From Haloplanus natans DSM 17983 (GTDB lineage: Archaea > Halobacteriota > Halobacteria > Halobacteriales > Haloferacaceae), in NCBI RefSeq assembly GCF_000427685.1, contig NZ_KE386573.1, positions 2,278,938 to 2,342,937 on the forward strand: 64,000 nucleotides of DNA, given 5' to 3'. The notes under the pieces were generated by a model. That model ran no database searches. It had not been told where the DNA came from and saw nothing but the letters and a program-made list of their open reading frames with translations. Shown one piece after another: positions 1 through 64,000 of the stretch. Both the position numbers and the translations under genes were made by a program. How positions within the stretch are numbered: position 1 is the first letter of the stretch; each line of letters begins with the position of its first letter.

Positions 1-52
1 CCGGTCGGTGGCCATCGAAGCGATTAAGCCCGGACTGACCGAACGTCGCCCC

Positions 53-313
53 ATGCAACAGCTCATCGTCAGGGGGGACCCCGGCATCCGGAAGGACGCC
101 GTCATCGACTACGACGGCGAGGAGCAGGTCTGTTTCTCGATCCAGCGCCAGGGCGACTACCACGGCCCCGACGAGGTACAGCTCTGGTGTACTATCGGCA
201 CGCCCGACGAGCGAGAGGCCTTCGAGAAACGCCAGTACGTGCCCCACTGGCTCGGTGTGGACTCGGTCGACGCCGACGCGCTCGACGTGATCGCCCCGCG
301 CGGCCGACAGTAG
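53..313 (+). CDS. Small haloarchaeal protein, HAH_0734-like
   Basis: An 86-residue soluble acidic protein. It resembles a short family found only in haloarchaea, which I recall as HAH_0734; no function is known to me. It begins MQQLIVRGDPGIRKDA and has two cysteines (27 and 46) that do not form a recognisable metal motif. I chose the ATG at 53 because an ATTAAG box at 23-28 lies about 27 nt upstream, the usual arrangement for a leaderless haloarchaeal transcript. An in-frame GTG at 8 would add 15 residues and bury that box. Convergent with the DUF2298 gene. Confidence 0.7.
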   Translation: MQQLIVRGDPGIRKDAVIDYDGEEQVCFSIQRQGDYHGPDEVQLWCTIGTPDEREAFEKRQYVPHWLGVDSVDADALDVIAPRGRQ

Positions 314-342
314 TTACGCGACGACCAACCGTCACGCGTCGC

Positions 343-2661
343 TCACGCGACGCCCAACTCCAACCGGTCGACCCGATAGATCGTCACCGCCTCGTTCTGG
401 AACACGGGCGTGAGTCCCTCGACGCCCGCGAACGTCACCGACCCGTAGCGGGCGCGCTCGGCCGGGCCGACCCACACGTACTCGACGCCGTAGCGTTCGA
501 GCACCGCGACGGTTCGCTCCGGCGGGCCGGTGTAGGCGGCGTCCACGTCCCGCACCCGTGTGAGATACGGCTCGACACCCCGGTAGCCGACTTCGTGATG
601 CCAGCCGGCCACGGTCGGCACGCCGGTCAAACTCGCGGCCGGGCTGGAGTCCCAGCTATACATCCCGGGCGGTGCGGGGGCGTCGCCACCCGGACCCGGA
701 TACCGCCCCGTCGCCGGTGCGGAGAGGAGCGTCGGCTGTCCCTCCAACTCGTCGACGTAGGCGATGGCCGGCGCCTCGTCGGGATGCTTGCGCTCGACGA
801 ACCGGGTGGCGTCGAGCGTCAGTTCCGGAGTGGCGGCGAAATGCGACGAGAGCGCCAGCCCCGCGTAGGGCACCGTCGCGAGAACGACGGCGGCGGCGAG
901 GCCGATCCGGAGCCACCGCGAACGGGTGCCCGGTGTGGGGAGTTCGCCGCCCGCCCACCGGACGAAGGCCGGGAGGGCGACGCCCGCGGCCGTCCCCCAC
1001 AGCACCCACACCTGCATGTACGTCTTGAACACGGTGTTCATCCGCAGCGGCCCGGCCTGCTCTTTCACGTAGACGAGTTCGACGAGGCCGACCAGCCCGG
1101 CGCCGGCGACGATCAGGACCGTCTCGAACCCTACGGGCCGGTTCGTTCGGTGGGCGGCCCACCCGAGGGCGAGAAGGGGGCCGACGGCGACGGCGGCGGC
1201 GAGGTTCGCCGTCGCGGCGAGGAGGCCGAGGGCAGCAACGCCGAGGAGCAAGGGGAAAACGCGATCGATCGACAGCCGATCCAGCAGGTAGGCGTAGAAG
1301 ACGACGAGGAAGGCGCCGTGAACGAGCAGGAGGCCGGAGAGGCTCGTCCGCTCGGCCGCGGCGAGAAGCGCCACCTCGCGCCCGCCGCCGGCACCGAGCA
1401 GGAAGGGGAGCGCGAGGAGGCCGCCGAGGACGCCCGCGGCGCCCGCGACGGCGAGGGCGCCGACGAGGTGACCGAGTTCGTCGAGGACGGGACCGTCCTC
1501 GCGCGCGCCTCTCCGCGCAGCGAGGCGACGGGAGAGGATCGGCCACGGGTCCGCCGGCCCGAGCGCGACGCCGAGAAACAGGAGGCCAAACAGGGAGGGC
1601 ATGCTCCACGTGTCGACGACGGTCTGTAAACCGGCGAGCAGGGGGACGGCGACGAACGCGAGGGCGCGGCGCCGCCACAGATCACGCGGCGGCGTCCGGT
1701 AGCAGGCGAAGGCGAGGGCGGCGCCGAGCAGGAGAAAGGGCGTCCCCATCATATGCGCGTGGAGGTCGCCGTTCAGCCAGGCGAAGAGGGGGAACTCGTT
1801 GATCGTCCCGGGAACGACGCGGCTGGCGGTCCAGTACGAGAAGGCGTCGATACCGCCGAGAACGTCCTCGACGGTGTAGCGCGAGCGGGCGGCGATGGCG
1901 CCGGCGACGGCGCGCTGGAGCGACGGGGGGAGGGCGTCGACGACGAGGCGGCTGGCGGTGACGAGGTTGCTCGCGACGCCGACGAAGAAGGCGGCGGCGA
2001 GGCCGGCGGGGCGCCAGGAATCGGCGCGGTCACGGGCGATAGCGCCCGCCAGGCCGTAGGCGGCCGTGACGAGCATCGCGTAGAAGCCCGCGAGCGAGAG
2101 GTTGTAGGCAAAGCGCGGCGGCGTCGCGGTGAGGTCGCCGAGCAGCGCCGTCAGGAGGTGGCCGCCGTAGTAGTAGGCGACGGGCTCGCCCGCGAACCAC
2201 ATATCCTCGGGCGGGAGGGTCGGCGCCCGCTCCAGGGACTTCAGGAGGCCGAAATCGAGGAACTTCTCGCCGCCGAGGGGGTAGACCGCCGGGTCGACGG
2301 CACGGACGGCGACGAGAACGGAGAAAGCGACGAGGAAGACGACGGCCGCCTCGGCGTTCCGGCGTGTCGGGCGGACGCCGGACGCGAGTTCGAGGCGGCG
2401 CTCGCGGAGGGCGTCTGGATCCAGGCCGGCGGCGAGGGACAGGACGACGAGGACGAGGAGGCCGGCGACGAGGGCGAGGGGCCCGAACGCGAGGTGGCCG
2501 ACCCAGTAAGCGACGGTGCCGACGACGGCGAGGGCGACGGGGAGCGCGAAGCCGACGCCGCGGCCGGGGAGGGTCGCGAGCAACCGGGCGGCGACGGGGC
2601 GCCCGAGGGCGGCGAGGGCGGCGTAGGCGACGAGCCACCGGACGACGAGGCCGTACTCCAT
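343..2661 (-). CDS. DUF2298 (Chlor_Arch_YYY) polytopic membrane protein
   Basis: A 772-residue integral membrane protein with many hydrophobic segments. It carries the signature of the DUF2298/Chlor_Arch_YYY family: EKFLDF at residues 132-137 and the YYYGGH motif at 163-168. Family members look like GT-C-type glycosyltransferases (mannosyltransferase-like), but the substrate is unknown. The C-terminal 150 residues form a soluble domain, which fits an extracytoplasmic catalytic or binding part. It is divergent from the GT2 + GtrA genes at 2746-4064, so a shared role in surface glycoconjugate synthesis is plausible but inferred. Length is typical of the family. The long opposite-strand frames here are GC-driven shadows. 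Confidence 0.85.
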   Translation of the reverse strand: MEYGLVVRWLVAYAALAALGRPVAARLLATLPGRGVGFALPVALAVVGTVAYWVGHLAFGPLALVAGLLVLVVLSLAAGLDPDALRERRLELASGVRPTRRNAEAAVVFLVAFSVLVAVRAVDPAVYPLGGEKFLDFGLLKSLERAPTLPPEDMWFAGEPVAYYYGGHLLTALLGDLTATPPRFAYNLSLAGFYAMLVTAAYGLAGAIARDRADSWRPAGLAAAFFVGVASNLVTASRLVVDALPPSLQRAVAGAIAARSRYTVEDVLGGIDAFSYWTASRVVPGTINEFPLFAWLNGDLHAHMMGTPFLLLGAALAFACYRTPPRDLWRRRALAFVAVPLLAGLQTVVDTWSMPSLFGLLFLGVALGPADPWPILSRRLAARRGAREDGPVLDELGHLVGALAVAGAAGVLGGLLALPFLLGAGGGREVALLAAAERTSLSGLLLVHGAFLVVFYAYLLDRLSIDRVFPLLLGVAALGLLAATANLAAAVAVGPLLALGWAAHRTNRPVGFETVLIVAGAGLVGLVELVYVKEQAGPLRMNTVFKTYMQVWVLWGTAAGVALPAFVRWAGGELPTPGTRSRWLRIGLAAAVVLATVPYAGLALSSHFAATPELTLDATRFVERKHPDEAPAIAYVDELEGQPTLLSAPATGRYPGPGGDAPAPPGMYSWDSSPAASLTGVPTVAGWHHEVGYRGVEPYLTRVRDVDAAYTGPPERTVAVLERYGVEYVWVGPAERARYGSVTFAGVEGLTPVFQNEAVTIYRVDRLELGVA

Positions 2662-2745
2662 CTACCGGATTGGCGCCCAGCGTCGGTAAACCGTTTGTGA
2701 TCCGAAGTCGGACGGTTTTTTATTGCGGTGGGGAAAGTAGCGCAC

Positions 2746-3609
2746 ATGAGTCGTTCCGTGGGGGTCGTGATCCCCGCGTACCGCCCGGACGTCGACCGCC
2801 TCGGGGCGTACGTCCGTGCCCTCCGGACCGTCCTCGACCCCGAGGAGATCCGCGTCGAACTCGACAGCGAGGGACGCAGTCCCTCGGGCAACCGGACACA
2901 GTCCGGTGACAGTCGGCCGGAGGCCGACGACAGCGTGAAGCCACGCTCCACGGGCAGCGAGGCGTCGGTCCGCGACCGAATCGCCGACCTCCCCGTCACG
3001 CTCAACGAAGCGTCGAGCCGTCGGGGCAAGGGGGCGGCGATCACCGCCGGGTTCGAGGCGCTGTCGGCCGAGGTCGACGTGTTGGCCTTCGCCGACGCCG
3101 ACGGCAGTACGCCCGCGCCCTCCATCGCGGACGTGGTTCGGCCGGTCGTCGCCGGCGAGGCCGACCTCGCCGCCGGGTCGCGTCGCCATCCCGACGCGAC
3201 CGTCGAGTCCCACCAGACGGTCGCCCGCCGCCACCTCGGCGACGGCTTCGCGTGGCTGGCCCGGCGCCTCCTCGACGTACATCTCTACGACTACCAGTGT
3301 GGGGCGAAGGCGCTGACGGCCGAGGCGTGGGAGTTGACTCGCCCCCACCTCCACGAACCCGGCTTCGCGTGGGACATCGAACTCCTCGCCGTCGCGGACG
3401 CGGTCGGCTGTCGGATCGTCGAGGTGCCCGTCGTCTGGGAGGATCGACCCGAATCCACGGTGTCACCCGTGCGAACGACCTTTCGGCTCGCGCGTGGGCT
3501 GGTCGTCTCCAGACACCGGGCGAAGCTCATCCGGGACGACCGGCTTCACTCGCTGCTCGACCGCCCGCGGGAATCGACATCCGCCCTCGTCGAGCGGGAG
3601 CACCGATGA
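2746..3609 (+). CDS. GT2 family glycosyltransferase (dolichol-phosphate mannosyl/glucosyltransferase-like)
   Basis: A 287-residue GT-A fold transferase expected to move a sugar from a nucleotide-sugar to a polyprenyl phosphate at the cytoplasmic membrane face. Visible features: the N-terminal VVIPAYRPD strand, RRGKGAAITAGF around residues 92-103, the DADGS metal motif at 117-121, and a C-terminal TTFRLARG typical of DPM1-like enzymes. Start: a TTTTTTAT box at about 2715-2721 lies 28 nt before ATG 2746 (leaderless). The stop overlaps the gtrA start by 4 bp, so the two are translationally coupled. Odd: residues about 42-68 (EGRSPSGNRTQ...) are encoded by four consecutive hairpins and look like an in-frame insertion between the RVELD strand and the VRDRIADLPVTL segment. 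Confidence 0.88.
   Translation: MSRSVGVVIPAYRPDVDRLGAYVRALRTVLDPEEIRVELDSEGRSPSGNRTQSGDSRPEADDSVKPRSTGSEASVRDRIADLPVTLNEASSRRGKGAAITAGFEALSAEVDVLAFADADGSTPAPSIADVVRPVVAGEADLAAGSRRHPDATVESHQTVARRHLGDGFAWLARRLLDVHLYDYQCGAKALTAEAWELTRPHLHEPGFAWDIELLAVADAVGCRIVEVPVVWEDRPESTVSPVRTTFRLARGLVVSRHRAKLIRDDRLHSLLDRPRESTSALVEREHR
2869..2947 (+). repeat. Four tandem micro-hairpins inside the GT2 coding region
   Basis: Four consecutive perfect inverted repeats: 2869-2885 (GAGGGAC gca GTCCCTC), 2891-2907 (ACCGGAC aca GTCCGGT), 2912-2928 (GTCGGCC gga GGCCGAC) and 2932-2947 (AGCGTG aagc CACGCT). They start every 20-22 nt, have 6-7 bp stems, 3-4 nt loops and unrelated stem sequences. The reading frame stays open. 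The encoded residues are polar and look like disordered linker. Confidence 0.85.
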
Positions 3610-4064
3610 GCGGCGGCCTGGGCAAACTGGAGGAACTGTACTCCGGGATTCGCTTCGGCCAGTTCATCTCCGTCGGCGCCGTCGGTGCGACGGCCGAAAC
3701 CGTCGTCGTCGCCATCCTGACCGCCGGCTACGGCGTCCTCCCACAGTTGGCCAAGGCCGCGGGCGCCGAGGTATCGATCACCCTGATGTTCCTGATCAAC
3801 GACCGCTGGACGTTCTCGGAGGCCGGCGCCACCGGCTGGCTCCCCCGCATCCGGCGCTATCTCAAGTCGCATCTGGTGCGGGCGGGTGGCTTGCTCGTCG
3901 GCTTCGCCGTCCTGACGGCGTTGACCTCGTGGACCGACATCACCCTCGTCGTCGCCGGCGCGGACCTCTGGCCGACGGTGGCCAACGCCATCGGCATCGG
4001 CTGTGGGATGGTGCTGAACTACCTCACCGAGGGGCTGTTCACGTGGCGGGTCGGCACCGAGTGA
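3606..4064 (+). CDS. GtrA family membrane protein
   Basis: A 152-residue protein with four predicted membrane segments: FISVGAVGATAETVVVAIL, LAKAAGAEVSITLMFLIND, a third around GGLLVGFAVLTAL, and ANAIGIGCGMVLNYLTEG. The NDRWTF motif after helix 2 and the final NYLTEGLFTWR are characteristic of GtrA-like proteins. These are thought to flip polyprenyl-phosphate sugars made by a DPM1-like partner. The ATG overlaps the TGA of the GT2 gene by 4 bp, which supports a two-gene glycolipid synthesis/flipping unit. Confidence 0.85.
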   Translation: MSGGLGKLEELYSGIRFGQFISVGAVGATAETVVVAILTAGYGVLPQLAKAAGAEVSITLMFLINDRWTFSEAGATGWLPRIRRYLKSHLVRAGGLLVGFAVLTALTSWTDITLVVAGADLWPTVANAIGIGCGMVLNYLTEGLFTWRVGTE

Positions 4065-4153
4065 GACCCCCTCGGTCGACGTACAGCCGGCAGTAATCGA
4101 GAGCCGGTACGCGAATCACAACCCTTAATGCCGCGACCGGATTCGATTCTGGT

Positions 4154-4228
4154 AGCGGGATGGGATAGCCAGGAGATTCCGCCGGGCTCATAACCCGGAG
4201 ATCGGTAGTTCAAATCTACCTCCCGCTA
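4154..4228 (+). tRNA. Initiator tRNA-Met (CAU)
   Basis: A 75-nt cloverleaf. The acceptor stem AGCGGGA/TCCCGCT has the A1-U72 pair and discriminator A at 4228. The anticodon loop is CTCATAA, on a stem CCGGG/CCCGG whose three consecutive G-C pairs are the initiator hallmark. The T arm is GGTAG TTCAAAT CTACC. No intron, and no encoded CCA. The final 21 nt are repeated at 4341-4361. Confidence 0.93.
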
Positions 4229-4273
4229 TGTTCGAGCGGACCACACGACCGAGGAGTACCACGACGAGGGAGC
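4208..4273 (+). repeat. Direct repeat copy 1: tRNA-Met 3' end plus trailer
   Basis: Positions 4208-4257 (T loop, acceptor 3' strand and 29 nt of trailer) recur exactly at 4341-4390. Similarity continues at a lower level to 4273 (copy 2 to 4406). Copy 1 is part of the functional tRNA. The layout resembles an att site pair left by site-specific integration, but no integrase is visible nearby. Confidence 0.8.
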
Positions 4274-4288
4274 TGTCCGCTCGAACAT
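4228..4288 (+). terminator. Long inverted repeat immediately 3' of tRNA-Met
   Basis: ATGTTCGAGCGGAC at 4228-4241 is exactly complementary to GTCCGCTCGAACAT at 4275-4288: a 14-bp stem closing a 33-nt loop. It begins at the tRNA discriminator base. It could be a trailer processing or termination structure, or an end of a vanished element. There is no strong T tract, so a terminator role is only one option. Confidence 0.5.
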
Positions 4289-4340
4289 CTCTCAGTAAAT
4301 TTGAACGAGAGAACGGCGAGCGAAGCGAGCCGTTCGCGTG

Positions 4341-4406
4341 GTTCAAATCTACCTCCCGCTATGTTCGAGCGGACCACACGACCGAGGAGTGTCACGACGA
4401 AGGAGC
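4341..4406 (+). repeat. Direct repeat copy 2: tRNA-Met 3' half fragment
   Basis: Second copy, offset by 133 bp from copy 1 and identical over 50 bp. It is preceded by a hairpin (GAACGGC...GCCGTTC, about 4311-4335) instead of a tRNA 5' half, so it is a 3' tRNA fragment and not a gene. The rest of 4229-4485 has no convincing ORF. The weak in-frame reading MFERTTRPRS occurs twice only because the DNA is repeated. Confidence 0.8.
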
Positions 4407-4517
4407 CGGACGGCCGAGAAAATGTCCGAGTCGGTGTGAACCGGATGTCCCATCGTGGCTCGAACCGACCGCCCGCAGTCGCCCATATTTAACACCCACC
4501 GCCGAGACGCCTCCGCT

Positions 4518-4813
4518 ATGGTCCCCCTCCAGATGGGTCTTCCCGGCGGTCCGGAGCTACTGATAATCGGCCTCTTTTTCATCGTCATCCCCTTCGTTAT
4601 GGCCTACTGGGTGTACAACGACGCCGAGAAACGGGGCGACGACCGGGCGGCGTTCTGGGCGCTCGCCGTCGGCGGACTCTACTGTCGGCTGTAACTGTTT
4701 CAAGATATTCGCCACCTCTGGGTGGCGAATATCCGTATCGACTTACAGCCGACGGTAGCACCTTCTTCACCTTCTTCGGCGGGATTTTGGCGCTCGTGGT
4801 GTACGTCTGGTAG
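4518..4813 (+). pseudogene. Small membrane protein gene split by a palindromic mini-element
   Basis: The first part encodes MVPLQMGLPGGPELLIIGLF... to ...ALAVGGL and then runs into the 78-bp element at 4680-4757, reading YCRL and stop (4692-4694). After the element the same protein continues as TFFTFFGGILALVVYVW and stops at 4811-4813. Removing the insert joins GGL to TFF, giving a roughly 70-residue protein with two membrane helices around a DAEKRG loop, a type common in haloarchaea. A TATA-like CATATTTAA at 4484-4492 supports leaderless ATG 4518. The truncated product (about 59 aa) could still be made. The 3' end overlaps nothing but sits 2 bp from the Rieske gene stop. Confidence 0.75.
4680..4757 (+). 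mobile_element. Palindromic mini-element 4 (MITE-like), inserted in a gene
   Basis: 78 bp with terminal inverted repeats TACTGTCGGCTGTAA and TTACAGCCGACGGTA (14/15 match). The central hairpin is GATATTCGCCACC tctg GGTGGCGAATATC. It contains no ORF. The flanks (CTC / GCA) show no clean target duplication. The inner asymmetry (TGTAACTG left, TGTAAGTC right) matches the copies at 36805 and 52000, so it has the same orientation as those. Confidence 0.8.
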
Positions 4814-4815
4814 CG

Positions 4816-5244
4816 CTAGAATTCGACGTTCGAGGTGGGCGACGGCCCATCGTTCCCGTCGTCGATGGGGCCCGTCTCGACGAACGCGTAGTCGTCGTCG
4901 GTGAGGTATACGTCGCCGTCGACGACGGATACGTCGACCGATTCGAGGGTGGCGCCCTCGCAGGGACCGAAGGTGCAGTAGCCGGTGTCGGCCTCGAAGT
5001 ACGCGCCGTGGTTGGCACAGACGAGTTCGCCGTCGCGCATCGGTGCCCCGGAGCCTTTGTCGAGGCGCACGTCGAGCAGGTGTCGGCAGTAGTTGAGCCA
5101 GCCGGACACCCCGTCGTCGGTGCGGACGAGCACCGCTTCGCGGGGGTCGTCGTCACCGTTGCGGAGGGTGACGAGGTAGGTCGTGTCGGCGGGCACGACG
5201 TCGAGCGACGCGATCCGTCGGTCCGGGTCGGGGGCCGGGGCCAT
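4816..5244 (-). CDS. Rieske (2Fe-2S) domain protein, soluble
   Basis: A 142-residue cytosolic protein. Cluster ligands are visible as Cys53-x-His55 (NYCRHL) and Cys76-x-x-His79 (VCANHGAYF), the pattern of Rieske-type ferredoxins and nitrite-reductase small subunits. Cys90 and Cys95 (GYCTFGPC) are two further cysteines nearby. There is no Tat signal and no membrane anchor, so it is not the Rieske subunit of the cytochrome bc complex at 44-46 kb. The ATG at 5244 starts MAPAPDPDRR. The in-frame extension upstream is a shadow of pabC. Its redox partner is unknown. The adjacent aminotransferase is on the same strand with a 44-bp gap. Confidence 0.8.
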   Translation of the reverse strand: MAPAPDPDRRIASLDVVPADTTYLVTLRNGDDDPREAVLVRTDDGVSGWLNYCRHLLDVRLDKGSGAPMRDGELVCANHGAYFEADTGYCTFGPCEGATLESVDVSVVDGDVYLTDDDYAFVETGPIDDGNDGPSPTSNVEF

Positions 5245-5288
5245 CGATCCGAGGTATTCGTCGGCGGAGTATATACTCCCCGCTCCGG

Positions 5289-6164
5289 CTACGCGTCGTC
5301 CTGGACTCGCTCGTCGTAGAGATGTGCGAGGAGGCGCGTGACCGGGCCGTCGCCCACGTCCACACCGTCGATGCTGGTGACGGGGCGGAGGCCGACGGCC
5401 GGTTCCGCGACGAACGCCTCGTCGGCGGCACGGAAGTCGGCCGGGGTGTACGGCCCTTCGGCCACCGGAAGCCCCTCGGAGTGGGCGAGGTCGCGAACGA
5501 GCGCCCGCGTCGCCGTCCGTGCCGGCCACTCGTCGAGCGCGGGCAGACGGAGCGCGTCGTCGGCGACGAAGAGCGGATCGCTCGCCGTGCCGCCGACGAC
5601 GTGACCGGCATCGTCGAGGAGGAGAGCCTCGTCGGCTGGATCGTCGTCCGGGGGGGCGGCACGCCGGAGTTCGGCCTGCGCGCGAACCGCGTCGAGGCGG
5701 TTGTGCGTGGTCGGCGCGGCGGGCACGGCCGTCGGCGGGATGGCACGAGTCCGGACGGTCTGTAGACGGATCGGATCGCGGTCGGGAGAGAGTGGTTCGG
5801 CGGTCACGACGACGGACGGGTCGAAGTCGGCGGGGGGCCGGAGGTGGGCGGCGTCGGGAAGCACCGACGTGTCGCCACCGCGCCCGCGCGTGACCGTCAT
5901 CCGGACCAGCGCGTCGTCGAGGTGGTTCGCGGCGACCGTCTCGTCGACGCGGGCACGGAGGTCGGCCGCGTCGACGGTCGGAGTGATCCCGAGGGCGTCG
6001 CCGGTGTCGAGCAGGCGGTCGACGTGGACCCGCCACGCGACGGGCGTCCCGCGGGCGACGCGAACGGGTTCGGTGACTGCGTCGCCGAACGTGACGCCAC
6101 GGTCGTCGACCGGGAGCGTCGCGGCCGCGGCGTCGACGAGTTCGCCGTCGACGTGGAACCGCAT
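5289..6164 (-). CDS. pabC: Aminotransferase class IV; probable 4-amino-4-deoxychorismate lyase
   Basis: A 291-residue fold-type IV PLP enzyme. Seen: MRFHVDGELV and DRGVTFGDAV at the N-terminus, RVHVDRLLDTGDALGI, THNRLDAVRAQAELR (around the usual catalytic Lys position, here N/R-rich), and the phosphate-binding GTASDPLFVADD segment. The haloarchaeal relatives I recall are annotated PabC and act after aminodeoxychorismate synthase in p-aminobenzoate/folate synthesis; branched-chain or D-amino-acid transaminase is an alternative. pabA and pabB are not in the window. The start codon abuts the stop of the upstream HHH gene (6165), so these two are an operon. Confidence 0.7.
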   Translation of the reverse strand: MRFHVDGELVDAAAATLPVDDRGVTFGDAVTEPVRVARGTPVAWRVHVDRLLDTGDALGITPTVDAADLRARVDETVAANHLDDALVRMTVTRGRGGDTSVLPDAAHLRPPADFDPSVVVTAEPLSPDRDPIRLQTVRTRAIPPTAVPAAPTTHNRLDAVRAQAELRRAAPPDDDPADEALLLDDAGHVVGGTASDPLFVADDALRLPALDEWPARTATRALVRDLAHSEGLPVAEGPYTPADFRAADEAFVAEPAVGLRPVTSIDGVDVGDGPVTRLLAHLYDERVQDDA

Positions 6165-6698
6165 TCAGCGTTCCCGTGCGCGTTCGATCCAGCGACCGAC
6201 CCTGGTCTCCGAGAGGTCGACGGCCGCGGCGAGTTCCGACACGTCGGCGGCCGCGAGGTCCGCGACGGAGTCGACGCCCGCGTTCGACAGCCGTTCGGCG
6301 TACGCGGGGCCGATTCCTTTGATCACTTCGACGGATTCGGCGTCCGTCCCCGTCGCCGCCGACTCCTCGGCGTCCTCGATGTCGACGGGGTCGTGTTCGC
6401 CGGTCGTCTCTCCCTCGGATTCGGCGTCGGCCGTGTCGAGTTCCGTCTCGGCGTCGCCCGCCTCGACGGCCTCGGCGGGTTCGGCCGGTTCCTCCCTCTC
6501 GTCGACGAGCGACTCCGTCGACGCCACGGCGTCCGTGCCGGCGGCGCTCGGCGAGCCGCCGTCGTCGGTTCCTTTCACCGCCGCTTCGGTGTCGGTGTTT
6601 GCCTCCCGTTCCACGCTGACGGTCGTCTCTCGCCGGTCGTCGTCCGACGACGAGTTACCCAGTCCGAGCAACGACAGGAGCGTGTCCAAGATACCCAT
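6165..6698 (-). CDS. Helix-hairpin-helix domain protein with acidic linker
   Basis: A 177-residue protein. It has a short N-terminal hydrophobic helix (MGILDTLLSLLGLGN), a long acidic low-complexity stretch from about 18 to 120, and a C-terminal HhH-type domain: VEVIKGIGPAYAERLSNAGVDSVADLA. The GIGPAYAERL motif is the HhH hairpin that binds nucleic acid in DUF4332/Rad51-N-like domains. Haloarchaea have several proteins of this build, and their roles are not established. No gap to pabC downstream. Confidence 0.75.
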   Translation of the reverse strand: MGILDTLLSLLGLGNSSSDDDRRETTVSVEREANTDTEAAVKGTDDGGSPSAAGTDAVASTESLVDEREEPAEPAEAVEAGDAETELDTADAESEGETTGEHDPVDIEDAEESAATGTDAESVEVIKGIGPAYAERLSNAGVDSVADLAAADVSELAAAVDLSETRVGRWIERARER

Positions 6699-6792
6699 TG
6701 GCGACGATTACGGCCGCCCGGTACTTAAAAACCTTCGAGGGATCGTGGGACGACGGTCGCCGACGGGTCCACGGTTAGCGGTTGGAACCGTT

Positions 6793-6819
6793 CACACGCC
6801 CGACCGCGGGAGGCGTGTG
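6793..6819. terminator. Stem-loop between aroE and the HHH gene
   Basis: CACACGCC at 6793-6800 pairs with GGCGTGTG at 6812-6819 (8 bp, 11-nt loop). It lies 9 bp beyond the aroE stop, within the 130-bp gap before the HHH gene. It has no T tract, so it may stabilise the aroE 3' end and not terminate transcription. Confidence 0.4.
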
Positions 6820-6827
6820 AGTAGTAA

Positions 6828-7643
6828 CTACAACTGCGCCCGCAGGGCGGCGTTCATCGCCTCGACGGGGGCGTCCCGGCCGGTCCAGCGCTCGAACGCG
6901 ACGACGCCCTGAAAGAGGAGCATCCAGGCGCCGTCGACCGTCGTCGCCCCTGCGGCGGCGGCGTCCCGGAGCAGGCGGGTCTCGACCGGCGTGTACACCG
7001 CATCGAGGACGGCCAAGTCGCCGTGGAGCAGGTCCGCGGGCACCGGCGTCACGTCTTCCTCCATCCCGACGCTCGTCGCGTTGACGAGTACGTCGGCCGT
7101 CGACACGCATCCATCGAGGGAGTCGAGGCCACCGGCCGTCACCGTCGCCGGGGCGTCGGCGCGCACGTCGGCCGCGAGCGACTCGGCTTTCTCGACGGTT
7201 CGGTTGGCGACGTGCACCCGGTTGCAGGCGTCGGCGAGGGTGACGGCGACGGCGCGGGCGGCGCCGCCGGCGCCGACGACGACGGCGTCGGTTCCCGACA
7301 GCGACACGTCGTGATGGGCGAACGCACGGCTGACGCCCGCGGCGTCGGTGTTGTAGCCGCGGGGAGGTGAGGTGGAGAAGTCGATGGTGTTGACCGCTCC
7401 GATCCGTGCCGCGAGTTCGTCCGGTTCGACGACACCGAGGGCGTCCTGCTTGAACGGGATGGTGACGTTGAGGCCGTCGATGCCGAGGGCGGCCGCGCCC
7501 TCGATGGCCGCCTCGACGGCGTCCGGATCGGGTTCGAAGGTGACGTACTTGGCGTCCATGTCGAGTTCGCGGTAGGCCGCCTCGTGCATCGGCGGCGACA
7601 GCGAGTGGCCGACGGGGTTGCCGATCAGCCCGAAGACGTGCAT
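6828..7643 (-). CDS. aroE: Shikimate dehydrogenase (NADP+)
   Basis: Reduces 3-dehydroshikimate to shikimate, the fourth step of the common aromatic pathway. 271 residues, standard for AroE. Substrate-binding motif [16 protein letters not shown] at residues 8-23, NVTIPFKQ with the catalytic Lys near residue 65, NTIDF, the Rossmann [22 protein letters not shown], and ...[13 protein letters not shown] near the end. The ATG at 7643 gives the canonical [14 protein letters not shown]. The longer upstream frame to 7907 is not coding. Other pathway genes in the window: aroK, chorismate mutase, tyrA, aroA, aroC. Confidence 0.95.
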
Positions 7644-7892
7644 GGTTGACCATCGATTGAGAGAGGAGGGTGAAAAGGGCCCGTATCCGGGCGAGAGACG
7701 CCGCCGAAGCCGTTCTATGCCCCGAACAGGCTGATTTCGGCCGATACCGAGTCTGTAACGGACTATATCCGAATTCGTCGCTATTTCGAGTATTTCGCCA
7801 CTGCGGCGTCTCAACCTCCCAATATCGGAGAGAATGGCGACAACTTGTGTTTTATTACGTGGGGGCGTGGTAGCGATAATCACGTATTGCGC

Positions 7893-7961
7893 ATGACACG
7901 GACACACTCAACCGTCGTGACGGTCGTCACGCCCGTCACGACCGACGGAGGGGAGCGATGA
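7893..7961 (+). CDS. Possible 22-residue leader ORF before the Na/Ca exchanger
   Basis: ATG 7893 encodes [19 protein letters not shown] followed by GER; its TGA (7959-7961) overlaps the exchanger ATG (7958) by 4 bp. A TTTTATTA box near 7851-7858 would place transcription start around 7882, so this would be the first ORF on the mRNA. It is Thr/Val-rich. It may be a genuine coupled leader peptide or chance. The remaining 7644-7850 holds only the aroE upstream region; I see nothing else there. Confidence 0.4.
7914..7942 (+). promoter_or_regulatory. Stem-loop masking the 5' region of the exchanger gene
   Basis: GTCGTGACGG (7914-7923) and CCGTCACGAC (7933-7942) form a perfect 10-bp stem with a 9-nt loop. 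It lies inside the putative leader ORF and just ahead of the GGAGGGG ribosome-binding sequence (7947-7953). An alternative short hairpin GTGAC-GTCAC overlaps it. The position suggests control of ribosome access, by inference only. Confidence 0.45.
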
Positions 7962-9286
7962 GACGGCAGGCCCTCGGTGCGATTGGGGGGGCTGGCGCGC
8001 TGACACTCCCGTGGATCGTGACGTATCTGACCGGCATGGCCCACAGCCTCTCGACGGGTACGGTCGTCCTCGTGAGCGGGCTCTCGGTGCTCGGCGCGTC
8101 CTTCCTGCTCGCGTGGGGTGCCGAGACGGCCGAGAAGGACGTGCCGCGGGCCTTCGCGATCGCGGTACTGGCAGTGCTCGCCGTCGCCCCGGAGTACGCC
8201 GTCGACGCGCTCTACGCGTGGAACGCCGGCGTGTTCGCGGGGACCGAACGGGGGGTCGAGGCGGGGAACCTCGCCGTCGCCAACATGACGGGCGCGAACC
8301 GCATCCTCATCGGTATCGGGTGGGCCGGCGTCGCCCTCTTTACCGTCTTCCGGAACGGGTCGGAGTCGGACCCGGCCGTGGTGAACCGCGACGGCTTCCT
8401 CGCCGACGCCGTCTCGCTCGACCGCGACATCGGCCTCGAAATCGTCTTCCTCTTTCTCGCGACGCTCTGGGCGTTTCTCGTGCCGTTCAACGGCGGTATC
8501 GACATCCTCGATATGGCCTTTCTCGTCGGGCTCTACGTCGCCTACATCGCCGTCATCCTCAAAGGCGACGTGGAAGCCGACGAGGCCCACGTCGGCGTCC
8601 CGGCGTATCTCCAGCAGTTCCCGCAACCACAGCGGGCGATCACGGTGCTCAGCCTCTTTGCCTACTCCGGGCTGATGATCTTCACCGCCGTCGAGCCGTT
8701 CGCGCACGGCCTCGAACAGCTGGGCCAGAACATCGGCATCCCCTCCTTTTTCATGATCCAGTGGATCGCGCCGCTGGCCTCGGAGTCGCCGGAGTTGATC
8801 GTCGTCGTCTACCTCGTGAACAAGGCACGGTCGACGGCGGGGTTCAACGCGCTCATCTCCTCGAAGCTCAACCAGTGGACGCTCCTCATCGGGACGCTCG
8901 TCGTCGTCTACTCTATCGCGCTTGGACAGTACGGCGCGCTCCCCTTCGACCAGAAGCAGTCGGGCGAAATCTGGCTGACCGCCGCACAGTCCTTTTTCGC
9001 CATCTCCCTGCTGGTCAACTTCGAAATCTCGGTCCGGGAGGCCATCGTCCTCCTCGTGCTCTTTCTCACGCAGGTGCTCTCGGAGTTCCTGCTCATCCGG
9101 GGGATTCTGGAACTTCCAATCTCCGATTACCAGCTGCTGCTCGGATTCACGGGCATCTATCTCGTCCTCGGCCTGGCGCTGTTCGTCGCCCGCCGGAAGG
9201 CGCTCGGCAGCATCCTCCGTCAGTCCGCGGGCACGGTGAGTGACGCGTTTTCGAGTGGCTCGGATCAGCCACGGGGGGCGGACTGA
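7958..9286 (+). CDS. Sodium/calcium exchanger family antiporter (CaCA)
   Basis: A 442-residue membrane protein with two inverted alpha-repeats of the CaCA superfamily. First repeat: GASFLLAWGAETAEKDVPRA...LAVLAVAPEYAVDALYAW with the acidic residue in the APEY core. Second: PLASESPELIVVVYLVNKARSTAGFNALISSKLNQWTLLIGT. About 11 hydrophobic helices and a TLPWIVTY N-terminus. It exchanges Na+ (or H+) for Ca2+ across the cytoplasmic membrane. Good Shine-Dalgarno GGAGGGG upstream of ATG 7958. One base separates its stop from the Usp gene, so they form an operon. Confidence 0.9.
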   Translation: MRRQALGAIGGAGALTLPWIVTYLTGMAHSLSTGTVVLVSGLSVLGASFLLAWGAETAEKDVPRAFAIAVLAVLAVAPEYAVDALYAWNAGVFAGTERGVEAGNLAVANMTGANRILIGIGWAGVALFTVFRNGSESDPAVVNRDGFLADAVSLDRDIGLEIVFLFLATLWAFLVPFNGGIDILDMAFLVGLYVAYIAVILKGDVEADEAHVGVPAYLQQFPQPQRAITVLSLFAYSGLMIFTAVEPFAHGLEQLGQNIGIPSFFMIQWIAPLASESPELIVVVYLVNKARSTAGFNALISSKLNQWTLLIGTLVVVYSIALGQYGALPFDQKQSGEIWLTAAQSFFAISLLVNFEISVREAIVLLVLFLTQVLSEFLLIRGILELPISDYQLLLGFTGIYLVLGLALFVARRKALGSILRQSAGTVSDAFSSGSDQPRGAD

Positions 9287-9287
9287 G

Positions 9288-10121
9288 ATGTTCGACCGAC
9301 TCCTGATCGCGGTCGACGGCAGCGACTGTGCGCGTCGGGCGGCCAAATACGGCCTCGAACTCGCGGTGCGATACGACGCCGACGCCGACGTCGTGGCGGT
9401 CTACGGCGGCGACGCGGCGGCGGGGGAGGCGATCCTCGAGGAAATCGTGACGATGGCCGACGACGCCGGCGTCCCGGTCGAGACCGACCTGCTCTCGGGG
9501 AAGCCGGCCAAATCCATCGTCGACCGGGCGACCGACCGCGGCGCCGACCTGGTCGTCGTGGGTCGGCGCGGACGGTCGGGCGTCCGGGAGCGACTGCTCG
9601 GCAGCATCACCGAACGCGTCCTGCGCCGGAGCGGGCCGCCGGTGCTGACGGTACCCGAGGGCGACATCGACGACGACACCGGCACGACCTACGAGAACGT
9701 CCTCGTCACGACCGACGGGAGCGACCTGGCGGCGGACGCGGGGCCGTACGCCGCCGAGGTCGCAGGCCGCTTCGAGGCCGTCCTACACGTCCTCAACGCC
9801 GTGGACGTCCAGGCCGAGGCGGGCGTCTTCGACGCTGGCGGCGTCGACCGCGAGTACGTCGAACGGCTCGAAAGTCGGGGCGAGAAAGCCATCGACGACC
9901 TGCTGGCCGCACTCGATACGACCGACCTCGACGTGCGGGAGGCCGTGATCCGCGGGCACGCACCCGACGTGATCGCCGACTACGTCGACGACAACGGCGT
10001 GGATCTGGTCGTCATGTCCTCGGAAGGGCAGTCGAACCTCGCCGGCCAGCAACTCGGGACCGTCGCGGGGCGCGTCCTCCGCACCGTCGACCGGCCCGTG
10101 TTGGTCGTCACCGAGGACTGA
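9288..10121 (+). CDS. Universal stress protein, two tandem Usp domains
   Basis: 277 residues in two UspA folds. Domain 1 (1-about 140) starts MFDRLLIAVDGSDCARRA and ends with the ATP-loop GRRGRSGVRERLLGSITERVLRRSGPPVLTVPEG. Domain 2 (about 148-277) starts ENVLVTTDGSDLAADA and ends MSSEGQSNLAGQQLGTVAGRVLRTVDRPVLVVTED, where the nucleotide loop is less canonical. Transporter plus Usp pairs are common in haloarchaea, and the Usp domain probably senses nucleotide to regulate the exchanger, by inference. ATG 9288 is chosen 1 bp after the exchanger stop. Confidence 0.88.
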   Translation: MFDRLLIAVDGSDCARRAAKYGLELAVRYDADADVVAVYGGDAAAGEAILEEIVTMADDAGVPVETDLLSGKPAKSIVDRATDRGADLVVVGRRGRSGVRERLLGSITERVLRRSGPPVLTVPEGDIDDDTGTTYENVLVTTDGSDLAADAGPYAAEVAGRFEAVLHVLNAVDVQAEAGVFDAGGVDREYVERLESRGEKAIDDLLAALDTTDLDVREAVIRGHAPDVIADYVDDNGVDLVVMSSEGQSNLAGQQLGTVAGRVLRTVDRPVLVVTED

Positions 10122-10178
10122 CGGGCGCCCCGGACGGCGAATCGAGTTCGTTTTGAGGGCCGACCACGAGGGTTCGGT

Positions 10179-11531
10179 GTGATCGCCATCGTCGTCAGCC
10201 GCGCCGACAGCGCCTCCGAACACATCGGCGAGCAGTTGCTCGACCTCGAGGACTGGACCGAACGCCACGACGACACGCGGCCGGACGCCGACGGCGGCGG
10301 GACGTACTACCGAACCGACGGCTTCTCGCTTCGGACCTTCGACGACCTCCACATCTATCTGGAGCGCCCGGACGCCGCCTTCGACGACCCGAACCTCCTC
10401 GTCGTCGTCTCCCGACATTCGGGTGAGACGGGGGCGCTCCTGACCGCCCACTTCACGGGCAACGTCGGCGACGCGGAGTACGGCGGCGAGGCGGGGCAGT
10501 TCGCCCGTGCCTGTCCGAACGCGGCCGCCGAGGCCGTCGCCGCCCTGGATCGCTACGCGCCCGATGACTACGAAGTGGGCACCGAGTGTACCCACCACGG
10601 CCCGACCGACGTGGGCGTCCCCTCGATGTTCGTCGAACTCGGGAGCGACGAGAAACAGTGGTCGGACCCGGCGGGCGCCAAAGCCGTCGCGCGCGCCGTC
10701 CTCGACCTGCGGGGCGTCGCGGCCGACAGGGAAAAACAGGTCGCGGGCTTCGGCGGCGGCCACTACGCCCCCCGGTTCGGGCGCGTCGTCCGTGAGACGG
10801 CGTGGGCCGTTGGCCACGTCGCCGCCGACTGGGGACTGGAGGCCATGGGCAACCCGGCGACGAACCGAGATGTACTGAAGCGAGCCGTCGAGGCCAGCGC
10901 GACGACGTACGCCCTCGTCGACGGCGACCGACCCGGTCTCGAAGGCGTCCTCGACGACCTGGGCTGCCGGATCGTCACGGAGACGTGGCTCCGCGAAACG
11001 AGCACACACCCGATACCGATCGTCGAGGCGGTGGAGGCCCGACTCGACGCCGTGAGCGAGGGGCTCCGGTTCGGCGAGGTGGTGCCGTCGGTGGACGATC
11101 CGGCCGAGCGCATCGTCGTCGCGGGCCTCCCGACCGCTCTGGTCGACGCGGCCCACGGCGTCGACGCCGCGGCGACGCGGGCGGCCGTCGCCGGCGTGTC
11201 GGTCGCGTTCGAGACGACGGAAGGCGGGACCCGACCCCACGGACGGGTCGCCCTGCCGGCCGACGATCCGGCCGGGGCGGCCGACGCGCTGACCGACTCC
11301 CTCGCGGCCGTTCTCCGCGACGCCTACGACGAGGTGACGCGGCGGGACGACGAGGTGGTCGCCCGGACGGCGGCGTTCGACCCGGCAGCGGCGCGGGAAC
11401 TCGGCGTGCCGGAAGGCCCCGAATTCGGCCGCCTCGCGGACGGACAGGCGGTCGAGGTGAACGGCGAACGGATCGAGCCGTCGGCGGTGCGGACGGAGCG
11501 CGTGGAGCGGTTCCCGGCGGCCGCCGAATAA
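10179..11531 (+). CDS. dtdA: D-aminoacyl-tRNA deacylase (archaeal DTD2 type)
   Basis: 450 residues. Hydrolyses D-aminoacyl-tRNAs to free D-amino acid and tRNA, protecting translation. Seen: IVVSRADSASEHIGEQLL at the start, VVSRHSGETGALLTAHFTGN, GTECTHHGPTDVGVPSMFVELGS and VAGFGGGHYAPRF, the hallmark blocks of the GEK1/DtdA family. The C-terminal extension (from about 280) is longer and more variable, as in other haloarchaeal DtdA proteins. GTG start at 10179 (VIAIVVSRAD), with no better upstream codon. Monocistronic in appearance: a 57-bp gap on the left, ftsZ promoter on the right. Confidence 0.93.
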   Translation: MIAIVVSRADSASEHIGEQLLDLEDWTERHDDTRPDADGGGTYYRTDGFSLRTFDDLHIYLERPDAAFDDPNLLVVVSRHSGETGALLTAHFTGNVGDAEYGGEAGQFARACPNAAAEAVAALDRYAPDDYEVGTECTHHGPTDVGVPSMFVELGSDEKQWSDPAGAKAVARAVLDLRGVAADREKQVAGFGGGHYAPRFGRVVRETAWAVGHVAADWGLEAMGNPATNRDVLKRAVEASATTYALVDGDRPGLEGVLDDLGCRIVTETWLRETSTHPIPIVEAVEARLDAVSEGLRFGEVVPSVDDPAERIVVAGLPTALVDAAHGVDAAATRAAVAGVSVAFETTEGGTRPHGRVALPADDPAGAADALTDSLAAVLRDAYDEVTRRDDEVVARTAAFDPAAARELGVPEGPEFGRLADGQAVEVNGERIEPSAVRTERVERFPAAAE

Positions 11532-11547
11532 GTCGAATATTTTATGT

Positions 11548-11603
11548 GTGTCTGACGCACGCACGACACAACCCGTCGTTCGATTCGGAGCGGCGTCAGA
11601 CAC
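11548..11603. promoter_or_regulatory. Inverted repeat between dtdA and ftsZ
   Basis: GTGTCTGACGC at 11548-11558 and GCGTCAGACAC at 11593-11603 are perfectly complementary (11 bp) across a 34-nt spacer. It lies 17 bp after the dtdA stop and ahead of the ftsZ TATA-like AAAGATAATG (11622-11631). It could be a dtdA 3' structure or a binding site for an ftsZ regulator. Confidence 0.5.
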
Positions 11604-11657
11604 GCGCGTGACAACGGGCGGAAAGATAATGTGGTTGCCTTGGGAACGCGTGTGCAT

Positions 11658-12812
11658 ATGGACTCCATCGTGGAGGAAGCAATCGAGGATGCCGAGGAGC
11701 CGGGGGATGGGACCGCGGCCGAGGTGGACGCCAACCGGACACCCAGCACCGACGCGTCGAACGAGGCGAACCGAACGGGTAAAATGACCGACGAGGAACT
11801 CGAGGACGTCCTCAAGGATCTCCAGACGGACATCACGGTCGTCGGCTGCGGGGGTGCCGGCGGCAACACCGTCAACCGGATGGCCGAGGAAGGGATCAAG
11901 GGGGCCAACCTCGTCGCCGCCAACACGGACGTACAGCATCTGGTCGACGTGGAGGCCGACACGAAGATACTGATGGGCGAAGAGAAGACCGGGGGTCGGG
12001 GCGCGGGGTCGCTCCCTCAGGTCGGCGAGGAGGCCGCCATCGAGAGCCAGGAGGACATCTACGGCGCCATCGAGGGCTCCGATATGGTGTTCGTCACCGC
12101 GGGGCTCGGCGGCGGCACCGGCACCGGATCGGCGCCCGTCGTCGCCGAGGCGGCCCGCGAGTCCGGGGCGCTCACCATCGCCATCGTCACCACGCCCTTT
12201 ACCGCCGAGGGTGAGGTGCGACGCACCAACGCCGAGGCGGGCCTCGAACGCCTGCGCGACGTGGCCGATACGGTCATCGTGGTGCCCAACGACCGCCTAC
12301 TCGACTCGGTCGGGAAACTTCCCGTCCGGCAGGCGTTCAAGGTGTCCGACGAGGTACTCATGCGCTCGGTCAAAGGGATCACGGAACTGATCACCAAACC
12401 CGGTCTCGTCAACCTCGACTTCGCCGACGTGAAGACGGTGATGGAGAAAGGCGGCGTCGCCATGATCGGCCTCGGCGAGAGCGATTCGGAGCAGAAGGCT
12501 CAAGACTCCGTGCGTTCGGCGCTCCGGTCGCCCCTGCTCGACGTGGACATCTCGGGCGCCAACTCGGCGCTCGTCAACGTCACCGGCGGCACCGACATGG
12601 CCATCGAGGAGGCCGAGGGCGTCGTCGAGGAGATATACGACCGGATCGACCCCGACGCGCGCATCATTTGGGGCACTTCGATCGACGAGGAACTCGACGG
12701 CACGATGCGGACGATGATCGTCGTCACGGGTGTCGAGTCGCCACAGATCTACGGCCGCGGCGAGGACGCACCGGCGCCCGAACCGGGCGACGACATCGAC
12801 TACGTCGAGTAG
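11658..12812 (+). CDS. ftsZ1: Cell division protein FtsZ, FtsZ1-type
   Basis: 384-residue tubulin-like GTPase that forms the division ring. An N-terminal acidic tail (1-about 55) precedes the fold. Nucleotide motifs: [13 protein letters not shown] (63-75), NTDVQHL, signature [10 protein letters not shown] (151-160), VVPNDRLL, and T7 loop [11 protein letters not shown]. The C-terminus is short and lacks a bacterial FtsA/ZipA-binding tail. The N-terminal [14 protein letters not shown] matches my memory of haloarchaeal FtsZ1 and not FtsZ2. AAAGATAATG about 30 nt before ATG 11658 suggests a leaderless mRNA. A T6 run at 12827-12832 follows the stop. Confidence 0.95.
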
Positions 12813-12826
12813 TCGCTCCGGACCGC

Positions 12827-12832
12827 TTTTTT
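12827..12832 (+). terminator. Oligo-T tract after ftsZ
   Basis: Six T residues 15 bp beyond the ftsZ stop in an otherwise GC-rich gap (CCGCTTTTTTCGG). Archaeal RNA polymerase stops at oligo-T without a required hairpin, so this is a likely ftsZ terminator. The facing gene is convergent. Confidence 0.6.
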
Positions 12833-12860
12833 CGGCCACTCGTCGTCGCCAGCGGTGCGC

Positions 12861-13532
12861 CTACAGCATCTCGTCGTGTGTGTGGACGTGTTCGTCAACG
12901 TCCTCGCAGTCGACGTTCGTGTAGCCGGACTGGAACACCTCGACCAGGTCGGCCTCGGTGTCGAACGCATGTCGCGGGATGCAGCCGATGTCCGCGCCGA
13001 GGACGTGGATGCTCACGCTCGGCACGTCCGAGGGGGTGGTGACGGAGTGGATGTCGCCGTCCGGCGGGATCAGTTCGTAACAGTCGCCCGGCCCGGCCTC
13101 GCGGACCTCCACTCGCTCCAGTTCGGCGTGCCCCTCGTCGGCGTCGCCCGCGTCGACGCGCCGGAAGAACGTCTCCTTTTGTGTGCCCTGATACAGCCCG
13201 ACGAGCCCCCACGCGAGGTGGTCGTGGACGGGCGTCTCGACGCCCGGCGGGACGACGAGGCTCGAAATCGACAGTTTGCCCGGCTGCCGGTAGAGCAGCC
13301 ACTGGGCGATGTCGCCGCCCATGTCGCTCGCGTTGGCGTAGTCCTCGGGCGGCAGGTTGCGGTACAGGTCGGGCAGCCAGTCGTCCGCGGCGAGGAGGTC
13401 GTCGAAGGGGTCCCGAAGCGCGGAGAGCAACGCCGGTACCTCGTCGTGGTCGTCCGCCGTCCGGTGGACCGTCGCCACGAACTCCCGGAGCCGGTCGTGA
13501 TCGAGGTGGTACTCGCCCTGTGGGTCGGCCAT
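12861..13532 (-). CDS. Cysteine dioxygenase-like cupin protein
   Basis: 223 residues. A double-stranded beta-helix is indicated by VVPPGVETPVHDHLAWGLVGLYQGTQKETFFRR, where the H-x-H pair is the first metal-binding cupin block, and by a later IHSVTTPSDVPSVSIHVLG containing a further His. This is the layout of the cysteine-dioxygenase/thiol-dioxygenase-like family; the true substrate cannot be read from sequence. An N-terminal helical region (1-about 85) is typical. ATG 13532 gives MADPQGEYHLDHDRL. The in-frame extension to 13646 has no support. Convergent with ftsZ, and divergent from the ribosomal operon. Confidence 0.75.
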   Translation of the reverse strand: MADPQGEYHLDHDRLREFVATVHRTADDHDEVPALLSALRDPFDDLLAADDWLPDLYRNLPPEDYANASDMGGDIAQWLLYRQPGKLSISSLVVPPGVETPVHDHLAWGLVGLYQGTQKETFFRRVDAGDADEGHAELERVEVREAGPGDCYELIPPDGDIHSVTTPSDVPSVSIHVLGADIGCIPRHAFDTEADLVEVFQSGYTNVDCEDVDEHVHTHDEML

Positions 13533-13706
13533 GCGGGCTCGTACACCTGCCCGACGCATAAATTCGTCCCGGCGTGGGGAGGAATTCGGGCCACCCGCCT
13601 CGTGGCTCGTCGTCCGCCGTGGCACCGGAATCGACGCCGTCCGCATCGACGCCGAACCAAACGGGTTTTAACGCCCGACGCGAAATTCCCGGTAAGGTAG
13701 ATATCT

Positions 13707-13988
13707 ATGCAGATGCCACGCCGATTCAACACGTACTGCCCGCACTGCAACGGGCATTTCGAGCACGAGGTCGAGAAAGTGCGTCGCGGTCGTGAGACGG
13801 GGATGAAGTGGATCGACCGCCAGCGCGGCCGCGCCAAGGCCACCATCGGGAACGCCGGCAAGTTCTCGAAGGTGCCGGGTGGCGACAAGCCGACGAAAAA
13901 GACCCACCTGAAATACCGCTGTGGCGAGTGTGGCAAGGCCCACATGCGCGAAGGCTGGCGGGCCGGCCGACTGGAGTTCCAGGAATGA
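13707..13988 (+). CDS. rpl44e: Large ribosomal subunit protein eL42 (L44e)
   Basis: 93-residue zinc-binding ribosomal protein near the E site. Four-Cys zinc motif: YCPHCNGHF (Cys12, Cys15) and [11 protein letters not shown] in the C-terminal third. Basic throughout, unlike its acidic neighbours. TATA-like GGTTTTAACG at 13665-13673 and ATG 13707 ([12 protein letters not shown]). First gene of the conserved archaeal cluster L44e-S27e-aIF2alpha-Nop10. Its stop overlaps the S27e ATG. Confidence 0.97.
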
Positions 13989-14158
13989 CGGGGAGCTTCT
14001 TCAGCGTCGAGTGTGCCGACTGTGGTAACGAGCAGACCGTCTTCGGGAAGGTTTCGACGACGGTGAACTGCGCGGTCTGTGGCAGCACGCTCGCCCGCCC
14101 GACCGGCGGTCAGACGGCGTTCGAGGGCGAGGTCGTCGACACCGTCGAGGCACGGTAA
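13985..14158 (+). CDS. rps27e: Small ribosomal subunit protein eS27
   Basis: 57 residues, a C4 zinc-ribbon ribosomal protein: [13 protein letters not shown] (first CxxC) and [11 protein letters not shown] (second CxxC), then [17 protein letters not shown]. Typical archaeal length. ATG 13985 overlaps the end of rpl44e (ATGA) and ends 3 bp before the aIF2alpha start, so the genes are translationally linked. Confidence 0.96.
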
Positions 14159-14161
14159 GCG

Positions 14162-14962
14162 ATGAAATACAGTGGCTGGCCCGAACAGGGCGAACTCGTC
14201 GTCGGCAAGGTCGACGAGATAACCGACTTCGGCGTGTTCGTCGACCTCGAGGAGTACGAGGACAAACGCGGCCTCGCGCACATCAGCGAGGTTGCCAGCG
14301 GCTGGATCAAGAACGTCCGCGACCACGTCCGCGAGGGACAGACGGTCGTCGCGAAGGTGCTCGACGTCGACGAGGGGTCCCAGCAGATCGACCTCTCGAT
14401 CAAAGACGTCAACGAACACCAGCGCAAGGAGAAGATCCAGGAGTGGAAAAACGAGCAGAAGGCCGATAAGTGGATGTCGATCACCTTCGGCGAGGAGGTG
14501 TCGGACGATCGCTACGGCGAAATCGCCGACGCCCTCCTCGCGGAGTTCGAGAGCCTCTACGACGCCTTCGAGTCGGCCGCGATCCACGGGAACGAGGCGC
14601 TCGACGATGTGGACCTCGACGACGACGACGTGGACACCATCGTCGAGACGGCCCGCGAGAACGTCTCGGTGCCCTACGTCAACGTCACGGGCTACGTCGA
14701 TCTGGAGTGCCCGACCGGCGACGGCGTCGATCATATCAAGGCGGCGCTCCAAGCCGCCGAGGGTAACGGCGACGTGAGCGACGAAATCGAGCTCTCGGTG
14801 TCCTACGTCGGGTCGCCCGAATACCGCATCCAGGTACAGGCTCCGGATTACAAGACCGCGGAGTCGGAACTCGAAGCCAGCGCGGAACGCGCGCGGGAGT
14901 CGATTACGGCGGCCGGCGGGACGGCCCACTACCACCGCGAGCGCGAGACAGACGACGAATAA
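14162..14962 (+). CDS. eif2a: Translation initiation factor aIF2 subunit alpha
   Basis: 266 residues. Part of the aIF2 heterotrimer that brings initiator Met-tRNA to the small subunit. An N-terminal S1/OB domain (1-about 85) starts [32 protein letters not shown] and contains [20 protein letters not shown] helical domain follows (about 90-175), then the C-terminal alpha/beta domain that contacts the gamma subunit ([18 protein letters not shown]). No Ser51-like regulation is expected in archaea. The stop (TAATG) overlaps the Nop10 start. Confidence 0.96.
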
Positions 14963-15144
14963 TGCGGTCGGATATCCGGGTGTGTTCGGCGTGGCGCGAC
15001 CGCCACGACCGCCCCGTCTACACGCTCGGATCGACCTGTCCGGACTGCGGCGCCGACGCGGTCAACAGTGCGCCAGCGCCGTTCGATCCTGCGGACCCGT
15101 ACGGGAAGTACCGACGCGCTCTTAAGCGCCGCGAACGCGAATAG
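14962..15144 (+). CDS. nop10: H/ACA RNP protein Nop10
   Basis: 60 residues. Core of the box H/ACA pseudouridylation RNP with Cbf5, Gar1 and L7Ae. It has a zinc ribbon of archaeal type: VCSAW... (Cys8) and TCPDCGADAVNSAPAPFDPADPYGKYRRALKRR, where the CPxC and the APxPFxPxDPYGKYRR tail are diagnostic. One-base overlap with aIF2alpha. The first CxxC appears reduced to a single Cys, so zinc binding may be partial. Confidence 0.94.
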   Translation: MRSDIRVCSAWRDRHDRPVYTLGSTCPDCGADAVNSAPAPFDPADPYGKYRRALKRRERE

Positions 15145-15149
15145 GCGGT

Positions 15150-15908
15150 ATGGACGCCATCGAGATAGAGACAGTCGCGGAGCCGACGCTGTCGGACCCG
15201 GTGCTCGTCGAGGGGCTTCCCGGTGTCGGCCACGTCGGGAAACTCGCCGCCGAATACCTCTTGGAGGAGTTCGAGAGCGAACTCGTCCGGCGGGTGTACG
15301 CCGACGAGTTTCCGCCGCAGGTGAGTATCGACGACGAGGGCGTCGCGGAACTGGTCTGTGCGGAGTTCCACGCCGTCGAGACCGGAGGGCGCGACCTCCT
15401 CGTCCTCACCGGAGACCACCAGGCGGGGAGCAACGCCGGCCACTACCACCTCACCGAGTCGTTTCTCGACATCGCCGAGGGGATGGGCGCCGAGACGCTG
15501 TTTGCCCTCGGCGGTGTCCCGACGGGCGAACTCATCGAGGAGTACCACGTCCTCGGGGCGGTGACCGACGCCGACCTGAAAGCCGATCTGGAAGCCGAGG
15601 ACGTGGAGTTTCGCGAGGACGAACCCGCCGGCGGCATCGTCGGCGTGAGCGGCCTGTTGCTGGGGCTCGGCCGCCGCCGCGGCCTCGACGCCACCTGTCT
15701 GATGGGCGAGACCAGCGGCTACCTGGTCGACCCCAAGAGCGCCCGTGCGGTGCTCGAAGTGCTCGAATCGGTCCTCGATTTCGAACTCGACTACGAGTCG
15801 CTGGAGGACCGCGCCGAGGAGATGGAGGAAGTCGTCGGCAAGATCCAGGAGATGCAGAACCAGGGCGCACAGATGCCGACAGACGACGACCTGCGGTACA
15901 TCGGCTAG
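15150..15908 (+). CDS. PAC2 family protein (proteasome assembly chaperone-like)
   Basis: 252 residues. It opens with DAIEIETVAEPTLSDPVLVEGLPGVGHVGKLAAEYLLEEF, the PAC2 glycine-rich loop, and contains LLVLTGDHQ, ALGGVPTGELIEEYHVLGAVTD and GLLLGLGRRRGLDATCLMGETSGYLVDPKSARAVLEVLE. Archaeal homologues (PbaB-like) bind proteasome subunits, but a precise role here is not shown. A C-terminal coiled coil (about 215-245) ends EEVVGKIQEMQNQGAQ. It follows Nop10 by 5 bp and is the last gene of the translation operon, a conserved archaeal arrangement. Confidence 0.88.
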   Translation: MDAIEIETVAEPTLSDPVLVEGLPGVGHVGKLAAEYLLEEFESELVRRVYADEFPPQVSIDDEGVAELVCAEFHAVETGGRDLLVLTGDHQAGSNAGHYHLTESFLDIAEGMGAETLFALGGVPTGELIEEYHVLGAVTDADLKADLEAEDVEFREDEPAGGIVGVSGLLLGLGRRRGLDATCLMGETSGYLVDPKSARAVLEVLESVLDFELDYESLEDRAEEMEEVVGKIQEMQNQGAQMPTDDDLRYIG

Positions 15909-15947
15909 GGCGAGAGCTTCTTTAGGACGCGTCGCCAACGGCCGCGC

Positions 15948-16541
15948 GTGCTACCGGAGTGGGTGCAACTGCTGCCGCCGTGGCTGTTGGCTGGTGTCGG
16001 GATGGGTGCCGTAGCCGTCGTACTCGTCGCCGGCATCTTCGTCGCGGGCGACCGCCTGTTTCCCGCACCGGCGACCGATCGAGGGCCGCGGATCGACGGC
16101 ACCGATCGGCGACGGGCCGAGATTCGCACCTACCTCGGCTCCATCGGCGAACGCTACGTCGAGGACGCGACGGTCCACGACCACACCGTCGCGTTCTACC
16201 TCCCCGAACGCGAGGTGGCGATCACGTTCGACCCGCGGGCCTTCTTCGGCATCGAGGGCACGGGCACCCACGCCATCCTCTGTGAACACGAGATGCCCGG
16301 CCACCAACTCGGGCGGCGGCTCCCGTTCGAGACGCCGACCCGTCGCGGGCGGGCGGGGGGCACGAGTCGGGTCGGCACCGCGTTCGATCGTCTCGGCCTG
16401 TCTCCGACGGCCGACACCGACGAGGTGAAGGCGGCGTACCGACGGCGAGTCAAGGACGTTCACCCGGACCACGGTGGCGACAGCGAGTCGTTCAAACGGC
16501 TGCAAGACGCCTACGCGACGGCCAAAGAGCACGCCGACTGA
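15948..16541 (+). CDS. Membrane-anchored J-domain protein
   Basis: 197 residues. One N-terminal membrane helix (LLAGVGMGAVAVVLVAGIFVAG, about 13-34), a middle domain of about 90 residues with no match I recognise, and a C-terminal J domain: AFDRLGLSPTADTDEVKAAYRRRVKDVHPDHGGDSESFKRLQDAYATAKEH, with the HPD triad that stimulates Hsp70 ATPase. Compact, lacking the G/F and zinc regions of DnaJ, so it is a type III J protein likely recruiting DnaK to the membrane. GTG start 15948 (VLPEWVQLLPPW). 1-bp gap to the next gene. Confidence 0.85.
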   Translation: MLPEWVQLLPPWLLAGVGMGAVAVVLVAGIFVAGDRLFPAPATDRGPRIDGTDRRRAEIRTYLGSIGERYVEDATVHDHTVAFYLPEREVAITFDPRAFFGIEGTGTHAILCEHEMPGHQLGRRLPFETPTRRGRAGGTSRVGTAFDRLGLSPTADTDEVKAAYRRRVKDVHPDHGGDSESFKRLQDAYATAKEHAD

Positions 16542-16542
16542 C

Positions 16543-17253
16543 ATGGCGCTTCACGACGCCACGCCGGGCCGGGCGGCGTTTCTCCCGGCGGCGTCGGCGC
16601 TCGTCGTCGCCGACCCCCACGTCGGCCGCGGGGCGGCGACGAACGCCGGCCTGTTGTTGAACGAGCGCCGCGACCTACTGGACCGGCTGGCGGCCGCGAT
16701 GGACGCGACGACTCCGGAGACGGTCGTCTTCGCGGGCGACCTGTGTCACCGGTTCGGGGCGCCGAGCGATCGGTCGGCGGGGACGGTCCGGGCGCTCGCG
16801 GGGGCGGTCCGGGCGCGTGGAGCGCGGCCCGTCGCCGTCGCGGGCAACCACGATGGTGGGCTCCCGGAAATCTGGCCCGGCCCGGTCCAGGACGCCGTCC
16901 GCCTCGACGACGGCACGCTCGTCTGTCACGGCCACGAGGGGCCCGACGAGGAGGGTGACCGATACGTCTGTGGCCACCTCCATCCGGCCATCGAAATCGA
17001 GGGGCGCAAGCGCGACTGTTTCCTGTACGATCCGGCGGGCTACCGCGGCCGGCCGACGCTGACTCTCCCCGCGTTCTCGACGTTCGCGGCCGGGCTGCGG
17101 ATCGAGCGCCGTAACGCGGTCGACTCGCCGCTGGTCCCGGATATCGACGCCGTACGGCCGGGGGTGGTCACGGCTGAGTCGACGGCCGACGACGACCCGG
17201 AGACGCTGTGGTTCCCACCGCTCGCCGACCTGCGCCCCCACCTTCGTCGATAA
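16543..17253 (+). CDS. Metallophosphoesterase, calcineurin-like
   Basis: 236 residues. Two-metal phosphoesterase motifs: ALVVADPHVGRG (D-x-H), VFAGDLCHRFG (GD), VAGNHDGGLPEIW (GNHD), LVCHGHEGPDEEGDRYVCGHLHPAIE (GH...GHxH). Architecture matches the archaeal family of predicted ICC-like phosphoesterases that often sit beside helicases; no helicase is adjacent here. Substrate unknown. ATG 16543, 1 bp after the J-protein stop. Confidence 0.87.
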   Translation: MALHDATPGRAAFLPAASALVVADPHVGRGAATNAGLLLNERRDLLDRLAAAMDATTPETVVFAGDLCHRFGAPSDRSAGTVRALAGAVRARGARPVAVAGNHDGGLPEIWPGPVQDAVRLDDGTLVCHGHEGPDEEGDRYVCGHLHPAIEIEGRKRDCFLYDPAGYRGRPTLTLPAFSTFAAGLRIERRNAVDSPLVPDIDAVRPGVVTAESTADDDPETLWFPPLADLRPHLRR

Positions 17254-17284
17254 GGTTTACCCGGCGGAGCGTCTCGACGAAGAT

Positions 17285-17341
17285 ATGCACCGACGGCTAG
17301 CAGATCGACGCGAACGGCGGCACCGACCCGGAGGTGACTGA
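17285..17341 (+). CDS. Possible 18-residue upstream ORF
   Basis: ATG 17285 encodes MHRRLADRRERRHRPGGD and stops at 17339-17341, 2 bp before the E1-alpha GTG. Very basic, unlike haloarchaeal proteins. Its last codons contain the GGAGGTGA ribosome-binding site of the next gene. It may be a translated uORF or chance. No homologue recalled. Confidence 0.25.
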   Translation: MHRRLADRRERRHRPGGD

Positions 17342-17343
17342 CC

Positions 17344-18438
17344 GTGGACTACGACGCCGACGGGTTCGTCCGGGTCCTCGACGAGGAGGGCCACGTCGTC
17401 GACGCGGACGCGATGCCGGACCTCCCGGACGAGACGCTCGTCGGGATGTATCGGGACATGCGTCTGACCCGCCATTTCGACCAGCGGGCGATCAACATCC
17501 AGCGCCAGGGTCGACTCGGTACCTTCGCCTCCGGCGCCGGACAGGAGGGGGCACAGGTCGGCTCGACGTACGCGCTCGCCGACGACGACTGGATCCTCTA
17601 CCAGTACCGCGAACACGGTGCCGTCGTCGTCCGCGGCCTCGACGCCGGCTACCTAGAGTACTGGATGGGCCACGAGTCGGGCAACGCCAGCCTCGCGGAG
17701 AAGGGTATCTTCCCGCTCAACATCGCCATCGCGGACCACCTGCCCCACGCCGTCGGGATGTCGTGGGCGTCGAAGCTGAAAGGTGACGACCGGGCGGCGG
17801 TCGTCCACTTCGGCGATGGGGCGACCAGCGAGGGCGACTTCCACGAGGCGATGAACTTCGCGGGCGTCTTCGATACGCCGACCGTCTTCTTCTGTAACAA
17901 CAACGGCTGGGCCATCTCGCATCCGGTGGAGAACCAGACGGCGAGCGACACCATCGCGGTGAAGGCCGACGCCTACGGGATGGAGGGCGTCCGCGTCGAC
18001 GGGATGGACCCCCTGGCCTGTTACGCGGTGACGGCGGAGGCGGTCGAGCGGGCGCGCGACCCGGCCGACGGGGAGACGCGTCCGACGCTGATCGAGGCCG
18101 TGACCTACCGCTTCGGCGCCCACACCACCGCCGACGACCCGACCGTCTACCGCGACGACGAGGAGGTCGAAACGTGGAAGCAACGGGACCCCCTGAAGCG
18201 GTTCGAGGCGTTCCTCCGGCGAACCGATCGGCTGGACGACGAGCGCGAGGCCGAAATCCGGGCCGACATCGAGGAGTACGTGGCAGGTATCATCGACGAG
18301 GCGTCGACGGTGGACGCCGACCCCGGGTCGATGTTCGAACACGCCTACGCGGAGCTACCGCCGGAGCTCCAGCGACAGCGGGAGGGCTTTCTCTCCATGC
18401 TAGAGGCGTACGGTGACGAGGCGTTCCTGCGCGAGTGA
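17344..18438 (+). CDS. 2-oxoacid dehydrogenase E1 component, alpha subunit (pyruvate dehydrogenase-like)
   Basis: 364 residues. Thiamine-diphosphate-dependent decarboxylase subunit. The TPP motif runs from GDGATSEGDFHEAMNF (157-172) to CNNNGWAISHPVE (184-196). Also GAGQEGAQVG at 64-73, YREHGAVV, and HTTADDPTVYR. GTG start 17344, backed by Shine-Dalgarno GGAGGTGA at 17331-17338. Odd: there is no E1-beta, E2 or E3 gene anywhere in the window, so it is an orphan that must pair with a distant E1-beta or act in an incomplete complex. Haloarchaea carry several such operons whose substrates (branched-chain or other 2-oxoacids) are mostly unproven. Confidence 0.87.
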   Translation: MDYDADGFVRVLDEEGHVVDADAMPDLPDETLVGMYRDMRLTRHFDQRAINIQRQGRLGTFASGAGQEGAQVGSTYALADDDWILYQYREHGAVVVRGLDAGYLEYWMGHESGNASLAEKGIFPLNIAIADHLPHAVGMSWASKLKGDDRAAVVHFGDGATSEGDFHEAMNFAGVFDTPTVFFCNNNGWAISHPVENQTASDTIAVKADAYGMEGVRVDGMDPLACYAVTAEAVERARDPADGETRPTLIEAVTYRFGAHTTADDPTVYRDDEEVETWKQRDPLKRFEAFLRRTDRLDDEREAEIRADIEEYVAGIIDEASTVDADPGSMFEHAYAELPPELQRQREGFLSMLEAYGDEAFLRE

Positions 18439-18446
18439 CGGAGTCG

Positions 18447-18522
18447 TCCTGTCGGCTGTAATTCGGTGCGGATGGTCGACACCCGGGGAGCGAATCTCTT
18501 GCAACGGTTACGGCCGGCAGTA
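18447..18522. mobile_element. Palindromic mini-element 5 (MITE-like)
   Basis: 76 bp with TCCTGTCGGCTGTAA at the left and TTACGGCCGGCAGTA at the right (12/15 match), the same tips as the copy at 4680. The interior is more decayed (GGTGCGGATGG...). It fills almost all of the gap between two convergent genes. Its right end abuts the TCA that is the stop codon (minus strand) of the PH-domain gene; the left flank is TCG. So a TNA-type duplication is possible but not exact. Confidence 0.6.
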
Positions 18523-19167
18523 TCAGCCGTCGGTCGGGTCGCTTTCCTCCGCAGTCGACGGCCCGGCGTCCGAATCGCGGTCGGCGAGTCGGCGTTCGAC
18601 CCGCTCGAACGCCTCGCGGGTGGCGCGCACCTCCTCGATCAGTTCGGCCAACTGGTCGGCGGTGGCGGGGGCGTCACCGGAACCGACATCGTCACCGCGC
18701 TCCGCACGCCGGCGCGTTAGTTCGGTGATCCGGTCGCGGACGGCCGGCGCGTCAGGAATCCCGTCGAAAGAAATTTCGGCGCCGCTGCTGCCGGCGGTGC
18801 TGATCGAGATGGAGCCGTAGTCGAACTGCTTGCCCCAGAAGCTCCGGTTGTACTCCGTGTTCTGGATGCGGTCCAAGTCGACCGTCTCGATGTTGGTCGA
18901 GAAGACGCCCGACTTGACGTACAGCGACTCGGTGGTGACGACGTAGTCCGTGTTCTGGATGCGAAGATAGGCGAAGGGGACACCGAGGAGGATCAGGAAG
19001 CCGATCAGGACGACGGTCAACAGGAGCCCACTGAGGATGGTGCCGTACAGCGTCTCGAACGCCGGCCGGCCGGTCCAGACGATTTCCTCGCCGGGGTCGA
19101 GCGAGAGCCACTCGGGGGGCGTCGCCTCGTCGTCGGTCGCCTCGGTGACCGCGTCGGCGCCGCTCAT
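18523..19167 (-). CDS. PH-domain (bPH2/DUF304-like) membrane protein
   Basis: 214 residues. Membrane hairpin at about 42-65 (YGTILSGLLLTVVLIGFLILLGVPF), followed by a YdbS-like bacterial PH domain: YVVTTESLYVKSGVFSTNIETVDLDRIQNTEYNRSFWGKQFDYGSISISTAGSSGAEISF. The C-terminal helix contains a heptad-like LAELIEEVRATREAFERVERRL. Probably a membrane-associated scaffold; its function is unknown. Paralogous to the next upstream gene, whose reading frame overlaps it by 4 bp (ATGA). The pair is an operon. Confidence 0.8.
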   Translation of the reverse strand: MSGADAVTEATDDEATPPEWLSLDPGEEIVWTGRPAFETLYGTILSGLLLTVVLIGFLILLGVPFAYLRIQNTDYVVTTESLYVKSGVFSTNIETVDLDRIQNTEYNRSFWGKQFDYGSISISTAGSSGAEISFDGIPDAPAVRDRITELTRRRAERGDDVGSGDAPATADQLAELIEEVRATREAFERVERRLADRDSDAGPSTAEESDPTDG

Positions 19168-19796
19168 CGCTCGCTCACCGTCCGGTCGAGGCGAGTCGCT
19201 GCCGCGCGGAGCGCGCCGAACTCGTCGAGGAGAGCGTCGACCGTCGCCGCGTCGATGGGAGCGTCGGCGGCGTCGCATCGCGTCCGATCGGCGCCGATCA
19301 GCCGCCGAATCTCGGTCCGGACGGGGCCGGGGTCGTCCAGATCGGTGAACTGCAGGTCGACGCCGTCGGAGCCGGCGGTACTGATCGAGATGGTGCCGTA
19401 GTCGAAGAGGTTGCCCCAGACGCCTTTCGAGAGGCTCGTCCGCTCGACGGCCGACAGGCCGACGCGGAAGACACGCATCGACACGACACCGGCCTTGCGG
19501 TAGAGACCCCGATCGGTCAGGACGTACTCGACGTGGGTCGTGCGGAGGTAGCTACCGACGACGGCGGCGATGGCCGGGAGGGCGAGGAGAACGGCCCCCA
19601 CGGCGAAGAACGTCCCCGGGAGCGCCGAGGCGGGGGCGGGGACGGCCTGCGGGCCGAGCGTCGCGCCGAGTGCGAGGAGGGCGATCCAGAGGGCAGCGAC
19701 GGCGGCCGTCGGAAGGACGCGCCGAATCCGGGGCGCGCCGCGCCAGACGACCGTCTCGTCGGAATCGATGGAGAGCCAGTCGGGACGGGAGTCCAT
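19164..19796 (-). CDS. PH-domain (bPH2/DUF304-like) membrane protein, paralogue
   Basis: 210 residues. Same plan as its neighbour: WLSIDSDETVVWRGAPRIRRVLP at the N-terminus, two membrane helices (about 29-48 and 62-82), a PH domain with YVLTDRGLYRKAGVVSMRVFRVGLSAVERTSLSKGVWGNLFDYGTISISTAGSDGVDLQF, and a C-terminal helix. The repeated GNLFDYGTISISTAGS block shows tandem duplication of an ancestral gene. First gene of the pair. Confidence 0.8.
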   Translation of the reverse strand: MDSRPDWLSIDSDETVVWRGAPRIRRVLPTAAVAALWIALLALGATLGPQAVPAPASALPGTFFAVGAVLLALPAIAAVVGSYLRTTHVEYVLTDRGLYRKAGVVSMRVFRVGLSAVERTSLSKGVWGNLFDYGTISISTAGSDGVDLQFTDLDDPGPVRTEIRRLIGADRTRCDAADAPIDAATVDALLDEFGALRAAATRLDRTVSER

Positions 19797-19892
19797 ACCG
19801 CCATCTCACGTGTCGGGATGGTAAAAGTAGGCGGCCGCGGGCTGGTGCCGACATCGTAACGCCGATACCGCATACGCGAGAGCCGTACAGCC

Positions 19893-20597
19893 ATGCGCTA
19901 CCCTCGCGACGACCCCGGCCACGACCGGGTCGCGACCCTCGACATCGAGACGACGGCGACCGATCCGTCGAGTGGCGAACTCGTGTCGATCGGCGTCGGC
20001 GTCCACGACTGCGACGAGTCGCTGACCGCGGCGACCTACGAGACGTTTCACCGTCGGGGAGACGGGCCGGCGGGCGCTCGGGGAGCGGACGACGTCGACG
20101 AGGCGGCGCTCGTCGACCGGGCGATGGGCCGCCTCGCCGACGCCGACCCCGACGGCCTCGTGACCTACAACGGCGTGGAGTTCGACCTGTCGTTCGTCGA
20201 GGGGCGACTCGACCGTCTCGGCTCGGCGGTCGACCTGCCGGCGATCACGTCGTCGCCGGTCCACCTCGATCTCTTTCTCGACCGCAAGCGCCGGGCCGAG
20301 GATGAGGGGTCGCCGTGGCCGCGCCTCGAAGCGTGTCTGGAGGCGTACGGCTACGCGCCGCCGAAGACGGTCTGGCGGGGAGCCCCGCTCACGAACGCGC
20401 GCTTCGGCGAGGAACTCGGGCCGGCGTACCTGCGGACGCTCGGCACCGAGACGGGGGCGCGCTTTCGCGCATCGCTGACCGAGGTGATCGACCACTACCT
20501 GATCGGCGACCTGGAGGCGACGCTCGCGCTCTACTACGCCGACCTCGGGGAATCGGTCGAGGGGTCGTATCTCGGAACCGAACGGCGGTTCGACTAA
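19893..20597 (+). CDS. DEDD-type 3'-5' exonuclease / RNase H-like protein (YprB-like)
   Basis: 234 residues. DnaQ-like fold: ATLDIETTATDPSSGELVSIGVG (D-x-E), LVTYNGVEFDLSFVEGRL, PVHLDLFLDRKR, and HYLIGDLEATLALYYADL with the last acidic residues. This matches the RNase_H_2/YprB family of predicted nucleases, and DNA or RNA specificity cannot be told. The 3' end overlaps the convergent amine-oxidase gene by 4 bp. Confidence 0.82.
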   Translation: MRYPRDDPGHDRVATLDIETTATDPSSGELVSIGVGVHDCDESLTAATYETFHRRGDGPAGARGADDVDEAALVDRAMGRLADADPDGLVTYNGVEFDLSFVEGRLDRLGSAVDLPAITSSPVHLDLFLDRKRRAEDEGSPWPRLEACLEAYGYAPPKTVWRGAPLTNARFGEELGPAYLRTLGTETGARFRASLTEVIDHYLIGDLEATLALYYADLGESVEGSYLGTERRFD

Positions 20598-21871
20598 TCG
20601 AGATCCGCGCGGACGGCTTCGGCGGCTTCCCGCCCGCTCCGCATCGCCCCCTGGATCGACGACCACGTGGTGTAGTCGCCGGCGAGATAGACGGGACCGT
20701 TCGGGTCGCGGGTGTCGGGCAGGTCGTCGTGGACGCCGGGTGGCTGTGCGAACTGCGCGAACTCGATGCGCTCGGTGTGGACGGCATCGAGGCCGCCGAA
20801 CAGGCGCTCGGGATACCACGCGGCGAGGGCGTCGCGCGTCGATTCGAGGAGGTCGGCCTCGGCAACGTCTAAGGCCTCGCCACCGAGGAACGTGGCCGCC
20901 AACAGCGTCCGGTCGTCGGGGGCATAGGAGGGGGCGACCGAGGAGAGCGGGACGACGATGTTGGGGCGGTCGTCCGCGGCGTTGAGGTGAATCTTCCGCC
21001 GGTCGTCGAGGGGGGCGTCGTCGGGGAGTGCACAGTACAGTGTCGTCGAGGAGCGTGCGGTCGTCGGAATCGACGCCACGCCGGTCAGGCGGCGAGCGGT
21101 TCGCGGATCGGTGGCGACGACGACGGCGTCGGCCTCGAAGGTCCGTGATTCGGTTTCGACGAGGCCGTCGCCGTCGGCGGAAACGGCGGCGACGGCCTCG
21201 TCGAGGTGGAGCGTCGCCCCGGCGTCGCGTGCGTGCTCGGCCAACTGCGCGGGGACGGCGGCCATCCCGTCGGCGGGGAGGGCAATCTTCCCTTCACTCA
21301 TCGACTTGAACGTGTACTCGAAGACGCGTTTCGAGGTCGAAAGGGAGCGATCGAGGGTGATGCCGCCGTAGAAGGGAGCGACGAAGTTGTCGACGTAGCG
21401 GTCCGAAAAGCCCCAGTCCCGGAGGTAGTCGTCGATGGGGTCGTCGGGGCTCCCGAATATCTCGGCCTCGTCGCGGCCCCCGACGTGTTGACGGAGGGCG
21501 AGCGTCCGGAGTTTGTCCGTGGTCGTCACCTCGCGGTTGAACATGGAGTCGGTAAGCGAGAGCGGATCGCGCAAGGGATCGGAGAGGACCGACCGCTCGC
21601 CGGGACGGGCGATGACGGCGCCGGGCGAGAAGGCCTGGAGGTCGAGGGACGCGAGGTCGAGTTCCCGCCGGACGGCCGGGTAGGCGGTAAAGAGCACCTG
21701 AAAGCCGCGGTCGATCGTGAACCCGTCGACGCGGTGAGTGCGGACCCGGCCGCCGACCGCCTCGCGTCGCTCGAAGACCGTCACGTCCACGTCCGCGTCG
21801 GCGAGGTGGCGCGCGGCGACGAGGCCGGAGAGCCCAGCGCCGACGACGACGACCGACGTTGAGTCGTCCAT
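20594..21871 (-). CDS. FAD-dependent amine oxidase / protoporphyrinogen-oxidase-like protein
   Basis: 425 residues. N-terminal dinucleotide fold VVVVGAGLSGLVAARHLADADVDVTVFERREAVGGRVRTHRVDGFTIDRGFQVLF, typical of the NAD(P)-binding amine-oxidase family with the GGR motif; C-terminal PVYLAGDYTTWSSIQGAMRSGREAAEAV FAD motif. Haloarchaeal homologues are annotated as phytoene desaturase- or protoporphyrinogen oxidase-like, and the substrate is not resolved. ATG 21871 starts MDDSTSVVVVGAG. The frame continuing to 21997 is not coding and overlaps the next gene's 5' end. Confidence 0.82.
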   Translation of the reverse strand: MDDSTSVVVVGAGLSGLVAARHLADADVDVTVFERREAVGGRVRTHRVDGFTIDRGFQVLFTAYPAVRRELDLASLDLQAFSPGAVIARPGERSVLSDPLRDPLSLTDSMFNREVTTTDKLRTLALRQHVGGRDEAEIFGSPDDPIDDYLRDWGFSDRYVDNFVAPFYGGITLDRSLSTSKRVFEYTFKSMSEGKIALPADGMAAVPAQLAEHARDAGATLHLDEAVAAVSADGDGLVETESRTFEADAVVVATDPRTARRLTGVASIPTTARSSTTLYCALPDDAPLDDRRKIHLNAADDRPNIVVPLSSVAPSYAPDDRTLLAATFLGGEALDVAEADLLESTRDALAAWYPERLFGGLDAVHTERIEFAQFAQPPGVHDDLPDTRDPNGPVYLAGDYTTWSSIQGAMRSGREAAEAVRADLD

Positions 21872-21959
21872 ATCGGTCGGTCGGCGTGGTGGCGTAAAGA
21901 ATCCCGGGGACGACGCCGGAGAGGAACAGGGATTTGCGCCTCCGGTCCGAGGGGCGCGT

Positions 21960-23129
21960 ATGGACACTGCCGACGCGTTCGTCGGACTCGACTGCACGGC
22001 GACCGGCGACCGGTACGCACCCGACCACGCCGGACGGAGCGACGCCGGCGCGCCGCTCGATCCCGCCTACGATCTCGACGCCGTCGACCCTGCGAGCCTC
22101 CCGACCGGCCCCACCTCGATGTGGGCGTACGACGCTCTCCTGCCAGTTCCCGCCACCGACGCCGTTTCCGCCGCGGAGGGCGCGACGCCGCTGCTCGACG
22201 CCCCCGACCTCGCCGCCGATCTCGGCGTCGGGCGCGTCCACCTCAAAGACGAGGGGCGGAACCCGACGGGGACCGTCCTCGACCGGGGGCTGTCGGTCGC
22301 GGTGACGATGGCCGAGCGGCACGGCGCCGATCTGCTGGCGCTCGCGGCGCCGGGCAACGCCGGCCAGTCCGCGGCGGCGTACGCCGGGCGGGTGGATACG
22401 GACCTGTACGCGTATCTCCCCTCGCGCGCGCCGTTCCCGAACAAGGCGATGGTGAACGTCCACGGCGCCGACATGCGCGTGACCGGCGGGCGCTACCCCG
22501 ACGCGCTGGCGGCGCTCGAATCGGATCTGGCCCGTGACTGGTACTCCCTCCAGGCGTTCACGACGCCGTACCGCCACGACGGCGCCAAGACGCTGGCCTA
22601 CGAGGTGGCCGCCACGCGGGACTGGACGGCGCCGGACGCCGTCGTCGTCGCCGTCGGGACCGGCGAGACGTTCGTGGGCGTCGCCCGCGGGTTCCGTGAC
22701 CTCGATGCGCTGGGACTGATCGACCGGGTGCCCCGGTGTTACGCCGTCCAGCCCGAGGGGTGTGCGCCGGTCGTCGACGCCCACGAGTCGGGCGGGGACG
22801 TGGAGGCGGTCGAATACCCCGACACCATCTGTGGCGAACTGGAGATTCCGGAACCGCCGGGCGGGGCGATGACCCTCGACGCCATCGACGCGACGGGGGG
22901 CGGCGCGGTGACGGTGACGGACGAAGACTTGCTGGAGAGCGCGGTGACGCTCACCCAACGGCTCGGGACGGAGGTGGGGGCAACTGGTGGCGCGGCCGCC
23001 GCCGGCGCGTGGGCGCTCGCCGACCGCGGCGACCTGGGCGCCGAGGAGTCGGTCGTCCTCGTCAACGCCGACGCGGGCGTGAAGACGGCGGACGTACTCC
23101 GCAGTCACCTGATGGGACAGGGCGTCTGA
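21960..23129 (+). CDS. Threonine synthase-like PLP-fold protein lacking the Schiff-base lysine
   Basis: 389 residues. Fold-type II PLP family: GATPLLDAPDLAADLGVGRVHLKDEG, NPTGTVLDRG (101-110), APGNAGQSAAAYAGR (phosphate loop near 131-145), AVGTGETFVGVARG, and ALTQRLGTEVGATGGAAAAGA-type C-terminus. In threonine synthases the segment reads NPTGSFKDRG and the Lys binds PLP; here the codons give T-V-L-D, so residue 107 is Leu. Unless another Lys substitutes, classic PLP catalysis is not expected. It otherwise looks intact, so it may be a diverged paralogue with a new role. The stop codon TGA is the left target duplication of a mini-element. Confidence 0.82.
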   Translation: MDTADAFVGLDCTATGDRYAPDHAGRSDAGAPLDPAYDLDAVDPASLPTGPTSMWAYDALLPVPATDAVSAAEGATPLLDAPDLAADLGVGRVHLKDEGRNPTGTVLDRGLSVAVTMAERHGADLLALAAPGNAGQSAAAYAGRVDTDLYAYLPSRAPFPNKAMVNVHGADMRVTGGRYPDALAALESDLARDWYSLQAFTTPYRHDGAKTLAYEVAATRDWTAPDAVVVAVGTGETFVGVARGFRDLDALGLIDRVPRCYAVQPEGCAPVVDAHESGGDVEAVEYPDTICGELEIPEPPGGAMTLDAIDATGGGAVTVTDEDLLESAVTLTQRLGTEVGATGGAAAAGAWALADRGDLGAEESVVLVNADAGVKTADVLRSHLMGQGV

Positions 23130-23209
23130 TAGTGTTTATTGTAAGTCATTACCGGTTGGTCGCCGGACCGTCTTGGCGACCCATCGGTAACCAGTTACAA
23201 TGAACACTA
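23130..23209 (-). mobile_element. Palindromic mini-element 1 (MITE-like), 80 bp, TGA target duplication
   Basis: Ends TAGTGTTTATTGTAA and TTACAATGAACACTA (14/15 match); inner arms ACCGGTTGGTCGCC and GGCGACCCATCGGT. Flanked by TGA at 23127-23129 and TGA at 23210-23212. The left TGA is the stop codon of the preceding gene. Its inner asymmetry is reversed relative to the copies at 36805 and 52000, so it lies in the opposite orientation. Confidence 0.85.
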
Positions 23210-23267
23210 TGAGTCGGTTTCGACACAACACCTTTATGAATTAGACGCATCAAAAAGCGACAGAGAG

Positions 23268-23945
23268 ATGCTGAGCGACGCGATGGAGGATTACCTCAAG
23301 GCGATCTATCGGCTCCAGTCGGAGGACGGTGCCCCGGTGTCGACCTCCGCCATCGCCGACGAGGTGGGGAAGACGGCGCCGACGGTGACGAGCATGGTGC
23401 AGAAACTCGCCGACCAGGGGCTGCTGGAACGCGAGAAGTACAAGGGGGTCGAACTCACCCCGGAAGGGGAGACGGTGGCGCTAGAGGTGGTCCGCCACCA
23501 CCGACTGCTCGAGGCCTACCTCGCCGAACGCCTCGACTACTCCTGGACGGACGTTCACGAGGAGGCGGACGCCCTCGAACACCACATCTCCGAGGAGTTC
23601 GAGCGGCGGGTGGCGGAGGCGCTGGGCGATCCGGAGGTCGATCCACACGGCGATCCGATCCCCGGTGCCGACCTGCGACCGCTGGAGCGCGACGAGACGA
23701 CGCCGCTGAGCGACCACGAGACGGGCGACCGGGTGGTCGTCAGTCGAGTTCGTGACCGCGACGAGGAGGAACTCGCCTACCTCGACGACGCGGGCGTGCG
23801 GCCCGACACGGAGTTGGAAATCCTCGACGTGGCGCCGTTCGGGATGGTGACGGTTCGGATCGGCGACCGGGAGCAGAGCCTCCCCGAGTCGGTGGCGCGG
23901 ACGATCCGAGTCCGACCGGCCGAGGCGGAGGTGAGCGGCACGTGA
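23268..23945 (+). CDS. DtxR/MntR family metal-dependent transcriptional regulator
   Basis: 225 residues. N-terminal winged helix: MLSDAMEDYLKAIYRLQSEDGAPVSTSAIADEVGKTAPTVTSMVQKLADQGLLEREKYKGVELTPEG; dimerisation/metal domain HHRLLEAYLAERLDYSWTDVHEEADALEHHISEEFERRVAEALG with the His/Glu ligands of the family; and a C-terminal FeoA/SH3-like domain (about 150-215). It senses Mn2+ or Fe2+. A CCTTTATGAA box at 23231-23240 sits 28-37 nt before ATG 23268, between the mini-element and the gene. The stop overlaps the GTG of the GDT1 transporter, so it probably controls that transporter as part of its own operon. Confidence 0.9.
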   Translation: MLSDAMEDYLKAIYRLQSEDGAPVSTSAIADEVGKTAPTVTSMVQKLADQGLLEREKYKGVELTPEGETVALEVVRHHRLLEAYLAERLDYSWTDVHEEADALEHHISEEFERRVAEALGDPEVDPHGDPIPGADLRPLERDETTPLSDHETGDRVVVSRVRDRDEEELAYLDDAGVRPDTELEILDVAPFGMVTVRIGDREQSLPESVARTIRVRPAEAEVSGT

Positions 23946-24652
23946 CGGGCTGGCTAGAGATACTCACCGTCGCCTTCGTCGCCCAACTCGTCGTCCTGCC
24001 GGGCGAGAAGGTGCAGTTCATCATCGCGGGACTGTCGACGCGGTACAACCCGCTCGTGGTCGTGAGCGCCGCCGGAACCGCGTTCGCGGGGTGGACGGCG
24101 CTCGAAATCCTGTTCGGCGAGGCGCTCCAGCGGGCGCTTTCCCCGGTCGTGCTCGACGCGTTCACCGCCGGCCTCTTCGCGGTGTTCGCGGTCCTCCTCT
24201 ATCGCTCGGCGCCGTCGAGCGGCGAGGCCGAACGCGTCGATCCGGCGGCGACCGACGGCGGCGTCGCCACCCTCTCGGGCGAGTTCGAACCGACGGTGTT
24301 CGGCCGGGAGGTGCCCGACGCGTTCGGCGGGTTCGTTCCCATCTTCGCGATGATGGCCGCGGGCGAGTTCGGCGACAAGACCCAGTTGGTGACCATCGGC
24401 CTCGCCGCGCAGTACGGCGCCCACCCCGCCATCTGGGCGGGCGAGATGCTCGCCATCGTCCCCGTGAGCCTCGCGAACGCCTTCTTTTTCCACAAGTTCT
24501 CCCACCGCCTCGACCTGCGGAAGGCGCATTTCTTCTCCGCCGTCCTCTTTGCCTTCTTCGCGAGCGATACCGTGCTGAGCGTCGTCACCGGATTCTCCGT
24601 CTGGGAGACGGTCGTCACCGCCGTTTCGGCGGCCGTGCTGGCGCTGTTCTGA
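23942..24652 (+). CDS. GDT1/TMEM165 (UPF0016) family cation transporter
   Basis: 236-residue membrane protein with six predicted helices in two repeats. The second repeat has the intact family motif EFGDKT (142-147) in MMAAGEFGDKTQLVTIGLAAQYG. The first repeat has LPGEKV (19-24) where E-x-G-D-K-T is expected, so one of the two acidic pairs is lost. Homologues export Mn2+ or exchange Ca2+/H+. Coupling to the DtxR-type regulator by a 4-bp overlap (GTGA) points to manganese efflux, by inference. GTG start at 23942. Confidence 0.87.
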   Translation: MTGWLEILTVAFVAQLVVLPGEKVQFIIAGLSTRYNPLVVVSAAGTAFAGWTALEILFGEALQRALSPVVLDAFTAGLFAVFAVLLYRSAPSSGEAERVDPAATDGGVATLSGEFEPTVFGREVPDAFGGFVPIFAMMAAGEFGDKTQLVTIGLAAQYGAHPAIWAGEMLAIVPVSLANAFFFHKFSHRLDLRKAHFFSAVLFAFFASDTVLSVVTGFSVWETVVTAVSAAVLALF

Positions 24653-24691
24653 ACGGGAAACGTTAATTTCCGCCGCCGCCGACGATTCGCC

Positions 24692-25381
24692 GTGGCGAAC
24701 CCCCTCCCGTCGCTTCTGGCCGGCGTCGTCTTCGGCCTCGCCCTCGCCGCCCCGCCGGGCCCGATGAACGCCGTCATCGCCGAGGAGTCCGTCAACAACG
24801 GCTGGCTCGCCGGCGCCCGAACCGGCCTCGGCGCGATGACCGCCGACGCCGTCTTTCTCGTCGGCTCCCTGCTCGGCGTCGTCACGTTCGTCGAGCGGTT
24901 CCCGACCGTCCGCGCCGCGATGGTGGGCGTCGGCGGCGGGCTGATGTGTTATTTCGCCTACGGCGCCGCACGGGACGCGCTGGGTGACGTAGAGACGGTC
25001 CCGGACGGCGGCGCTCGACGCCGCGCCGCCACCGGCTTCCGCAAGGCGTTCGTCCTCGCGCTCACGAACCCCTACCAGATCCTCTTCTGGCTCACCATCG
25101 GCGTTGGCCTCCTCGAACCGGGCGAACTCGACGTGCTCTCGTATACGCCGTACGTGGGTGCCGACCTCGCGGGCCTGCTGGTGGTGCGGACCGGGAGCCC
25201 GGCGCTGATCGTCGGCTTCTTCCTCGGCATCACGCTGTGGATCACGGGGTTCCCGGCGGCACTCCGGGCGGCCCAGCGCCGCGTCGAGACGTTCGCACCG
25301 GTCGTCGCCGGGGCGAGTGCGCTGGTGCTTGCCGGGTTCGGCGTCGTCTTCCTCGTCGACGCCGTGCGGACGCTGGTGTGA
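24692..25381 (+). CDS. LysE family amino-acid exporter
   Basis: 229-residue membrane protein. The LysE/RhtB signature is APPGPMNAVIAEESVNNGWLAGARTGLGAMTADAVF at residues about 20-55, followed by a helix, LTNPYQILFWLTIG (the second conserved NP motif), and three further helices. Exports amino acids or related small molecules; the substrate cannot be read. GTG start 24692 (VANPLPSLLAGVVFG). The stop overlaps a possible 37-codon ORF. Confidence 0.87.
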   Translation: MANPLPSLLAGVVFGLALAAPPGPMNAVIAEESVNNGWLAGARTGLGAMTADAVFLVGSLLGVVTFVERFPTVRAAMVGVGGGLMCYFAYGAARDALGDVETVPDGGARRRAATGFRKAFVLALTNPYQILFWLTIGVGLLEPGELDVLSYTPYVGADLAGLLVVRTGSPALIVGFFLGITLWITGFPAALRAAQRRVETFAPVVAGASALVLAGFGVVFLVDAVRTLV

Positions 25382-25491
25382 CCGTCGCCGTCGAACCGTA
25401 CGGCACAGTCGTCGGAACGCTCGAAGTGTACGGAAACGAGACCGTCCGCATCGTCCGCGGGAACACCACCAACACGACGGCCGATCGCTGA
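25378..25491 (+). CDS. Possible 37-residue ORF downstream of lysE
   Basis: GTG 25378 overlaps the lysE TGA by 4 bp and encodes VTVAVEPYGTVVGTLEVYG followed by NETVRIVRGNTTNTTADR. The coupling and haloarchaeal codon use favour a real product, but I recognise no family and the length is short. It could be a degenerate remnant. Confidence 0.3.
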   Translation: MTVAVEPYGTVVGTLEVYGNETVRIVRGNTTNTTADR

Positions 25492-25546
25492 CCGACTCGC
25501 CGAGTCCGACCAAGCGTATTTGCCGCCGCGTCTCCGACGGCTACCC

Positions 25547-26713
25547 ATGCAACCCGACCTCTCGTCGCTCGATGCGGCCCTCGGCGACGACGACGGCTAC
25601 CTCCTCGACGCCGACGGCACCGACTCCACCCAGCGGTATCTCTCGGGGTTCGACGCGCCCGATCCCTTCGTCACCTGCTATACGCCCGACTGCGTCCACC
25701 TCCTCGTCTCGGGGCTGGAGTACGGCCGCGCGAAAAAGGTCGCCCGCGCGGAGACGGTGAGTCGCCTGTCGGCGTACGACTACCGGGAGCGAGTGAGCGA
25801 GTTGGGGCGGGAGACGGGCCGGGGCGCCGTCGTAGCTGACTTCCTCGCCGACCACGGCGTCGACGGCGTGGCGGTCCCCGGCCGCTTCCCCCTCGGCACT
25901 GCCGACGGCCTCCGCGACTCCGACGTGACCGTCCGCGTCGACGAGAACGACGCCGTCGCGGGGATTCGAGCGGTGAAGACGGCCGAGGAGATCGAGCACA
26001 TTCGCCGCGCCCAGCGGGCGAACGAGCGGGCGATGGCGGCCGCCGAGTCGCTGATCGAGTCGGCGACGGTCGTCGAGGGCGTTCTCCACCGCGACGGCGA
26101 CCCGCTGACGAGCGAGACAGTACGTCGCGAAATCGAACTGACGCTCGTCCGCGAGGGGTGTGCGCTGGACGAGACCATCGTCGCCTGCGGCGCCGCCGCC
26201 GCCGACCCCCACGACCGGGGCTCCGGCCCCCTGCGCGCCGACGAGCCCATCGTCGTCGACATCTTCCCACGCGACAAGGAGACGCGGTATCACGCGGACA
26301 TGACGCGGACGTTCCTGAAGGGGACGCCGACGCCGACGCTGCGGGAGTGGTTCGACCTGACCGATCGGGCCCGGAGGGCCGCACTCGACGCCGTCGAACC
26401 CGGCGTCACGGGCGCGGCGGTCCACGACGCCGTCTGCGACGCCTACGAGGACGCCGGCCTGCCGACGCTCCGGAGCGATCCGGACGCGGAGACGGGATTC
26501 ATCCACAGCACGGGTCACGGCGTCGGCCTCGACGTGCACGAACTCCCGCGGATCGCGCCGGACGGCGGCGAACTCGAACCGGGGAACGTCGTCACGATCG
26601 AACCCGGCCTGTACGACCCGGACGTAGGTGGGGTGCGGATCGAGGACCTGATCGTCGTCACCGAGGACGGCTACGAGAATCTGACGGAGTATCCGGTCGA
26701 GTTGGTACTCTGA
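25547..26713 (+). CDS. M24 family metallopeptidase (Xaa-Pro aminopeptidase-like)
   Basis: 388 residues. N-terminal creatinase-like domain (1-about 140) and pita-bread catalytic domain. Metal ligands are visible in [24 protein letters not shown] (two Asp), [16 protein letters not shown] (His), [24 protein letters not shown] (Glu ... Glu). Cleaves N-terminal residues before proline or related dipeptides in the cytosol. ATG 25547 gives [20 protein letters not shown]. Neighbours suggest no specific pathway. Confidence 0.9.
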
Positions 26714-26756
26714 CCCGAATCGCAAGGCACTTCGTCGCCGTCGGCGCATCGCCGGT

Positions 26757-27926
26757 GTGAACTGGCGGTATCGCCACACGGTCCTCGGTCTCTGTACACT
26801 CGCGTTCGCGTCGACGATGCTCGCCCGGCTGGTGATCAGCCCGGTCGTCCCCGACGTGACCGACGGCTTCGGCGTCTCTACCGGCGCCATCGGCCTCGCG
26901 CTCTCCGGCATGTGGGCAGCCTACGCGCTGACGCAGTTTCCCTCGGGCATTCTCGGCGACCGCTTCGGCGAGCGCCGGGTGATCCTCGCGGCGGTGGGAA
27001 TCACCGGCTGTGCGAGCCTCCTGCTCTCCCTCTCGCCGACTTTCGTCGTCTTCGCGGTCCTGACCGTCGCGCTCGGCGCCGGCGCGGGCCTCCACTACAG
27101 CGTCGCCACCACCCTCCTCACGAAGGAGTTCGACGACATCGGCCGGGCCATCGGCGTCCACGTCGCCGGCGGGCCACTAGCTGGGCTGATCGCCCCGGTC
27201 GTCGCCACCGCGGTGGCGGCCCGGTACGACTGGCGGGCGGCCATCGCCGTCGGCGCCGCCGTCGCCGTCCCGGTCTTCGTCACGTTCGCGTGGCGAATCG
27301 AGCCGACGCCCGCAGACCGGCCCGACGAGTCGATGCGCGAGCGCATGGCCATCCGCCCACTGATCGCCCTCCTCTCGCGCCCGCCGATTGCGTTCACGAC
27401 TGGCGTGGCCTTCCTCGGCGCCTTCTGCTGGCAGGCGACGGCCTCCTTTCTGCCGACCTTCCTCGTGGCCTTCCGCGGCCTGCCCGAGACGAGCGCCGGC
27501 CTGCTCTTCTCGGCCTATTTCGTCGTCAACGGCCTCGCCCAGCCGACGACCGGGTGGGTGTCCGATCGGATCGGCCGCGACGGCGCCGCGACGGCGACGA
27601 TGGCCCTCGGCGTCGTCGGCTACGCCCTGCTGGTCGCCGGGCCACAGGTCGCCCTGCTGCCGGCCGTCGTCTGCGTCGGCGCCGCGATGACGTGGGGCGC
27701 GCCCCTCCAGTCGCGGTTTTTCGACTGCTTCGAGGCCGACGAACGCGGCGCTGCCTTCGGCCTCGTCCGCACCGCGTACATGGTGCTCGGCGCGACGGGG
27801 AGCGTCGTCGTCGGCGTCCTCGCCGACGTGGCGGGGTGGACGGCCGCCTACGGCCTCCTGATCGGCGTGATGGGACTGGCGCTCTCGGCGCTGCTGGTCA
27901 ACCGGGCGTTCCACCTCGGCCTCTAG
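26757..27926 (+). CDS. MFS transporter
   Basis: 389 residues with 12 predicted helices. Motif A-like GILGDRFGERRVILAAVG between helices 2 and 3, and its counterpart GWVSDRIGRDGAATATMALG in the second half. N-terminal MNWRYRHTVLGLCTLAFASTMLARLVISPVVPDVTDGFGVSTGAIGLALSG resembles the nitrate/oxalate and sugar-phosphate type permeases; substrate unknown. GTG start 26757. The 3' end overlaps the convergent ABC ATPase gene by 4 bp. Confidence 0.87.
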   Translation: MNWRYRHTVLGLCTLAFASTMLARLVISPVVPDVTDGFGVSTGAIGLALSGMWAAYALTQFPSGILGDRFGERRVILAAVGITGCASLLLSLSPTFVVFAVLTVALGAGAGLHYSVATTLLTKEFDDIGRAIGVHVAGGPLAGLIAPVVATAVAARYDWRAAIAVGAAVAVPVFVTFAWRIEPTPADRPDESMRERMAIRPLIALLSRPPIAFTTGVAFLGAFCWQATASFLPTFLVAFRGLPETSAGLLFSAYFVVNGLAQPTTGWVSDRIGRDGAATATMALGVVGYALLVAGPQVALLPAVVCVGAAMTWGAPLQSRFFDCFEADERGAAFGLVRTAYMVLGATGSVVVGVLADVAGWTAAYGLLIGVMGLALSALLVNRAFHLGL

Positions 27927-28711
27927 TCGACCGGGCGAAGCGGCACCACGCGGGGGCCGTACTCGCCCGACTCGACCCGCGCCTCGACGCCGAACACCTC
28001 GGCGAGCGTCTCGGCCGTGAGTACCGTCTCCGGATCGCCGTGGGCGTGGACCGCCCCATCCGAGAGGACGACCATCTCGTCGGCGTACCGCGCGGCCTGT
28101 TCCACGTCGTGGAGGACGAGCACCACCGTCGTCGCCGCCTCGTCGCGACGGCGTTCGATGGCCGCCATCACGGCAAGCTGGTGCCGGAGGTCGAGAAACG
28201 TCGTCGGCTCGTCGAGCAGGAGCACGTCGGGGTCCTGAGCGAGCGCCATCGCGAGCCACGCGAGTCGGCGCTGGCCGCCGCTGAGGTCACCGAGCGGCCG
28301 ATCACGGAGATGCTCGACGCCGGCGAGCGAGAGGGCGCGTTCGACCGCGCGCACGTCCGCGTCGTCGACCGCTTCGAACCGCCCGCGGTGGGGGTAACGA
28401 CCGTGGTACGCCAGTCGCTCGACGGTCAGGCCGTCGGGCGCCGTCGGCTCCTGTTCGAGCAAGCCGAGTTCGCGCGCGAGTCGCTTATCCCCCAGCCGGT
28501 GAATCTCGCGCCCGTCGAGAAGCACCTCGCCGGCGGTCGGCGAGAGCTGGTCGGCGAGTCCGCGAAGGAGCGTGCTCTTCCCGCTGCCGTTGGGGCCGAC
28601 GAGCGCCGTCACCCGGCCTGGCGCGACGGCGATGGACTCGCCGTCGATAACCGGCCGGGCGCCGTTCGGGTATTCGAGTACCAAGTCCGTCGCGTCGAGT
28701 TTCGGCGCCAT
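27923..28711 (-). CDS. ABC transporter ATP-binding protein, iron-siderophore/cobalamin type
   Basis: 262 residues. Walker A GPNGSGKSTLL (39-49), signature LSGGQRRLAWLAMALAQ, Walker B VLLLDEPTTFLDLRHQL, switch His LVLHDVEQAARYADEM. The FecE/BtuD-like build, with a roughly 50-residue C-terminal tail after the switch, matches importers of ferric siderophores, haem or cobalamin. Third gene of the operon SBP-permease-ATPase; its ATG shares a base with the permease stop (28711). Confidence 0.9.
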   Translation of the reverse strand: MAPKLDATDLVLEYPNGARPVIDGESIAVAPGRVTALVGPNGSGKSTLLRGLADQLSPTAGEVLLDGREIHRLGDKRLARELGLLEQEPTAPDGLTVERLAYHGRYPHRGRFEAVDDADVRAVERALSLAGVEHLRDRPLGDLSGGQRRLAWLAMALAQDPDVLLLDEPTTFLDLRHQLAVMAAIERRRDEAATTVVLVLHDVEQAARYADEMVVLSDGAVHAHGDPETVLTAETLAEVFGVEARVESGEYGPRVVPLRPVD

Positions 28712-29838
28712 CACAACCCCCCGAACTCGCCACGCTTGCGCATCAGATAGAGGAAATACGGGCCGCCGACGAGGCCGGTGACGATGCCGACGGGAAGCTG
28801 TGCGGGGCTGAGCGCGAGGCGGGCGCCGGCGTCGGCGGCGGCCATGAGCGCCGGGCCGGCGAACAGACAGCCCACGAGGAGGCGGCGGTGATCGCTGCCG
28901 ACGATCCGACGGACGATGTGGGGGACGACGAGGCCGACGAAGCCGACGATGCCCGCGGCGGCGACGCTCGCGGCCGCGGCCAGCACCGCAACGCCCGAGA
29001 GCGCGAACCGAACCGTCTCGACGCGCATCCCGAGCGACGACGCGGTACGCTCTCCCAGCGTGAGCACGTCGAGTTCGCGTGCGCCGAGCAGTGCAAGCGC
29101 GAGCGAGAGGACGGTCCAGGGGAGGACCATCCGCACCGCGGCCCAGTCGGCACCCACGAGCGACCCCGTGGTCCACGCGATGACGCTCCGCACGAGGCCG
29201 ATGTCCTCGATGAGCAGGAAGAGGCCGGTCTGGACGGAGCCGAAGACGCTGCTGACGATGACGCCCGCGAGGACGAGGCGAACGGGACTGGTGCCGTTCT
29301 GCCACGCGATGGCGTAGACGAGGAGGAAGGCGACGCCGCCGCCGACGGCGGCAACGAGGGGGAGAACGGGGAGCAGCCCCGAGAAGACGACGACGGTGAG
29401 GAGGACGGCCAGACCGGCGCCGGAGGAGACGCCGAGGACGAAGGGGCTGGCGAGTTCGTTGCGGGTGATGGCCTGGAGGATGGCGCCCGACACCGCGAGG
29501 TTCGCGCCGACGAGGACGGCGAGCAGTACCCGGGGGAGTCGGATCGTCCACACGACGAGCGTCCCGGTGGCGAAGTCGGGGACCGTCGCCCCGAGGAGGA
29601 AGGCGCGCCACGCGGCGGCGTCGAGGAGGACGGCCGGGTCGAGCAGCGTCCCCCACGCCGCGGCCGGCGAGATGTCGTAGCTCCCGAAGCTCAACTGGAG
29701 GGTGGTAGCGACGAGGACGACGGCCGCCCCGCCGCCGACGACGGAGAGGAGGTCGCGGTCGATCCAGCCGAACCGGCGACTCGCGGCCGTGGGTTCGTAC
29801 GCATCCTCGATACCGCCGTCGGGTCGGGAGCCGGACAT
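28711..29838 (-). CDS. FecCD/BtuC family ABC transporter permease
   Basis: 375 residues with about ten membrane helices. Family motifs: RLPRVLLAVLVGANLAVSGAILQAITRNELASPFVLGVSSGAGLAV, GARELDVLTLGERTASSLGMRVETVR (the cytoplasmic coupling helix), and AGIVGFVGLVVPHIVRRIVGSDHRRLLVGCLFAGPALM. A roughly 30-residue hydrophilic N-terminal extension precedes helix 1. Works as a homodimer with the adjacent ATPase. Confidence 0.92.
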   Translation of the reverse strand: MSGSRPDGGIEDAYEPTAASRRFGWIDRDLLSVVGGGAAVVLVATTLQLSFGSYDISPAAAWGTLLDPAVLLDAAAWRAFLLGATVPDFATGTLVVWTIRLPRVLLAVLVGANLAVSGAILQAITRNELASPFVLGVSSGAGLAVLLTVVVFSGLLPVLPLVAAVGGGVAFLLVYAIAWQNGTSPVRLVLAGVIVSSVFGSVQTGLFLLIEDIGLVRSVIAWTTGSLVGADWAAVRMVLPWTVLSLALALLGARELDVLTLGERTASSLGMRVETVRFALSGVAVLAAAASVAAAGIVGFVGLVVPHIVRRIVGSDHRRLLVGCLFAGPALMAAADAGARLALSPAQLPVGIVTGLVGGPYFLYLMRKRGEFGGL

Positions 29839-29840
29839 GA

Positions 29841-31037
29841 TCAGGCCCCAGTGACGATCCGGGCGACGCGTTCGCGGTCGAACAGCGGGCCGTCGAAGGC
29901 GTCGGGGTAGACGCTCAGCGCGGCGTGTTCGATCTGGAACAGCGAGATGAGCGGCCCCTGGTAGTTGATACCGCCGGAGTAGACCCGGCCGTTTTTCACC
30001 GCGCTCACGTCGCGAGCGACCGGGTGATCGCGCATCGTCCCGAGCACGAACTGCCGGAACGACCCGCGGTCGAGGACGAAGTCGTCCGCGAACTGCGTCT
30101 CCATGACGATCACCTCCGGGTCGAGGCGGGCGATGGTCTCGTAGTCCACGGTCACCCCCCAGCGCGGAATGTCACTTCCCGCGAGTACGTCGTCGACGTC
30201 GACGACGCCCCACTGGAGGTCGGAGACGGAGTCGTCGAGATACTGCGGGTAGAACGACCGCGGCGGGATGCCCTGTGGGCGGAGGAGGAGGACTTCGGCT
30301 CGCGCTGCGGGCAGGTTCGACCGAATGTGGGCGGTCATCTCCTCGCGGACCGCTTCCAGTCGCTCGTACCGTTCGGTCCGGTCGAACAGCCGGGCGACCT
30401 TACCGAACGCCTCCGAGAGCGTGTAGTAGCGGTAGTCGTGCCACTCGTCCTGTCGCTCGCGGATGTAGTTGCCGAAGAAGGGGCCGACCCTCTCGGCGAT
30501 TTCGGCCACGTCCGCCTCGGTCCAGCCGAAGGTGCTCCTCAGCCACACGGGGTCGATGAGGTGTACGTCGGCGTCTGCGGCGTAAAACGACTCCTTGCTC
30601 ATCCGTGCGCCCGCCGAGAGCGCCGGGCGGGCGGCCTTATCGAGCGAGACGCCCGGCAGTTCGTCGTAGTATCCCGTGTAATACCGACGGGGGGAGCCGA
30701 TGGCGACGAGGCGGTCCGCGAGGCCGAGGGCGACGCCCATGTCGCAGTAGATGCCCGCGTTGGCGACCCACCGCCGTGGCGGCTCGTCGAACGATAGGCA
30801 GCCGACGGGTTCCATACACACCTCGTCGGTGGCGGCCGTCGTCGGTGTCGGTTGATCCGTCGCCGTCCCCGTTGCCGTGCCCGCGTCCGTCGTCCCCGTC
30901 GCGTCGTCGCCCGTATCGCTCCCGGCGCCACAGCCTGCAAGCGCCGCGGCGCCCGCAGCACCGAGAGTACACAGCGCCCGTCGTCGGGTCACCGCCGGTC
31001 GCCGGTCGTCCCGACACCGATATGTCATGCGTAGCAT
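29841..31037 (-). CDS. ABC transporter substrate-binding lipoprotein (Fe3+-siderophore/cobalamin type)
   Basis: 398 residues. A Tat-type signal with a twin-arginine run (TRRRALCTLGAAGAAALAGC) ends in a lipobox Cys, followed by a Thr-rich linker (about 40-70) common in exported haloarchaeal lipoproteins. The periplasmic-binding-like fold shows GIYCDMGVALGLADRLVAIGSPRRYY and IARLDPEVIVMETQF, typical of cluster A-II binding proteins. A second in-frame ATG (31028) gives MTYRCRDDRR and could be the true start. Two bases separate it from the permease. Confidence 0.85.
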   Translation of the reverse strand: MLRMTYRCRDDRRPAVTRRRALCTLGAAGAAALAGCGAGSDTGDDATGTTDAGTATGTATDQPTPTTAATDEVCMEPVGCLSFDEPPRRWVANAGIYCDMGVALGLADRLVAIGSPRRYYTGYYDELPGVSLDKAARPALSAGARMSKESFYAADADVHLIDPVWLRSTFGWTEADVAEIAERVGPFFGNYIRERQDEWHDYRYYTLSEAFGKVARLFDRTERYERLEAVREEMTAHIRSNLPAARAEVLLLRPQGIPPRSFYPQYLDDSVSDLQWGVVDVDDVLAGSDIPRWGVTVDYETIARLDPEVIVMETQFADDFVLDRGSFRQFVLGTMRDHPVARDVSAVKNGRVYSGGINYQGPLISLFQIEHAALSVYPDAFDGPLFDRERVARIVTGA

Positions 31038-31120
31038 ATCGAGGGCTGTGCGGGCGTAAGGCTTGCGCCGCGACCGCCCGCATCGAACCCCTTTTGAGCG
31101 GTGAGGCGGAATCGACGCGC

Positions 31121-31855
31121 ATGGATCTGCTGGTGGTCGGCGCGGGCGAGATGGGGCGGTGGCTCGCCCGCACCGCCGACCGACCGGTCGCGGTTACGGA
31201 CGTCGATCCGGCGGTCGCTGAGCGGGCCGCCACGGACCTCGCCGGGGCGCGGGCGATACCTGCGGAGACGAACGAGACGTTCGACATCGTCTGTCTCGCG
31301 GTGCCGATTTCGGTCGTCGACCACGCAGTCGAGCGTTACGCGCCGAACGCCGACCGCGCGATGTGTGACGTATCGGGCGTGATGCGGGCGCCGGTCGAGG
31401 CGATGCGGGCGGCCCTCCCGGACCGCGAACGGCTGTCGCTGCATCCCCTCTTCGCCGCGGCGAACGCGCCGGGTAACGTCGCCGTCGTCGCCGACGCGCC
31501 CGGCCCGGCGACGGACGCCCTCCGCGCCGACCTTCGGGCGGCGGGCAACCGCCCCTTCGAGACGACGGTCGCCGAACACGACACGGCGATGGAGACGGTC
31601 CAGGCCAGCGCCCACACGGCGGTGCTCGCCTACGCGCTCGCGGCGGCGGACGTACGCGAGGAGTTCGCCACGCCCGTCTCGGCGGCGCTTTCCGACCTCG
31701 TCGAGACGGTGACCGGCGGGAATCCCCGCGTCTACCGCGAGATTCAGGAGACGTTCGCAGGTGCGGACCGGGTGGCCGAGGCCGCCCGACGAATCGCCGA
31801 CGCCGAGGGCGAGGCGTTCGACGAGTGCTACCGCGAAGCGGGTGAGCGAGGATGA
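31121..31855 (+). CDS. tyrA: Prephenate/arogenate dehydrogenase
   Basis: 244 residues, a short TyrA without a fused chorismate mutase. NAD(P) fold MDLLVVGAGEMGRWLARTA (GxGxxG), VCLAVPISVVDHAVE, MCDVSGVMRAPVEAM, and LHPLFAAANAPGNVAV (the conserved His before the substrate loop). Converts prephenate to hydroxyphenylpyruvate (or arogenate to tyrosine) in tyrosine synthesis. ATG 31121. Stop overlaps the next ATG by 4 bp. Confidence 0.88.
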   Translation: MDLLVVGAGEMGRWLARTADRPVAVTDVDPAVAERAATDLAGARAIPAETNETFDIVCLAVPISVVDHAVERYAPNADRAMCDVSGVMRAPVEAMRAALPDRERLSLHPLFAAANAPGNVAVVADAPGPATDALRADLRAAGNRPFETTVAEHDTAMETVQASAHTAVLAYALAAADVREEFATPVSAALSDLVETVTGGNPRVYREIQETFAGADRVAEAARRIADAEGEAFDECYREAGERG

Positions 31856-33249
31856 TCGACCGCGAGGCCGTCCGCTCGAACGCCAAATACCTCCGGCAGG
31901 TGCGCCCCATCGACCCGGACGAGATTTCGGAGTACATCGAGGGGACGCCACATCCGGCGGTCGTCCGCCGGGTGCTCCGGGAGGAGGCCTACGACCTCGG
32001 CCTGTTCGAGCGCCAGGACGGCACCTTCGTCCCGGTCGCGGACGACCCGGTTTCGCCCTCGGGGTGGGAGCCCAACGCGTTCCCGGAGGCGTACGCCCAC
32101 GCGCTCGAAGCCCTGTTGGTGGAGCGCGACGGCGTGAACTGGCACCGCGGCGACGCCGGCGACCGCCTGCGCGAGGTGATCCGGAAGCTGAAAGCCGACT
32201 ACTACCACCGGAATCCCGTCGAATACGACGCGGAAGTGGCGCTCGGCTACGCCATCTACCACCTCCCCGACTACTACGCCGCCGTCGGCTACGTCCTCGA
32301 CGACCTGGTCGAGCGGTCGCTCCTGCCCCGTCGCCTCCGCGTCCTCGACATCGGCGCCGGCGTCGGCGGCCCCGCCCTCGGCCTCCACGACTACCTCCCC
32401 GACGACGCCGTGGTCGACTACCACGCGGTCGAACCGAGCGCCGCCGCGGACGTACTCGACGCCCTCCTCGACGAGACGCGGCGGAACTTCCGGTCGACGA
32501 TCCACCGCGAACGCGCCGAGACGTTCGACTTCGACGGCCCCTACGACCTCGTCGTCTGCGCGAACGTGTTGAGCGAACTCGACGGCCCGGTGGCGGTCGT
32601 CGGGGACGCCCTCGACGCCCTCGCAGAGGACGGAACGCTGGCCGCCATCGCGCCGGCGGACCTCGAAACCAGCACGGGGCTTCGGCGCGTCGAGCGAACC
32701 GTCGTCGCGGACCGGGACGTGACCGTCTACGCGCCGACCCTCCGCCTGTGGCCGGGGATGGCGCCCACGGACCGCGGGTGGTCGTTCGACGAACGCCCGC
32801 GGATCGAGGCGCCGGCCTTCCAGCGCCGCCTCGACGACGCCGGCGGCGACCCCGGAACCGTCCGCAACGAGACGGTGAAGTTCTCGTACTCGCTCCTGCG
32901 GACCGACGGCGAGCGACGGGTGGCCGTGCGCGCCGACCCCTCGCGACACGCCCGGATGGCCGACATGGAAGGACACGTCACGAACCGAATCGATCTGCTG
33001 GCGGTGAAGCTGAGCCGGGACCTCTCGGGCGGCGAGGACGGCAACCCGCTGTTCAAAATCGGCGACGGGAGCGAGCGCCTCGAAGGGTACGCGGTGCTGA
33101 CCCGCGAATCGGGGCTGAACCGCGCCCTCCTGGCCGCGGACTACGGCGCCGTCCTGCAGTTCGAAAACGCCCTCGCGCTCTGGAACGACGACGAAGGGGC
33201 GTACAACTTCGTCGTCGACGCCGAGACGGTCGTCGATATGGTCGGGTGA
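31852..33249 (+). CDS. Rsm22-like class I SAM-dependent methyltransferase
   Basis: 465 residues. A helical N-terminal half (about 1-150, with YAIYHLPDYYAAVGYVLDDLVER) precedes a Rossmann methyltransferase: LRVLDIGAGVGGPALGLHDYL (motif I), YHAVEPSAAA, and DLVVCANVLSEL, where the NVLSEL block is the Rsm22/METTL17 hallmark. Mitochondrial homologues act on the small ribosomal subunit and use four Cys for an Fe-S cluster; here Cys is almost absent, so that cluster is missing. The C-terminal segment ends in an OB-like region. Coupled to tyrA by ATGA, but no functional link is obvious. Confidence 0.75.
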   Translation: MIDREAVRSNAKYLRQVRPIDPDEISEYIEGTPHPAVVRRVLREEAYDLGLFERQDGTFVPVADDPVSPSGWEPNAFPEAYAHALEALLVERDGVNWHRGDAGDRLREVIRKLKADYYHRNPVEYDAEVALGYAIYHLPDYYAAVGYVLDDLVERSLLPRRLRVLDIGAGVGGPALGLHDYLPDDAVVDYHAVEPSAAADVLDALLDETRRNFRSTIHRERAETFDFDGPYDLVVCANVLSELDGPVAVVGDALDALAEDGTLAAIAPADLETSTGLRRVERTVVADRDVTVYAPTLRLWPGMAPTDRGWSFDERPRIEAPAFQRRLDDAGGDPGTVRNETVKFSYSLLRTDGERRVAVRADPSRHARMADMEGHVTNRIDLLAVKLSRDLSGGEDGNPLFKIGDGSERLEGYAVLTRESGLNRALLAADYGAVLQFENALALWNDDEGAYNFVVDAETVVDMVG

Positions 33250-33296
33250 CGGGTCGAAGCGGTGCGCCTTTCTCGGCGGCGACCGGAGGAGTGGGC

Positions 33297-34085
33297 ATGG
33301 ACGAGCCACACGTGCTGTTGACGAACGACGACGGAATCGACTCCGTCGGGTTCCGGGCGCTCTACGACGTCCTCTCCGTGTTCGCCGACGTGACTGCGGT
33401 CGCGCCGAACGGCGACAAAAGCGCCGTCGGGCGGGCGATGTCGCGCGAGGTCGAGGTCACGGAACACGACCTCGGCTACGCCATCCATGGAACCCCCGCG
33501 GACTGCGTCGTCGTCGGCCTCGAAGCCCTGTGTCCCGACGTGGATATGGTGGTCGCGGGCTGTAACCGCGGGGCGAACCTGGGCGCGTACGTCCTCGGGC
33601 GCTCGGGCACCGTCAGCGCCGCCGTCGAGGCCGCCTTCTTCGACGTGCCAGCCATCGCCGTCTCGCTGTACGTCCCCGGCGCCGATGGGGAGTGGCAGGA
33701 GAAGGCGAACGATCCGCTGGACTACCGCAACGCCACCGCGGTGACGAGCTATCTCGTCGATCACGCCCTCGGTGCCGGCGTGTTCGAGCAGGCCGAGTAC
33801 CTCAACGTCAACGCTCCCATCCACCACGAGGGCGACGACCCCGCCCCCATCGAAATCACCGACCCCTCGACGCTCTACGACATGCGCGCCGAACGCGACG
33901 GCGAGCGGATTAGCCTCACCGACAACGTCTGGGCGCGGATGCGCGACGGCGACATCCCCGACCCGCAGGGCACCGACCGTCGGGCCATCGTCGAAGGGCG
34001 GGCTAGCGTCTCGCCGCTCACCGCCCCCCACACCACTCGACACCACGAAGCACTCGACGCGCTGGCACAGACGTATCCGAAATAG
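33297..34085 (+). CDS. surE: 5'/3'-nucleotidase SurE
   Basis: 262 residues. Metal site VLLTNDDGIDSVGFRAL (Asp-Asp), APNGDKSAVGRAMS (Ser), HGTPADCVVVGLEAL, and MVVAGCNRGANLGAYVLGRSGTVSAAVEA (Asn). Dephosphorylates nucleoside monophosphates and possibly polyphosphate. Slightly longer than bacterial SurE. ATG 33297, 47 bp after the Rsm22 gene. Confidence 0.93.
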   Translation: MDEPHVLLTNDDGIDSVGFRALYDVLSVFADVTAVAPNGDKSAVGRAMSREVEVTEHDLGYAIHGTPADCVVVGLEALCPDVDMVVAGCNRGANLGAYVLGRSGTVSAAVEAAFFDVPAIAVSLYVPGADGEWQEKANDPLDYRNATAVTSYLVDHALGAGVFEQAEYLNVNAPIHHEGDDPAPIEITDPSTLYDMRAERDGERISLTDNVWARMRDGDIPDPQGTDRRAIVEGRASVSPLTAPHTTRHHEALDALAQTYPK

Positions 34086-34190
34086 GGGCACCGGGCCGCG
34101 AAGCCCACCGGCGCCGCGATTTCGACGCCGTGGGGCAGGTGAAGACGAGGGTCATTCGGACGGGTACGTCGGCGGCGACCACCAACGACT

Positions 34191-34901
34191 ATGACGCCAC
34201 CGGGCGAGCATCCTGATATGCACGGGACGTTCGTCGACCTCCTCGCGGGGAATCTGGACCACGCGGCCGCGTTCGACGGCGAGTTCGACGACCTGCAGGA
34301 GGCACAGCACCCCCACACCGTCACCGTCTGCTGCTCCGATTCGCGCGTGCTCCAGGATCACATGTGGGGCAACGACGAACCCGGTCGGGTCTTCACCTGC
34401 GGCAACATCGGCAACCGCGTCGTTCAGCGGGCCGGCGACGGCGACATCGTCTCGGGCGACGTGCTCTACCCGCTGGCGCACACGGGCACCGAGACGGCCG
34501 TCGTCGTCGGCCACACCGGCTGTGGCGCCATCACCGCGACGTACGACGCCCTGACCGACGGCGTCGCCGACTTGCCGGGGATCGAACACTGTCTCGATCT
34601 GTTGAAACCCCCCCTCGAACCCGGCGTCGAGGCGCTCCCCGACGACCTGAGCCGACCCGAGTCGATCAACCACCTCGTCGAGTACAACGTCGACCGGCAG
34701 GTCGACCGTCTCGTCGGGAGCGACGACGTACCCGCCGACGTGGAAGTCGTCGGCGCCGTCTACGACTTCCAGGACGTATACGGCGGCGACCGGGGGGAGA
34801 TTCACGTCGTCAACGTCGACGGGGAGCGGCGCGTCACGGCCCTGCAGGAAGCCTATCCAGTGATCGCCGACCGGATCGGCCGGGTGTGGGAGTACCGATA
34901 G
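34191..34901 (+). CDS. Beta-class carbonic anhydrase
   Basis: 236 residues. Zinc ligands Cys48 (TVCCSDSR, with catalytic Asp50 and Arg52), His108 and Cys111 (VVVGHTGCGAI). Reversibly hydrates CO2, supplying bicarbonate to cytosolic carboxylations. The LPGIEHCLDLLKP insertion and the C-terminal VVGAVYDFQDVYG are as in type-I archaeal/bacterial enzymes. ATG 34218 (MHGTFVDLL) is an equally plausible start, 9 residues in. Confidence 0.92.
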   Translation: MTPPGEHPDMHGTFVDLLAGNLDHAAAFDGEFDDLQEAQHPHTVTVCCSDSRVLQDHMWGNDEPGRVFTCGNIGNRVVQRAGDGDIVSGDVLYPLAHTGTETAVVVGHTGCGAITATYDALTDGVADLPGIEHCLDLLKPPLEPGVEALPDDLSRPESINHLVEYNVDRQVDRLVGSDDVPADVEVVGAVYDFQDVYGGDRGEIHVVNVDGERRVTALQEAYPVIADRIGRVWEYR

Positions 34902-34979
34902 GGGTACCGTAACTGTCCGGCTTCCGCTGAGAGGCGTCTCGGCTCACCGGAAGAGGTCGTGTGGCGCCGGATCGACGCG

Positions 34980-35372
34980 TTACTCTTTCGCGGCACGCTT
35001 GAGGAAGACGAGCGCCGCGCCCAGAAGCGTCACGTTCTGGAGGAAGGAGGTGAGTTCCTCGTCGCGGGCGTCCGCGTCAACGGCCCAGAAGTCGTGCATG
35101 ACGGGCGTGACACCGAGGAAGAACGTCGCCACGCTGGCCGCGGAGAGGCGGGGGAGTTTCCAGAGGCCGATACCGAGACTGCCGCCGAGGAGGAGCCCAC
35201 TCGACGCCGGAACGAGTGTCTCAGGGAACGGGACGCCCTTGTACTCCGCGTAGTCGATTCGACCGTCGAGGTTCGTCAGGTTTCGGAGCGCGAGGACCGC
35301 GAGCCCACTTGCGAAGAGGAGTCGGCCCAGCAGGGGCGGCGTGCCGTCGTCTGTCTCGTCGTCGGACATCAA
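34980..35372 (-). CDS. DoxX family membrane protein
   Basis: 130 residues, four hydrophobic helices (LLGRLLFASGLAVLALRNL, ETLVPASSGLLLGGSLGIGLWKL, LSAASVATFFLGVTPVMHDFW, LTSFLQNVTLLGAALVFLKR). The FLQNVTLLGAALVFL C-terminal helix and SLGIGLWKLPRLSA are DoxX-like. The family includes thiosulfate:quinone oxidoreductase subunits and membrane redox partners; the role here is unknown. Start may be ATG 35372 or 35369. Confidence 0.8.
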   Translation of the reverse strand: MMSDDETDDGTPPLLGRLLFASGLAVLALRNLTNLDGRIDYAEYKGVPFPETLVPASSGLLLGGSLGIGLWKLPRLSAASVATFFLGVTPVMHDFWAVDADARDEELTSFLQNVTLLGAALVFLKRAAKE

Positions 35373-35423
35373 TCACTCGGACGGGCGCGAGCGATTTAAT
35401 CCTCGCTGTTTCCGACGCGCCTG

Positions 35424-35550
35424 CCGCTATCGAACCACCCGTTCTCCGACTGCGTTCGCTTCGGCGATGGGACAGCGAACCGTCCGCAGACGAGATGCGT
35501 ATTACGGAAGTGCAAGGAGAAAGCCCCGTGCTTTAGCGCGGGGATGAATC
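35424..35550 (+). mobile_element. Relic right end of an IS200/IS605-group (TnpB/IS1341-type) element
   Basis: At 35524-35543 the hairpin CCCCGTGC ttta GCGCGGGG (one G-T pair), followed by ATGAATCC, is the kind of terminal hairpin that closes TnpB elements in haloarchaea, where it is also the 3' part of the guide (omega) RNA. Upstream in frame, ...DSEPSADEMRITEVQ followed by GESPVL and stop (35534-35536), reads like the degenerate C-terminus of TnpB. The rest of tnpB is gone. The hairpin is a strong match to pattern; the protein relic is weaker. Confidence 0.55.
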
Positions 35551-35562
35551 CGACACTACCTT

Positions 35563-36435
35563 TCACCCGTTCGGTTTCCGTTCCTGATCGGGGTGGTCGG
35601 AGATGAAGACGCTCGTGTTGTCCGGAACGTCGTCGGTCACCCAGGAGTTCGCACCGATACTCACGTGGTCACCGATCGCTACCGGCCCGAGGACGTTGCT
35701 GCCGGCCCCGATGACGACGTGATCGCCGATGTCGGGATGGCGCTTGTAATCTTTCGCCAGCATGTGTTCGTCCCCCTCCTCTTCCTCGAAGTGGAGTGCG
35801 CCCAGCGTCACGTTCTGGTAGATCCGGGCCCAGTCACCGACCGTTGCCGTCTCGCCGATGACGACCCCGGTCCCGTGGTCGATGAAGAAGTAATCGCCGA
35901 TCTGTGCGCCGGGGTGGATGTCGATCCCCGTCTCGCCTTTTGCGTACTCGGCGAGTTCGCGGGCGTACGCGAAGTGGTCCGCCTCGTAGAGAACGTGTGC
36001 GACCCGGTGGGTCAGGATGGCCTGGAATCCGGGATACGATCGAATGATCTCGCAGTAGCTCTTCGCGGCGGGGTCGCCCTTGTACGCGGCCTCGACGTCC
36101 TTTTTGAGCGCGGTTCGAATCGCCGGCAACCGGTCGAGCGTCCCGTCGACGACCCCGGTCAGGTCGGCCGCGTCGCGATCCGAGTAGGCCGTGACGCCTT
36201 TTTGTATGCACGTCCCGAGTTCGGTCAAGCGGCGACGGGTTTCGGCGGGGTCGTCTAGCAGTTCCGTCGCGTTCCAGCACCGGGGGAACAGGAGCTGTTT
36301 GAGAAGCAGTGGTTCGTCACGCAGAAAGTCGCGGCGTGGATACTCCCGTGAGACATCCGTCGGGAAGGGCGATTCGTCCGCTCGATGAGCCTCGACGAGT
36401 TCTCGGTGAGCGTCGCCGGTGTAATCGTACGCCAT
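35563..36435 (-). CDS. cysE: Serine O-acetyltransferase (EpsC/CysE-like)
   Basis: 290 residues. An N-terminal helical domain (to about 120) is followed by the left-handed beta-helix: IHPGAQIGDYFFIDHGTGVVIGETATVGDWARIYQNVTLGAL, and IGDHVVIGAGSNVLGPVAIGDHVSIGANSWVTDDVPDNTSV. The HG of IDHGTGVVIGETA is the catalytic His in the SAT family. Makes O-acetylserine from serine and acetyl-CoA for cysteine synthesis. ATG 36435 (MAYDYTGDAHRE). The frame runs to 36477 into the relic region, so this start is preferred. No cysteine synthase gene is adjacent. Confidence 0.88.
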   Translation of the reverse strand: MAYDYTGDAHRELVEAHRADESPFPTDVSREYPRRDFLRDEPLLLKQLLFPRCWNATELLDDPAETRRRLTELGTCIQKGVTAYSDRDAADLTGVVDGTLDRLPAIRTALKKDVEAAYKGDPAAKSYCEIIRSYPGFQAILTHRVAHVLYEADHFAYARELAEYAKGETGIDIHPGAQIGDYFFIDHGTGVVIGETATVGDWARIYQNVTLGALHFEEEEGDEHMLAKDYKRHPDIGDHVVIGAGSNVLGPVAIGDHVSIGANSWVTDDVPDNTSVFISDHPDQERKPNG

Positions 36436-36483
36436 ACGTATAACTGTCGACGCCGTCGAGGAACGTAGTTCTTCCACTTCCGG

Positions 36484-36561
36484 CCCCGACAGCCTGAAGA
36501 CGGTTACTACGAGGCCATCGAACTGTCGAGAGTCTCACTCGAACCAACCGGCGAAAAGTGA
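36484..36561 (+). pseudogene. PIN-toxin C-terminal remnant 1
   Basis: The final codons read ...EDGYYEAIELSRVSLEP followed by TGEK and stop at 36559-36561. They match the tail of the second remnant (YEDIGVSRVPLEPTDEE), so both derive from VapC-like PIN toxins. Only the last 25 codons remain. The 52-bp repeat that copies the chorismate mutase 3' end begins 2 bp after the stop. Confidence 0.5.
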
Positions 36562-36563
36562 GA

Positions 36564-36615
36564 GTGAGACTGCGGTGGCTGCCGATTTTCCCTTTGTTCC
36601 ACCTCGTTCAACTCG
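36564..36615 (+). repeat. Copy A of the chorismate mutase 3'-end repeat
   Basis: 52 bp matching 38129-38180 at 47 positions (core CCGATTTTCCCTTTG). In the copy at 38129 this DNA is the genuine 3' end of the chorismate mutase gene (reverse strand ...ELNKVEQRENR stop). Here it has no gene attached. Same orientation as copy C, 1565 bp away. Confidence 0.8.
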
Positions 36616-36627
36616 CTAAAATCCACC

Positions 36628-36774
36628 ATGGATGGCTTCGGAAGGATGACGCCGTTCGACGCGTTCCACGCGGCGACGGCGGAGACGCGGGGGATGGACC
36701 TACTCTCGTCGGAAAAAGACTACGAGGACATCGGGGTATCGAGAGTGCCGTTGGAGCCGACCGACGAGGAGTGA
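36628..36774 (+). pseudogene. PIN-toxin (VapC-like) C-terminal fragment 2
   Basis: 48 codons from ATG 36628: MDGFGRM, TPFDAFHAATAETRGMDLL, SSEKDYEDIGVSRVPLEP, TDEE, stop. TPFDAFHAAT with its Asp, and LSSEKDYEDIG, are the last two conserved blocks of PIN-domain ribonucleases of the VapC family. The first two-thirds of the toxin and any antitoxin are missing, so it cannot be active. Confidence 0.7.
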
Positions 36775-36804
36775 ACATCCGCAATGTCTGATGGAGACGC
36801 CTGA

Positions 36805-36884
36805 TAGTGTTTATTGTAACTGGTTACCGGTGAGTCGCCAAGACGGCCCGGCGACCCACCGGTACTGACTTACAACAAACACTA
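36805..36884 (+). mobile_element. Palindromic mini-element 2 (MITE-like), 80 bp, TGA target duplication
   Basis: TAGTGTTTATTGTAA at the left and TTACAACAAACACTA at the right (14/15), with inner arms ACCGGTGAGTCGCC / GGCGACCCACCGGT. TGA at 36802-36804 and 36885-36887. Same length, target and termini as the copy at 23130. Confidence 0.87.
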
Positions 36885-36910
36885 TGAAACGCCGGAAATC
36901 GGACTTCTCA

Positions 36911-36958
36911 GCGAGACTCTCTTTGCTCTACCTTGTTCAGGTAGCTGAAATCCATTAT
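36911..36958 (+). repeat. Copy B, degenerate chorismate mutase 3'-end repeat
   Basis: CTCTTTGCTCTACCTTGTTC recalls CCCTTTGCTCCACCTTGTTC in copy C. The following GTAGCTGAAATCCATTAT matches the sequence after copy A (CTCGCTAAAATCCACCAT) better than the gene copy. It lies between the PIN remnant/mini-element block and the MazF module. Confidence 0.5.
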
Positions 36959-36980
36959 ACTTCGAGGCGAAACAATCTCT

Positions 36981-37027
36981 GTGGGTAATAGTGGGCAAGA
37001 GTTATTCCATAGTGGGTCATAGTGGGT
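36981..37027 (+). promoter_or_regulatory. Phased GTGGG repeats upstream of the toxin-antitoxin genes
   Basis: GTGGGT at 36981, GTGGGC at 36991, GTGGGT at 37012 and 37022, most within AATA/CATA-GTGGG units: spacings 10, 21 and 10 bp put all four on one face of the helix. The last repeat ends 7 bp before the antitoxin ATG. The likely role is an operator for antitoxin autoregulation. Confidence 0.5.
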
Positions 37028-37033
37028 AACGAG

Positions 37034-37270
37034 ATGAAAGTCGACGCCCACGACCTGCGAACGAACGAGACGGACGACCGAGGTCGAATCTACCTCGGAA
37101 CTGAGTACGCGAACAAACGCGTCACGGTAGCCGTCGTAGAGATTGAATCCGACCGTCCGGACGACGAGGAACTCGCAGCGGCGTACCGCGAGGCCTCCGA
37201 GAGTGCGGAAGCGCTGACCGAGGACTGGGACAACGTGTCGGGCGAAGCGTGGGCTGGGCTGGATGAATGA
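37034..37270 (+). CDS. Putative antitoxin of the MazF/PemK pair
   Basis: 78 residues, acidic: MKVDAHDLRTNETDDRGRIYLG then a short strand-rich N-terminal domain (ANKRVTVAVVEIE) and an acidic helical tail (DEELAAAYREASESAEALTEDWDNVSGEAWAG). The build (small DNA-binding-like N-terminus plus acidic toxin-binding tail) and the 4-bp overlap with the toxin gene identify it as the antitoxin. I recall similar haloarchaeal proteins under an unnamed DUF. ATG 37034 is preferred over the GTG at 37022, which lies in the repeat. Confidence 0.7.
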   Translation: MKVDAHDLRTNETDDRGRIYLGTEYANKRVTVAVVEIESDRPDDEELAAAYREASESAEALTEDWDNVSGEAWAGLDE

Positions 37271-37620
37271 GCGAGGGAGTGGAAATTCGACGTGGTGACG
37301 TAGTCATCGTTCGTCTCGACCCTGCTGAGGGTCACGAGATGAAGAAGACACGACCAGCGGTGGTCGTCCAGAACGACGTTGGAAACCAAAATTCCAGTAC
37401 GACCATCGTCGCGCCCGCAACTGGTACGCACCGTGGCTACCCCTTCGAGGTACCTGTCGAAGCAGACGACTCTCCGTTCGAGAAGGACTCCTCAATCCGT
37501 CTCGACCAAATTCGTGTCGTATCCGTCGAAAACCGGATTCACTCGGTCGCCGGAAGTCTCGGTGGGGAGACGATGAACGAGGTGGACGACGCATTGAAAC
37601 TGAGCCTCGGACTCGATTAA
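37267..37620 (+). CDS. PemK/MazF family mRNA interferase toxin
   Basis: 117 residues. EIRRGDVVIVRLDPAEGHEMKKTRPAVVVQNDVGNQNSSTTIVAPATGT is the standard MazF N-terminus with the catalytic Arg (TRPAVVV), followed by EVPVEADDSPFEKDSSIRLDQIRVVSVENRIHSVAGSLGGETMNEVDDALKLSLGL. It cleaves RNA at short motifs when freed from its antitoxin. Noticeably lower GC than the surroundings, consistent with transfer. Starts in the antitoxin stop (ATGA). Confidence 0.88.
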   Translation: MSEGVEIRRGDVVIVRLDPAEGHEMKKTRPAVVVQNDVGNQNSSTTIVAPATGTHRGYPFEVPVEADDSPFEKDSSIRLDQIRVVSVENRIHSVAGSLGGETMNEVDDALKLSLGLD

Positions 37621-37702
37621 GCATCGGTCGAACAGGAATGGCGTGGGATTTTAGCGAGTGTACGTTCGCTTTCGGGAGGCCATCAACGGTCGATACAATA
37701 TC

Positions 37703-38002
37703 TCAGCCCGGACATCGGTAAAAGACACACCCGAACATGAAATACAACGGAACTGCCCCCGAGACGAGCAGGAGACCAACTGTAACGAGCGCTTTCGATG
37801 TCGTACGCGAGAAACGACTGAACGGATACATAACCGCTGCGACCAACATGGCCAAAACACCGACGACAGCGAGGGCGAATACTCCAATCATGCCGACCCC
37901 CGGAAACTGACCGGGAAGCAACGCGAATTCGACGATATTGACGACTAAAACGGCTCCAACTAGAGCACTTCCGGCTTTGAGAAGTTTACCGAGTCGGCGC
38001 AT
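37703..38002 (-). CDS. Small membrane protein of unknown function
   Basis: 99 residues from ATG 38002 (MRRLGKLLKAGSALVGAVLVVN). Three hydrophobic helices (about 8-25, 34-55, 71-91) and four Cys/charged residues near the end (FGCVFYRCPG). The frame is open to 38095, and that extension (MRPSYRRDTTREITF...) is basic and probably not translated. Its GC is close to 50%, far below the neighbours, so it is likely horizontally acquired with the toxin-antitoxin genes. Confidence 0.6.
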   Translation of the reverse strand: MRRLGKLLKAGSALVGAVLVVNIVEFALLPGQFPGVGMIGVFALAVVGVLAMLVAAVMYPFSRFSRTTSKALVTVGLLLVSGAVPLYFMFGCVFYRCPG

Positions 38003-38128
38003 ACTCTTCAAAATCCTCCCGACGACGGTTGTCAACTTTCTGTTCGTTAGAAACGTGATTTCTCGGGTCGTATCCCTTCGATACGACGGACGCACTTCGG
38101 CTGAATCGACTGCCAGACGATGCCGTGG

Positions 38129-38180
38129 GTGAGACGGCGGCGGCTACCGATTTTCCCTTTGCTCCACCTTGTTCAACTCG
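38129..38180 (+). repeat. Copy C: chorismate mutase 3'-end repeat (gene copy)
   Basis: The repeat unit at the right border of the accessory segment, 47/52 identical to copy A. It contains the chorismate mutase stop (38144-38146) and last 12 codons, so it is probably the original target. Confidence 0.8.
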
Positions 38181-38431
38181 ATCAGCAGCCGAAAAATCGC
38201 CTTCACGAGGTTCGCGTCCACGTCGAACGTCTCGGCGTTCCGTCCCGCTCGCTCCATCACGCGGGCCTCCTGTGACTCGTCGGTCGTCGGCAGGTCGCGT
38301 TCCTCTTTCACCTGCGCGACGGTGCCCGCGACGTACGTTCGGCGGGCGATGAGTTCGACGAGTTCGTGGTCGATTTCCTCGATCTCCTCGCGGAGTTCGG
38401 AAAGCGACATCTCCTCGGTCGCGTCGCTCAT
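38144..38431 (-). CDS. aroQ: Chorismate mutase, AroQ class
   Basis: 95 residues, all-helical: MSLSELREEIEEIDHELVELIARRTYVAGTVAQVKEERDLPTTDESQEARVMERAGRNAETFDVDANLVKAIFRLLIELNKVEQRENR. LREEIEEIDHELVELIARR and the AxxVAxxK helix carry the active-site Arg/Lys of AroQ mutases. Converts chorismate to prephenate. ATG 38431 overlaps the aroK stop by 4 bp (ATGA), so it follows aroK in one operon. An earlier ATG (38473) lies inside aroK. Confidence 0.9.
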   Translation of the reverse strand: MSDATEEMSLSELREEIEEIDHELVELIARRTYVAGTVAQVKEERDLPTTDESQEARVMERAGRNAETFDVDANLVKAIFRLLIELNKVEQRENR

Positions 38432-39339
38432 TCGATCACCCGTGCGCCGTCCGTTCGTGTCGTTGTCGGCCATGTGTCACCCTCTCGTTGACTCCAGTGG
38501 TCGCGTACGCGCTCCAGTCCGTCCCGTTCGCCGACGGCGACGACGCTCGGGCCGGTGCCCGAGAGCGACACGCCGTCGGCGTGTGGCATCGCCTCCACCG
38601 CGGGATCGGTCGGAAACCCGAGCGCCGCGGAGAATGCCAGCCCGTTGACCGTCATCGCCTCGCCGTACCGGCCGTCGAGCGCCAGGTCGGCGACGAGGTC
38701 GGCCATCGGCGCCACCCGCTCACAGCGTGCCACGTCGGCGTCGGCGCTGAACGCGCGGGCCGGCGGCGTCCAGACGAGAACGTCCCAGCCGACCTCGTCG
38801 CGAGCGAGCAGGTCGTCCGCCGCGTTGTCGGTGACCGTGACGCCGCCGAGCATGCTGGCGCTCGCGTCGTCGAACGCGCCGGTGACGGTGACGCCGGCGT
38901 CGCGGGCCGCCCGCACGCCGATGCGGCAGGCCTCCTCGCGGTCGATCCGGGCGTCGGTACCGTCGCCGGTTTCGCCGGTGTCTCGAGCCGCCACCGGCGT
39001 CTCGCCGACGGGGACGGAAAGCGCCGACAGCGTCGCGAGCACCGTCGCGTTCGCGGCGGCGCTCGAACTCTTCAAGCCCGCGGCCATCGGCACGTCGCTC
39101 TCGGTGCGGACGTGTCCGCCCTGGCCGTCGCCGAAGCGCTCGACGACGCGTTCGACACACCGGCGGACGAGTCGGGTGTCGCCGTCCGGGGCGCCGGCAA
39201 TCGTGCCCTCGACGGTCCCGGAGTCGTCGAGTTCGACCCGGGCAGTCGTCTCCGCGTCGATTGCGAAGGCCGATCCGACGCCCGTCGCGAGGGCGTTCAG
39301 GACCGTGCCCGCGCCGAGCGCGGCGGCCTCACCGTACAT
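38428..39339 (-). CDS. aroK: Shikimate kinase, archaeal GHMP type
   Basis: 303 residues, GHMP-kinase fold unrelated to bacterial AroK: YGEAAALGAGTVLNALATGVGSAFAID at the start, phosphate loop VPMAAGLKSSSAAANATVLATLSAL (SSSAA), and a C-terminal SLSGTGPSVVAVG (GTGP). Phosphorylates shikimate with ATP. A CATAACTAT-like box (minus strand, near 39363-39371) is about 28 nt before ATG 39339. First gene of aroK-aroQ. Confidence 0.93.
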   Translation of the reverse strand: MYGEAAALGAGTVLNALATGVGSAFAIDAETTARVELDDSGTVEGTIAGAPDGDTRLVRRCVERVVERFGDGQGGHVRTESDVPMAAGLKSSSAAANATVLATLSALSVPVGETPVAARDTGETGDGTDARIDREEACRIGVRAARDAGVTVTGAFDDASASMLGGVTVTDNAADDLLARDEVGWDVLVWTPPARAFSADADVARCERVAPMADLVADLALDGRYGEAMTVNGLAFSAALGFPTDPAVEAMPHADGVSLSGTGPSVVAVGERDGLERVRDHWSQREGDTWPTTTRTDGARVIE

Positions 39340-39377
39340 ACGGAACCCCGCGCGGAGCGGATAGTTATGCCTGCCGG

Positions 39378-39869
39378 TTAGCGGACGAACCGCGATCCCA
39401 GGGCGCCGGCGCCGCCGCCGACGGCCGTCGTGACGGCGCCGGCGACGAGCAAGGGGCCGACGGCCGCCGAGGGCGCGTATAGCTGTCCGGTGCCGGGTCC
39501 CGACAGCGCCGCAAGGCCCAGGAGGCCGAGCCCAGCCATACAGAAGAAGCCGACGAGGGCGCCGCCGCCGGCGACGCCGGCCGCCGCGCTCCGGTCCGCG
39601 AACCGGGAGCCGGAGAGCAGTCCGAGCACCGCGGCGAGGACGGGGCCGACGACGAGGAGGGTCACCGTCGTCTGGAAGACCGACAGCGCGAGGAAGACGG
39701 GGCCGAACGTCTCGGGGGCGGACCCGGTCGCGGCGGTGACGAACTGGGTGCGTGCCCAGTCGCCGGCGACGAAGCCGACGACGCCGAGGGCGGCGCCCAC
39801 GAGCGCGAACACCGCGACGATCAACCCCGCTTGTCGACGGGCCGAGGGGAGGGCGCTGGGGCCGGACAC
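39378..39869 (-). CDS. Membrane protein of unknown function, paired with a lipoprotein
   Basis: 163 residues with four hydrophobic helices (about 15-37, 49-75, 90-115, 130-155). GTG start 39869 (VSGPSALPSARRQAG). Small residues dominate (Gly/Ala), with no enzymatic motif. It follows the lipoprotein gene by 1 bp, so the two are probably expressed together. Not recognised further. Confidence 0.65.
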   Translation of the reverse strand: MSGPSALPSARRQAGLIVAVFALVGAALGVVGFVAGDWARTQFVTAATGSAPETFGPVFLALSVFQTTVTLLVVGPVLAAVLGLLSGSRFADRSAAAGVAGGGALVGFFCMAGLGLLGLAALSGPGTGQLYAPSAAVGPLLVAGAVTTAVGGGAGALGSRFVR

Positions 39870-39870
39870 G

Positions 39871-41094
39871 CTACGGTCTCCACAGCCAGAGTCGGTCGAG
39901 CGGGGCGGTCCAGTCGACGCGTTCCTCCCACGCGACTTCGGAGGGGGCGGCGACGACGACGAACGGCCCGGCCTGGATCAGGTAGGCGTAGATCACGTCC
40001 CCGTCGCCCCGGTAGTACACCCGTCGCCATCGGTCGCGCCCGAAAGAGTACGCACCCTCCTGACTGACCGAGGAATCGAGCAGGGTGTCGACGGCCTCGC
40101 CGGCCGTCGCCACGTCGTCGTAGTGCTGGACGAACAGCGACGTTCGCGGGTAGTCGAGGGGTTCGAGTGACGACGGCTGGTCCGCCACGTCGGGCACCGC
40201 GTAGCTCACCACGTAGGCGAAGCCGCGCCGGCCCGTCGCCTCGCCGGCGGCCTCGAACTGTAACCGCTGGCGGGCGAGGAGTTCCCGGCCGCGGTTCCGG
40301 CCCCCGTCGTCGCCGGGGGCGTCGTCGAACGGGTCGCGCTCGATGTATCGCGGCCCGCCGTAGGCGTAGCCGGCGTAGCCAGCGGAGTGGTGGACCTCGA
40401 AGAGCCCTGGATCGGCCTCGTCGTCCTCGTCGTCCTCGTCCGAATCGACGGTGCCGTCGTGGAGATGCCGGTAGAGCGCGGCGTCGATCTGGCGGGCCGA
40501 GAGGACGCGCCTGACGAAACCCTCGCTCCGGATGCCGCGGAGATAGTCGTGGAGGCGTTCGAGTTCCTCGTCGACGCGGTCTAGGTCCCCCCGGTCGGCG
40601 AACCGGCGGATCGTCGCGACGTGGCGGTCGATCTCCTCGCGCATCTGCCCGGGGAGACCGAAGTGGCCGCCGAGTTCGGTTTCGGCCGTGGCGACCGCTC
40701 GGTCGGTGGCGCGGCGAACCAGGGCGAGCCTGTTGGCGTCGAATTCGGCGGTGTCACGCACACGCTGGACGGTCGCCATCGCGTTGCCGAGCACGCGCTG
40801 GTACGCCCGGATCGAATCGTCGTAGTCGGTGGCGAACCACTCGAGTTCGCCGTAGACGCGACCGACTTCGGTCGCTAGCTGGCGGTTCGGCACCGGCGGC
40901 TCCGTCTGCTGGACCGCCTCGTCGTCGACGGCCGACGGTTTCGGCTCCGCGTCGGCGAGGGCGGCGTCCGTCGGCTCCCCGGGCGTCCGCGTCGCCGTTT
41001 CGGGGTACGCGACGTTCGAGTCGCCGGACGAGAGACAGCCGGCCAGACCGAGCGCCGTCGCGGTCCCCAGCAGTGCCCGACGTGTCAGCTCCAT
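39871..41094 (-). CDS. Tat-exported lipoprotein of unknown function
   Basis: 407 residues. MELTRRALLGTATALGLAGC is a twin-arginine signal with lipobox (Cys20). A Pro/Thr/Ala linker follows (about 22-70), then a helical domain (about 75-190, VRRVLSARQIDAALYRHL at its end), an acidic DEDDEDDEADPG run, and a domain with AYVVSYAVPDVADQPSSLEPLDYPRTSLFVQHYDDVATAGEAVDTLLDSS and GDVIYAYLIQAGPFVVVAAP. No known family recalled; the final domain looks like the adhesion/stress-type extracellular domains of haloarchaea. Ends 1 bp before the next gene. Confidence 0.7.
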   Translation of the reverse strand: MELTRRALLGTATALGLAGCLSSGDSNVAYPETATRTPGEPTDAALADAEPKPSAVDDEAVQQTEPPVPNRQLATEVGRVYGELEWFATDYDDSIRAYQRVLGNAMATVQRVRDTAEFDANRLALVRRATDRAVATAETELGGHFGLPGQMREEIDRHVATIRRFADRGDLDRVDEELERLHDYLRGIRSEGFVRRVLSARQIDAALYRHLHDGTVDSDEDDEDDEADPGLFEVHHSAGYAGYAYGGPRYIERDPFDDAPGDDGGRNRGRELLARQRLQFEAAGEATGRRGFAYVVSYAVPDVADQPSSLEPLDYPRTSLFVQHYDDVATAGEAVDTLLDSSVSQEGAYSFGRDRWRRVYYRGDGDVIYAYLIQAGPFVVVAAPSEVAWEERVDWTAPLDRLWLWRP

Positions 41095-41198
41095 ACCCGC
41101 GACGAAGACGGGGCCCGGTAAATAATGTGCGGCCCGAGAATCAGCCGTGATAGGGATCGGTCGATAGACTCAACCGGAATCGACCCCCACCGCGAGAC

Positions 41199-41885
41199 AT
41201 GGGTACGCCACTGGACTCGCGGTCGGCACAGGTCGCCGAAGTGCTGGATCGGCTGTACGACGAGTATCCCGACGCGACCATCTCGCTTTCCTACTCGAAT
41301 CGGCTGGAACTCCTGGTCGCCGTGGTCCTCTCCGCGCAGTGTACCGACGAACGGGTCAACGAGGTGACCGCGGGCCTCTTCGAGAAGTACACCACCGCCG
41401 AGGACTACGCGGCGGCCGACGAGGCGGAACTCGCCGAGGACATCTACGGCATCACCTTCCACAACAACAAGGCGGGCTACCTGAAGTCCATCGGCGAGAC
41501 GCTGGTCGCGGACCACGACGGCGACGTGCCGGACACGATGGACGAACTCACCGCCCTCAGCGGCGTGGGACGCAAGACGGCGAACGTCGTCCTCCAGCAC
41601 GGACACGACGTGGTGGAGGGCATCGTCGTCGACACGCACGTAAAGCGGCTCTCCCGGCGGCTCGGGCTGACGACCGAAACGACGCCGACGAACATCGAGA
41701 CCGATCTGATGGACGTGGTGCCCGAAGGCGACTGGCAACAGCTCACCCACCTACTCATCAGTCACGGGCGGGCGGTCTGTGACGCGCGCAACCCGGACTG
41801 TGACGACTGTGTCCTCGAAGACGTCTGTCCCTCCTCGAAGCTGGATGCCGAGGTCGATCTGGCGAGCGGCGAGACGTGGGACTAG
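41199..41885 (+). CDS. nth: Endonuclease III
   Basis: 228 residues. HhH-GPD glycosylase/AP lyase that removes oxidised pyrimidines. LSAQCTDERVNEVT, the HhH motif LTALSGVGRKTANVVLQHGHDVVEGIVVDTHVKRLSRRLGL with catalytic Lys (GVGRKTA) and Asp (VDTHV), and the 4Fe-4S ligands C-D-A-R-N-P-D-C-D-D-C-V-L-E-D-V-C near the end. Overlaps the convergent DUF7321-like gene by 4 bp. Confidence 0.95.
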   Translation: MGTPLDSRSAQVAEVLDRLYDEYPDATISLSYSNRLELLVAVVLSAQCTDERVNEVTAGLFEKYTTAEDYAAADEAELAEDIYGITFHNNKAGYLKSIGETLVADHDGDVPDTMDELTALSGVGRKTANVVLQHGHDVVEGIVVDTHVKRLSRRLGLTTETTPTNIETDLMDVVPEGDWQQLTHLLISHGRAVCDARNPDCDDCVLEDVCPSSKLDAEVDLASGETWD

Positions 41886-42358
41886 AGGTGTAACTGGACG
41901 TACCGTACGACACCGATCAGGTAGGCGCCGATCCAGAAGAGCACGTAGCCGAAGACGCCGATGCGGAGGCGCCCGCGCCACGCGCTCATGTTCTCGTGAA
42001 GGTCGTCCAGATCCACGTCCCGATCGGGATCGCGATACAGGTTGGCGGCGTGTTTGGCCTGGAAGATGCGGACGATACCTGTCAGGGCGAACGCGAGCAT
42101 GGCGTAGGCCTGGAGGCCGAGGACGGCGTGCAGAACGGCGAGGCCCCCGAACTGATCCATCAGCCGCGGCGCCATCCATCCGACGACTGGCACCGTCGTC
42201 AGGGCGAGGCCGACGACGATGAACTTCAGATGCCGGAGGAGGACGCTCCACGTGACCGTCTCGCTGTCGATGACGATCCACGCGCCGTAGAGGTAGAAGG
42301 GGAAACTGGCCGTCACGGACACGCCGGCCAGCGTCGCTGTTGTCGCCTCGCTCACCAT
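41882..42358 (-). CDS. Four-helix membrane protein beside the cytochrome bc genes (DUF7321-like)
   Basis: 158 residues, four helices (about 7-28, 38-61, 75-103, 131-153). His residues in helices (RHLKFIV, VLHAVLGLQAY, AKHAANLY) could bind haem, but no b561 motif is certain. I recall similar haloarchaeal proteins under a DUF number adjacent to cyt bc loci. Divergent from the DUF7319-like gene, so it may belong to the same functional cluster. Confidence 0.65.
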   Translation of the reverse strand: MVSEATTATLAGVSVTASFPFYLYGAWIVIDSETVTWSVLLRHLKFIVVGLALTTVPVVGWMAPRLMDQFGGLAVLHAVLGLQAYAMLAFALTGIVRIFQAKHAANLYRDPDRDVDLDDLHENMSAWRGRLRIGVFGYVLFWIGAYLIGVVRYVQLHL

Positions 42359-42454
42359 CGTCGGTCGTTAGGAAGGGGACGTTAAAACGAACCCGACTCG
42401 GGGACGATACGGACAGTCGGAAAGCGTATGCCGCTGTGGACCCAAGTTGAAGCG

Positions 42455-43354
42455 ATGGCTGATTCGTCACCGTCGTCGACCGACGGGACGGCCGACGCCG
42501 AGGCCGACGACCGCGACTCCGGGCCGCCGGCGGCGGGGGTCGACGGCGGGGCCGACGCCGACTCGGTCGACGCCCTCCGGCGCGAAGTCGAGGAGAAGTA
42601 CGACTTCGAGAACTTCGGCCCGAGCGACATGGCACAGATGAGCGCCGAGGAGTGGGAGGCGGCGTTCGATCCGGACACGTGGATCGTCGGCCCCGACCTG
42701 CTGGACCGGGTGGAACAGGATCTGAAAGGGCGGATCGCCAGCCGCGAGGTGTTCGCGGTCCTCGAGCGGTTCGAGACGGACGGTGAGGAGCGGTTGATCG
42801 CCTACTCCGATGAGGGGTACGCCGTCGTCGCCCCCGACGGCAGCGTCGAGGGACAAGGAACGGTGTTGCGGGACGTGAAACCGACCGTCGCGCTGTGTTC
42901 GATGGACAGCTACGAGGTCCCCGAGGCGCCGGACGACGTCTCACTGCCCAGCCCGGCGGACGTGCCTGAGGGGACCGGCCAGCTCGGAAACAACCTCCTC
43001 CAACTCATCGCGTTCGCACAAATCCTAGTCGGGTTCGGGCTGGTCGGCGTCTGGCTGTTCACCGACGCCATCCCGACACCCGGCGGCTACGTCGACCTCG
43101 TCGCGCCGATGATCGCACTGATTTTCGTCGGCATCGGCGTCTTCCTGTTCGCCGTCGTCGCCAACGCCCGCCTCTCGGATCGCTTCCGGGCCGAGGAGTT
43201 CCGGGAACGGCTTCGCGCGACGGGCGTCGAGGACGGCGACCGGCCGGACTTCCTGCCGCCGCTCGACGAGAACGGGGAGCGGCCGGAGATGGAGCCGGGA
43301 ACGACGAGCGGCGACGGGGCGGAGACGGCCGATTCGGACGACGGCCACGCGTGA
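42455..43354 (+). CDS. DUF7319-like protein, first gene of the cytochrome bc cluster
   Basis: 299 residues. A long acidic, disordered N-terminus (to about 50), a soluble domain of about 110 residues with YDFENFGPSDMAQMSAEEWEAAFDPDTWIVGPDLL, then two membrane helices (about 179-202 and 215-240) and an acidic tail. No cofactor motif apart from a single Cys. The conserved position before the halocyanin and cytochrome genes suggests an assembly or stabilising subunit, by inference. ATG 42455 (MADSSPSSTDGTA); the 5' frame from 42428 is less likely. Confidence 0.7.
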   Translation: MADSSPSSTDGTADAEADDRDSGPPAAGVDGGADADSVDALRREVEEKYDFENFGPSDMAQMSAEEWEAAFDPDTWIVGPDLLDRVEQDLKGRIASREVFAVLERFETDGEERLIAYSDEGYAVVAPDGSVEGQGTVLRDVKPTVALCSMDSYEVPEAPDDVSLPSPADVPEGTGQLGNNLLQLIAFAQILVGFGLVGVWLFTDAIPTPGGYVDLVAPMIALIFVGIGVFLFAVVANARLSDRFRAEEFRERLRATGVEDGDRPDFLPPLDENGERPEMEPGTTSGDGAETADSDDGHA

Positions 43355-43410
43355 AACGCGCGGTGGGGAGTCGGTGGGTTTAAGCGCGTTCCATCCTCAG
43401 ATTCGACTGT

Positions 43411-44043
43411 ATGAAGAGGCGGGACTTCCTGAGAGTGGCCGGTGGATCCGCCGCCGTCGGAACGGCCGCCGCCACGGCGACGCCGGCCGCCGCGCAGGCG
43501 TCGTTCGGCGGGTGGATGAGCGATGTGGGCAACTACAGCGAGGTAGCCGACGCGACCGGGCAGAGCGAGGTGACGATCACCGTCGGCGCCTCCGGCAACG
43601 GCGGAAACTTCGCGTTCGATCCGCCGGCCGTTCAGGTCGACCCCGGAACGACGATCATCTGGGAGTGGAACGGCCAGGGCGGGCAACACAACGTCGTCGC
43701 CGAGGAAGGCGGCGACTTCGAGAGCGAACTCGTCGCCGAAGCCGGCTTCACGTTCGAACAGACCTTCGACTCCGAAGGCACTATCAAATACTTCTGTCAG
43801 CCCCACCGCGCGCTCGGCATGAAAGGCGTCGTCGTCGTCGGCGCGATGCCCGACTCGGGCGGCGGCGGTGGTGGCGGTGGCGGTGGTGGTGGCGAAGTCG
43901 AACTCCACACGCTCGGCGTCCCGATCCAGGCCCACTGGGTCGGCGCCGGGACGATTCTCGCCATCATCGTCTCGCTGATATTCAGCTTCTACGTGCTGAA
44001 ATACGGCGAGTCACCACACACCGGAACCGGGAGGGGAGAGTAA
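43411..44043 (+). CDS. Membrane-anchored halocyanin (type-1 copper protein)
   Basis: 210 residues. Tat signal MKRRDFLRVAGGSAAVGTAAAT... ending near residue 30. Plastocyanin-like domain with ligands His93 (GGQHNVV), Cys129, His132 and Met137 (YFCQPHRALGM). Then a poly-Gly linker (150-161) and a membrane helix at 176-197 with a short cytoplasmic tail. It therefore sits on the outer face, able to swing like a tethered electron carrier. TTTAAGC box about 30 nt before ATG 43411 (leaderless). It is located where many bc operons carry the Rieske gene. No gap to the next gene. Confidence 0.9.
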   Translation: MKRRDFLRVAGGSAAVGTAAATATPAAAQASFGGWMSDVGNYSEVADATGQSEVTITVGASGNGGNFAFDPPAVQVDPGTTIIWEWNGQGGQHNVVAEEGGDFESELVAEAGFTFEQTFDSEGTIKYFCQPHRALGMKGVVVVGAMPDSGGGGGGGGGGGGEVELHTLGVPIQAHWVGAGTILAIIVSLIFSFYVLKYGESPHTGTGRGE

Positions 44044-44430
44044 ATGTCATCGAGTGGGAGTACCTACGGCGACATTCACCGATACGAACCGGCCCGCGAG
44101 AGCACGGCGGCCGCCATCGCAATCGTCCTCCTGACGGTCGTCGAGGTAGTGTTCGTGTTCATGTTCGCCTACGGTCTGGTGAACGGTTGGGGTCTCAGCG
44201 AGGAGGGCAACATGTTCCTCGGAGCGATCCTGGCCGTGATCTTCGTCGACCTAGCGTTCATCCTCGCGCTGTACCGCAAGGAGTTCCTGCCGGACGTCGT
44301 GATCGTCAAGAAGCGGCGTCGGAAGTGGGAGGACCTCTACATCCGCGAGGACGATGTCGACGGCGAGACCATCGGCGACGGGGCGTGGGACACAGTCAAA
44401 CGCGCGGTGTATCCGTACTACAAGCGATAA
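44044..44430 (+). CDS. DUF7318-like two-helix membrane protein of the bc cluster
   Basis: 128 residues. Two membrane helices (about 22-46 and 56-76), a cytoplasmic loop RKEFLPDVVIVKKRRRKWEDLY and an amphipathic C-terminus (WDTVKRAVYPYYKR). No haem or metal motif. It starts directly after the halocyanin stop and ends 1 bp before cytochrome b, so it is likely a small accessory subunit. Confidence 0.72.
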   Translation: MSSSGSTYGDIHRYEPARESTAAAIAIVLLTVVEVVFVFMFAYGLVNGWGLSEEGNMFLGAILAVIFVDLAFILALYRKEFLPDVVIVKKRRRKWEDLYIREDDVDGETIGDGAWDTVKRAVYPYYKR

Positions 44431-44431
44431 C

Positions 44432-45226
44432 ATGAGCTTAGAAAAGAAAGACGACATGGACCACAAGGGGTGGATGAAACGGAAGGAGCTGACCCCCGTC
44501 GAAACCACCTTCCTGACGGCGCTCATCTGGATGGACAAGCGGCTCCGGATCGTCGATTATCTGGAGCTCTTGGAGGACCTGTACTACAAGGTCAACATGC
44601 AGATGCCGAAAAGCCACACCGAACAGTACGATCTGGACAACAAGTTCTGGTACTGGTACCCGCTGTACGCGCTGGGGTCGTTCTCGACGCTCGCGTACAT
44701 CGTCGCCGCCGTCTCCGGGGCGTTGCTCGGGTTCTACTACGCCCCGGCACAGACCGGCGACCCCAGTACGGCGTACAACTCGATCACGTTCATCATGACG
44801 GATCTACAGTTCGGGTTCATGCTGCGCTCCATCCATCGATGGTCGGCACAGGTGATGGTCGCGGCCGTGTTCCTCCACATGCTTCGCGTGTACTTCACGG
44901 GGGCGTACAAGGAACCGCGCGAACTCAACTGGCTGCTGGGTATCGTCCTGATCAGCCTGACGATGGTGTTCGGGTACACGGGCTACCTGCTCCCGTGGGA
45001 CCAGCTCGCCTTCTGGGCGGGACAGATCGGCGTCGAGATGTCGCTATCGATCCCGTTGGCCGGCGAGTGGATCGCCCAACTACTGTTCGGCGGCTTCACC
45101 CTGAGTCAGGCGACGCTCCAGCGGATGTACATCATCCACGTGTTCTTGCTCCCGTTCGTCGTGACGACGCTGATCGCCATCCACATCGGCATCGTCTGGG
45201 TGCAGGGCATCGCGGAACCCCACTAA
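44432..45226 (+). CDS. petB: Cytochrome b N-terminal half (cytochrome b6-like)
   Basis: 264 residues. Four core helices with haem-b ligands His135/His149 (RSIHRWSAQVMVAAVFLHMLRVYFTGAYKEPRE) and His236/His251 (MYIIHVFLLPFVVTTLIAIHIG). Spacings of 14 and 15 residues are those of cytochrome b6 rather than mitochondrial cytochrome b. An N-terminal hydrophilic stretch of about 80 residues precedes helix 1. Oxidises menaquinol with its partner subunit. 1-bp gap before, 4-bp gap after. Confidence 0.92.
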   Translation: MSLEKKDDMDHKGWMKRKELTPVETTFLTALIWMDKRLRIVDYLELLEDLYYKVNMQMPKSHTEQYDLDNKFWYWYPLYALGSFSTLAYIVAAVSGALLGFYYAPAQTGDPSTAYNSITFIMTDLQFGFMLRSIHRWSAQVMVAAVFLHMLRVYFTGAYKEPRELNWLLGIVLISLTMVFGYTGYLLPWDQLAFWAGQIGVEMSLSIPLAGEWIAQLLFGGFTLSQATLQRMYIIHVFLLPFVVTTLIAIHIGIVWVQGIAEPH

Positions 45227-45230
45227 AACC

Positions 45231-45998
45231 ATGAGCGACCACGAAACCTCCGACGACACTCGAACCGACGGCGGCAGCCCGGGCATCGTCGCTCCGGACG
45301 ACGAGACGCCGACGTGGCGCGAACGCAAAGAACGGACGACGGGCCTCTCGCGGCTCACCTACGAGTACTTCGAACGGGCCCGTCGCGAGGACCAGGACCT
45401 CCGAACCGAGTCCGACTACGTCGAACGCGACGTGCTCGCGTTCCCGACGTGGCCCCACGAGACCGTCCGCAACCTCTCCATCGCGGCCTTCTTTACCGGG
45501 ATGATCTTCTTCCTCTCGGCGACGATGCCGCCACACATCGGCGCACCGGCCAACCCGAGTTCGACGCCGGCGATCATCCTGCCCGACTGGTATCTCTACT
45601 GGTCGTTCGGCCTGTTGAAGCTCGGCCCGCTGAACCCCGACCTCGCCATCCTCGGTGGGCAGAAACTCACCGCCGACCGCACGTACGGCGTACTGGCGAA
45701 CGTCGTCGTCGTCGGCTTCATCGCCATCGTCCCGTTCCTGAACAAGGGATCGGCCCGACGCCCGGTCGAGCAGCCGTTCTGGTCGGCTGTCGGCGTCGGC
45801 GGCGTCGTCTTCGCGTTCACCATCAGTCTGCTCGCGGTGAAGAATCTGATGCCGATGAACGTCCACCTGCTCTTTGATCTAACCTTCCTCCTCCCCATCG
45901 TGGCGACGACGGTCACCTACGCGGTGTTGAAGACGATGCGCGAGGGGTACATGTATGACCTCAACCGGCGGTACTACCGGCTCCGCCCGCCGAAATAA
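45231..45998 (+). CDS. petD: Cytochrome b C-terminal half (subunit IV-like)
   Basis: 255 residues. Acidic N-terminus (to about 75), then helices; the quinol-site motif appears as PDWY (118-121, IILPDWYLYWSFGLLK), the variant associated with menaquinol-oxidising complexes. Three or four helices follow. The split into two polypeptides repeats the cytochrome b6f arrangement. The C-terminus MYDLNRRYYRLRPPK is basic and cytoplasmic. Confidence 0.9.
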   Translation: MSDHETSDDTRTDGGSPGIVAPDDETPTWRERKERTTGLSRLTYEYFERARREDQDLRTESDYVERDVLAFPTWPHETVRNLSIAAFFTGMIFFLSATMPPHIGAPANPSSTPAIILPDWYLYWSFGLLKLGPLNPDLAILGGQKLTADRTYGVLANVVVVGFIAIVPFLNKGSARRPVEQPFWSAVGVGGVVFAFTISLLAVKNLMPMNVHLLFDLTFLLPIVATTVTYAVLKTMREGYMYDLNRRYYRLRPPK

Positions 45999-46012
45999 CG
46001 TCTCGGTCCACC

Positions 46013-46414
46013 ATGTCTTCTTCCGACGACTCCGACAGCCACGCACAGGAGCGCGTGCGCGATGGGGCTAACGCCGCCGAGTCGGACGGCCGTCGGGACG
46101 TGGTCGTTCCCATGCGCCTCTATAAGACGATCACCGTCTTCTCGACGCTCATCGCCATCCTCGGCGTGGTGTTCGGCTTCGTCCTCTTGGACGCCGCGAC
46201 GATCCGACTCAGCCTCCTGCGCCGCGCCGTGACCGGTGTGCTGCGGGTCGTTGGCGTCGTCCCGCCGGAAACGGTCCTGAGTGCCGTCCTCGCCGTCTTC
46301 GGCCTCGCGTCCATCGGCGTCGGCGCCGGCGTCTACGTCCTCGGGACGCGCTTTCGTGCTCGCGGAATGGGAAACCCTCAAGAGGACGCCGACGAATCCT
46401 CAGGTAATGGCTGA
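46013..46414 (+). CDS. DUF7315-like two-helix membrane protein
   Basis: 133 residues. Acidic N-terminus, VVVPMRLYKTITVFSTLIAILGVVFGFVLLDA (helix 1), and a second helix near 86-110 (SAVLAVFGLASIGVGAGVYVL). Overlaps the next gene by 8 bp. Belongs to the small haloarchaeal subunits that accompany cyt bc; no cofactor motif. Confidence 0.7.
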   Translation: MSSSDDSDSHAQERVRDGANAAESDGRRDVVVPMRLYKTITVFSTLIAILGVVFGFVLLDAATIRLSLLRRAVTGVLRVVGVVPPETVLSAVLAVFGLASIGVGAGVYVLGTRFRARGMGNPQEDADESSGNG

Positions 46415-46685
46415 CGAATTCATCAAAGGGCTCGGCATCTTCACGAGTGCCGGCCTCGGCTGGCTCGTGCTCGCGGGGTGGTACCGGACGCCGGGGTTCG
46501 AGAGCACGCGCCAACTCGTGAGTCCGGTGTCGCCCGATCCGGCGAGCGCAGACCTGTTCAACCTGATGGCTATCGGACTGATGGAGGTGCTGCTCTGGTT
46601 CGCCATCCTGGGCCCGCTCGCGTTCTGGGTGATCCTCCCGGCGGTACAGCAGGCCCGCAGGGCGATAGACGACCGCACGGCGTAG
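46407..46685 (+). CDS. DUF7314-like small membrane protein
   Basis: 92 residues, two helices (about 5-25 and 52-79), MADEFIKGLGIFTSAGLGWLVLAGWYRTPGFESTRQL. It shares 8 bp with the preceding stop and is the last + strand gene of the cluster. Unknown function. The gap 46686-46799 holds no ORF or structure I can support. Confidence 0.7.
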   Translation: MADEFIKGLGIFTSAGLGWLVLAGWYRTPGFESTRQLVSPVSPDPASADLFNLMAIGLMEVLLWFAILGPLAFWVILPAVQQARRAIDDRTA

Positions 46686-46799
46686 CGCCGAAACGACGAT
46701 TCTACCGATCCGACTTGGAGACAGCCGTGAGTCGGTACGGGACGTGCGTGGTCACGTCAACGACAGTAGAGAAACGGGCCGCGGGTGAACTCGTCGCCC

Positions 46800-47240
46800 C
46801 TACACCACTAGGTTCCAGAGGGGTTCGATGAAGACGAACAGGCTCTGGTAGCCGGCGTACAGGAGGGCGAGCAGCGACGCCGCGACGGCGCCTTTCGGTC
46901 GTTCGAACGCCATCTCGTTCCGGGCTTCGACCTGCCGGGATTCGAATTCGAAGAAGTCGGTCACGAAGACCCCGACGGCGAGCACCGACATCACCATGCC
47001 GCCGTGGGGTTCGATGAGCAGGAAGACGAACGACGCGACCACCAAGGCAAGCGTCGACAGCGTATGCGGGACGTACCGGCCCAGTTCCTCAGCACCGTCC
47101 TCGACCTGGCTCTGCTGGACGGAGTGAGCGCGGATGCGCGTGAGCATGTTCACCACCACCAGCGCCAGCACGACGTGTGCGATGTACGGTTCGAGCGCGT
47201 CGAGAGCGCCGACCGGGACGACGAACTGTAGCGGTTGCAT
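46800..47240 (-). CDS. DUF7313-like membrane protein
   Basis: 146 residues with about four helices (AHVVLALVVVNMLTRIRAH, TLSTLALVVASFVFLLIE, GGMVMSVLAVGVFVTDFFEFE, AVAASLLALLYAGYQSLFVF). It is convergent with the bc cluster and conserved beside it in haloarchaea as far as I recall, so a linked role is inferred. A TATA-like AACTTCTAATGA lies upstream on the minus strand (47259-47270). Confidence 0.68.
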   Translation of the reverse strand: MQPLQFVVPVGALDALEPYIAHVVLALVVVNMLTRIRAHSVQQSQVEDGAEELGRYVPHTLSTLALVVASFVFLLIEPHGGMVMSVLAVGVFVTDFFEFESRQVEARNEMAFERPKGAVAASLLALLYAGYQSLFVFIEPLWNLVV

Positions 47241-47264
47241 ACCCCGAAGTCGGGTGTAGACTCA

Positions 47265-47963
47265 TTAGAAGTTTTCCGTTCCGGTCGGCATCACCACGTC
47301 GAGCGAGCCGACGCGGTCGATCCGGAGGTGGGCGCCACGGTCGACGACGCCGCGTCGGACCCCGTCGACGACGAGGGCGACGGCACCCTCGCGCTCGACG
47401 GAACAGGTGAACGGGACGCCGGGATCGACCACCCGCGTTTCCGCGGCGGTCGAGAAGGGTGCGATCGGGACGACGGCGACGCCCGCTCCGGCTTCGAGGA
47501 TCGATCCGCCCGCGGCGGCGGCGTACCCGTCGCTACCGAGCGGCGTCGCGGCGACGATTCCGTCGGCACGAACCGATCCCAACCGCTCGTCGCCGACAGC
47601 GAGGGCGTACTCCGAGATGCTCGCGGGCGCGTCGGTCACGAGCGTCACGTCGCGGAGCGCGCGGGCAACGCCGTCGCCGTCGTGATGGAGCCCGAGGACG
47701 GGATGGGTGCCGACGCGGCGGTCGCCGGCGGCGATTGCGGCGACGGCGGCGTCGAGGGTATCGCGGGTGACGAGGTGGCGCCCGCCCTCGGGCGTCACCG
47801 GGAGGAGTGGGGCGGCGGGCGGATCGGAGACGGCCGACCGGATGGCCGCGTCGCCGACCGCGACGACGGCGTCGGGGCCGGCCGCCTCGTCGACGACCGT
47901 CGCGCCGCCGACGCCGACCGCGGCCACGTCGTCGGCGTCGCCACCCCGGACGGCGACCTTCAC
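47265..47963 (-). CDS. NAD-kinase-like protein with a degenerate GGDG motif
   Basis: 232 residues, shorter than typical NAD kinases. The C-terminal half keeps VRADGIVAATPLGSDGYAAAAGGSILEAGAG, the NAD-binding core of the PpnK family, and SISEYALAVGD where the NE/D motif usually is. The N-terminal GGDG is replaced by VGDA (36-39) with its Asp kept, and the first 85 residues are reduced. It may be a divergent NAD(P)-binding or kinase paralogue; activity is uncertain. Confidence 0.7.
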   Translation of the reverse strand: MKVAVRGGDADDVAAVGVGGATVVDEAAGPDAVVAVGDAAIRSAVSDPPAAPLLPVTPEGGRHLVTRDTLDAAVAAIAAGDRRVGTHPVLGLHHDGDGVARALRDVTLVTDAPASISEYALAVGDERLGSVRADGIVAATPLGSDGYAAAAGGSILEAGAGVAVVPIAPFSTAAETRVVDPGVPFTCSVEREGAVALVVDGVRRGVVDRGAHLRIDRVGSLDVVMPTGTENF

Positions 47964-48024
47964 CGCCGGTGCCCTCCATCCTGTCGTCGCGTCCGTCTCA
48001 TGGAAGACACGTCGATCCTCGGCG

Positions 48025-49341
48025 TTAAAAAGTTCCCTCGGTCGCGAACGGCCAGTCGCCAGTGACTCGCATGCCAGGGGCCAGATCCTGTGCGTCGAGG
48101 TCGGCCGCGACCGCGTCGGGGTCGCGGCGCTCGATCCGGTCGGCCGCGGCGAGGTCGGCGACGAGCGCCGTCAGGAGGATCGCCCCCTCGCGGAGCGTCC
48201 GCCGCTCCAGTTTGTCGAGCGTGTCGGCGCGGGTGTGCCCCCAGCCACGCCCGCGGTCGCCGTCGTCGCTCGACACCAGGATGGCGGGTATCCCGCGGGC
48301 GACGAACGGCCAGTGGTCGCTGTGTGGGTGTTGGGTGGGGCGGACGGTGGCGGGATGGCCGAAGCGGTCGGCCACTCGCTCGACGGCCGCGGCGAGGGCG
48401 TCGAAGCCGTGGGTGTAGTACTGGAGCGTCCGGCCGCGACAGACGCCGTCGCAGTTGACGACCGCCTGTATCGCGTCGGGATCGATCAGGTCGGCCTCGC
48501 GTTTCGACCCCCGGAGCCTGACCTCCTCGGCGCCGAAGCAGACGATCCGGACCCGGCGGTCGAGGGTGGCGTCGCGGTCGAGGAGAGCGCGCGTGATTTC
48601 CAGAACCGTCGCCGTGCCGGCGGCGTTGTCGACGGCCCCCTCCGCGATGTCGTGTGCGTCGACGTGGCTGGTCAGGTAGACGGCGCGGTCGGTGTCGGGG
48701 CCGATGTCTGCGCGGACGACGCCGCTCGTGGCCCGTGGCGTCTCACAGTCGACGCGGAGCCTGACCTGGTCGCCCGCGTGGCGGCGGGCGAGACGGAGCC
48801 CCGCCTCGCGGCTGACGCCGACGGCGGGGATGGGGCCGATGGGGTCGGCGTCGGTGCCGACGCTCCCGGTCGGCGCGAGACAGCCGGGGGCGTGGTTGCG
48901 GAAGACGAATCCGACGGCACCGGCCTCGACGGCGCGGTAGTACTTCTCCCTGCGGTGGATGAAACGGTCGTAGTAGTCGGGGACGCCGGCGGAGACGAGT
49001 GCGATGGCACTGTCCAGATCGGCGTCCGCGAAGTCGTCGGGGAGGCCGTCGCCACAGTCGACCAGCGGAGCCTCGACGGCGCCGGCGGGACTGCGGGGGA
49101 GGGCGATGCAGTCGGCATCGCCGTCGGGCGTCTCGACGGCGCTCGTCCCGCGGACCCAGCCCTGAATCTCGAAGTCGTCGACGCTCGCGTTCCGGGCGCC
49201 GACGCCGTCGAGGGCGTCGCGGGTCGCCGCCAGCGCCTCGCGCTCGCCGGGACTCCCGGCCATGCGGTTCCCGATATCGACCAGTCGCTCCAGATGGTCC
49301 CAGCCGGCGTCGCTGGTGAACGTTTCGCCGATCCAGTTCAT
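48025..49341 (-). CDS. M28 family zinc aminopeptidase with PA domain
   Basis: 438 residues. Catalytic domain split by a PA-like insertion (about 95-190). Metal ligands: YLTSHVDAHDIAEGAVDNAAGTA (His, Asp), FGAEEVRLRGSK (Glu-Glu), VNCDGVCRG (Asp), and the final His in RGWGHTRADTLDKL. Cleaves N-terminal residues from peptides. No Tat or Sec signal is visible, so it is cytosolic. Short gap (61 bp) to the NAD-kinase-like gene on the same strand. Confidence 0.88.
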   Translation of the reverse strand: MNWIGETFTSDAGWDHLERLVDIGNRMAGSPGEREALAATRDALDGVGARNASVDDFEIQGWVRGTSAVETPDGDADCIALPRSPAGAVEAPLVDCGDGLPDDFADADLDSAIALVSAGVPDYYDRFIHRREKYYRAVEAGAVGFVFRNHAPGCLAPTGSVGTDADPIGPIPAVGVSREAGLRLARRHAGDQVRLRVDCETPRATSGVVRADIGPDTDRAVYLTSHVDAHDIAEGAVDNAAGTATVLEITRALLDRDATLDRRVRIVCFGAEEVRLRGSKREADLIDPDAIQAVVNCDGVCRGRTLQYYTHGFDALAAAVERVADRFGHPATVRPTQHPHSDHWPFVARGIPAILVSSDDGDRGRGWGHTRADTLDKLERRTLREGAILLTALVADLAAADRIERRDPDAVAADLDAQDLAPGMRVTGDWPFATEGTF

Positions 49342-49515
49342 GCGGGGTGGTGTGGCCGCCCGTGACTAACGGTTTCGGTCGACCGAGCGGGGATTCGGCA
49401 CACGTCGAACGTCGATCGATCGACGGACAGCTGTCGAACGGTAAACGGCCGATACCGGGCGCGAGAGCTTCCGAATCCGGCAGGTCTTTATCGGCTCGTC
49501 CGTCTATGAGAACCT

Positions 49516-50682
49516 ATGACAGGCGTACGTGTCGCCGGCGTCGGACTGACGCATTTCGGGCGACATCCGGAGCGGACCGGGCGCGATCTGTTCGGGGAGG
49601 CCGCCCTCACTGCTCGCGAGGAGTCGGGCGTACCACCCGAGGACATCGAGTCGATCAACTACGGGAACTTCATGGGGGCGCTGGCGGAGCGACAGGGTCA
49701 CCAAGCGCCGCTCATGGCCGAGATGGCCGGATTGCAGTGCCCGGCGACGCGGTACGAGGAGGCGTGTGCCTCCGCCGGCGTCGCCGTCCGCGAGGCGGTC
49801 CGGACCGTCCGCTCCGGCGAGGCCGACGTGATGCTCGCCGGCGGCTGTGAGCGGATGACCAACCTCTCGACGGCGGACGTGACCGAGGGGTTGGCGACCG
49901 CCGCGGACGAACTCTACGAGATCCGGGCGGGGATGACCTTCCCCGGCGCTTACGCCCTGATGGAGCGGGCGTACTTCGAGGGGTTCGGCGGGTCGCGCGA
50001 GGACCTCGCGCACATCGCGGTGAAAAACCACGACAACGCCCTCCCCAACGAGTACGCGCAGTTCCACCGCGCCATCACCGTCGACGAAGTGCTCGACGCG
50101 CCGATGGTTTCCGATCCAGTTGGCCTGCTCGATGCCTGCCCCGTCACCGACGGCGCGAGCGCCCTCGTCCTCGTCAGCGACGAGTACGCCGAGGCCGAGG
50201 GCCTCGACGCCCCGGTGTCGATCACCGGCAGCGGGCAGGGCGGGGACAACCTCGCGCTCCACGACCGGGAACATCTCGCGGTGACGCCGGCGACGGAGCG
50301 CGCGGCCGCCGAGGCCTACGACGACGCCGGCTGTTCGGCCGACGACGTGGACGTAGTCGAGGTTCACGACTGTTTCACCATCGCGGAGGTGCTCGCCGTC
50401 GAGGGGCTGGGCTTCTACGAGAACGGCGACGGCGTCGGCGCCGCGCGGCGCGGCGAGACGACGGCGACGGGCGAACTGCCGGTGAACCTCTCGGGCGGAC
50501 TGAAAGCCAAGGGTCACCCCGTCGGCGCGACGGGAGGGAGTCAGATCGCGGAGATGACGCGTCTCCTCCGGGGCGACCACCCGAACAGCGACTACGTCGA
50601 GGACGCGACCCTCGGTGTCACGCACAACGCGGGCGGGACCGTCGCGAGCGCGGTCGTTCACGTCCTGGAGGTGGATCGATGA
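49516..50682 (+). CDS. Thiolase family protein (SCPx-type)
   Basis: 388 residues. Nucleophile Cys in RYEEACASAGVAVREAV (about residue 90), the other catalytic residues in AKGHPVGATGGSQIAEM (GHPxGATG) and the final THNAGGTVASAVVHVLE (GG...). It belongs to the archaeal thiolase family that pairs with a DUF35 protein; in other archaea this pair works with HMG-CoA synthase in acetoacetyl-CoA channelling. GTCTTTATC box about 30 nt before ATG 49516. Its stop overlaps the DUF35 start by 4 bp. Confidence 0.9.
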   Translation: MTGVRVAGVGLTHFGRHPERTGRDLFGEAALTAREESGVPPEDIESINYGNFMGALAERQGHQAPLMAEMAGLQCPATRYEEACASAGVAVREAVRTVRSGEADVMLAGGCERMTNLSTADVTEGLATAADELYEIRAGMTFPGAYALMERAYFEGFGGSREDLAHIAVKNHDNALPNEYAQFHRAITVDEVLDAPMVSDPVGLLDACPVTDGASALVLVSDEYAEAEGLDAPVSITGSGQGGDNLALHDREHLAVTPATERAAAEAYDDAGCSADDVDVVEVHDCFTIAEVLAVEGLGFYENGDGVGAARRGETTATGELPVNLSGGLKAKGHPVGATGGSQIAEMTRLLRGDHPNSDYVEDATLGVTHNAGGTVASAVVHVLEVDR

Positions 50683-51053
50683 CCGACGCCGGCTACGACG
50701 AGTGGCTTGACGCCGTCGGCGACGGCGAGGGGTACTACCTCGAATGTCCGAACGGACACGGCTCGCTCCCGCCGCGACGGGTGTGTCCTCACTGTGGGTC
50801 GACGGAACTGGACCACACCGACCTGTCGGCGACGGGGACGATAGAGACGTTCACCATCTGTTACGTCGGCGGCCCGGATTTCACCGACGAGGAACCCTAC
50901 GCCACCGCTATCGCGGACTTCGGCAACGTGCGCCTGACCGGCGTCGTCCGGGGGTCGGACCCCGAGAACGTGACAGTCGGGATGCCAGTCGAAGCCGGAG
51001 TCGGCACCAACCGAACGACGGACGAGGATCTGCTCATTCTGCGGGTGCGATAG
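50679..51053 (+). CDS. DUF35 OB-fold / zinc-ribbon thiolase partner
   Basis: 124 residues. A zinc-ribbon module, YYLECPNGHGSLPPRRVCPHCGSTELDHTDLSATGTIETFT, keeps CPHC but its first pair is Cys-x-x-x-His, followed by an OB fold (DFGNVRLTGVVRGSDPENVTVGMPVEAGVG). The CoA-channelling partner of the adjacent thiolase. Overlaps the alpha/beta hydrolase gene by 20 bp at the 3' end (convergent). Confidence 0.88.
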   Translation: MTDAGYDEWLDAVGDGEGYYLECPNGHGSLPPRRVCPHCGSTELDHTDLSATGTIETFTICYVGGPDFTDEEPYATAIADFGNVRLTGVVRGSDPENVTVGMPVEAGVGTNRTTDEDLLILRVR

Positions 51054-51972
51054 CTTCGCGGACCGTCTCGACGAACTCCGCCGGATGTTCGACGTGCGGC
51101 AGGAGTTTGGCGTGATCGAAGACGACGAGGCGGGCGTCGGCCTCGTCGGCTAGCGCCCGTCCCTCGGAGAGCGGTGGCAGCGTCGCGTCGCGCCCCCAGA
51201 CGACCGTGACCGGCGCGTCGAGGGCACGGAGGGCGGGACCGAGATCCAGATCGGAGTTGCAGTAGCCGGCGACGAAGGAGGCGACGGCGAAGCGGGCGTT
51301 TCGCTGGTGGGTGCTCCGCCACTGGTAGTTGGTCCAGTCCGCCGAGACCGAATTCGGGTCGGCGTAGGCGTGGTCGGCGTTGAAATAGCGGATGGAGGCC
51401 CCGGAGACGAGGGCGTCGAACAGGGCAGTACCGATTACTGGTGATCGGAGGAGTTCGCGGAGCCACGCCTTCGGCGGGTCGGGACCGGCGAGGGTCGTCG
51501 GGCAGATGGTCAGGAGGGAGTCGACGTCGACTCGGCCGTCGTCGGCCGCGCGAGCGACGTACGCCCCCGAGAGCGACGAGGCGACGACGGCGGGCGAGTC
51601 GTATTCGGCGAGGAAGTCGGCGACGAAGTCCTCGTAGAGGGCGGCGGAGTAGCGAAGCGGCGGGCGATCCGAGCGGCCAAAGCCCGGCAGATCCGGGACG
51701 ATCACGTGGCGGCTCTCGGCGAGAGCGGCGGCGACTTCGCGGAACTCGCCGCTCGATCCGGCGGCGTTGATGCCGTGGAAGCAGAGCAGGGTCGGATCGT
51801 CGGGGTCGCCCAGTTCGGCGTAGGCCACGTCCATGCCGCGCCAGCGGTACGTCCGCTCGGTCGCGTCGAGGGCCGGTTCGAGTTCGCCCGCGGCGCCACG
51901 GAGGAGTCGGTCACCGGCGACGACGCCACCGGCGAGGCCCGCGACGGCGGCGCCGAGTCGTCTGAGCTTCAT
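51034..51972 (-). CDS. Alpha/beta hydrolase
   Basis: 312 residues. N-terminal hydrophobic segment (MKLRRLGAAVAGLAGGVVAGDRLL) may anchor it. Fold: TLLCFHGINAAGSSGEFREVAAAL (oxyanion HG), nucleophile elbow ASSLSGAYV (Ser in S-x-S-x-G), ALDAPVTVVWGRDATLPPL (Asp), FDHAKLLPHVEHPAEFVETV (His). Substrate unknown. Its start is 25 bp before a mini-element. Confidence 0.85.
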   Translation of the reverse strand: MKLRRLGAAVAGLAGGVVAGDRLLRGAAGELEPALDATERTYRWRGMDVAYAELGDPDDPTLLCFHGINAAGSSGEFREVAAALAESRHVIVPDLPGFGRSDRPPLRYSAALYEDFVADFLAEYDSPAVVASSLSGAYVARAADDGRVDVDSLLTICPTTLAGPDPPKAWLRELLRSPVIGTALFDALVSGASIRYFNADHAYADPNSVSADWTNYQWRSTHQRNARFAVASFVAGYCNSDLDLGPALRALDAPVTVVWGRDATLPPLSEGRALADEADARLVVFDHAKLLPHVEHPAEFVETVREAIAPAE

Positions 51973-51999
51973 GCGTATCCGTTTGGCGCCGGAGACTTA

Positions 52000-52079
52000 T
52001 ACGGATTAGTGTAACTGTTCACCGGTGGGTCGCCAGAACGGGTCGGCGACCCACCGGTAATGACTTACACTAAACCGTA
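52000..52079 (+). mobile_element. Palindromic mini-element 3 (MITE-like), 80 bp, TTA target duplication
   Basis: TACGGATTAGTGTAA at the left and TTACACTAAACCGTA at the right (14/15), inner arms CACCGGTGGGTCGCC / GGCGACCCACCGGT. TTA at 51997-51999 and 52080-52082. Lies between the alpha/beta hydrolase and meaB, 8 bp from the meaB stop. Confidence 0.87.
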
Positions 52080-52087
52080 TTATACTC

Positions 52088-53131
52088 TCAGTCTCGCTCC
52101 CGATCCACGCAGTCCGCGACCGGGGCCAGAATCCGGTCGGCGACGGTGTACGGGTCCATCTCCCGCGCCTGCACCGCGTCGACGAGGGCGTCCATCCCGC
52201 CGTGGCGCTCGATTTCGTCTTCGAGCAGCGTCGCGGCGTCGCTCCGGAGCAACTGGCGAATCTTCTCGGCGTAGCGCGTCCGCTCGCGGCGGTCGAGCTC
52301 TCCCGTCTCGCGGAGGTGGGCGTAGTGGTCGTCGAGGGTGTCGATCAGGTCGTCGACGCCCTCGCCTTCGGTGGCGACGGTTTCGAGCACCGTCGGGTCC
52401 CAGTCGTCCGCGTCGTCCGCGTCGTCGCCGTCGGCCATCGACCCGAGTCCGTGGTGGCCGGCGGCGCCGGTCGTCGACCCGTCGCGCAGGTGAAGCATCT
52501 CGCGGAGGTCGGTGACGGTGGTCGCGGCGCCGTCCATGTCGGCCTTGTTGACGACGAACACGTCACCGATCTCCAAAATCCCGGCTTTGAGCATCTGCAC
52601 GTCGTCGCCGCTGCCGGGTTGGACGAGGACGACGACGGTGTCGGCGGTTCGCACCACGTCCACCTCGTTCTGTCCGGCGCCGACCGTCTCGACGACGATC
52701 CGATCCTTTCCGAAGGCGTCGAGGGCGGTGATGGCGTCGCCGGTGGCGGTCGACAGTCCCCCTAACTGCCCGCGGGCGCTCATCGATCGGAAAAACACCG
52801 CCATGTCGCCGACGTTCGAGGCCATCCGGATGCGGTCGCCGAGGACCGCGCCGCCGGAGTACGGCGAGGACGGGTCGACGGCGATGACGCCGACGGTGAG
52901 GCCGCGGTCGCGGTAGGCCTTGGCGAGTTTGTCGACCAGCGTAGACTTGCCGGCGCCGGGGCTGCCGGTGACGCCGATCACCTCCGCGTCGCCGGTGTGG
53001 CCGTGCAACGCGGCGACCAGATCGCGGTAGCCCGGTTCGCGGTTCTCGATGATCGTGATCGTCCGCGCGAGGGCGCGGTGTTCGCCGTCGAGGACGCCCG
53101 CCACCAGATCGCCAACCCCCGCCTCGCTCAT
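52088..53131 (-). CDS. meaB: MeaB-type G-protein chaperone of methylmalonyl-CoA mutase
   Basis: 347 residues. P-loop VIGVTGSPGAGKSTLVDKL (GxxGxGKS), base-I/II TVGVIAVDPSSPYSGGAVLGDRIRM, DTVVVLVQPGSGDDVQMLKAGILEIGDVFVVNKADMDG (NKAD for guanine). It loads and protects adenosylcobalamin on the mutase. An insert DDADDADDWDP lengthens a surface loop. Starts in the stop of the B12-binding subunit (ATGA), an operon that joins the two. Confidence 0.93.
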   Translation of the reverse strand: MSEAGVGDLVAGVLDGEHRALARTITIIENREPGYRDLVAALHGHTGDAEVIGVTGSPGAGKSTLVDKLAKAYRDRGLTVGVIAVDPSSPYSGGAVLGDRIRMASNVGDMAVFFRSMSARGQLGGLSTATGDAITALDAFGKDRIVVETVGAGQNEVDVVRTADTVVVLVQPGSGDDVQMLKAGILEIGDVFVVNKADMDGAATTVTDLREMLHLRDGSTTGAAGHHGLGSMADGDDADDADDWDPTVLETVATEGEGVDDLIDTLDDHYAHLRETGELDRRERTRYAEKIRQLLRSDAATLLEDEIERHGGMDALVDAVQAREMDPYTVADRILAPVADCVDRERD

Positions 53132-53541
53132 CGTGAGACGTTCTCGCGGACGAAGTCGATCGTCTCCTGCATCGGGGTGCCGGGGCCGAAGATTTCGGCC
53201 ACACCCGCCGTCTTCAGGTCCGCGCGATCCTCCTCGGGGACGATACCGCCGACGATGACGAGGGTGTCCGCGAACGCACCGTACTCCTTCAGCCCCTCGA
53301 TCACCTTCGGGATGAGGGTGTTGTGTGCGCCCGAGAGGATCGAGATGCCGAGGACGTCCACGTCCTCCTGAACCGCGGCCTGCACGATCTCCTCGGGGGC
53401 GCGGTGCAGACCGGAGTAGATCACCTCGAACCCGGCGTCGCGGAAGGCCCGCGCGATGACGTGTGCGCCGCGGTCGTGGCCGTCGAGGCCAACCTTGGCG
53501 ACGAGACACCGGATCGTTCGCTGTTCCTGCCCCGTACTCAT
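53128..53541 (-). CDS. Methylmalonyl-CoA mutase B12-binding subunit
   Basis: 137 residues. Cobalamin motif VAKVGLDGHDRGAHVIARAFRDAGFEVIY, where DGHDRG supplies the His (D-x-H-x-x-G) that ligates cobalt; SGAHNTLIPKVIEGLKEYG and IVGGIVPEEDRADLKTAGVAEIFGPGTP complete the Rossmann domain. The catalytic large subunit is not in this window. Coupled to meaB. Confidence 0.92.
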   Translation of the reverse strand: MSTGQEQRTIRCLVAKVGLDGHDRGAHVIARAFRDAGFEVIYSGLHRAPEEIVQAAVQEDVDVLGISILSGAHNTLIPKVIEGLKEYGAFADTLVIVGGIVPEEDRADLKTAGVAEIFGPGTPMQETIDFVRENVSR

Positions 53542-53667
53542 GTGGTACCGTTCGCCGTGGGGCTGTTTGACTCTAACGGAGTGATCGGGTGTCGACTGCC
53601 CATCGTGACGACCATATCTCAGTATCGGGACCCAGTTTTATATCAACCGGCATTCTTAACGAAAGAC

Positions 53668-53880
53668 ATGCATCGACTCATACTAACAGTTGGCGAGGGG
53701 TTCGAAGTCGTCGCCGCCGCCGCGGCGAGTATCGTCCTGACAGTGCTAGCTATCACGAAGACCGTTCTGACAGTGCACGCCGACCAGTCCGGGTGGGACG
53801 CGACGGCCACGACGCCGAGGCGGGGGTCGGAGGCTGACGACTCGACCCGCGAGAACGGAGGTGTGGCAGCGTGGGTCTGA
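53668..53880 (+). CDS. Small ORF with one membrane segment before the acidic repeat protein
   Basis: 70 residues: MHRLILTVGEGFEVVAAAAASIVLTVLAITKTVLTVHADQSGWDATATT.... A hydrophobic stretch at about 13-36. TTTTATATC at 53635-53643 lies 25-33 nt before ATG 53668, which favours a leaderless transcript starting here. It overlaps the next gene by 10 bp, and GGAGGTG (53857-53863) lies in its end as that gene's ribosome-binding site. No homologue recognised. Confidence 0.5.
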   Translation: MHRLILTVGEGFEVVAAAAASIVLTVLAITKTVLTVHADQSGWDATATTPRRGSEADDSTRENGGVAAWV

Positions 53881-54293
53881 TCGGCAAACTGCTGTCGCTG
53901 TTCGGCGGGGGGTCGAAGACGGCCGAACCGGAACCGGAGCCGAAACCCGAGCCTGAAGAGGAGGCCGAAGGCGACGAGGAAGAGGAGGAAGCGGACGACG
54001 GCATGTCGACCAAAGCCGTCGCGGAGATGGCCGACCCGCGCCGTCGCGAGGACGAAAAAAACACCGTCCGCAACCGCGCGAAAAATCCAGAGGACCACGC
54101 GCCCGCCGAGGAACCGGAAGCCGAAGCGGAGGGTGAGGACGAAGCCGAAGCCGAGGGCGACGAGGAAAAAGAGGACGATGGCGGCATGTCGACCAAAGCC
54201 GTCGCGGAGATGGCCGACCCGCGCCGCCACGAGGACGAGGAAAACACCGTCCACAACCGCGCGAAAAATCCGGACGACCAGCGGGCGACGTAG
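53871..54293 (+). CDS. Acidic repeat protein with internal 61-residue duplication
   Basis: 140 residues, GTG start (VGLIGKLLSLFGGGSKTAEP...), chosen for GGAGGTG eight bases upstream. An amphipathic N-terminal helix is followed by an extremely acidic stretch (EPEPKPEPEEEAEGDEEEEEADD) and two near-identical blocks MSTKAVAEMADPRRREDEK and ENTVHNRAKNP-type sequence. The blocks are 183 bp apart and nearly identical in DNA (54000-54088 and 54183-54271), so the duplication is recent or homogenised. No enzymatic motif and no family recalled. Likely disordered. Confidence 0.7.
   Translation: MGLIGKLLSLFGGGSKTAEPEPEPKPEPEEEAEGDEEEEEADDGMSTKAVAEMADPRRREDEKNTVRNRAKNPEDHAPAEEPEAEAEGEDEAEAEGDEEKEDDGGMSTKAVAEMADPRRHEDEENTVHNRAKNPDDQRAT
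54000..54271 (+). repeat. Two near-identical 89-bp direct repeats within a gene
   Basis: 54000-54088 and 54183-54271 differ at only a few positions (GTC/CAC in the R-R/R-H codons, AAA/GAG, CGC/CAC). The offset of 183 bp keeps frame. Confidence 0.85.
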
Positions 54294-54297
54294 CGGA

Positions 54298-56148
54298 TTA
54301 CCCGGTTTGCGTCGCGCTCCCCAGATGCGTATCGAGGAATTCGACGACGGCGGTGTAGGCCTCGATCCGATTTTCGAGTTTCGTGAAACCGTGCCCCTCG
54401 TCCTCGAAGATCAGTTCGCGGACGGGAACGCCCGCCTCGCGGGCACCCTCGACGATGCGATGGGCCTCGCTCACCGGCACCCGTGGGTCGTTCTCACCGT
54501 GGAGAACGAAGAGAGGCGCGGTGATGTCCTCGACGTGGTTGATGGGGCTGATCGATTCGAGCATCTCGCGGTCCTCCGCCAACGAACCGTACTCGGCCTC
54601 GCGGAGTTCGCGCCGCCAGTCACCCGTGTTTTCGAGGAAGGTGACGAAGTTGGCGATGCCGACGATGTCGACGCCGGCCGCCCAGATGTCGGGGTAGGCG
54701 GTCATGGCGGCCAACGTCATGAACCCGCCGTAGGAGGCGCCCATGACGGCGATGCAGTCGGGGTCGACGGCGGGGTGGTCGTGGAGCCAATCGACGCCGG
54801 CTTTCAGATCGGCCACCGCGTCCATCCGACTTTCCACGTCGTCGAGGTGGGTGTATGCCTTCCCGTAGCCCGTCGATCCGCGGACGTTCGGTTCGAAGAC
54901 GGCGTAACCCCGCGAGAGGAAGTGCTGTTTCACGCGGCCGAAGGAGGGGCGCCGTTGGGATTCGGGGCCGCCGTGGACATCGACGACGACGGGTGTCTCG
55001 CCGTGCCCCGTGTCCGTCGCGGGCAGGGAGAAGAAGGCCGGAGTCTTCCGGCCGTCGAAGGTGGGGTAGCGGACGAGTTCGGGGGCGACGAAGGAGTCCC
55101 GCGGGATGCCGGCGGTGGAGGCGCGGGTCCAGCGTTCCGCCTCGCCGCTCGTGGCGTCGACGACGTAGACGTTGGCGGTGTCGTCGCTCCGGGTGACGGT
55201 GAGCGCGAAGCGGTCGCCGTCCGGGCCGAAGCCCACGCCGCCGGCGACGCAGGGTGGGAGGTCCGGCGCCGGGAAGTGGTCGAGGCGGCCGGGCGCGACG
55301 AGTTCGCCGACGGCGAGTTCGGTGTAGCCGTCGACGTTGCGGGAGTAGACCAGTCGTCGGGACTCCTGATCGACCGCGACGCCGTCGACGTTCCACGCGT
55401 CGTCGGCGAGGGGCGTCTCGCCCGAATCGGCCGCCTCGACGGCCGATATCTCGTCGGTCGCGAGGTCGATGTAGGAGAGTCCGAGCGTGTCCGACTCGCC
55501 GTCCGTAACGAGATAGACGCCCTCGCCGTCGGGGCCCCAGTTGGCGCTGAGATGACGGACGGTTCCCTCGTGGGGCGTGAGGTGACGGCGGCTCCCCGTC
55601 GCCACGTCGAGGACGTACACGTCCTGATCGAAACTGGAGTGTGATTCGGTGAGGAGGAGTCGGTCGCCGTCGGGGTTCCAGCCGGCGACGGAGAACCAGC
55701 CGTCGCCCTCGTGGACGCGTTCGGCGTCGGCGCCGGTAACGTCGCGGTCCTGGACGTACACGTCGAAGACGGACTCGTCGCGGCGGTTGGAGGCGAAGGC
55801 GAACTGCTCGCCGTCGGGACGCCAGCCCCCGAACCAGTGTTTGGCGTCGGGATGTTCGGTCAGATCGGTGATGGAGCCGTCGGTAACGTCGAGGCGGTAG
55901 AACGTCTCCTTCTCGTCGCCCCCGCGGTCACGGCCGACGACCAGTTCGGGGCGCTCGGGCGACCACGAGGCGAAGGTGACGCGGTCGTCGAAGAAGGTGC
56001 GCTGTTCGGGCCACGTACCGGAGGAGTCGAGCGTCCACACCTGCGGGACACCCGTGGTGTCCATGAGGAAGGCGAGTCGGTCGCCGTCGGGGCCGACGGA
56101 GGCCCCGTGTGCGCTCCGCACGTTGAGATAGCGCTCGATATCGAACAT
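54298..56148 (-). CDS. S9 family serine peptidase (acylaminoacyl-peptidase-like)
   Basis: 616 residues. An N-terminal seven-bladed beta-propeller (to about 360) and an alpha/beta-hydrolase catalytic domain with predicted Ser472 (GASYGGFM), Asp554 (HGENDPRVPV) and His586 (DEGHGFTK). The 'GxSYGG' elbow and propeller are diagnostic of the prolyl oligopeptidase family; acylaminoacyl-peptidase or dipeptidyl-peptidase specificity cannot be separated. No signal peptide. Cytosolic, degrades oligopeptides. Confidence 0.92.
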   Translation of the reverse strand: MFDIERYLNVRSAHGASVGPDGDRLAFLMDTTGVPQVWTLDSSGTWPEQRTFFDDRVTFASWSPERPELVVGRDRGGDEKETFYRLDVTDGSITDLTEHPDAKHWFGGWRPDGEQFAFASNRRDESVFDVYVQDRDVTGADAERVHEGDGWFSVAGWNPDGDRLLLTESHSSFDQDVYVLDVATGSRRHLTPHEGTVRHLSANWGPDGEGVYLVTDGESDTLGLSYIDLATDEISAVEAADSGETPLADDAWNVDGVAVDQESRRLVYSRNVDGYTELAVGELVAPGRLDHFPAPDLPPCVAGGVGFGPDGDRFALTVTRSDDTANVYVVDATSGEAERWTRASTAGIPRDSFVAPELVRYPTFDGRKTPAFFSLPATDTGHGETPVVVDVHGGPESQRRPSFGRVKQHFLSRGYAVFEPNVRGSTGYGKAYTHLDDVESRMDAVADLKAGVDWLHDHPAVDPDCIAVMGASYGGFMTLAAMTAYPDIWAAGVDIVGIANFVTFLENTGDWRRELREAEYGSLAEDREMLESISPINHVEDITAPLFVLHGENDPRVPVSEAHRIVEGAREAGVPVRELIFEDEGHGFTKLENRIEAYTAVVEFLDTHLGSATQTG

Positions 56149-56186
56149 ACGGGCCGTTGGTCGGGGGTAACCAAACGTGTTCTCCC

Positions 56187-56447
56187 TTAGAGCAGTCCTT
56201 CCGCTTCCAGCGCCGCCATCACGTCGTCGACGAGTTCGTCGACGGATTCGTAGGGGAACTCCTGGTGGCCGTCGAGGTTCGCGGCGAGTTCCATCGCCGA
56301 GAAGGACGCGTCGCCGGCTTCGAACCGGGTCCCCGGGCCGTCCGGGAGCGCCGGAACGAGGTCCATCTGGTCGGTGACGGGGAAGTCGGCGTTCTCGAAT
56401 GCCGCCCTGAACTGCTCGCGGAGGTCGGCCGCAACGTCGTCGCTCAT
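56187..56447 (-). CDS. MTH865-like family protein
   Basis: 86 residues: MSDDVAADLREQFRAAFENADFPVTDQMDLVPALPDGPGTRFEAGDASFSAMELAANLDGHQEFPYESVDELVDDVMAALEAEGLL. The helix-turn-helix-like layout FPVxxQMDLVxALPxG...ATTFEAG...MExAxxL matches the archaeal MTH865 family of unknown function. ATG 56447 is chosen. Downstream of GT4, 39 bp from the S9 peptidase start. Confidence 0.8.
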   Translation of the reverse strand: MSDDVAADLREQFRAAFENADFPVTDQMDLVPALPDGPGTRFEAGDASFSAMELAANLDGHQEFPYESVDELVDDVMAALEAEGLL

Positions 56448-56490
56448 GAGTTGTGGTGGACGTATCGCGGGCAAAAGCGTTCCGAAACCG

Positions 56491-57564
56491 CTAGAAGAGC
56501 CCGTAGTCGTCGACGACGCGCTCGTAGCAGTCGACGTAGCGGTCGAGGACCGCGTCGTGGTCGTACGAGGCGTAGGCCTCGTTGACGGTCCAGTGTTCCA
56601 GCTTCGCCGCTGCGACGATTTCGTCCGCGAGTTCGCGGGGGCTGGTCACCAGCGACCCGCGGGCGTCTTCCTCGACGAGTTCGTGGGCGGCCGACTCGGC
56701 CTGGTACTCGACGACGCCGACGCAGCCACACGCGAGCGCCCGGAGGAGGCTCGTCGCGAAGGGCGCCCACGTCGCCGTCTGGGCGAACACGTGGGCCCCC
56801 TTGAGGATCGGCACCTGGTCGGTCGGATCGAGGGCGCCGAGGAACTCGATGCGGTCGGCGATTCGGAGGTCACGGGCGGTCCGTTCGGCCTCCGGCCGGA
56901 CCGGCCCGTCGCCGATGACCGCCGCCCGCCACTCGCGTTGTCGGAGTTCCGCCAGCGCAAGGAGGAACTCCTCGACGTTGGCGCCCTCGTCGAGCGAGCG
57001 GGCGTAGACGATGTCGGCGCGGGGGTCGACGGGCGCGCCCCGGATGCCCGCCAGGTCGACGCTGTCGGGGACCACCTCGACGGTGTCGGCGGGGGCGCCG
57101 CACTCGCGGACGGTCGTCCCGACGGTTCGGGAGGGGACGAGCATACGGTCGGGCGAGCGGGCGGCCCAGCGGCGCCGCCACGGCGGCGTCGCGTCGTCGG
57201 GATACGCCCACCACTCCCCGACGACGGGGGTTCGCCGGAGGCGAGCGACCGCCTTGGCGGTGGGGGCCGCGAGGCGTGGCTGGGTGGCGACGTGGATCAC
57301 GTCCGAACGGACGGTATTGAGCACGAACGGGAGTCTGAGGACGAACGCCCGGGGCGCGAGTTCGGTCGTCACCCGGCGGTAGGTGACGCCCTCGAAGTCG
57401 AACGAGGGGTGGTCGCCGTCCCACCACTGCGCACAGCAGACGGTCACGTCGTGGCCACGGGCCGCTAGGCGTTCGGCGACCCCCCGCATCCGACTTGCGT
57501 GCCAGTCGTCGGCGTGGTGAGCCGTCGTCATCGAAACGAACGTGACGCGCACGGACGAGCCCAC
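56491..57564 (-). CDS. GT4 family glycosyltransferase
   Basis: 357 residues. Two Rossmann domains. N-terminal VRVTFVSMTTAHHADDWHASRMRGVAERLAARGHDVTVCCAQ (GT4 acceptor side), and C-terminal EFLGALDPTDQVPILKGAHVFAQTATWAPFATSLLRALACGCVGVVEYQAESAAHELVEE, with the usual E-x7-E donor site partly changed (FATSLLRALACG). Transfers a sugar from a nucleotide-sugar. GTG start 57564 is tentative. A GTG 12 bp further in (MRVTFVSM) is possible. Confidence 0.82.
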   Translation of the reverse strand: MGSSVRVTFVSMTTAHHADDWHASRMRGVAERLAARGHDVTVCCAQWWDGDHPSFDFEGVTYRRVTTELAPRAFVLRLPFVLNTVRSDVIHVATQPRLAAPTAKAVARLRRTPVVGEWWAYPDDATPPWRRRWAARSPDRMLVPSRTVGTTVRECGAPADTVEVVPDSVDLAGIRGAPVDPRADIVYARSLDEGANVEEFLLALAELRQREWRAAVIGDGPVRPEAERTARDLRIADRIEFLGALDPTDQVPILKGAHVFAQTATWAPFATSLLRALACGCVGVVEYQAESAAHELVEEDARGSLVTSPRELADEIVAAAKLEHWTVNEAYASYDHDAVLDRYVDCYERVVDDYGLF

Positions 57565-57666
57565 GGGACGAGTTGACTAAAAGCCCTGCCGTCGTCGAAG
57601 ACGGGGCGTTCCCGGCGGCCGAGAACCGGCGCGTAACTTGAGGCGAGCGGGGCCCAACGAACAGTC

Positions 57667-58104
57667 ATGTACGATCGGATTCTGGTGCCGACGGATGGCA
57701 GCGACCCGGCGGTGGCGGCGACCGAACACGCGCTGGCCGTCGCCGAGCGTTTCGACGCGACGGTCCACGCGCTGTACGTCGTCGACACGGACGGTATCGC
57801 TCACGAAGCACCGGAACTCGGCCTCGACGTGCTTCGCGGCGCGCTCCGTGAGGAAGGCGAGGCGGCGACGGGGACCGTCGAGACGCGGGCAAAAGCGAAA
57901 GGCGTCGACGTGACGGCGGCCGTCGTCGAGGGCATCGCGGAGGACGCCATCGTCGACTACGCCGACGAGCACGGAATCGACCTGATCGTGATGGGGACCC
58001 ACGGCCGACACGGGGTGGATCGGTATCTGGTCGGGAGCGTCACGGAGCGGGTGGTCCGGCGGACCGACGTGCCGACGCTGGTGGTTCGGGGGGAGTGGGA
58101 CTAG
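57667..58104 (+). CDS. Universal stress protein (single UspA domain)
   Basis: 145 residues. MYDRILVPTDGSDPAVAATEHALAVAERFDATVHALYVVD and the ATP-loop MGTHGRHGVDRYLVGSVTERVVRRTDVPTLVVR, the complete G-x2-G-x9-G-S/T motif. Likely a nucleotide-binding stress sensor. Ends just before a mini-element. Confidence 0.92.
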   Translation: MYDRILVPTDGSDPAVAATEHALAVAERFDATVHALYVVDTDGIAHEAPELGLDVLRGALREEGEAATGTVETRAKAKGVDVTAAVVEGIAEDAIVDYADEHGIDLIVMGTHGRHGVDRYLVGSVTERVVRRTDVPTLVVRGEWD

Positions 58105-58108
58105 GCGA

Positions 58109-58216
58109 TACGGATAGTTGTCGGTCAGTTCCAGTGATCGTGAGTATTGCAAGTCGTTGCCGGTGGTTCGCCGGACCGGCTCGGCGACGCACCGAAAACG
58201 GCGACAACTACCCGTA
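58109..58216 (-). mobile_element. Palindromic mini-element 6 (MITE-like), 108 bp, with an internal insertion
   Basis: Tips TACGGATAGTTGTCG and CGACAACTACCCGTA (14/15). Interior TATTGCAAGTCGTTGCCGG followed by TGGTTCGCCGGACCG strongly resembles the interior of element 1 (TATTGTAAGTCATTACCGG...TTGGTCGCCGGACCG). About 28 bp (GGTCAGTTCCAGTGATCGTG region) is extra near the left end. GA may be duplicated on both sides. Its right end forms the last codons and stop (58208-58210) of the DUF420 gene. Confidence 0.7.
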
Positions 58217-58819
58217 GAACACGATAGCCGCCTCGACGAACTCCCAACTGTAGACGTGGTTGAGGAGGAGGTAGGTGACGACGCCGAGCGAGAGCGAGAG
58301 GATCCACGACCCGGCAGCGATACGGCCGATTCGGGCGTGGGCCGTCTCGCGGAGTTCCGCCGGTGTGTGGGTCACGCCGAGGACGATGGCGTAGAGGACG
58401 ACGGGCACGGAGACGATAGAGAGGACGATGTGGATGGCGAGCATCGCGAGGTAGGCGTAGTAGACGAGGGTGGGGCCGACGAACTCCTTGGTCCCGCCGC
58501 CTCCAATTTTCGTGAGATAGAGGACGAGGAAGACGAGGATGAGCCCGAACGCGGTCGACATGGCGGCCGCGTGCTTTTTCACCTCGTTCCGGCGGATCCA
58601 CCGCCAGCCGGCGATGAGCGAACAGGTAGCGAGCGTGTTGACGACGGCGATGGCGTCGGAGAGGAGGTTCACCTGCCCGAGCGAGAGGTCGGGAAACACC
58701 GATGCGGGCACGACCCCGAGAAAGGTGCCGACGACGAGCGTGTAGCCGACGACCGAGAGGACGAAGGTGGCGGCGGCGGGATGTTCCTTGACCGGACCGC
58801 TGGCGCTGGCCGTTGCCAT
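58208..58819 (-). CDS. DUF420 family membrane protein
   Basis: 203 residues with five to six helices: LSVVGYTLVVGTFLGVVPASVF, NLLSDAIAVVNTLATCSLIAGWRWIRRNEVKKHAAAMSTAFGLILVFLVLYLTKIG, AYLAMLAIHIVLSIVSVPVVLYAIVLGV, and IGRIAAGSWILSLSLGVVTYLLLNHVYSW. HKxxM and AIHI-type His residues occur in DUF420 proteins linked to haem-copper oxidase assembly (CtaG/Cox-related). The ending ...FYG comes from element 6. Confidence 0.85.
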   Translation of the reverse strand: MATASASGPVKEHPAAATFVLSVVGYTLVVGTFLGVVPASVFPDLSLGQVNLLSDAIAVVNTLATCSLIAGWRWIRRNEVKKHAAAMSTAFGLILVFLVLYLTKIGGGGTKEFVGPTLVYYAYLAMLAIHIVLSIVSVPVVLYAIVLGVTHTPAELRETAHARIGRIAAGSWILSLSLGVVTYLLLNHVYSWEFVEAAIVFYG

Positions 58820-58878
58820 GCTTGGGGGTTGGACCGCACCGGCTTGCCTCTTCCGTTCTACGCGTCGCGGCGGTGACG

Positions 58879-59934
58879 TTAGATCACGCCGGTGACCGTC
58901 GCGGCCTCGTGGGCGGCCGCCTCGCTGATGCCGTTGCCGAGGATCGTATACCGGTCGCGGATGCGGTGGGCGGTCGTCAGCGCCTCGATCACCGTCTCGT
59001 CGTCGAAGCCGAGGTCCGCGGCCGTAGTCGGCGCGCCGATGACCGCGAGGGCGTCGCGGATGTTACGCCACATCCCCTTCTCGCCTTCGTGGAGGTAGGC
59101 AACGAGGATGGAGCCGACGCCGACCTGGTGGCCGTGGAGGGCGCGCCCGGGCGCGATACGGTCGAGACGGTGGGAGAAGAGGTGTTCGGCGCCGCTCGCG
59201 GGACGCGAAGAGCCCGCGATGGACATGGCGACCCCGGAGGAGACGAGCGCCTTCACGACGACCCACGCCGACTCCTCTAGCCCCTGTTTGATCGACTCGG
59301 CGTTCTCGACGAGCATCTCGGCGGTCATCCGGGAGAGCGCGCCCGCGTATTCGGAGTATTCGACGTTCTGCAGTCGGTGGGCGAGCTGCCAGTCCTCGAC
59401 GGCGGTGTAGTTGGAGACGATGTCGGCACAGCCGGCGGTAGTGAGCTCCCAGGGTGCGGCAGCGACGACTTCGGTGTCGGCGACGACGGCGAGTGGCGGG
59501 TCGGCGGCCACGCTGTGACGGGTGTCGCCCTCGGGGATCGAGGAGCGGCCGCTGACGATGCCGTCGTGGCTCGCCGCGGTGGGGACGGAGACGAACCCGA
59601 AGCCAAGGTGGTCGGCCGCCATCTTCGCCGTGTCGATCGGTTTGCCGCCGCCAAGCCCGACGAGATAGGTGGCGCCCTCGTCCTGGGCGGCATCGACGAC
59701 CCGTTCGACGGCGCCAAAGCCCGCCTCCTCGACGATGATCGTCGCGGGGTCGCTCCCGAGTTGCTCACGAACGCGGTCACCGACGAGCCGATCCGGGGAC
59801 GGACTCGTCACGACCAGCGGCCGGCCGACGACCGAGAGGTCGTCGACGACGGCGCCGAGGTCGGCGAGCACGCCGTGTCCCACGACAACGTTCCGCGGGA
59901 GCTTGATCCACGTCGACTTCTCGAACATAGACAT
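58879..59934 (-). CDS. egsA: sn-glycerol-1-phosphate dehydrogenase
   Basis: 351 residues. Makes the archaeal-specific G1P backbone of ether lipids from dihydroxyacetone phosphate. KSTWIKLPRNVVVGHGVLADLG, LGGGKPIDTAKMAAD, SVPTAASHDGIVSGRSSI, ADIVSNYTAVEDW, GSEHLF-like ASGAEHLFSHRLDRI (metal His) and HGHQVGVGSILVAYLHEG. Zinc-dependent Fe-ADH fold. Diagnostic of archaea. Confidence 0.96.
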   Translation of the reverse strand: MSMFEKSTWIKLPRNVVVGHGVLADLGAVVDDLSVVGRPLVVTSPSPDRLVGDRVREQLGSDPATIIVEEAGFGAVERVVDAAQDEGATYLVGLGGGKPIDTAKMAADHLGFGFVSVPTAASHDGIVSGRSSIPEGDTRHSVAADPPLAVVADTEVVAAAPWELTTAGCADIVSNYTAVEDWQLAHRLQNVEYSEYAGALSRMTAEMLVENAESIKQGLEESAWVVVKALVSSGVAMSIAGSSRPASGAEHLFSHRLDRIAPGRALHGHQVGVGSILVAYLHEGEKGMWRNIRDALAVIGAPTTAADLGFDDETVIEALTTAHRIRDRYTILGNGISEAAAHEAATVTGVI

Positions 59935-59966
59935 CGTACTCGACGTGATCCTTTAGTACCTGAGGG

Positions 59967-61745
59967 TCACCGGCCGTCGCGCTCCACCGTCGGGAACGCG
60001 AGCGTGACGGTACTGCCGTCGTCGTCGCTCTCGACGGTGATGTCGCCGTCGGAGAGTCGGGTGACCCAGTAGACAAAGAGCAGTCCGAGGCCGGAGCCGT
60101 GGTGGAGTTGGTCGATTTCGTGGTCGAACGTGAGGGTGTGTCGCTCGATGTCCGGAATGCCGGGCCCGTCGTCGGCGACGCGAACGAGGCCACGCGCGCC
60201 CTCGTCGACGACCGTGATTCGGACCGTCGGGGTCCCGTCATCGGCGTACTCGACGGCGTTTTCGACGAGTTCGTCGACCGCGGCGGTGAGGTCCGGGAGC
60301 GCGGCCACGACCACGGAGTCCGCACGCGTGAGGTCGATGTCGGCGTCGGGGAACCGCTCCCGGAGCGCGGCCACCCGTCGCTCGACGAGCGCACGGAGGT
60401 CGATAGCGACCGTGTCGGCCGGGTTCGTCAGGATTTCGACGATCCGACGCTCGCGGTCCGCCTGTTCGAGGAGATGGTCGGCGTACGTTTCGATCCGACC
60501 GATGCCCGCGTCGGCGTCCTCGATCCGCCCCTCGCGGAGGTTCTCCGCGATGCCGCGGATGACGTTTACGTCGTTGCGGATGTTGTGACGGAGCCACTGT
60601 TCGAGCGTCTTCAACTGGCGCTTTCGCTCCTCCTGTGCGGAGATGTCACGCCCGATGCCGACGACCCTGTGACTATCGCCCCCGTGGAGTCGCCGCCCGC
60701 GGAACTCGTAGGGACGGGCGTGGCCGTGCCTCGTGACGAGCGTGGCTTCGATCGTATCGGCGCCCTCGTCGAGGACCGTCGCGATGGAGGCCTGCACCCG
60801 TTGTACGTCCGACGCCGCGAAAAGCGTCCCGACGTTCATCGACGCCAGTTCGTCGTCGTCGTAGCCGGTGATCTCGGTCACCGCCTCGTTCCACCGCAGG
60901 AGGGTGCCGTCGGCGTCGACGACATAGAACACGTCGTCGAGTGCGTCGAGGGCCTCCTCGACGAACCGGCGTTCGGCCCGGAGCGCGTCCTGTGCCTCGC
61001 GGAGCGGCGTGATATCGACGACGACGGCCTGGCCGATGTCCTCGCCCAGAAACCGGCCGACTGCCGTCGACACCTGGACGTATCGCACCTCGCCGTCGGG
61101 TCGCTGGAGTCGCATCTGCGTCGGCCCGACGGGCTCTTTCCGTTCGATGACCGTCGCGAGTTCCCGCCGGGCGAGTTCGTGATCGTCGGGGTGGACGAAC
61201 TCGAAGATGGATCGCCCGACGAGTTCGTCCCGTCCGTCGAGTCCGAGCAGATCGAGCGTGGCGTCGTTACACCAGATGGATTCGCCGGTGGCGTCGAACA
61301 GGTTGATCGGGATCGGCGCCATCTCGATGAGGTGGCGATACCGACGCTGGTGTTCGTCCGTGAACCACGGCGCGTCCCGGTCGAGGGCGGCCCGGAGTCG
61401 GGCGAGGATCGTCCGCTCGTCGGCGTCGGCGGGCACGTAGCCGCTCACGCCGGCGTCGACCGCCTCGCTCGCCACCGACGGCGACGCGGATTCGAGGATC
61501 AGAACGAACGGGAGTCCCGGGTGAGAGACGCGGATCGATCGCAACAGGCGAACGCCGTCCAGATCGGGCAGCGCGTAACCGCTGACGATGCCGTCCACCT
61601 CGCCGCGTGCCACGAGACGGAGACAGTCACCCGCCGAGTCGACGGTCGTCGCGTCGATATCCGCGTCGCGAAGCGCCGACGCCAGCCGCCCTTCGAGTCG
61701 ATCGGGGAGAGCAACGAGCGCGATCCGCGACGACCCGTCGGGCAT
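59967..61745 (-). CDS. PAS sensor histidine kinase with degenerate receiver domain
   Basis: 592 residues, soluble. N-terminal receiver-like domain (5-120), two PAS domains (about 135-250 and 258-375), HisKA-like dimer with phosphorylatable His387 (LEQWLRHNIRNDVNVI), and HATPase with N box DELVENAVEYA (491-501), G1 DDGPGIPD and G2 HGSGLGL. In the receiver the acidic acceptor expected four residues before Pro60 is Gly56 (SGYALP, 55-60), and the Lys and paired acidic residues are also missing, so it is a pseudo-receiver. ATG 61745 (MPDGSSRIALVALP). No response regulator is adjacent. Confidence 0.88.
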   Translation of the reverse strand: MPDGSSRIALVALPDRLEGRLASALRDADIDATTVDSAGDCLRLVARGEVDGIVSGYALPDLDGVRLLRSIRVSHPGLPFVLILESASPSVASEAVDAGVSGYVPADADERTILARLRAALDRDAPWFTDEHQRRYRHLIEMAPIPINLFDATGESIWCNDATLDLLGLDGRDELVGRSIFEFVHPDDHELARRELATVIERKEPVGPTQMRLQRPDGEVRYVQVSTAVGRFLGEDIGQAVVVDITPLREAQDALRAERRFVEEALDALDDVFYVVDADGTLLRWNEAVTEITGYDDDELASMNVGTLFAASDVQRVQASIATVLDEGADTIEATLVTRHGHARPYEFRGRRLHGGDSHRVVGIGRDISAQEERKRQLKTLEQWLRHNIRNDVNVIRGIAENLREGRIEDADAGIGRIETYADHLLEQADRERRIVEILTNPADTVAIDLRALVERRVAALRERFPDADIDLTRADSVVVAALPDLTAAVDELVENAVEYADDGTPTVRITVVDEGARGLVRVADDGPGIPDIERHTLTFDHEIDQLHHGSGLGLLFVYWVTRLSDGDITVESDDDGSTVTLAFPTVERDGR

Positions 61746-61969
61746 AGCAACGTCGTGACACAGGATCGCAAGCACCAAACGTTTTGGGCATCGCCCGCAC
61801 GAGCGCCGCGAAGGGGAAAGCGTCGCCGAATCCGTCCTCTATCCTTCGAGAACGACGACGCGGCGTGCCGGTCATCCACGCGTTCGCGGGTGCCGTCGAC
61901 GTGCTCGCAGGCAGTCAGCACGGTTCCGGGTTCGGTAGCCTGATACCGCGGCCGCCCGACCGATCCGCT

Positions 61970-63262
61970 ATGGACGTGGACATCAGCCGCTCACGGGTCG
62001 GGGGGCGAGCGCGCGCGCCGCCGTCGAAGAGCTACACGCACCGGGCGATCCTCGCCGCGGGCTACAGCGACGGCGCGGTGGTCGCCGATCCGCTCGTGAG
62101 CGCGGACACGCGGGCGACGATGCGGGCGGTCGAGGCCTTCGGCGGGCGGATCGAACGGAGCGACGGCGACCTCGACGTGACGGGCTTTGCCGGCCGGCCG
62201 GGCGTCCCGGACGACGTGATCGACTGTGCGAACAGCGGGACGACCACCCGGATCGTCACGGCGTGTGCGGCGCTCGCGGACGGGCTGACGGTATTGACCG
62301 GCGACGACTCGCTCCGCTCGCGGCCACAGGGGGCGTTGCTCGACGCCATCGCCCAACTCGACGGGCGGGCGGAGAGCACGCGCGGCAACGGGCAGGCACC
62401 GCTGGTCGTGGGCGGGGACGTGGGAGGCGGCACGGTGTCGATTCCCGGCGACGTGTCCTCGCAGTACGTCACGGCGCTGTTGATGGCGGGGGCGGTGACG
62501 GCGGACGGGATCGACATCGACCTGCGGACCGAACTCAAGTCGGCGCCGTACGTCGACATCACGCTCGAAGTGCTCGACGCGTTCGGCGTCGAGGCGACGG
62601 AGACGGACGCGGGCTATCGGGTGCCCGGCGGACAGCGGTACGGCCGGGACGGCCCGTATCCGGTCCCCGGCGACTTCTCGTCGATGTCGTACCTGCTCGC
62701 GGCGGGCGCGGTGGCCAGCGGCGACGACGGTGTCGTCGTCGAGGGGGCGTATCCGAGCGCGCAGGGCGACAGCGCCATCGTCGACGTACTGGAGCGCATG
62801 GGCGCCGATATCTCGTGGGATCGCGAGGCCGGGGAGATCACCGTTCGCCGGAGCGACCTGACGGGCGTCGAGGTGGACGTGGGCGATACGCCCGACCTCC
62901 TCCCGACGGTCGCGGTCCTCGGCGCCGTCGCGGACGGGGAGACGCGGGTCATCAACTGCGAACACGTCCGGTACAAGGAGACCGACCGGGTGCGGGCGAT
63001 GGCGACGGAGTTGGAGACGCTTGGCGCCGCGGTCACGGAGGAAGCGGACGCCCTGACGATCCACGGCGGCGAGAGCGACCTCCGGGGGGCGGCGGTGGCG
63101 GGCCACGACGACCACCGGATCGTCATGTCGCTCGCGGTCGCGGGCCTCGTCGCCGGGGGGACGACCACCGTCGAGGGCGCCGATCACGTCGATGTCTCCT
63201 TCCCGGGGTTCTTCGATGTGCTTTATGACCTCGGAGCCGAAGTGGACGAACATGAACGGTAA
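61970..63262 (+). CDS. aroA: 5-enolpyruvylshikimate-3-phosphate synthase
   Basis: 430 residues. [20 protein letters not shown] (Lys-Ser for S3P), [17 protein letters not shown] (GTT loop), [48 protein letters not shown], and [20 protein letters not shown] near the end. Transfers enolpyruvyl from PEP to shikimate 3-phosphate. ATG 61970. Its last codons overlap the aroC start by 11 bp, so they are co-translated. Confidence 0.96.
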
Positions 63263-64000
63263 CCGATTCGGTCGTCTGTTTCAGGTGACGACCTACGGCG
63301 AGAGCCACGGCGACGCGATGGGCGTCGTCGTCTCGGGCTGTCCCGCCGGCCTCGAACTCGCCGAGGAGGACATCCAGCGCGACCTCGACCGGCGCAAGCC
63401 GGGCCAGTCGATGATCACGACCAGCCGCGGCGAACCCGACGAGGTGCGCATCCACAGCGGCCTGCAGGACGGCTACACGACCGGCACGCCGCTCGGGATG
63501 GTCATCCAGAACAAGGACGCCCGCTCTGGCAAGTACGAACCCTTCGTCACCGCACCGCGGCCCTCCCACGGCGACTTCACCTACTCCGCGAAGTTCGGCA
63601 CGCGCAACTGGGGCGGGGGCGGGCGCTCCTCGGCCCGCGAGACGGTGAACTGGGTCGCGGCCGGCGCGGTGGCGAAGAAGGTTCTGAGCGACCACGGCGT
63701 CGAACTCAAGGCCCACGTCAACCAGATCGGCGACATCGAGGCGCCCGAGGTGAGCTTCGAGGAGATGCTGGAACACAGCGAGGACAACGAGGTGCGGTGT
63801 GCCCACCCCGAGACGGCCGAGCGGATGCGCGAGCGGATCGAACAGTATCAAAAAGAGGGCGACTCCATCGGCGGTTCCGTCGAGTTCGAGGCGCGTGGCG
63901 TCCCCCGCGGCCTGGGCGCGCCGCGATTCGACTCGATGACCGCCCGCCTCGGGCAGGCGATGATGTCGGTGCCGGCGGCGACGGCGTTCGAGTTCGGCCT
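63252..64000 (+). CDS. aroC: Chorismate synthase (3' end beyond window)
   Basis: Partial; 249 complete codons from ATG 63252 to the window end with no stop. [65 protein letters not shown] is the FMN/His-containing N-terminus, then [61 protein letters not shown] and a final [24 protein letters not shown]. Removes phosphate from EPSP to make chorismate, using reduced FMN. Translationally coupled to aroA. Confidence 0.96.

Follow-up and report, generated by a model that had tools for sequence, protein, structure and literature searches.

The window, that is, the whole 64,000-nucleotide stretch of Haloplanus natans DNA that was analysed, carries a glycosyltransferase gene into which a run of four hairpins is inserted in frame. 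The host gene and the parts of the insertion are as follows.

2746..3609, plus strand: host gene, a GT2 (dolichol-phosphate-mannose-synthase-like) glycosyltransferase of 287 aa, start ATG at 2746
2863..2865, plus strand: GAC (Asp40), the target codon directly 5′ of the insertion; the insertion point is equally placed in other genes
2866..2952, plus strand: inserted segment, a net gain of 87 nt over orthologues, missing from the 11 congeneric and from all family orthologues
2866-2955, plus strand: alternative extent of the inserted segment, 90 nt, assuming the loss of one native codon
2866..2910, plus strand: complete 45-nt unit AG-A1-GGCA-B1-GAC (match to covariance model R1 at 2865-2910, 69.4 bits)
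2868..2886, plus strand: A1 hairpin, CGAGGGAC-GCA-GTCCCTCG
2887..2890, plus strand: A-B linker GGCA, the commonest A-B linker of the family (17 of 27 links)
2891..2907, plus strand: B1 hairpin, ACCGGAC-ACA-GTCCGGT
2911..2931, plus strand: second B half-unit of 21 nt, the B2 hairpin GTCGGCC-GGA-GGCCGAC (2912-2928) followed by GAC
2934..2952, plus strand: A2 hairpin, CGTGAAGC-CAC-GCTCCACG, 8 bp with one A.C mismatch, followed by GGCA (2953-2956)

The product of the host gene was assigned to PF00535 by Pfam and gave a profile match to DPMS 5mlz (E 2.7e-10). The reading frame stays open across the insert. Comparison with the congeneric GT2 orthologues by translation showed that residues 41/42-70 of the window glycosyltransferase are missing from all 11; these proteins read RVELD-AAE-PSVRDRI, and the window protein is 29 residues longer at that point. 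The sequence-only reading had taken the segment for a likely insertion and proposed an alignment of orthologues as the check; the segment proved to be missing from the 11 congeneric and 80 named orthologues, and no family match was found at or near the glycosyltransferase gene in the 80 named relatives (294,962 bases). In the AF2 (AlphaFold2) model, the insert falls in the loop that joins strand 34-40 to helix 72-80 and is disordered (residues 46-68, pLDDT<50); between strand 2 and helix 2 it is probably a neutral disordered linker.

Three hairpins of the insert are perfect and have 3-nt loops, at 2868-2886 (8 bp, loop GCA), 2891-2907 (7 bp, ACA) and 2912-2928 (7 bp, GGA), and the four hairpins start at 2868, 2891, 2912 and 2934, in steps of 23, 21 and 22 nt. 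The four in-frame hairpins first reported from the letters alone were thus confirmed, the last of them in a corrected register: the hairpin described at 2932-2947 (6 bp, loop AAGC) exists but is incidental, and the homologous one is 2934-2952. This register was fixed from family members such as CGTGGAGC-ACG-GCTCCACG, and a weak covariance-model match covers 2931-2976 (29.8 bits). The insert comprises a complete unit of 45 nt and two additional half-units, a B of 21 nt and an A of 24 nt, giving the hairpin order A-B-B-A rather than a clean two-unit order. When the insert peptide was recoded synonymously, using the codon usage of the glycosyltransferase gene and its relatives, none of 20,000 recodings contained four hairpins (maximum 3), and the 64-kb window holds only one 4-hairpin chain; together these results exclude a chance origin. 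A three-hairpin chain with 6-7 bp stems at 50170-50228 of the window was considered as a family member, but it gave no covariance-model match and is probably due to chance.

Searched by blastn with the window insert, 12 congeneric genomes each proved to contain many copies. All are built alike: (GA)CAG is followed by hairpin A (8 bp, 3-nt loop), the linker GGCA, hairpin B (a 7-bp stem, again with a 3-nt loop) and GAC(AG), and their arrays repeat with a 45-nt period. The stems of the window insert, earlier regarded as unrelated, fall into two hairpin types, A and B, of which they are variants joined by the linkers GGCA or GACA(G), and the proposed search for the same geometry elsewhere found it in many other genes. 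A second subfamily combines an A part of 21 nt with a B part of 15 nt, for a total that is again 45 (L038). Covariance models (A2 and R1) built on the A-B dimer matched all 12 Haloplanus genomes, with 13-71 matches per genome, and 252 of 292 Halobacteria genomes in 69 of 77 genera. The family is spread class-wide: among about 100 other genomes of the phylum, no match fell outside Halobacteria (all 14 positives belong to that class). Most units are unlike one another, and the 92 distinct unit sequences argue against a single young master copy. Apart from tRNAs, no Rfam family was found in 10 array-bearing or related loci; phage records gave no family match, and IMG/VR gave two pattern matches, neither of them a perfect array.

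Comparison of filled and empty sites revealed gains of fixed length at unrelated sites. In a thioredoxin-reductase-like gene, one locus is empty (L146, GAGTTCGAGGAC^GGCACC), a second has gained 45 nt (L145) and a third 90 nt (L156). Two gains occurred in the window's own genome, each of 45 nt: one in MsrB (L164 empty, L157 filled) and one in a class I tRNA synthetase of the W/Y type by Pfam (L185 empty, L187 filled). The Haloplanus DUF7097 gene documents nested re-insertion. It is without an insert in 4 genomes and holds one 45-nt unit in G001 and G003, while separate extra 45-nt gains, inside or before the first unit, are found in G002/G005/G009, in G009 and in G000; a 21-nt loss is seen in G000 as well, and a single unit remains in G010. 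The earlier argument against simple duplication holds to the extent that arrays grow by insertion of whole 45-nt units, but tandem duplication also contributes to some arrays. One of these is in MsrB of G006, with three tandem 45-nt units (L173), where the same site in G000 holds one unit of different sequence.

The triplet directly 5′ of the unit was GAC in 16 of 24 non-kinase cases and GCC, AGC, AAC, GGC or GAT in the rest, while the unit itself ended in GAC in 20 of the 24, even after AGC, GCC or GGC targets. Given that the GAC end is mostly kept, also after other targets, target-site duplication is not needed to explain the ends. At the MsrB and histidine-kinase sites, the 5′ arm repeats the native target, a match that a simple insertion model leaves unexplained; in the MsrB of the window's genome (L157, G000), hairpin A has a left arm with exactly the sequence of the native GCCGTCG 3′ of the insertion. 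This identity is not general. As a general rule, target copying (5′ arm equal to downstream target) was rejected, with 4.58 of 12 positions agreeing versus 4.36 in shuffled pairs when histidine kinases were excluded.

All 57 clearly coding arrays among 118 distinct arrays lie on one strand and in one GAC-anchored frame. As 43% of GAC sites would offer that frame (both strands, flanking coding DNA), one frame is strongly favoured; the few calls labelled as another strand or frame were mirror-frame artefacts or belonged to the second subfamily. The 79 units with both flanks coding measured 45 nt (78) or 51 nt (1), whereas repetitive intergenic units measured 49 or 53 nt, lengths not divisible by three; a length of 45 nt was seen in a few noncoding units. 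The surviving frame encodes a hydrophilic Ser/Gly/Arg/Asp peptide of the SEGRSPSGNRTQSGD type. We read the single frame and length as selection against the others, not as proof of a frame-aware mechanism.

Array-bearing genes encode histidine kinases (HATPase_c), MsrB (SelR), two class I tRNA synthetases, mercuric-reductase-like and other pyridine-nucleotide oxidoreductases, a DEAD_2 helicase and DUF7097; on plasmids, the annotations are histidine kinases and merA. The histidine-kinase N-box (NLFRN^SVEHG) is a hotspot (L039, L049, L104, L116 and others), where the 5′ end of the unit encodes SVEHG, so that the motif is restored past the insertion point and is present on both sides of the insert. 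Annotation is affected too: many haloarchaeal proteins hold such 15-residue inserts, notably in the N-box. Units are also found on a carrier, an IS1341-type (TnpB) transposon that is multi-copy in G005 and G006 (L421-L426 set) and has the unit 3′ of tnpB. Five of its copies contain the unit and a G002 copy (L426) does not, showing that the unit is a passenger of this transposon and not its end. The transposon flanks were matched in two other families (L270, L271), and TnpB transposons may carry units between genomes. An intergenic palindromic MITE-like element of about 330 bp, with the ends CTCGAAAGCCCC / GGGGCTTTCGAG, is present in five copies in the window's genome (L070:12280-12620, L125-L128), and each copy contains one 53-nt A-B unit. 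Other hairpin pairs, with GAA loops, adjoin Y1 transposase genes (L208:1997-2043, L213:1805-1847).

The fate of the stems after insertion could be followed in DUF7097. The A stem of its oldest unit is perfect in 2 species and carries 1, 2, 2 and 3 mispairs in 4 others, and none of the changes in these 4 of 6 species is compensatory; in this one gene, pairing was lost after insertion and not restored. Across distinct covariance-model matches, 54 were perfect and 37 had at least one mispair, and the 77 distinct high-scoring units contained 8 G.T, 5 A.C and 14 other mispairs against 1125 Watson-Crick pairs. The 8 G.T versus 5 A.C pairs amount to no clear G.U excess and hence give no clear sign of RNA-level pairing. 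The uncompensated decay, although from one gene, suggests that pairing matters for mobility and not for the host, as it seems to serve movement of the element.

Taken together, these results make it likely that the window segment is made up of copies of a mobile, non-autonomous DNA module of Halobacteria with a 45-nt unit. The unit, of the form RG, hairpin A, RGCA, hairpin B and GAC, would insert on the 3′ side of an NNC triplet (mostly GAC), adding 15 codons and duplicating no target sequence, and arrays grow by nested re-insertion of further 45-nt units. We propose that a single strand folded into both hairpins is the moving form of the unit or the intermediate through which it is copied, and the hairpins may be what an enzyme acting in trans recognises. 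Selection would then remove copies in other frames or lengths, and the encoded hydrophilic peptide would be tolerated in surface loops. A stronger version, which we put forward as speculative and doubtful, is a class-wide element tuned to 15 codons whose movement needs no HUH transposase and in which hairpin-templated copying re-perfects the palindromes every time. If true, re-perfecting would explain both the diverse, mostly perfect stems and their uncompensated decay after insertion, and would make the element a systematic source of new protein linkers.

How the module is mobilised bears on a related explanation, in which it is a terminal-only derivative of an IS605-type element (PATE) moved in trans by TnpA or a related Y1 enzyme. 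The two near-terminal palindromes, the missing inverted terminal repeats and target duplication, the short motif beside the insertion and the unit carried by the TnpB transposon are consistent with it, and haloarchaeal 52-bp terminal-only forms may be mobilised (PMC3119063). However, TnpA presence is uncorrelated with the element: IS200/IS605 TnpA (PF01797) is absent from the unit-rich genomes G024, G063, G065, G068, G018, G212, G216 and G003, while in G016 TnpA is matched 10 times and the unit not at all. Moreover, no A/B hairpins were seen at the IS ends compared in the genus, either at 30 Y1 loci with the covariance models or among the 18 inspected, in a comparison that covered Y1 loci and a minority of the TnpB element ends. 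TnpA as the mobiliser is accordingly unsupported by linkage, by ends or by presence across the 292 genomes, and we regard this explanation as possible but rather unlikely.

Other explanations were also weighed. If the acidic or hydrophilic peptide were itself selected as a linker that benefits halophilic proteins, with the DNA hairpins incidental, the single frame, the disordered surface loop in the window protein and the repeated use of the histidine-kinase N-box would follow; but the perfect palindromes, the fixed 45-nt gains and the intergenic copies of other lengths would be left unexplained, presence or absence differs between congeners, and the recoding result also speaks against it, which makes it improbable. 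Hairpins selected in the mRNA to tune translation or mRNA decay would fit the strong two-sided changes in the stems (79 cells versus 27 in shuffles, in aligned units that were pre-selected for pairing), but neither the absence of a clear G.U excess, nor the uncompensated decay in orthologues, nor the unrelated host genes and positions, intergenic copies and absence of an Rfam family in the 10 loci agree with such a role, and we consider it very unlikely. Finally, palindromes might be born locally at each site by snap-back template switching, as the left arm of hairpin A at the MsrB and histidine-kinase sites equals the native target and the right arm its complement. This is contradicted by the B hairpin, linkers and lengths common to unrelated genes and genera, and outside histidine kinases the 5′ end matches the downstream target no better than in shuffled pairs; as a full account, snap-back is extremely unlikely, while it could contribute to stem diversity.

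The mobile module can be placed among several known systems. Coding palindromes have been described as Rickettsia palindromic elements (RPEs), in Wolbachia, in Methanocaldococcus jannaschii and as PARCEL (PMC2229807, PMC2996958), and the conceptual parallel with Rickettsia drawn in the sequence-only reading holds: like RPEs and the Wolbachia and M. jannaschii palindromes, the haloarchaeal element forms in-frame palindromes missing from orthologues, in unrelated and often conserved genes, with intergenic copies and a tolerated peptide. RPEs proper are Rickettsia elements of 105-146 bp with one long stem-loop (PMC2229807) and terminal inverted repeats, whereas the haloarchaeal unit measures 45 nt, has two hairpins of 7-8 bp, forms tandem nested arrays and is found throughout an archaeal class, in Halobacteria only. 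PARCEL, known from bacteria and eukaryotic microbes, has a repeat of 25 aa (75 nt) whose palindromes are imperfect (PMC2996958); it shares tandem palindromic coding repeats with a fixed codon period, but the haloarchaeal unit is 15 aa (45 nt) and its hairpins are mostly perfect. REP/BIME elements with RAYT resemble the module in their small hairpins, conserved short motif at the foot and mosaic arrays. In BIMEs, however, REPs alternate in orientation and are extragenic (PMC2817692), and GTAG is the motif, while the haloarchaeal arrays alternate two different hairpins in a single orientation, mostly inside genes, with GGCA/GACA linkers and no linked RAYT or other Y1 gene. PATEs of Haloquadratum have near-terminal palindromes, no target duplication and strain-specific insertions despite nearly all TnpA genes being broken (PMC3119063). 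Our element is likewise transposase-free, with near-terminal palindromes, no ITR, no target duplication, motif-adjacent insertion as in terminal-only IS200/IS605 derivatives, and mobility without intact TnpA, but its units are mainly intragenic, in frame and exactly 45 nt, and no likeness to local IS605 ends was found.

Although coding palindromes are already known, the open-access text searched gave no published description of the haloarchaeal element, a class-wide archaeal form in which the unit has 45 nt and two hairpins and the arrays are nested. The module fits the reading frame, enters conserved enzymes and kinases and expands into arrays, and with Haloferax and other tractable hosts within its range, movement of transposase-free palindromes becomes directly testable. 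It is best read as a non-autonomous coding palindromic element comparable to RPEs and to terminal-only PATEs, and it adds a class-wide archaeal case to the protein-coding mobile palindromes, which until now were known mainly from Rickettsia and a few others.
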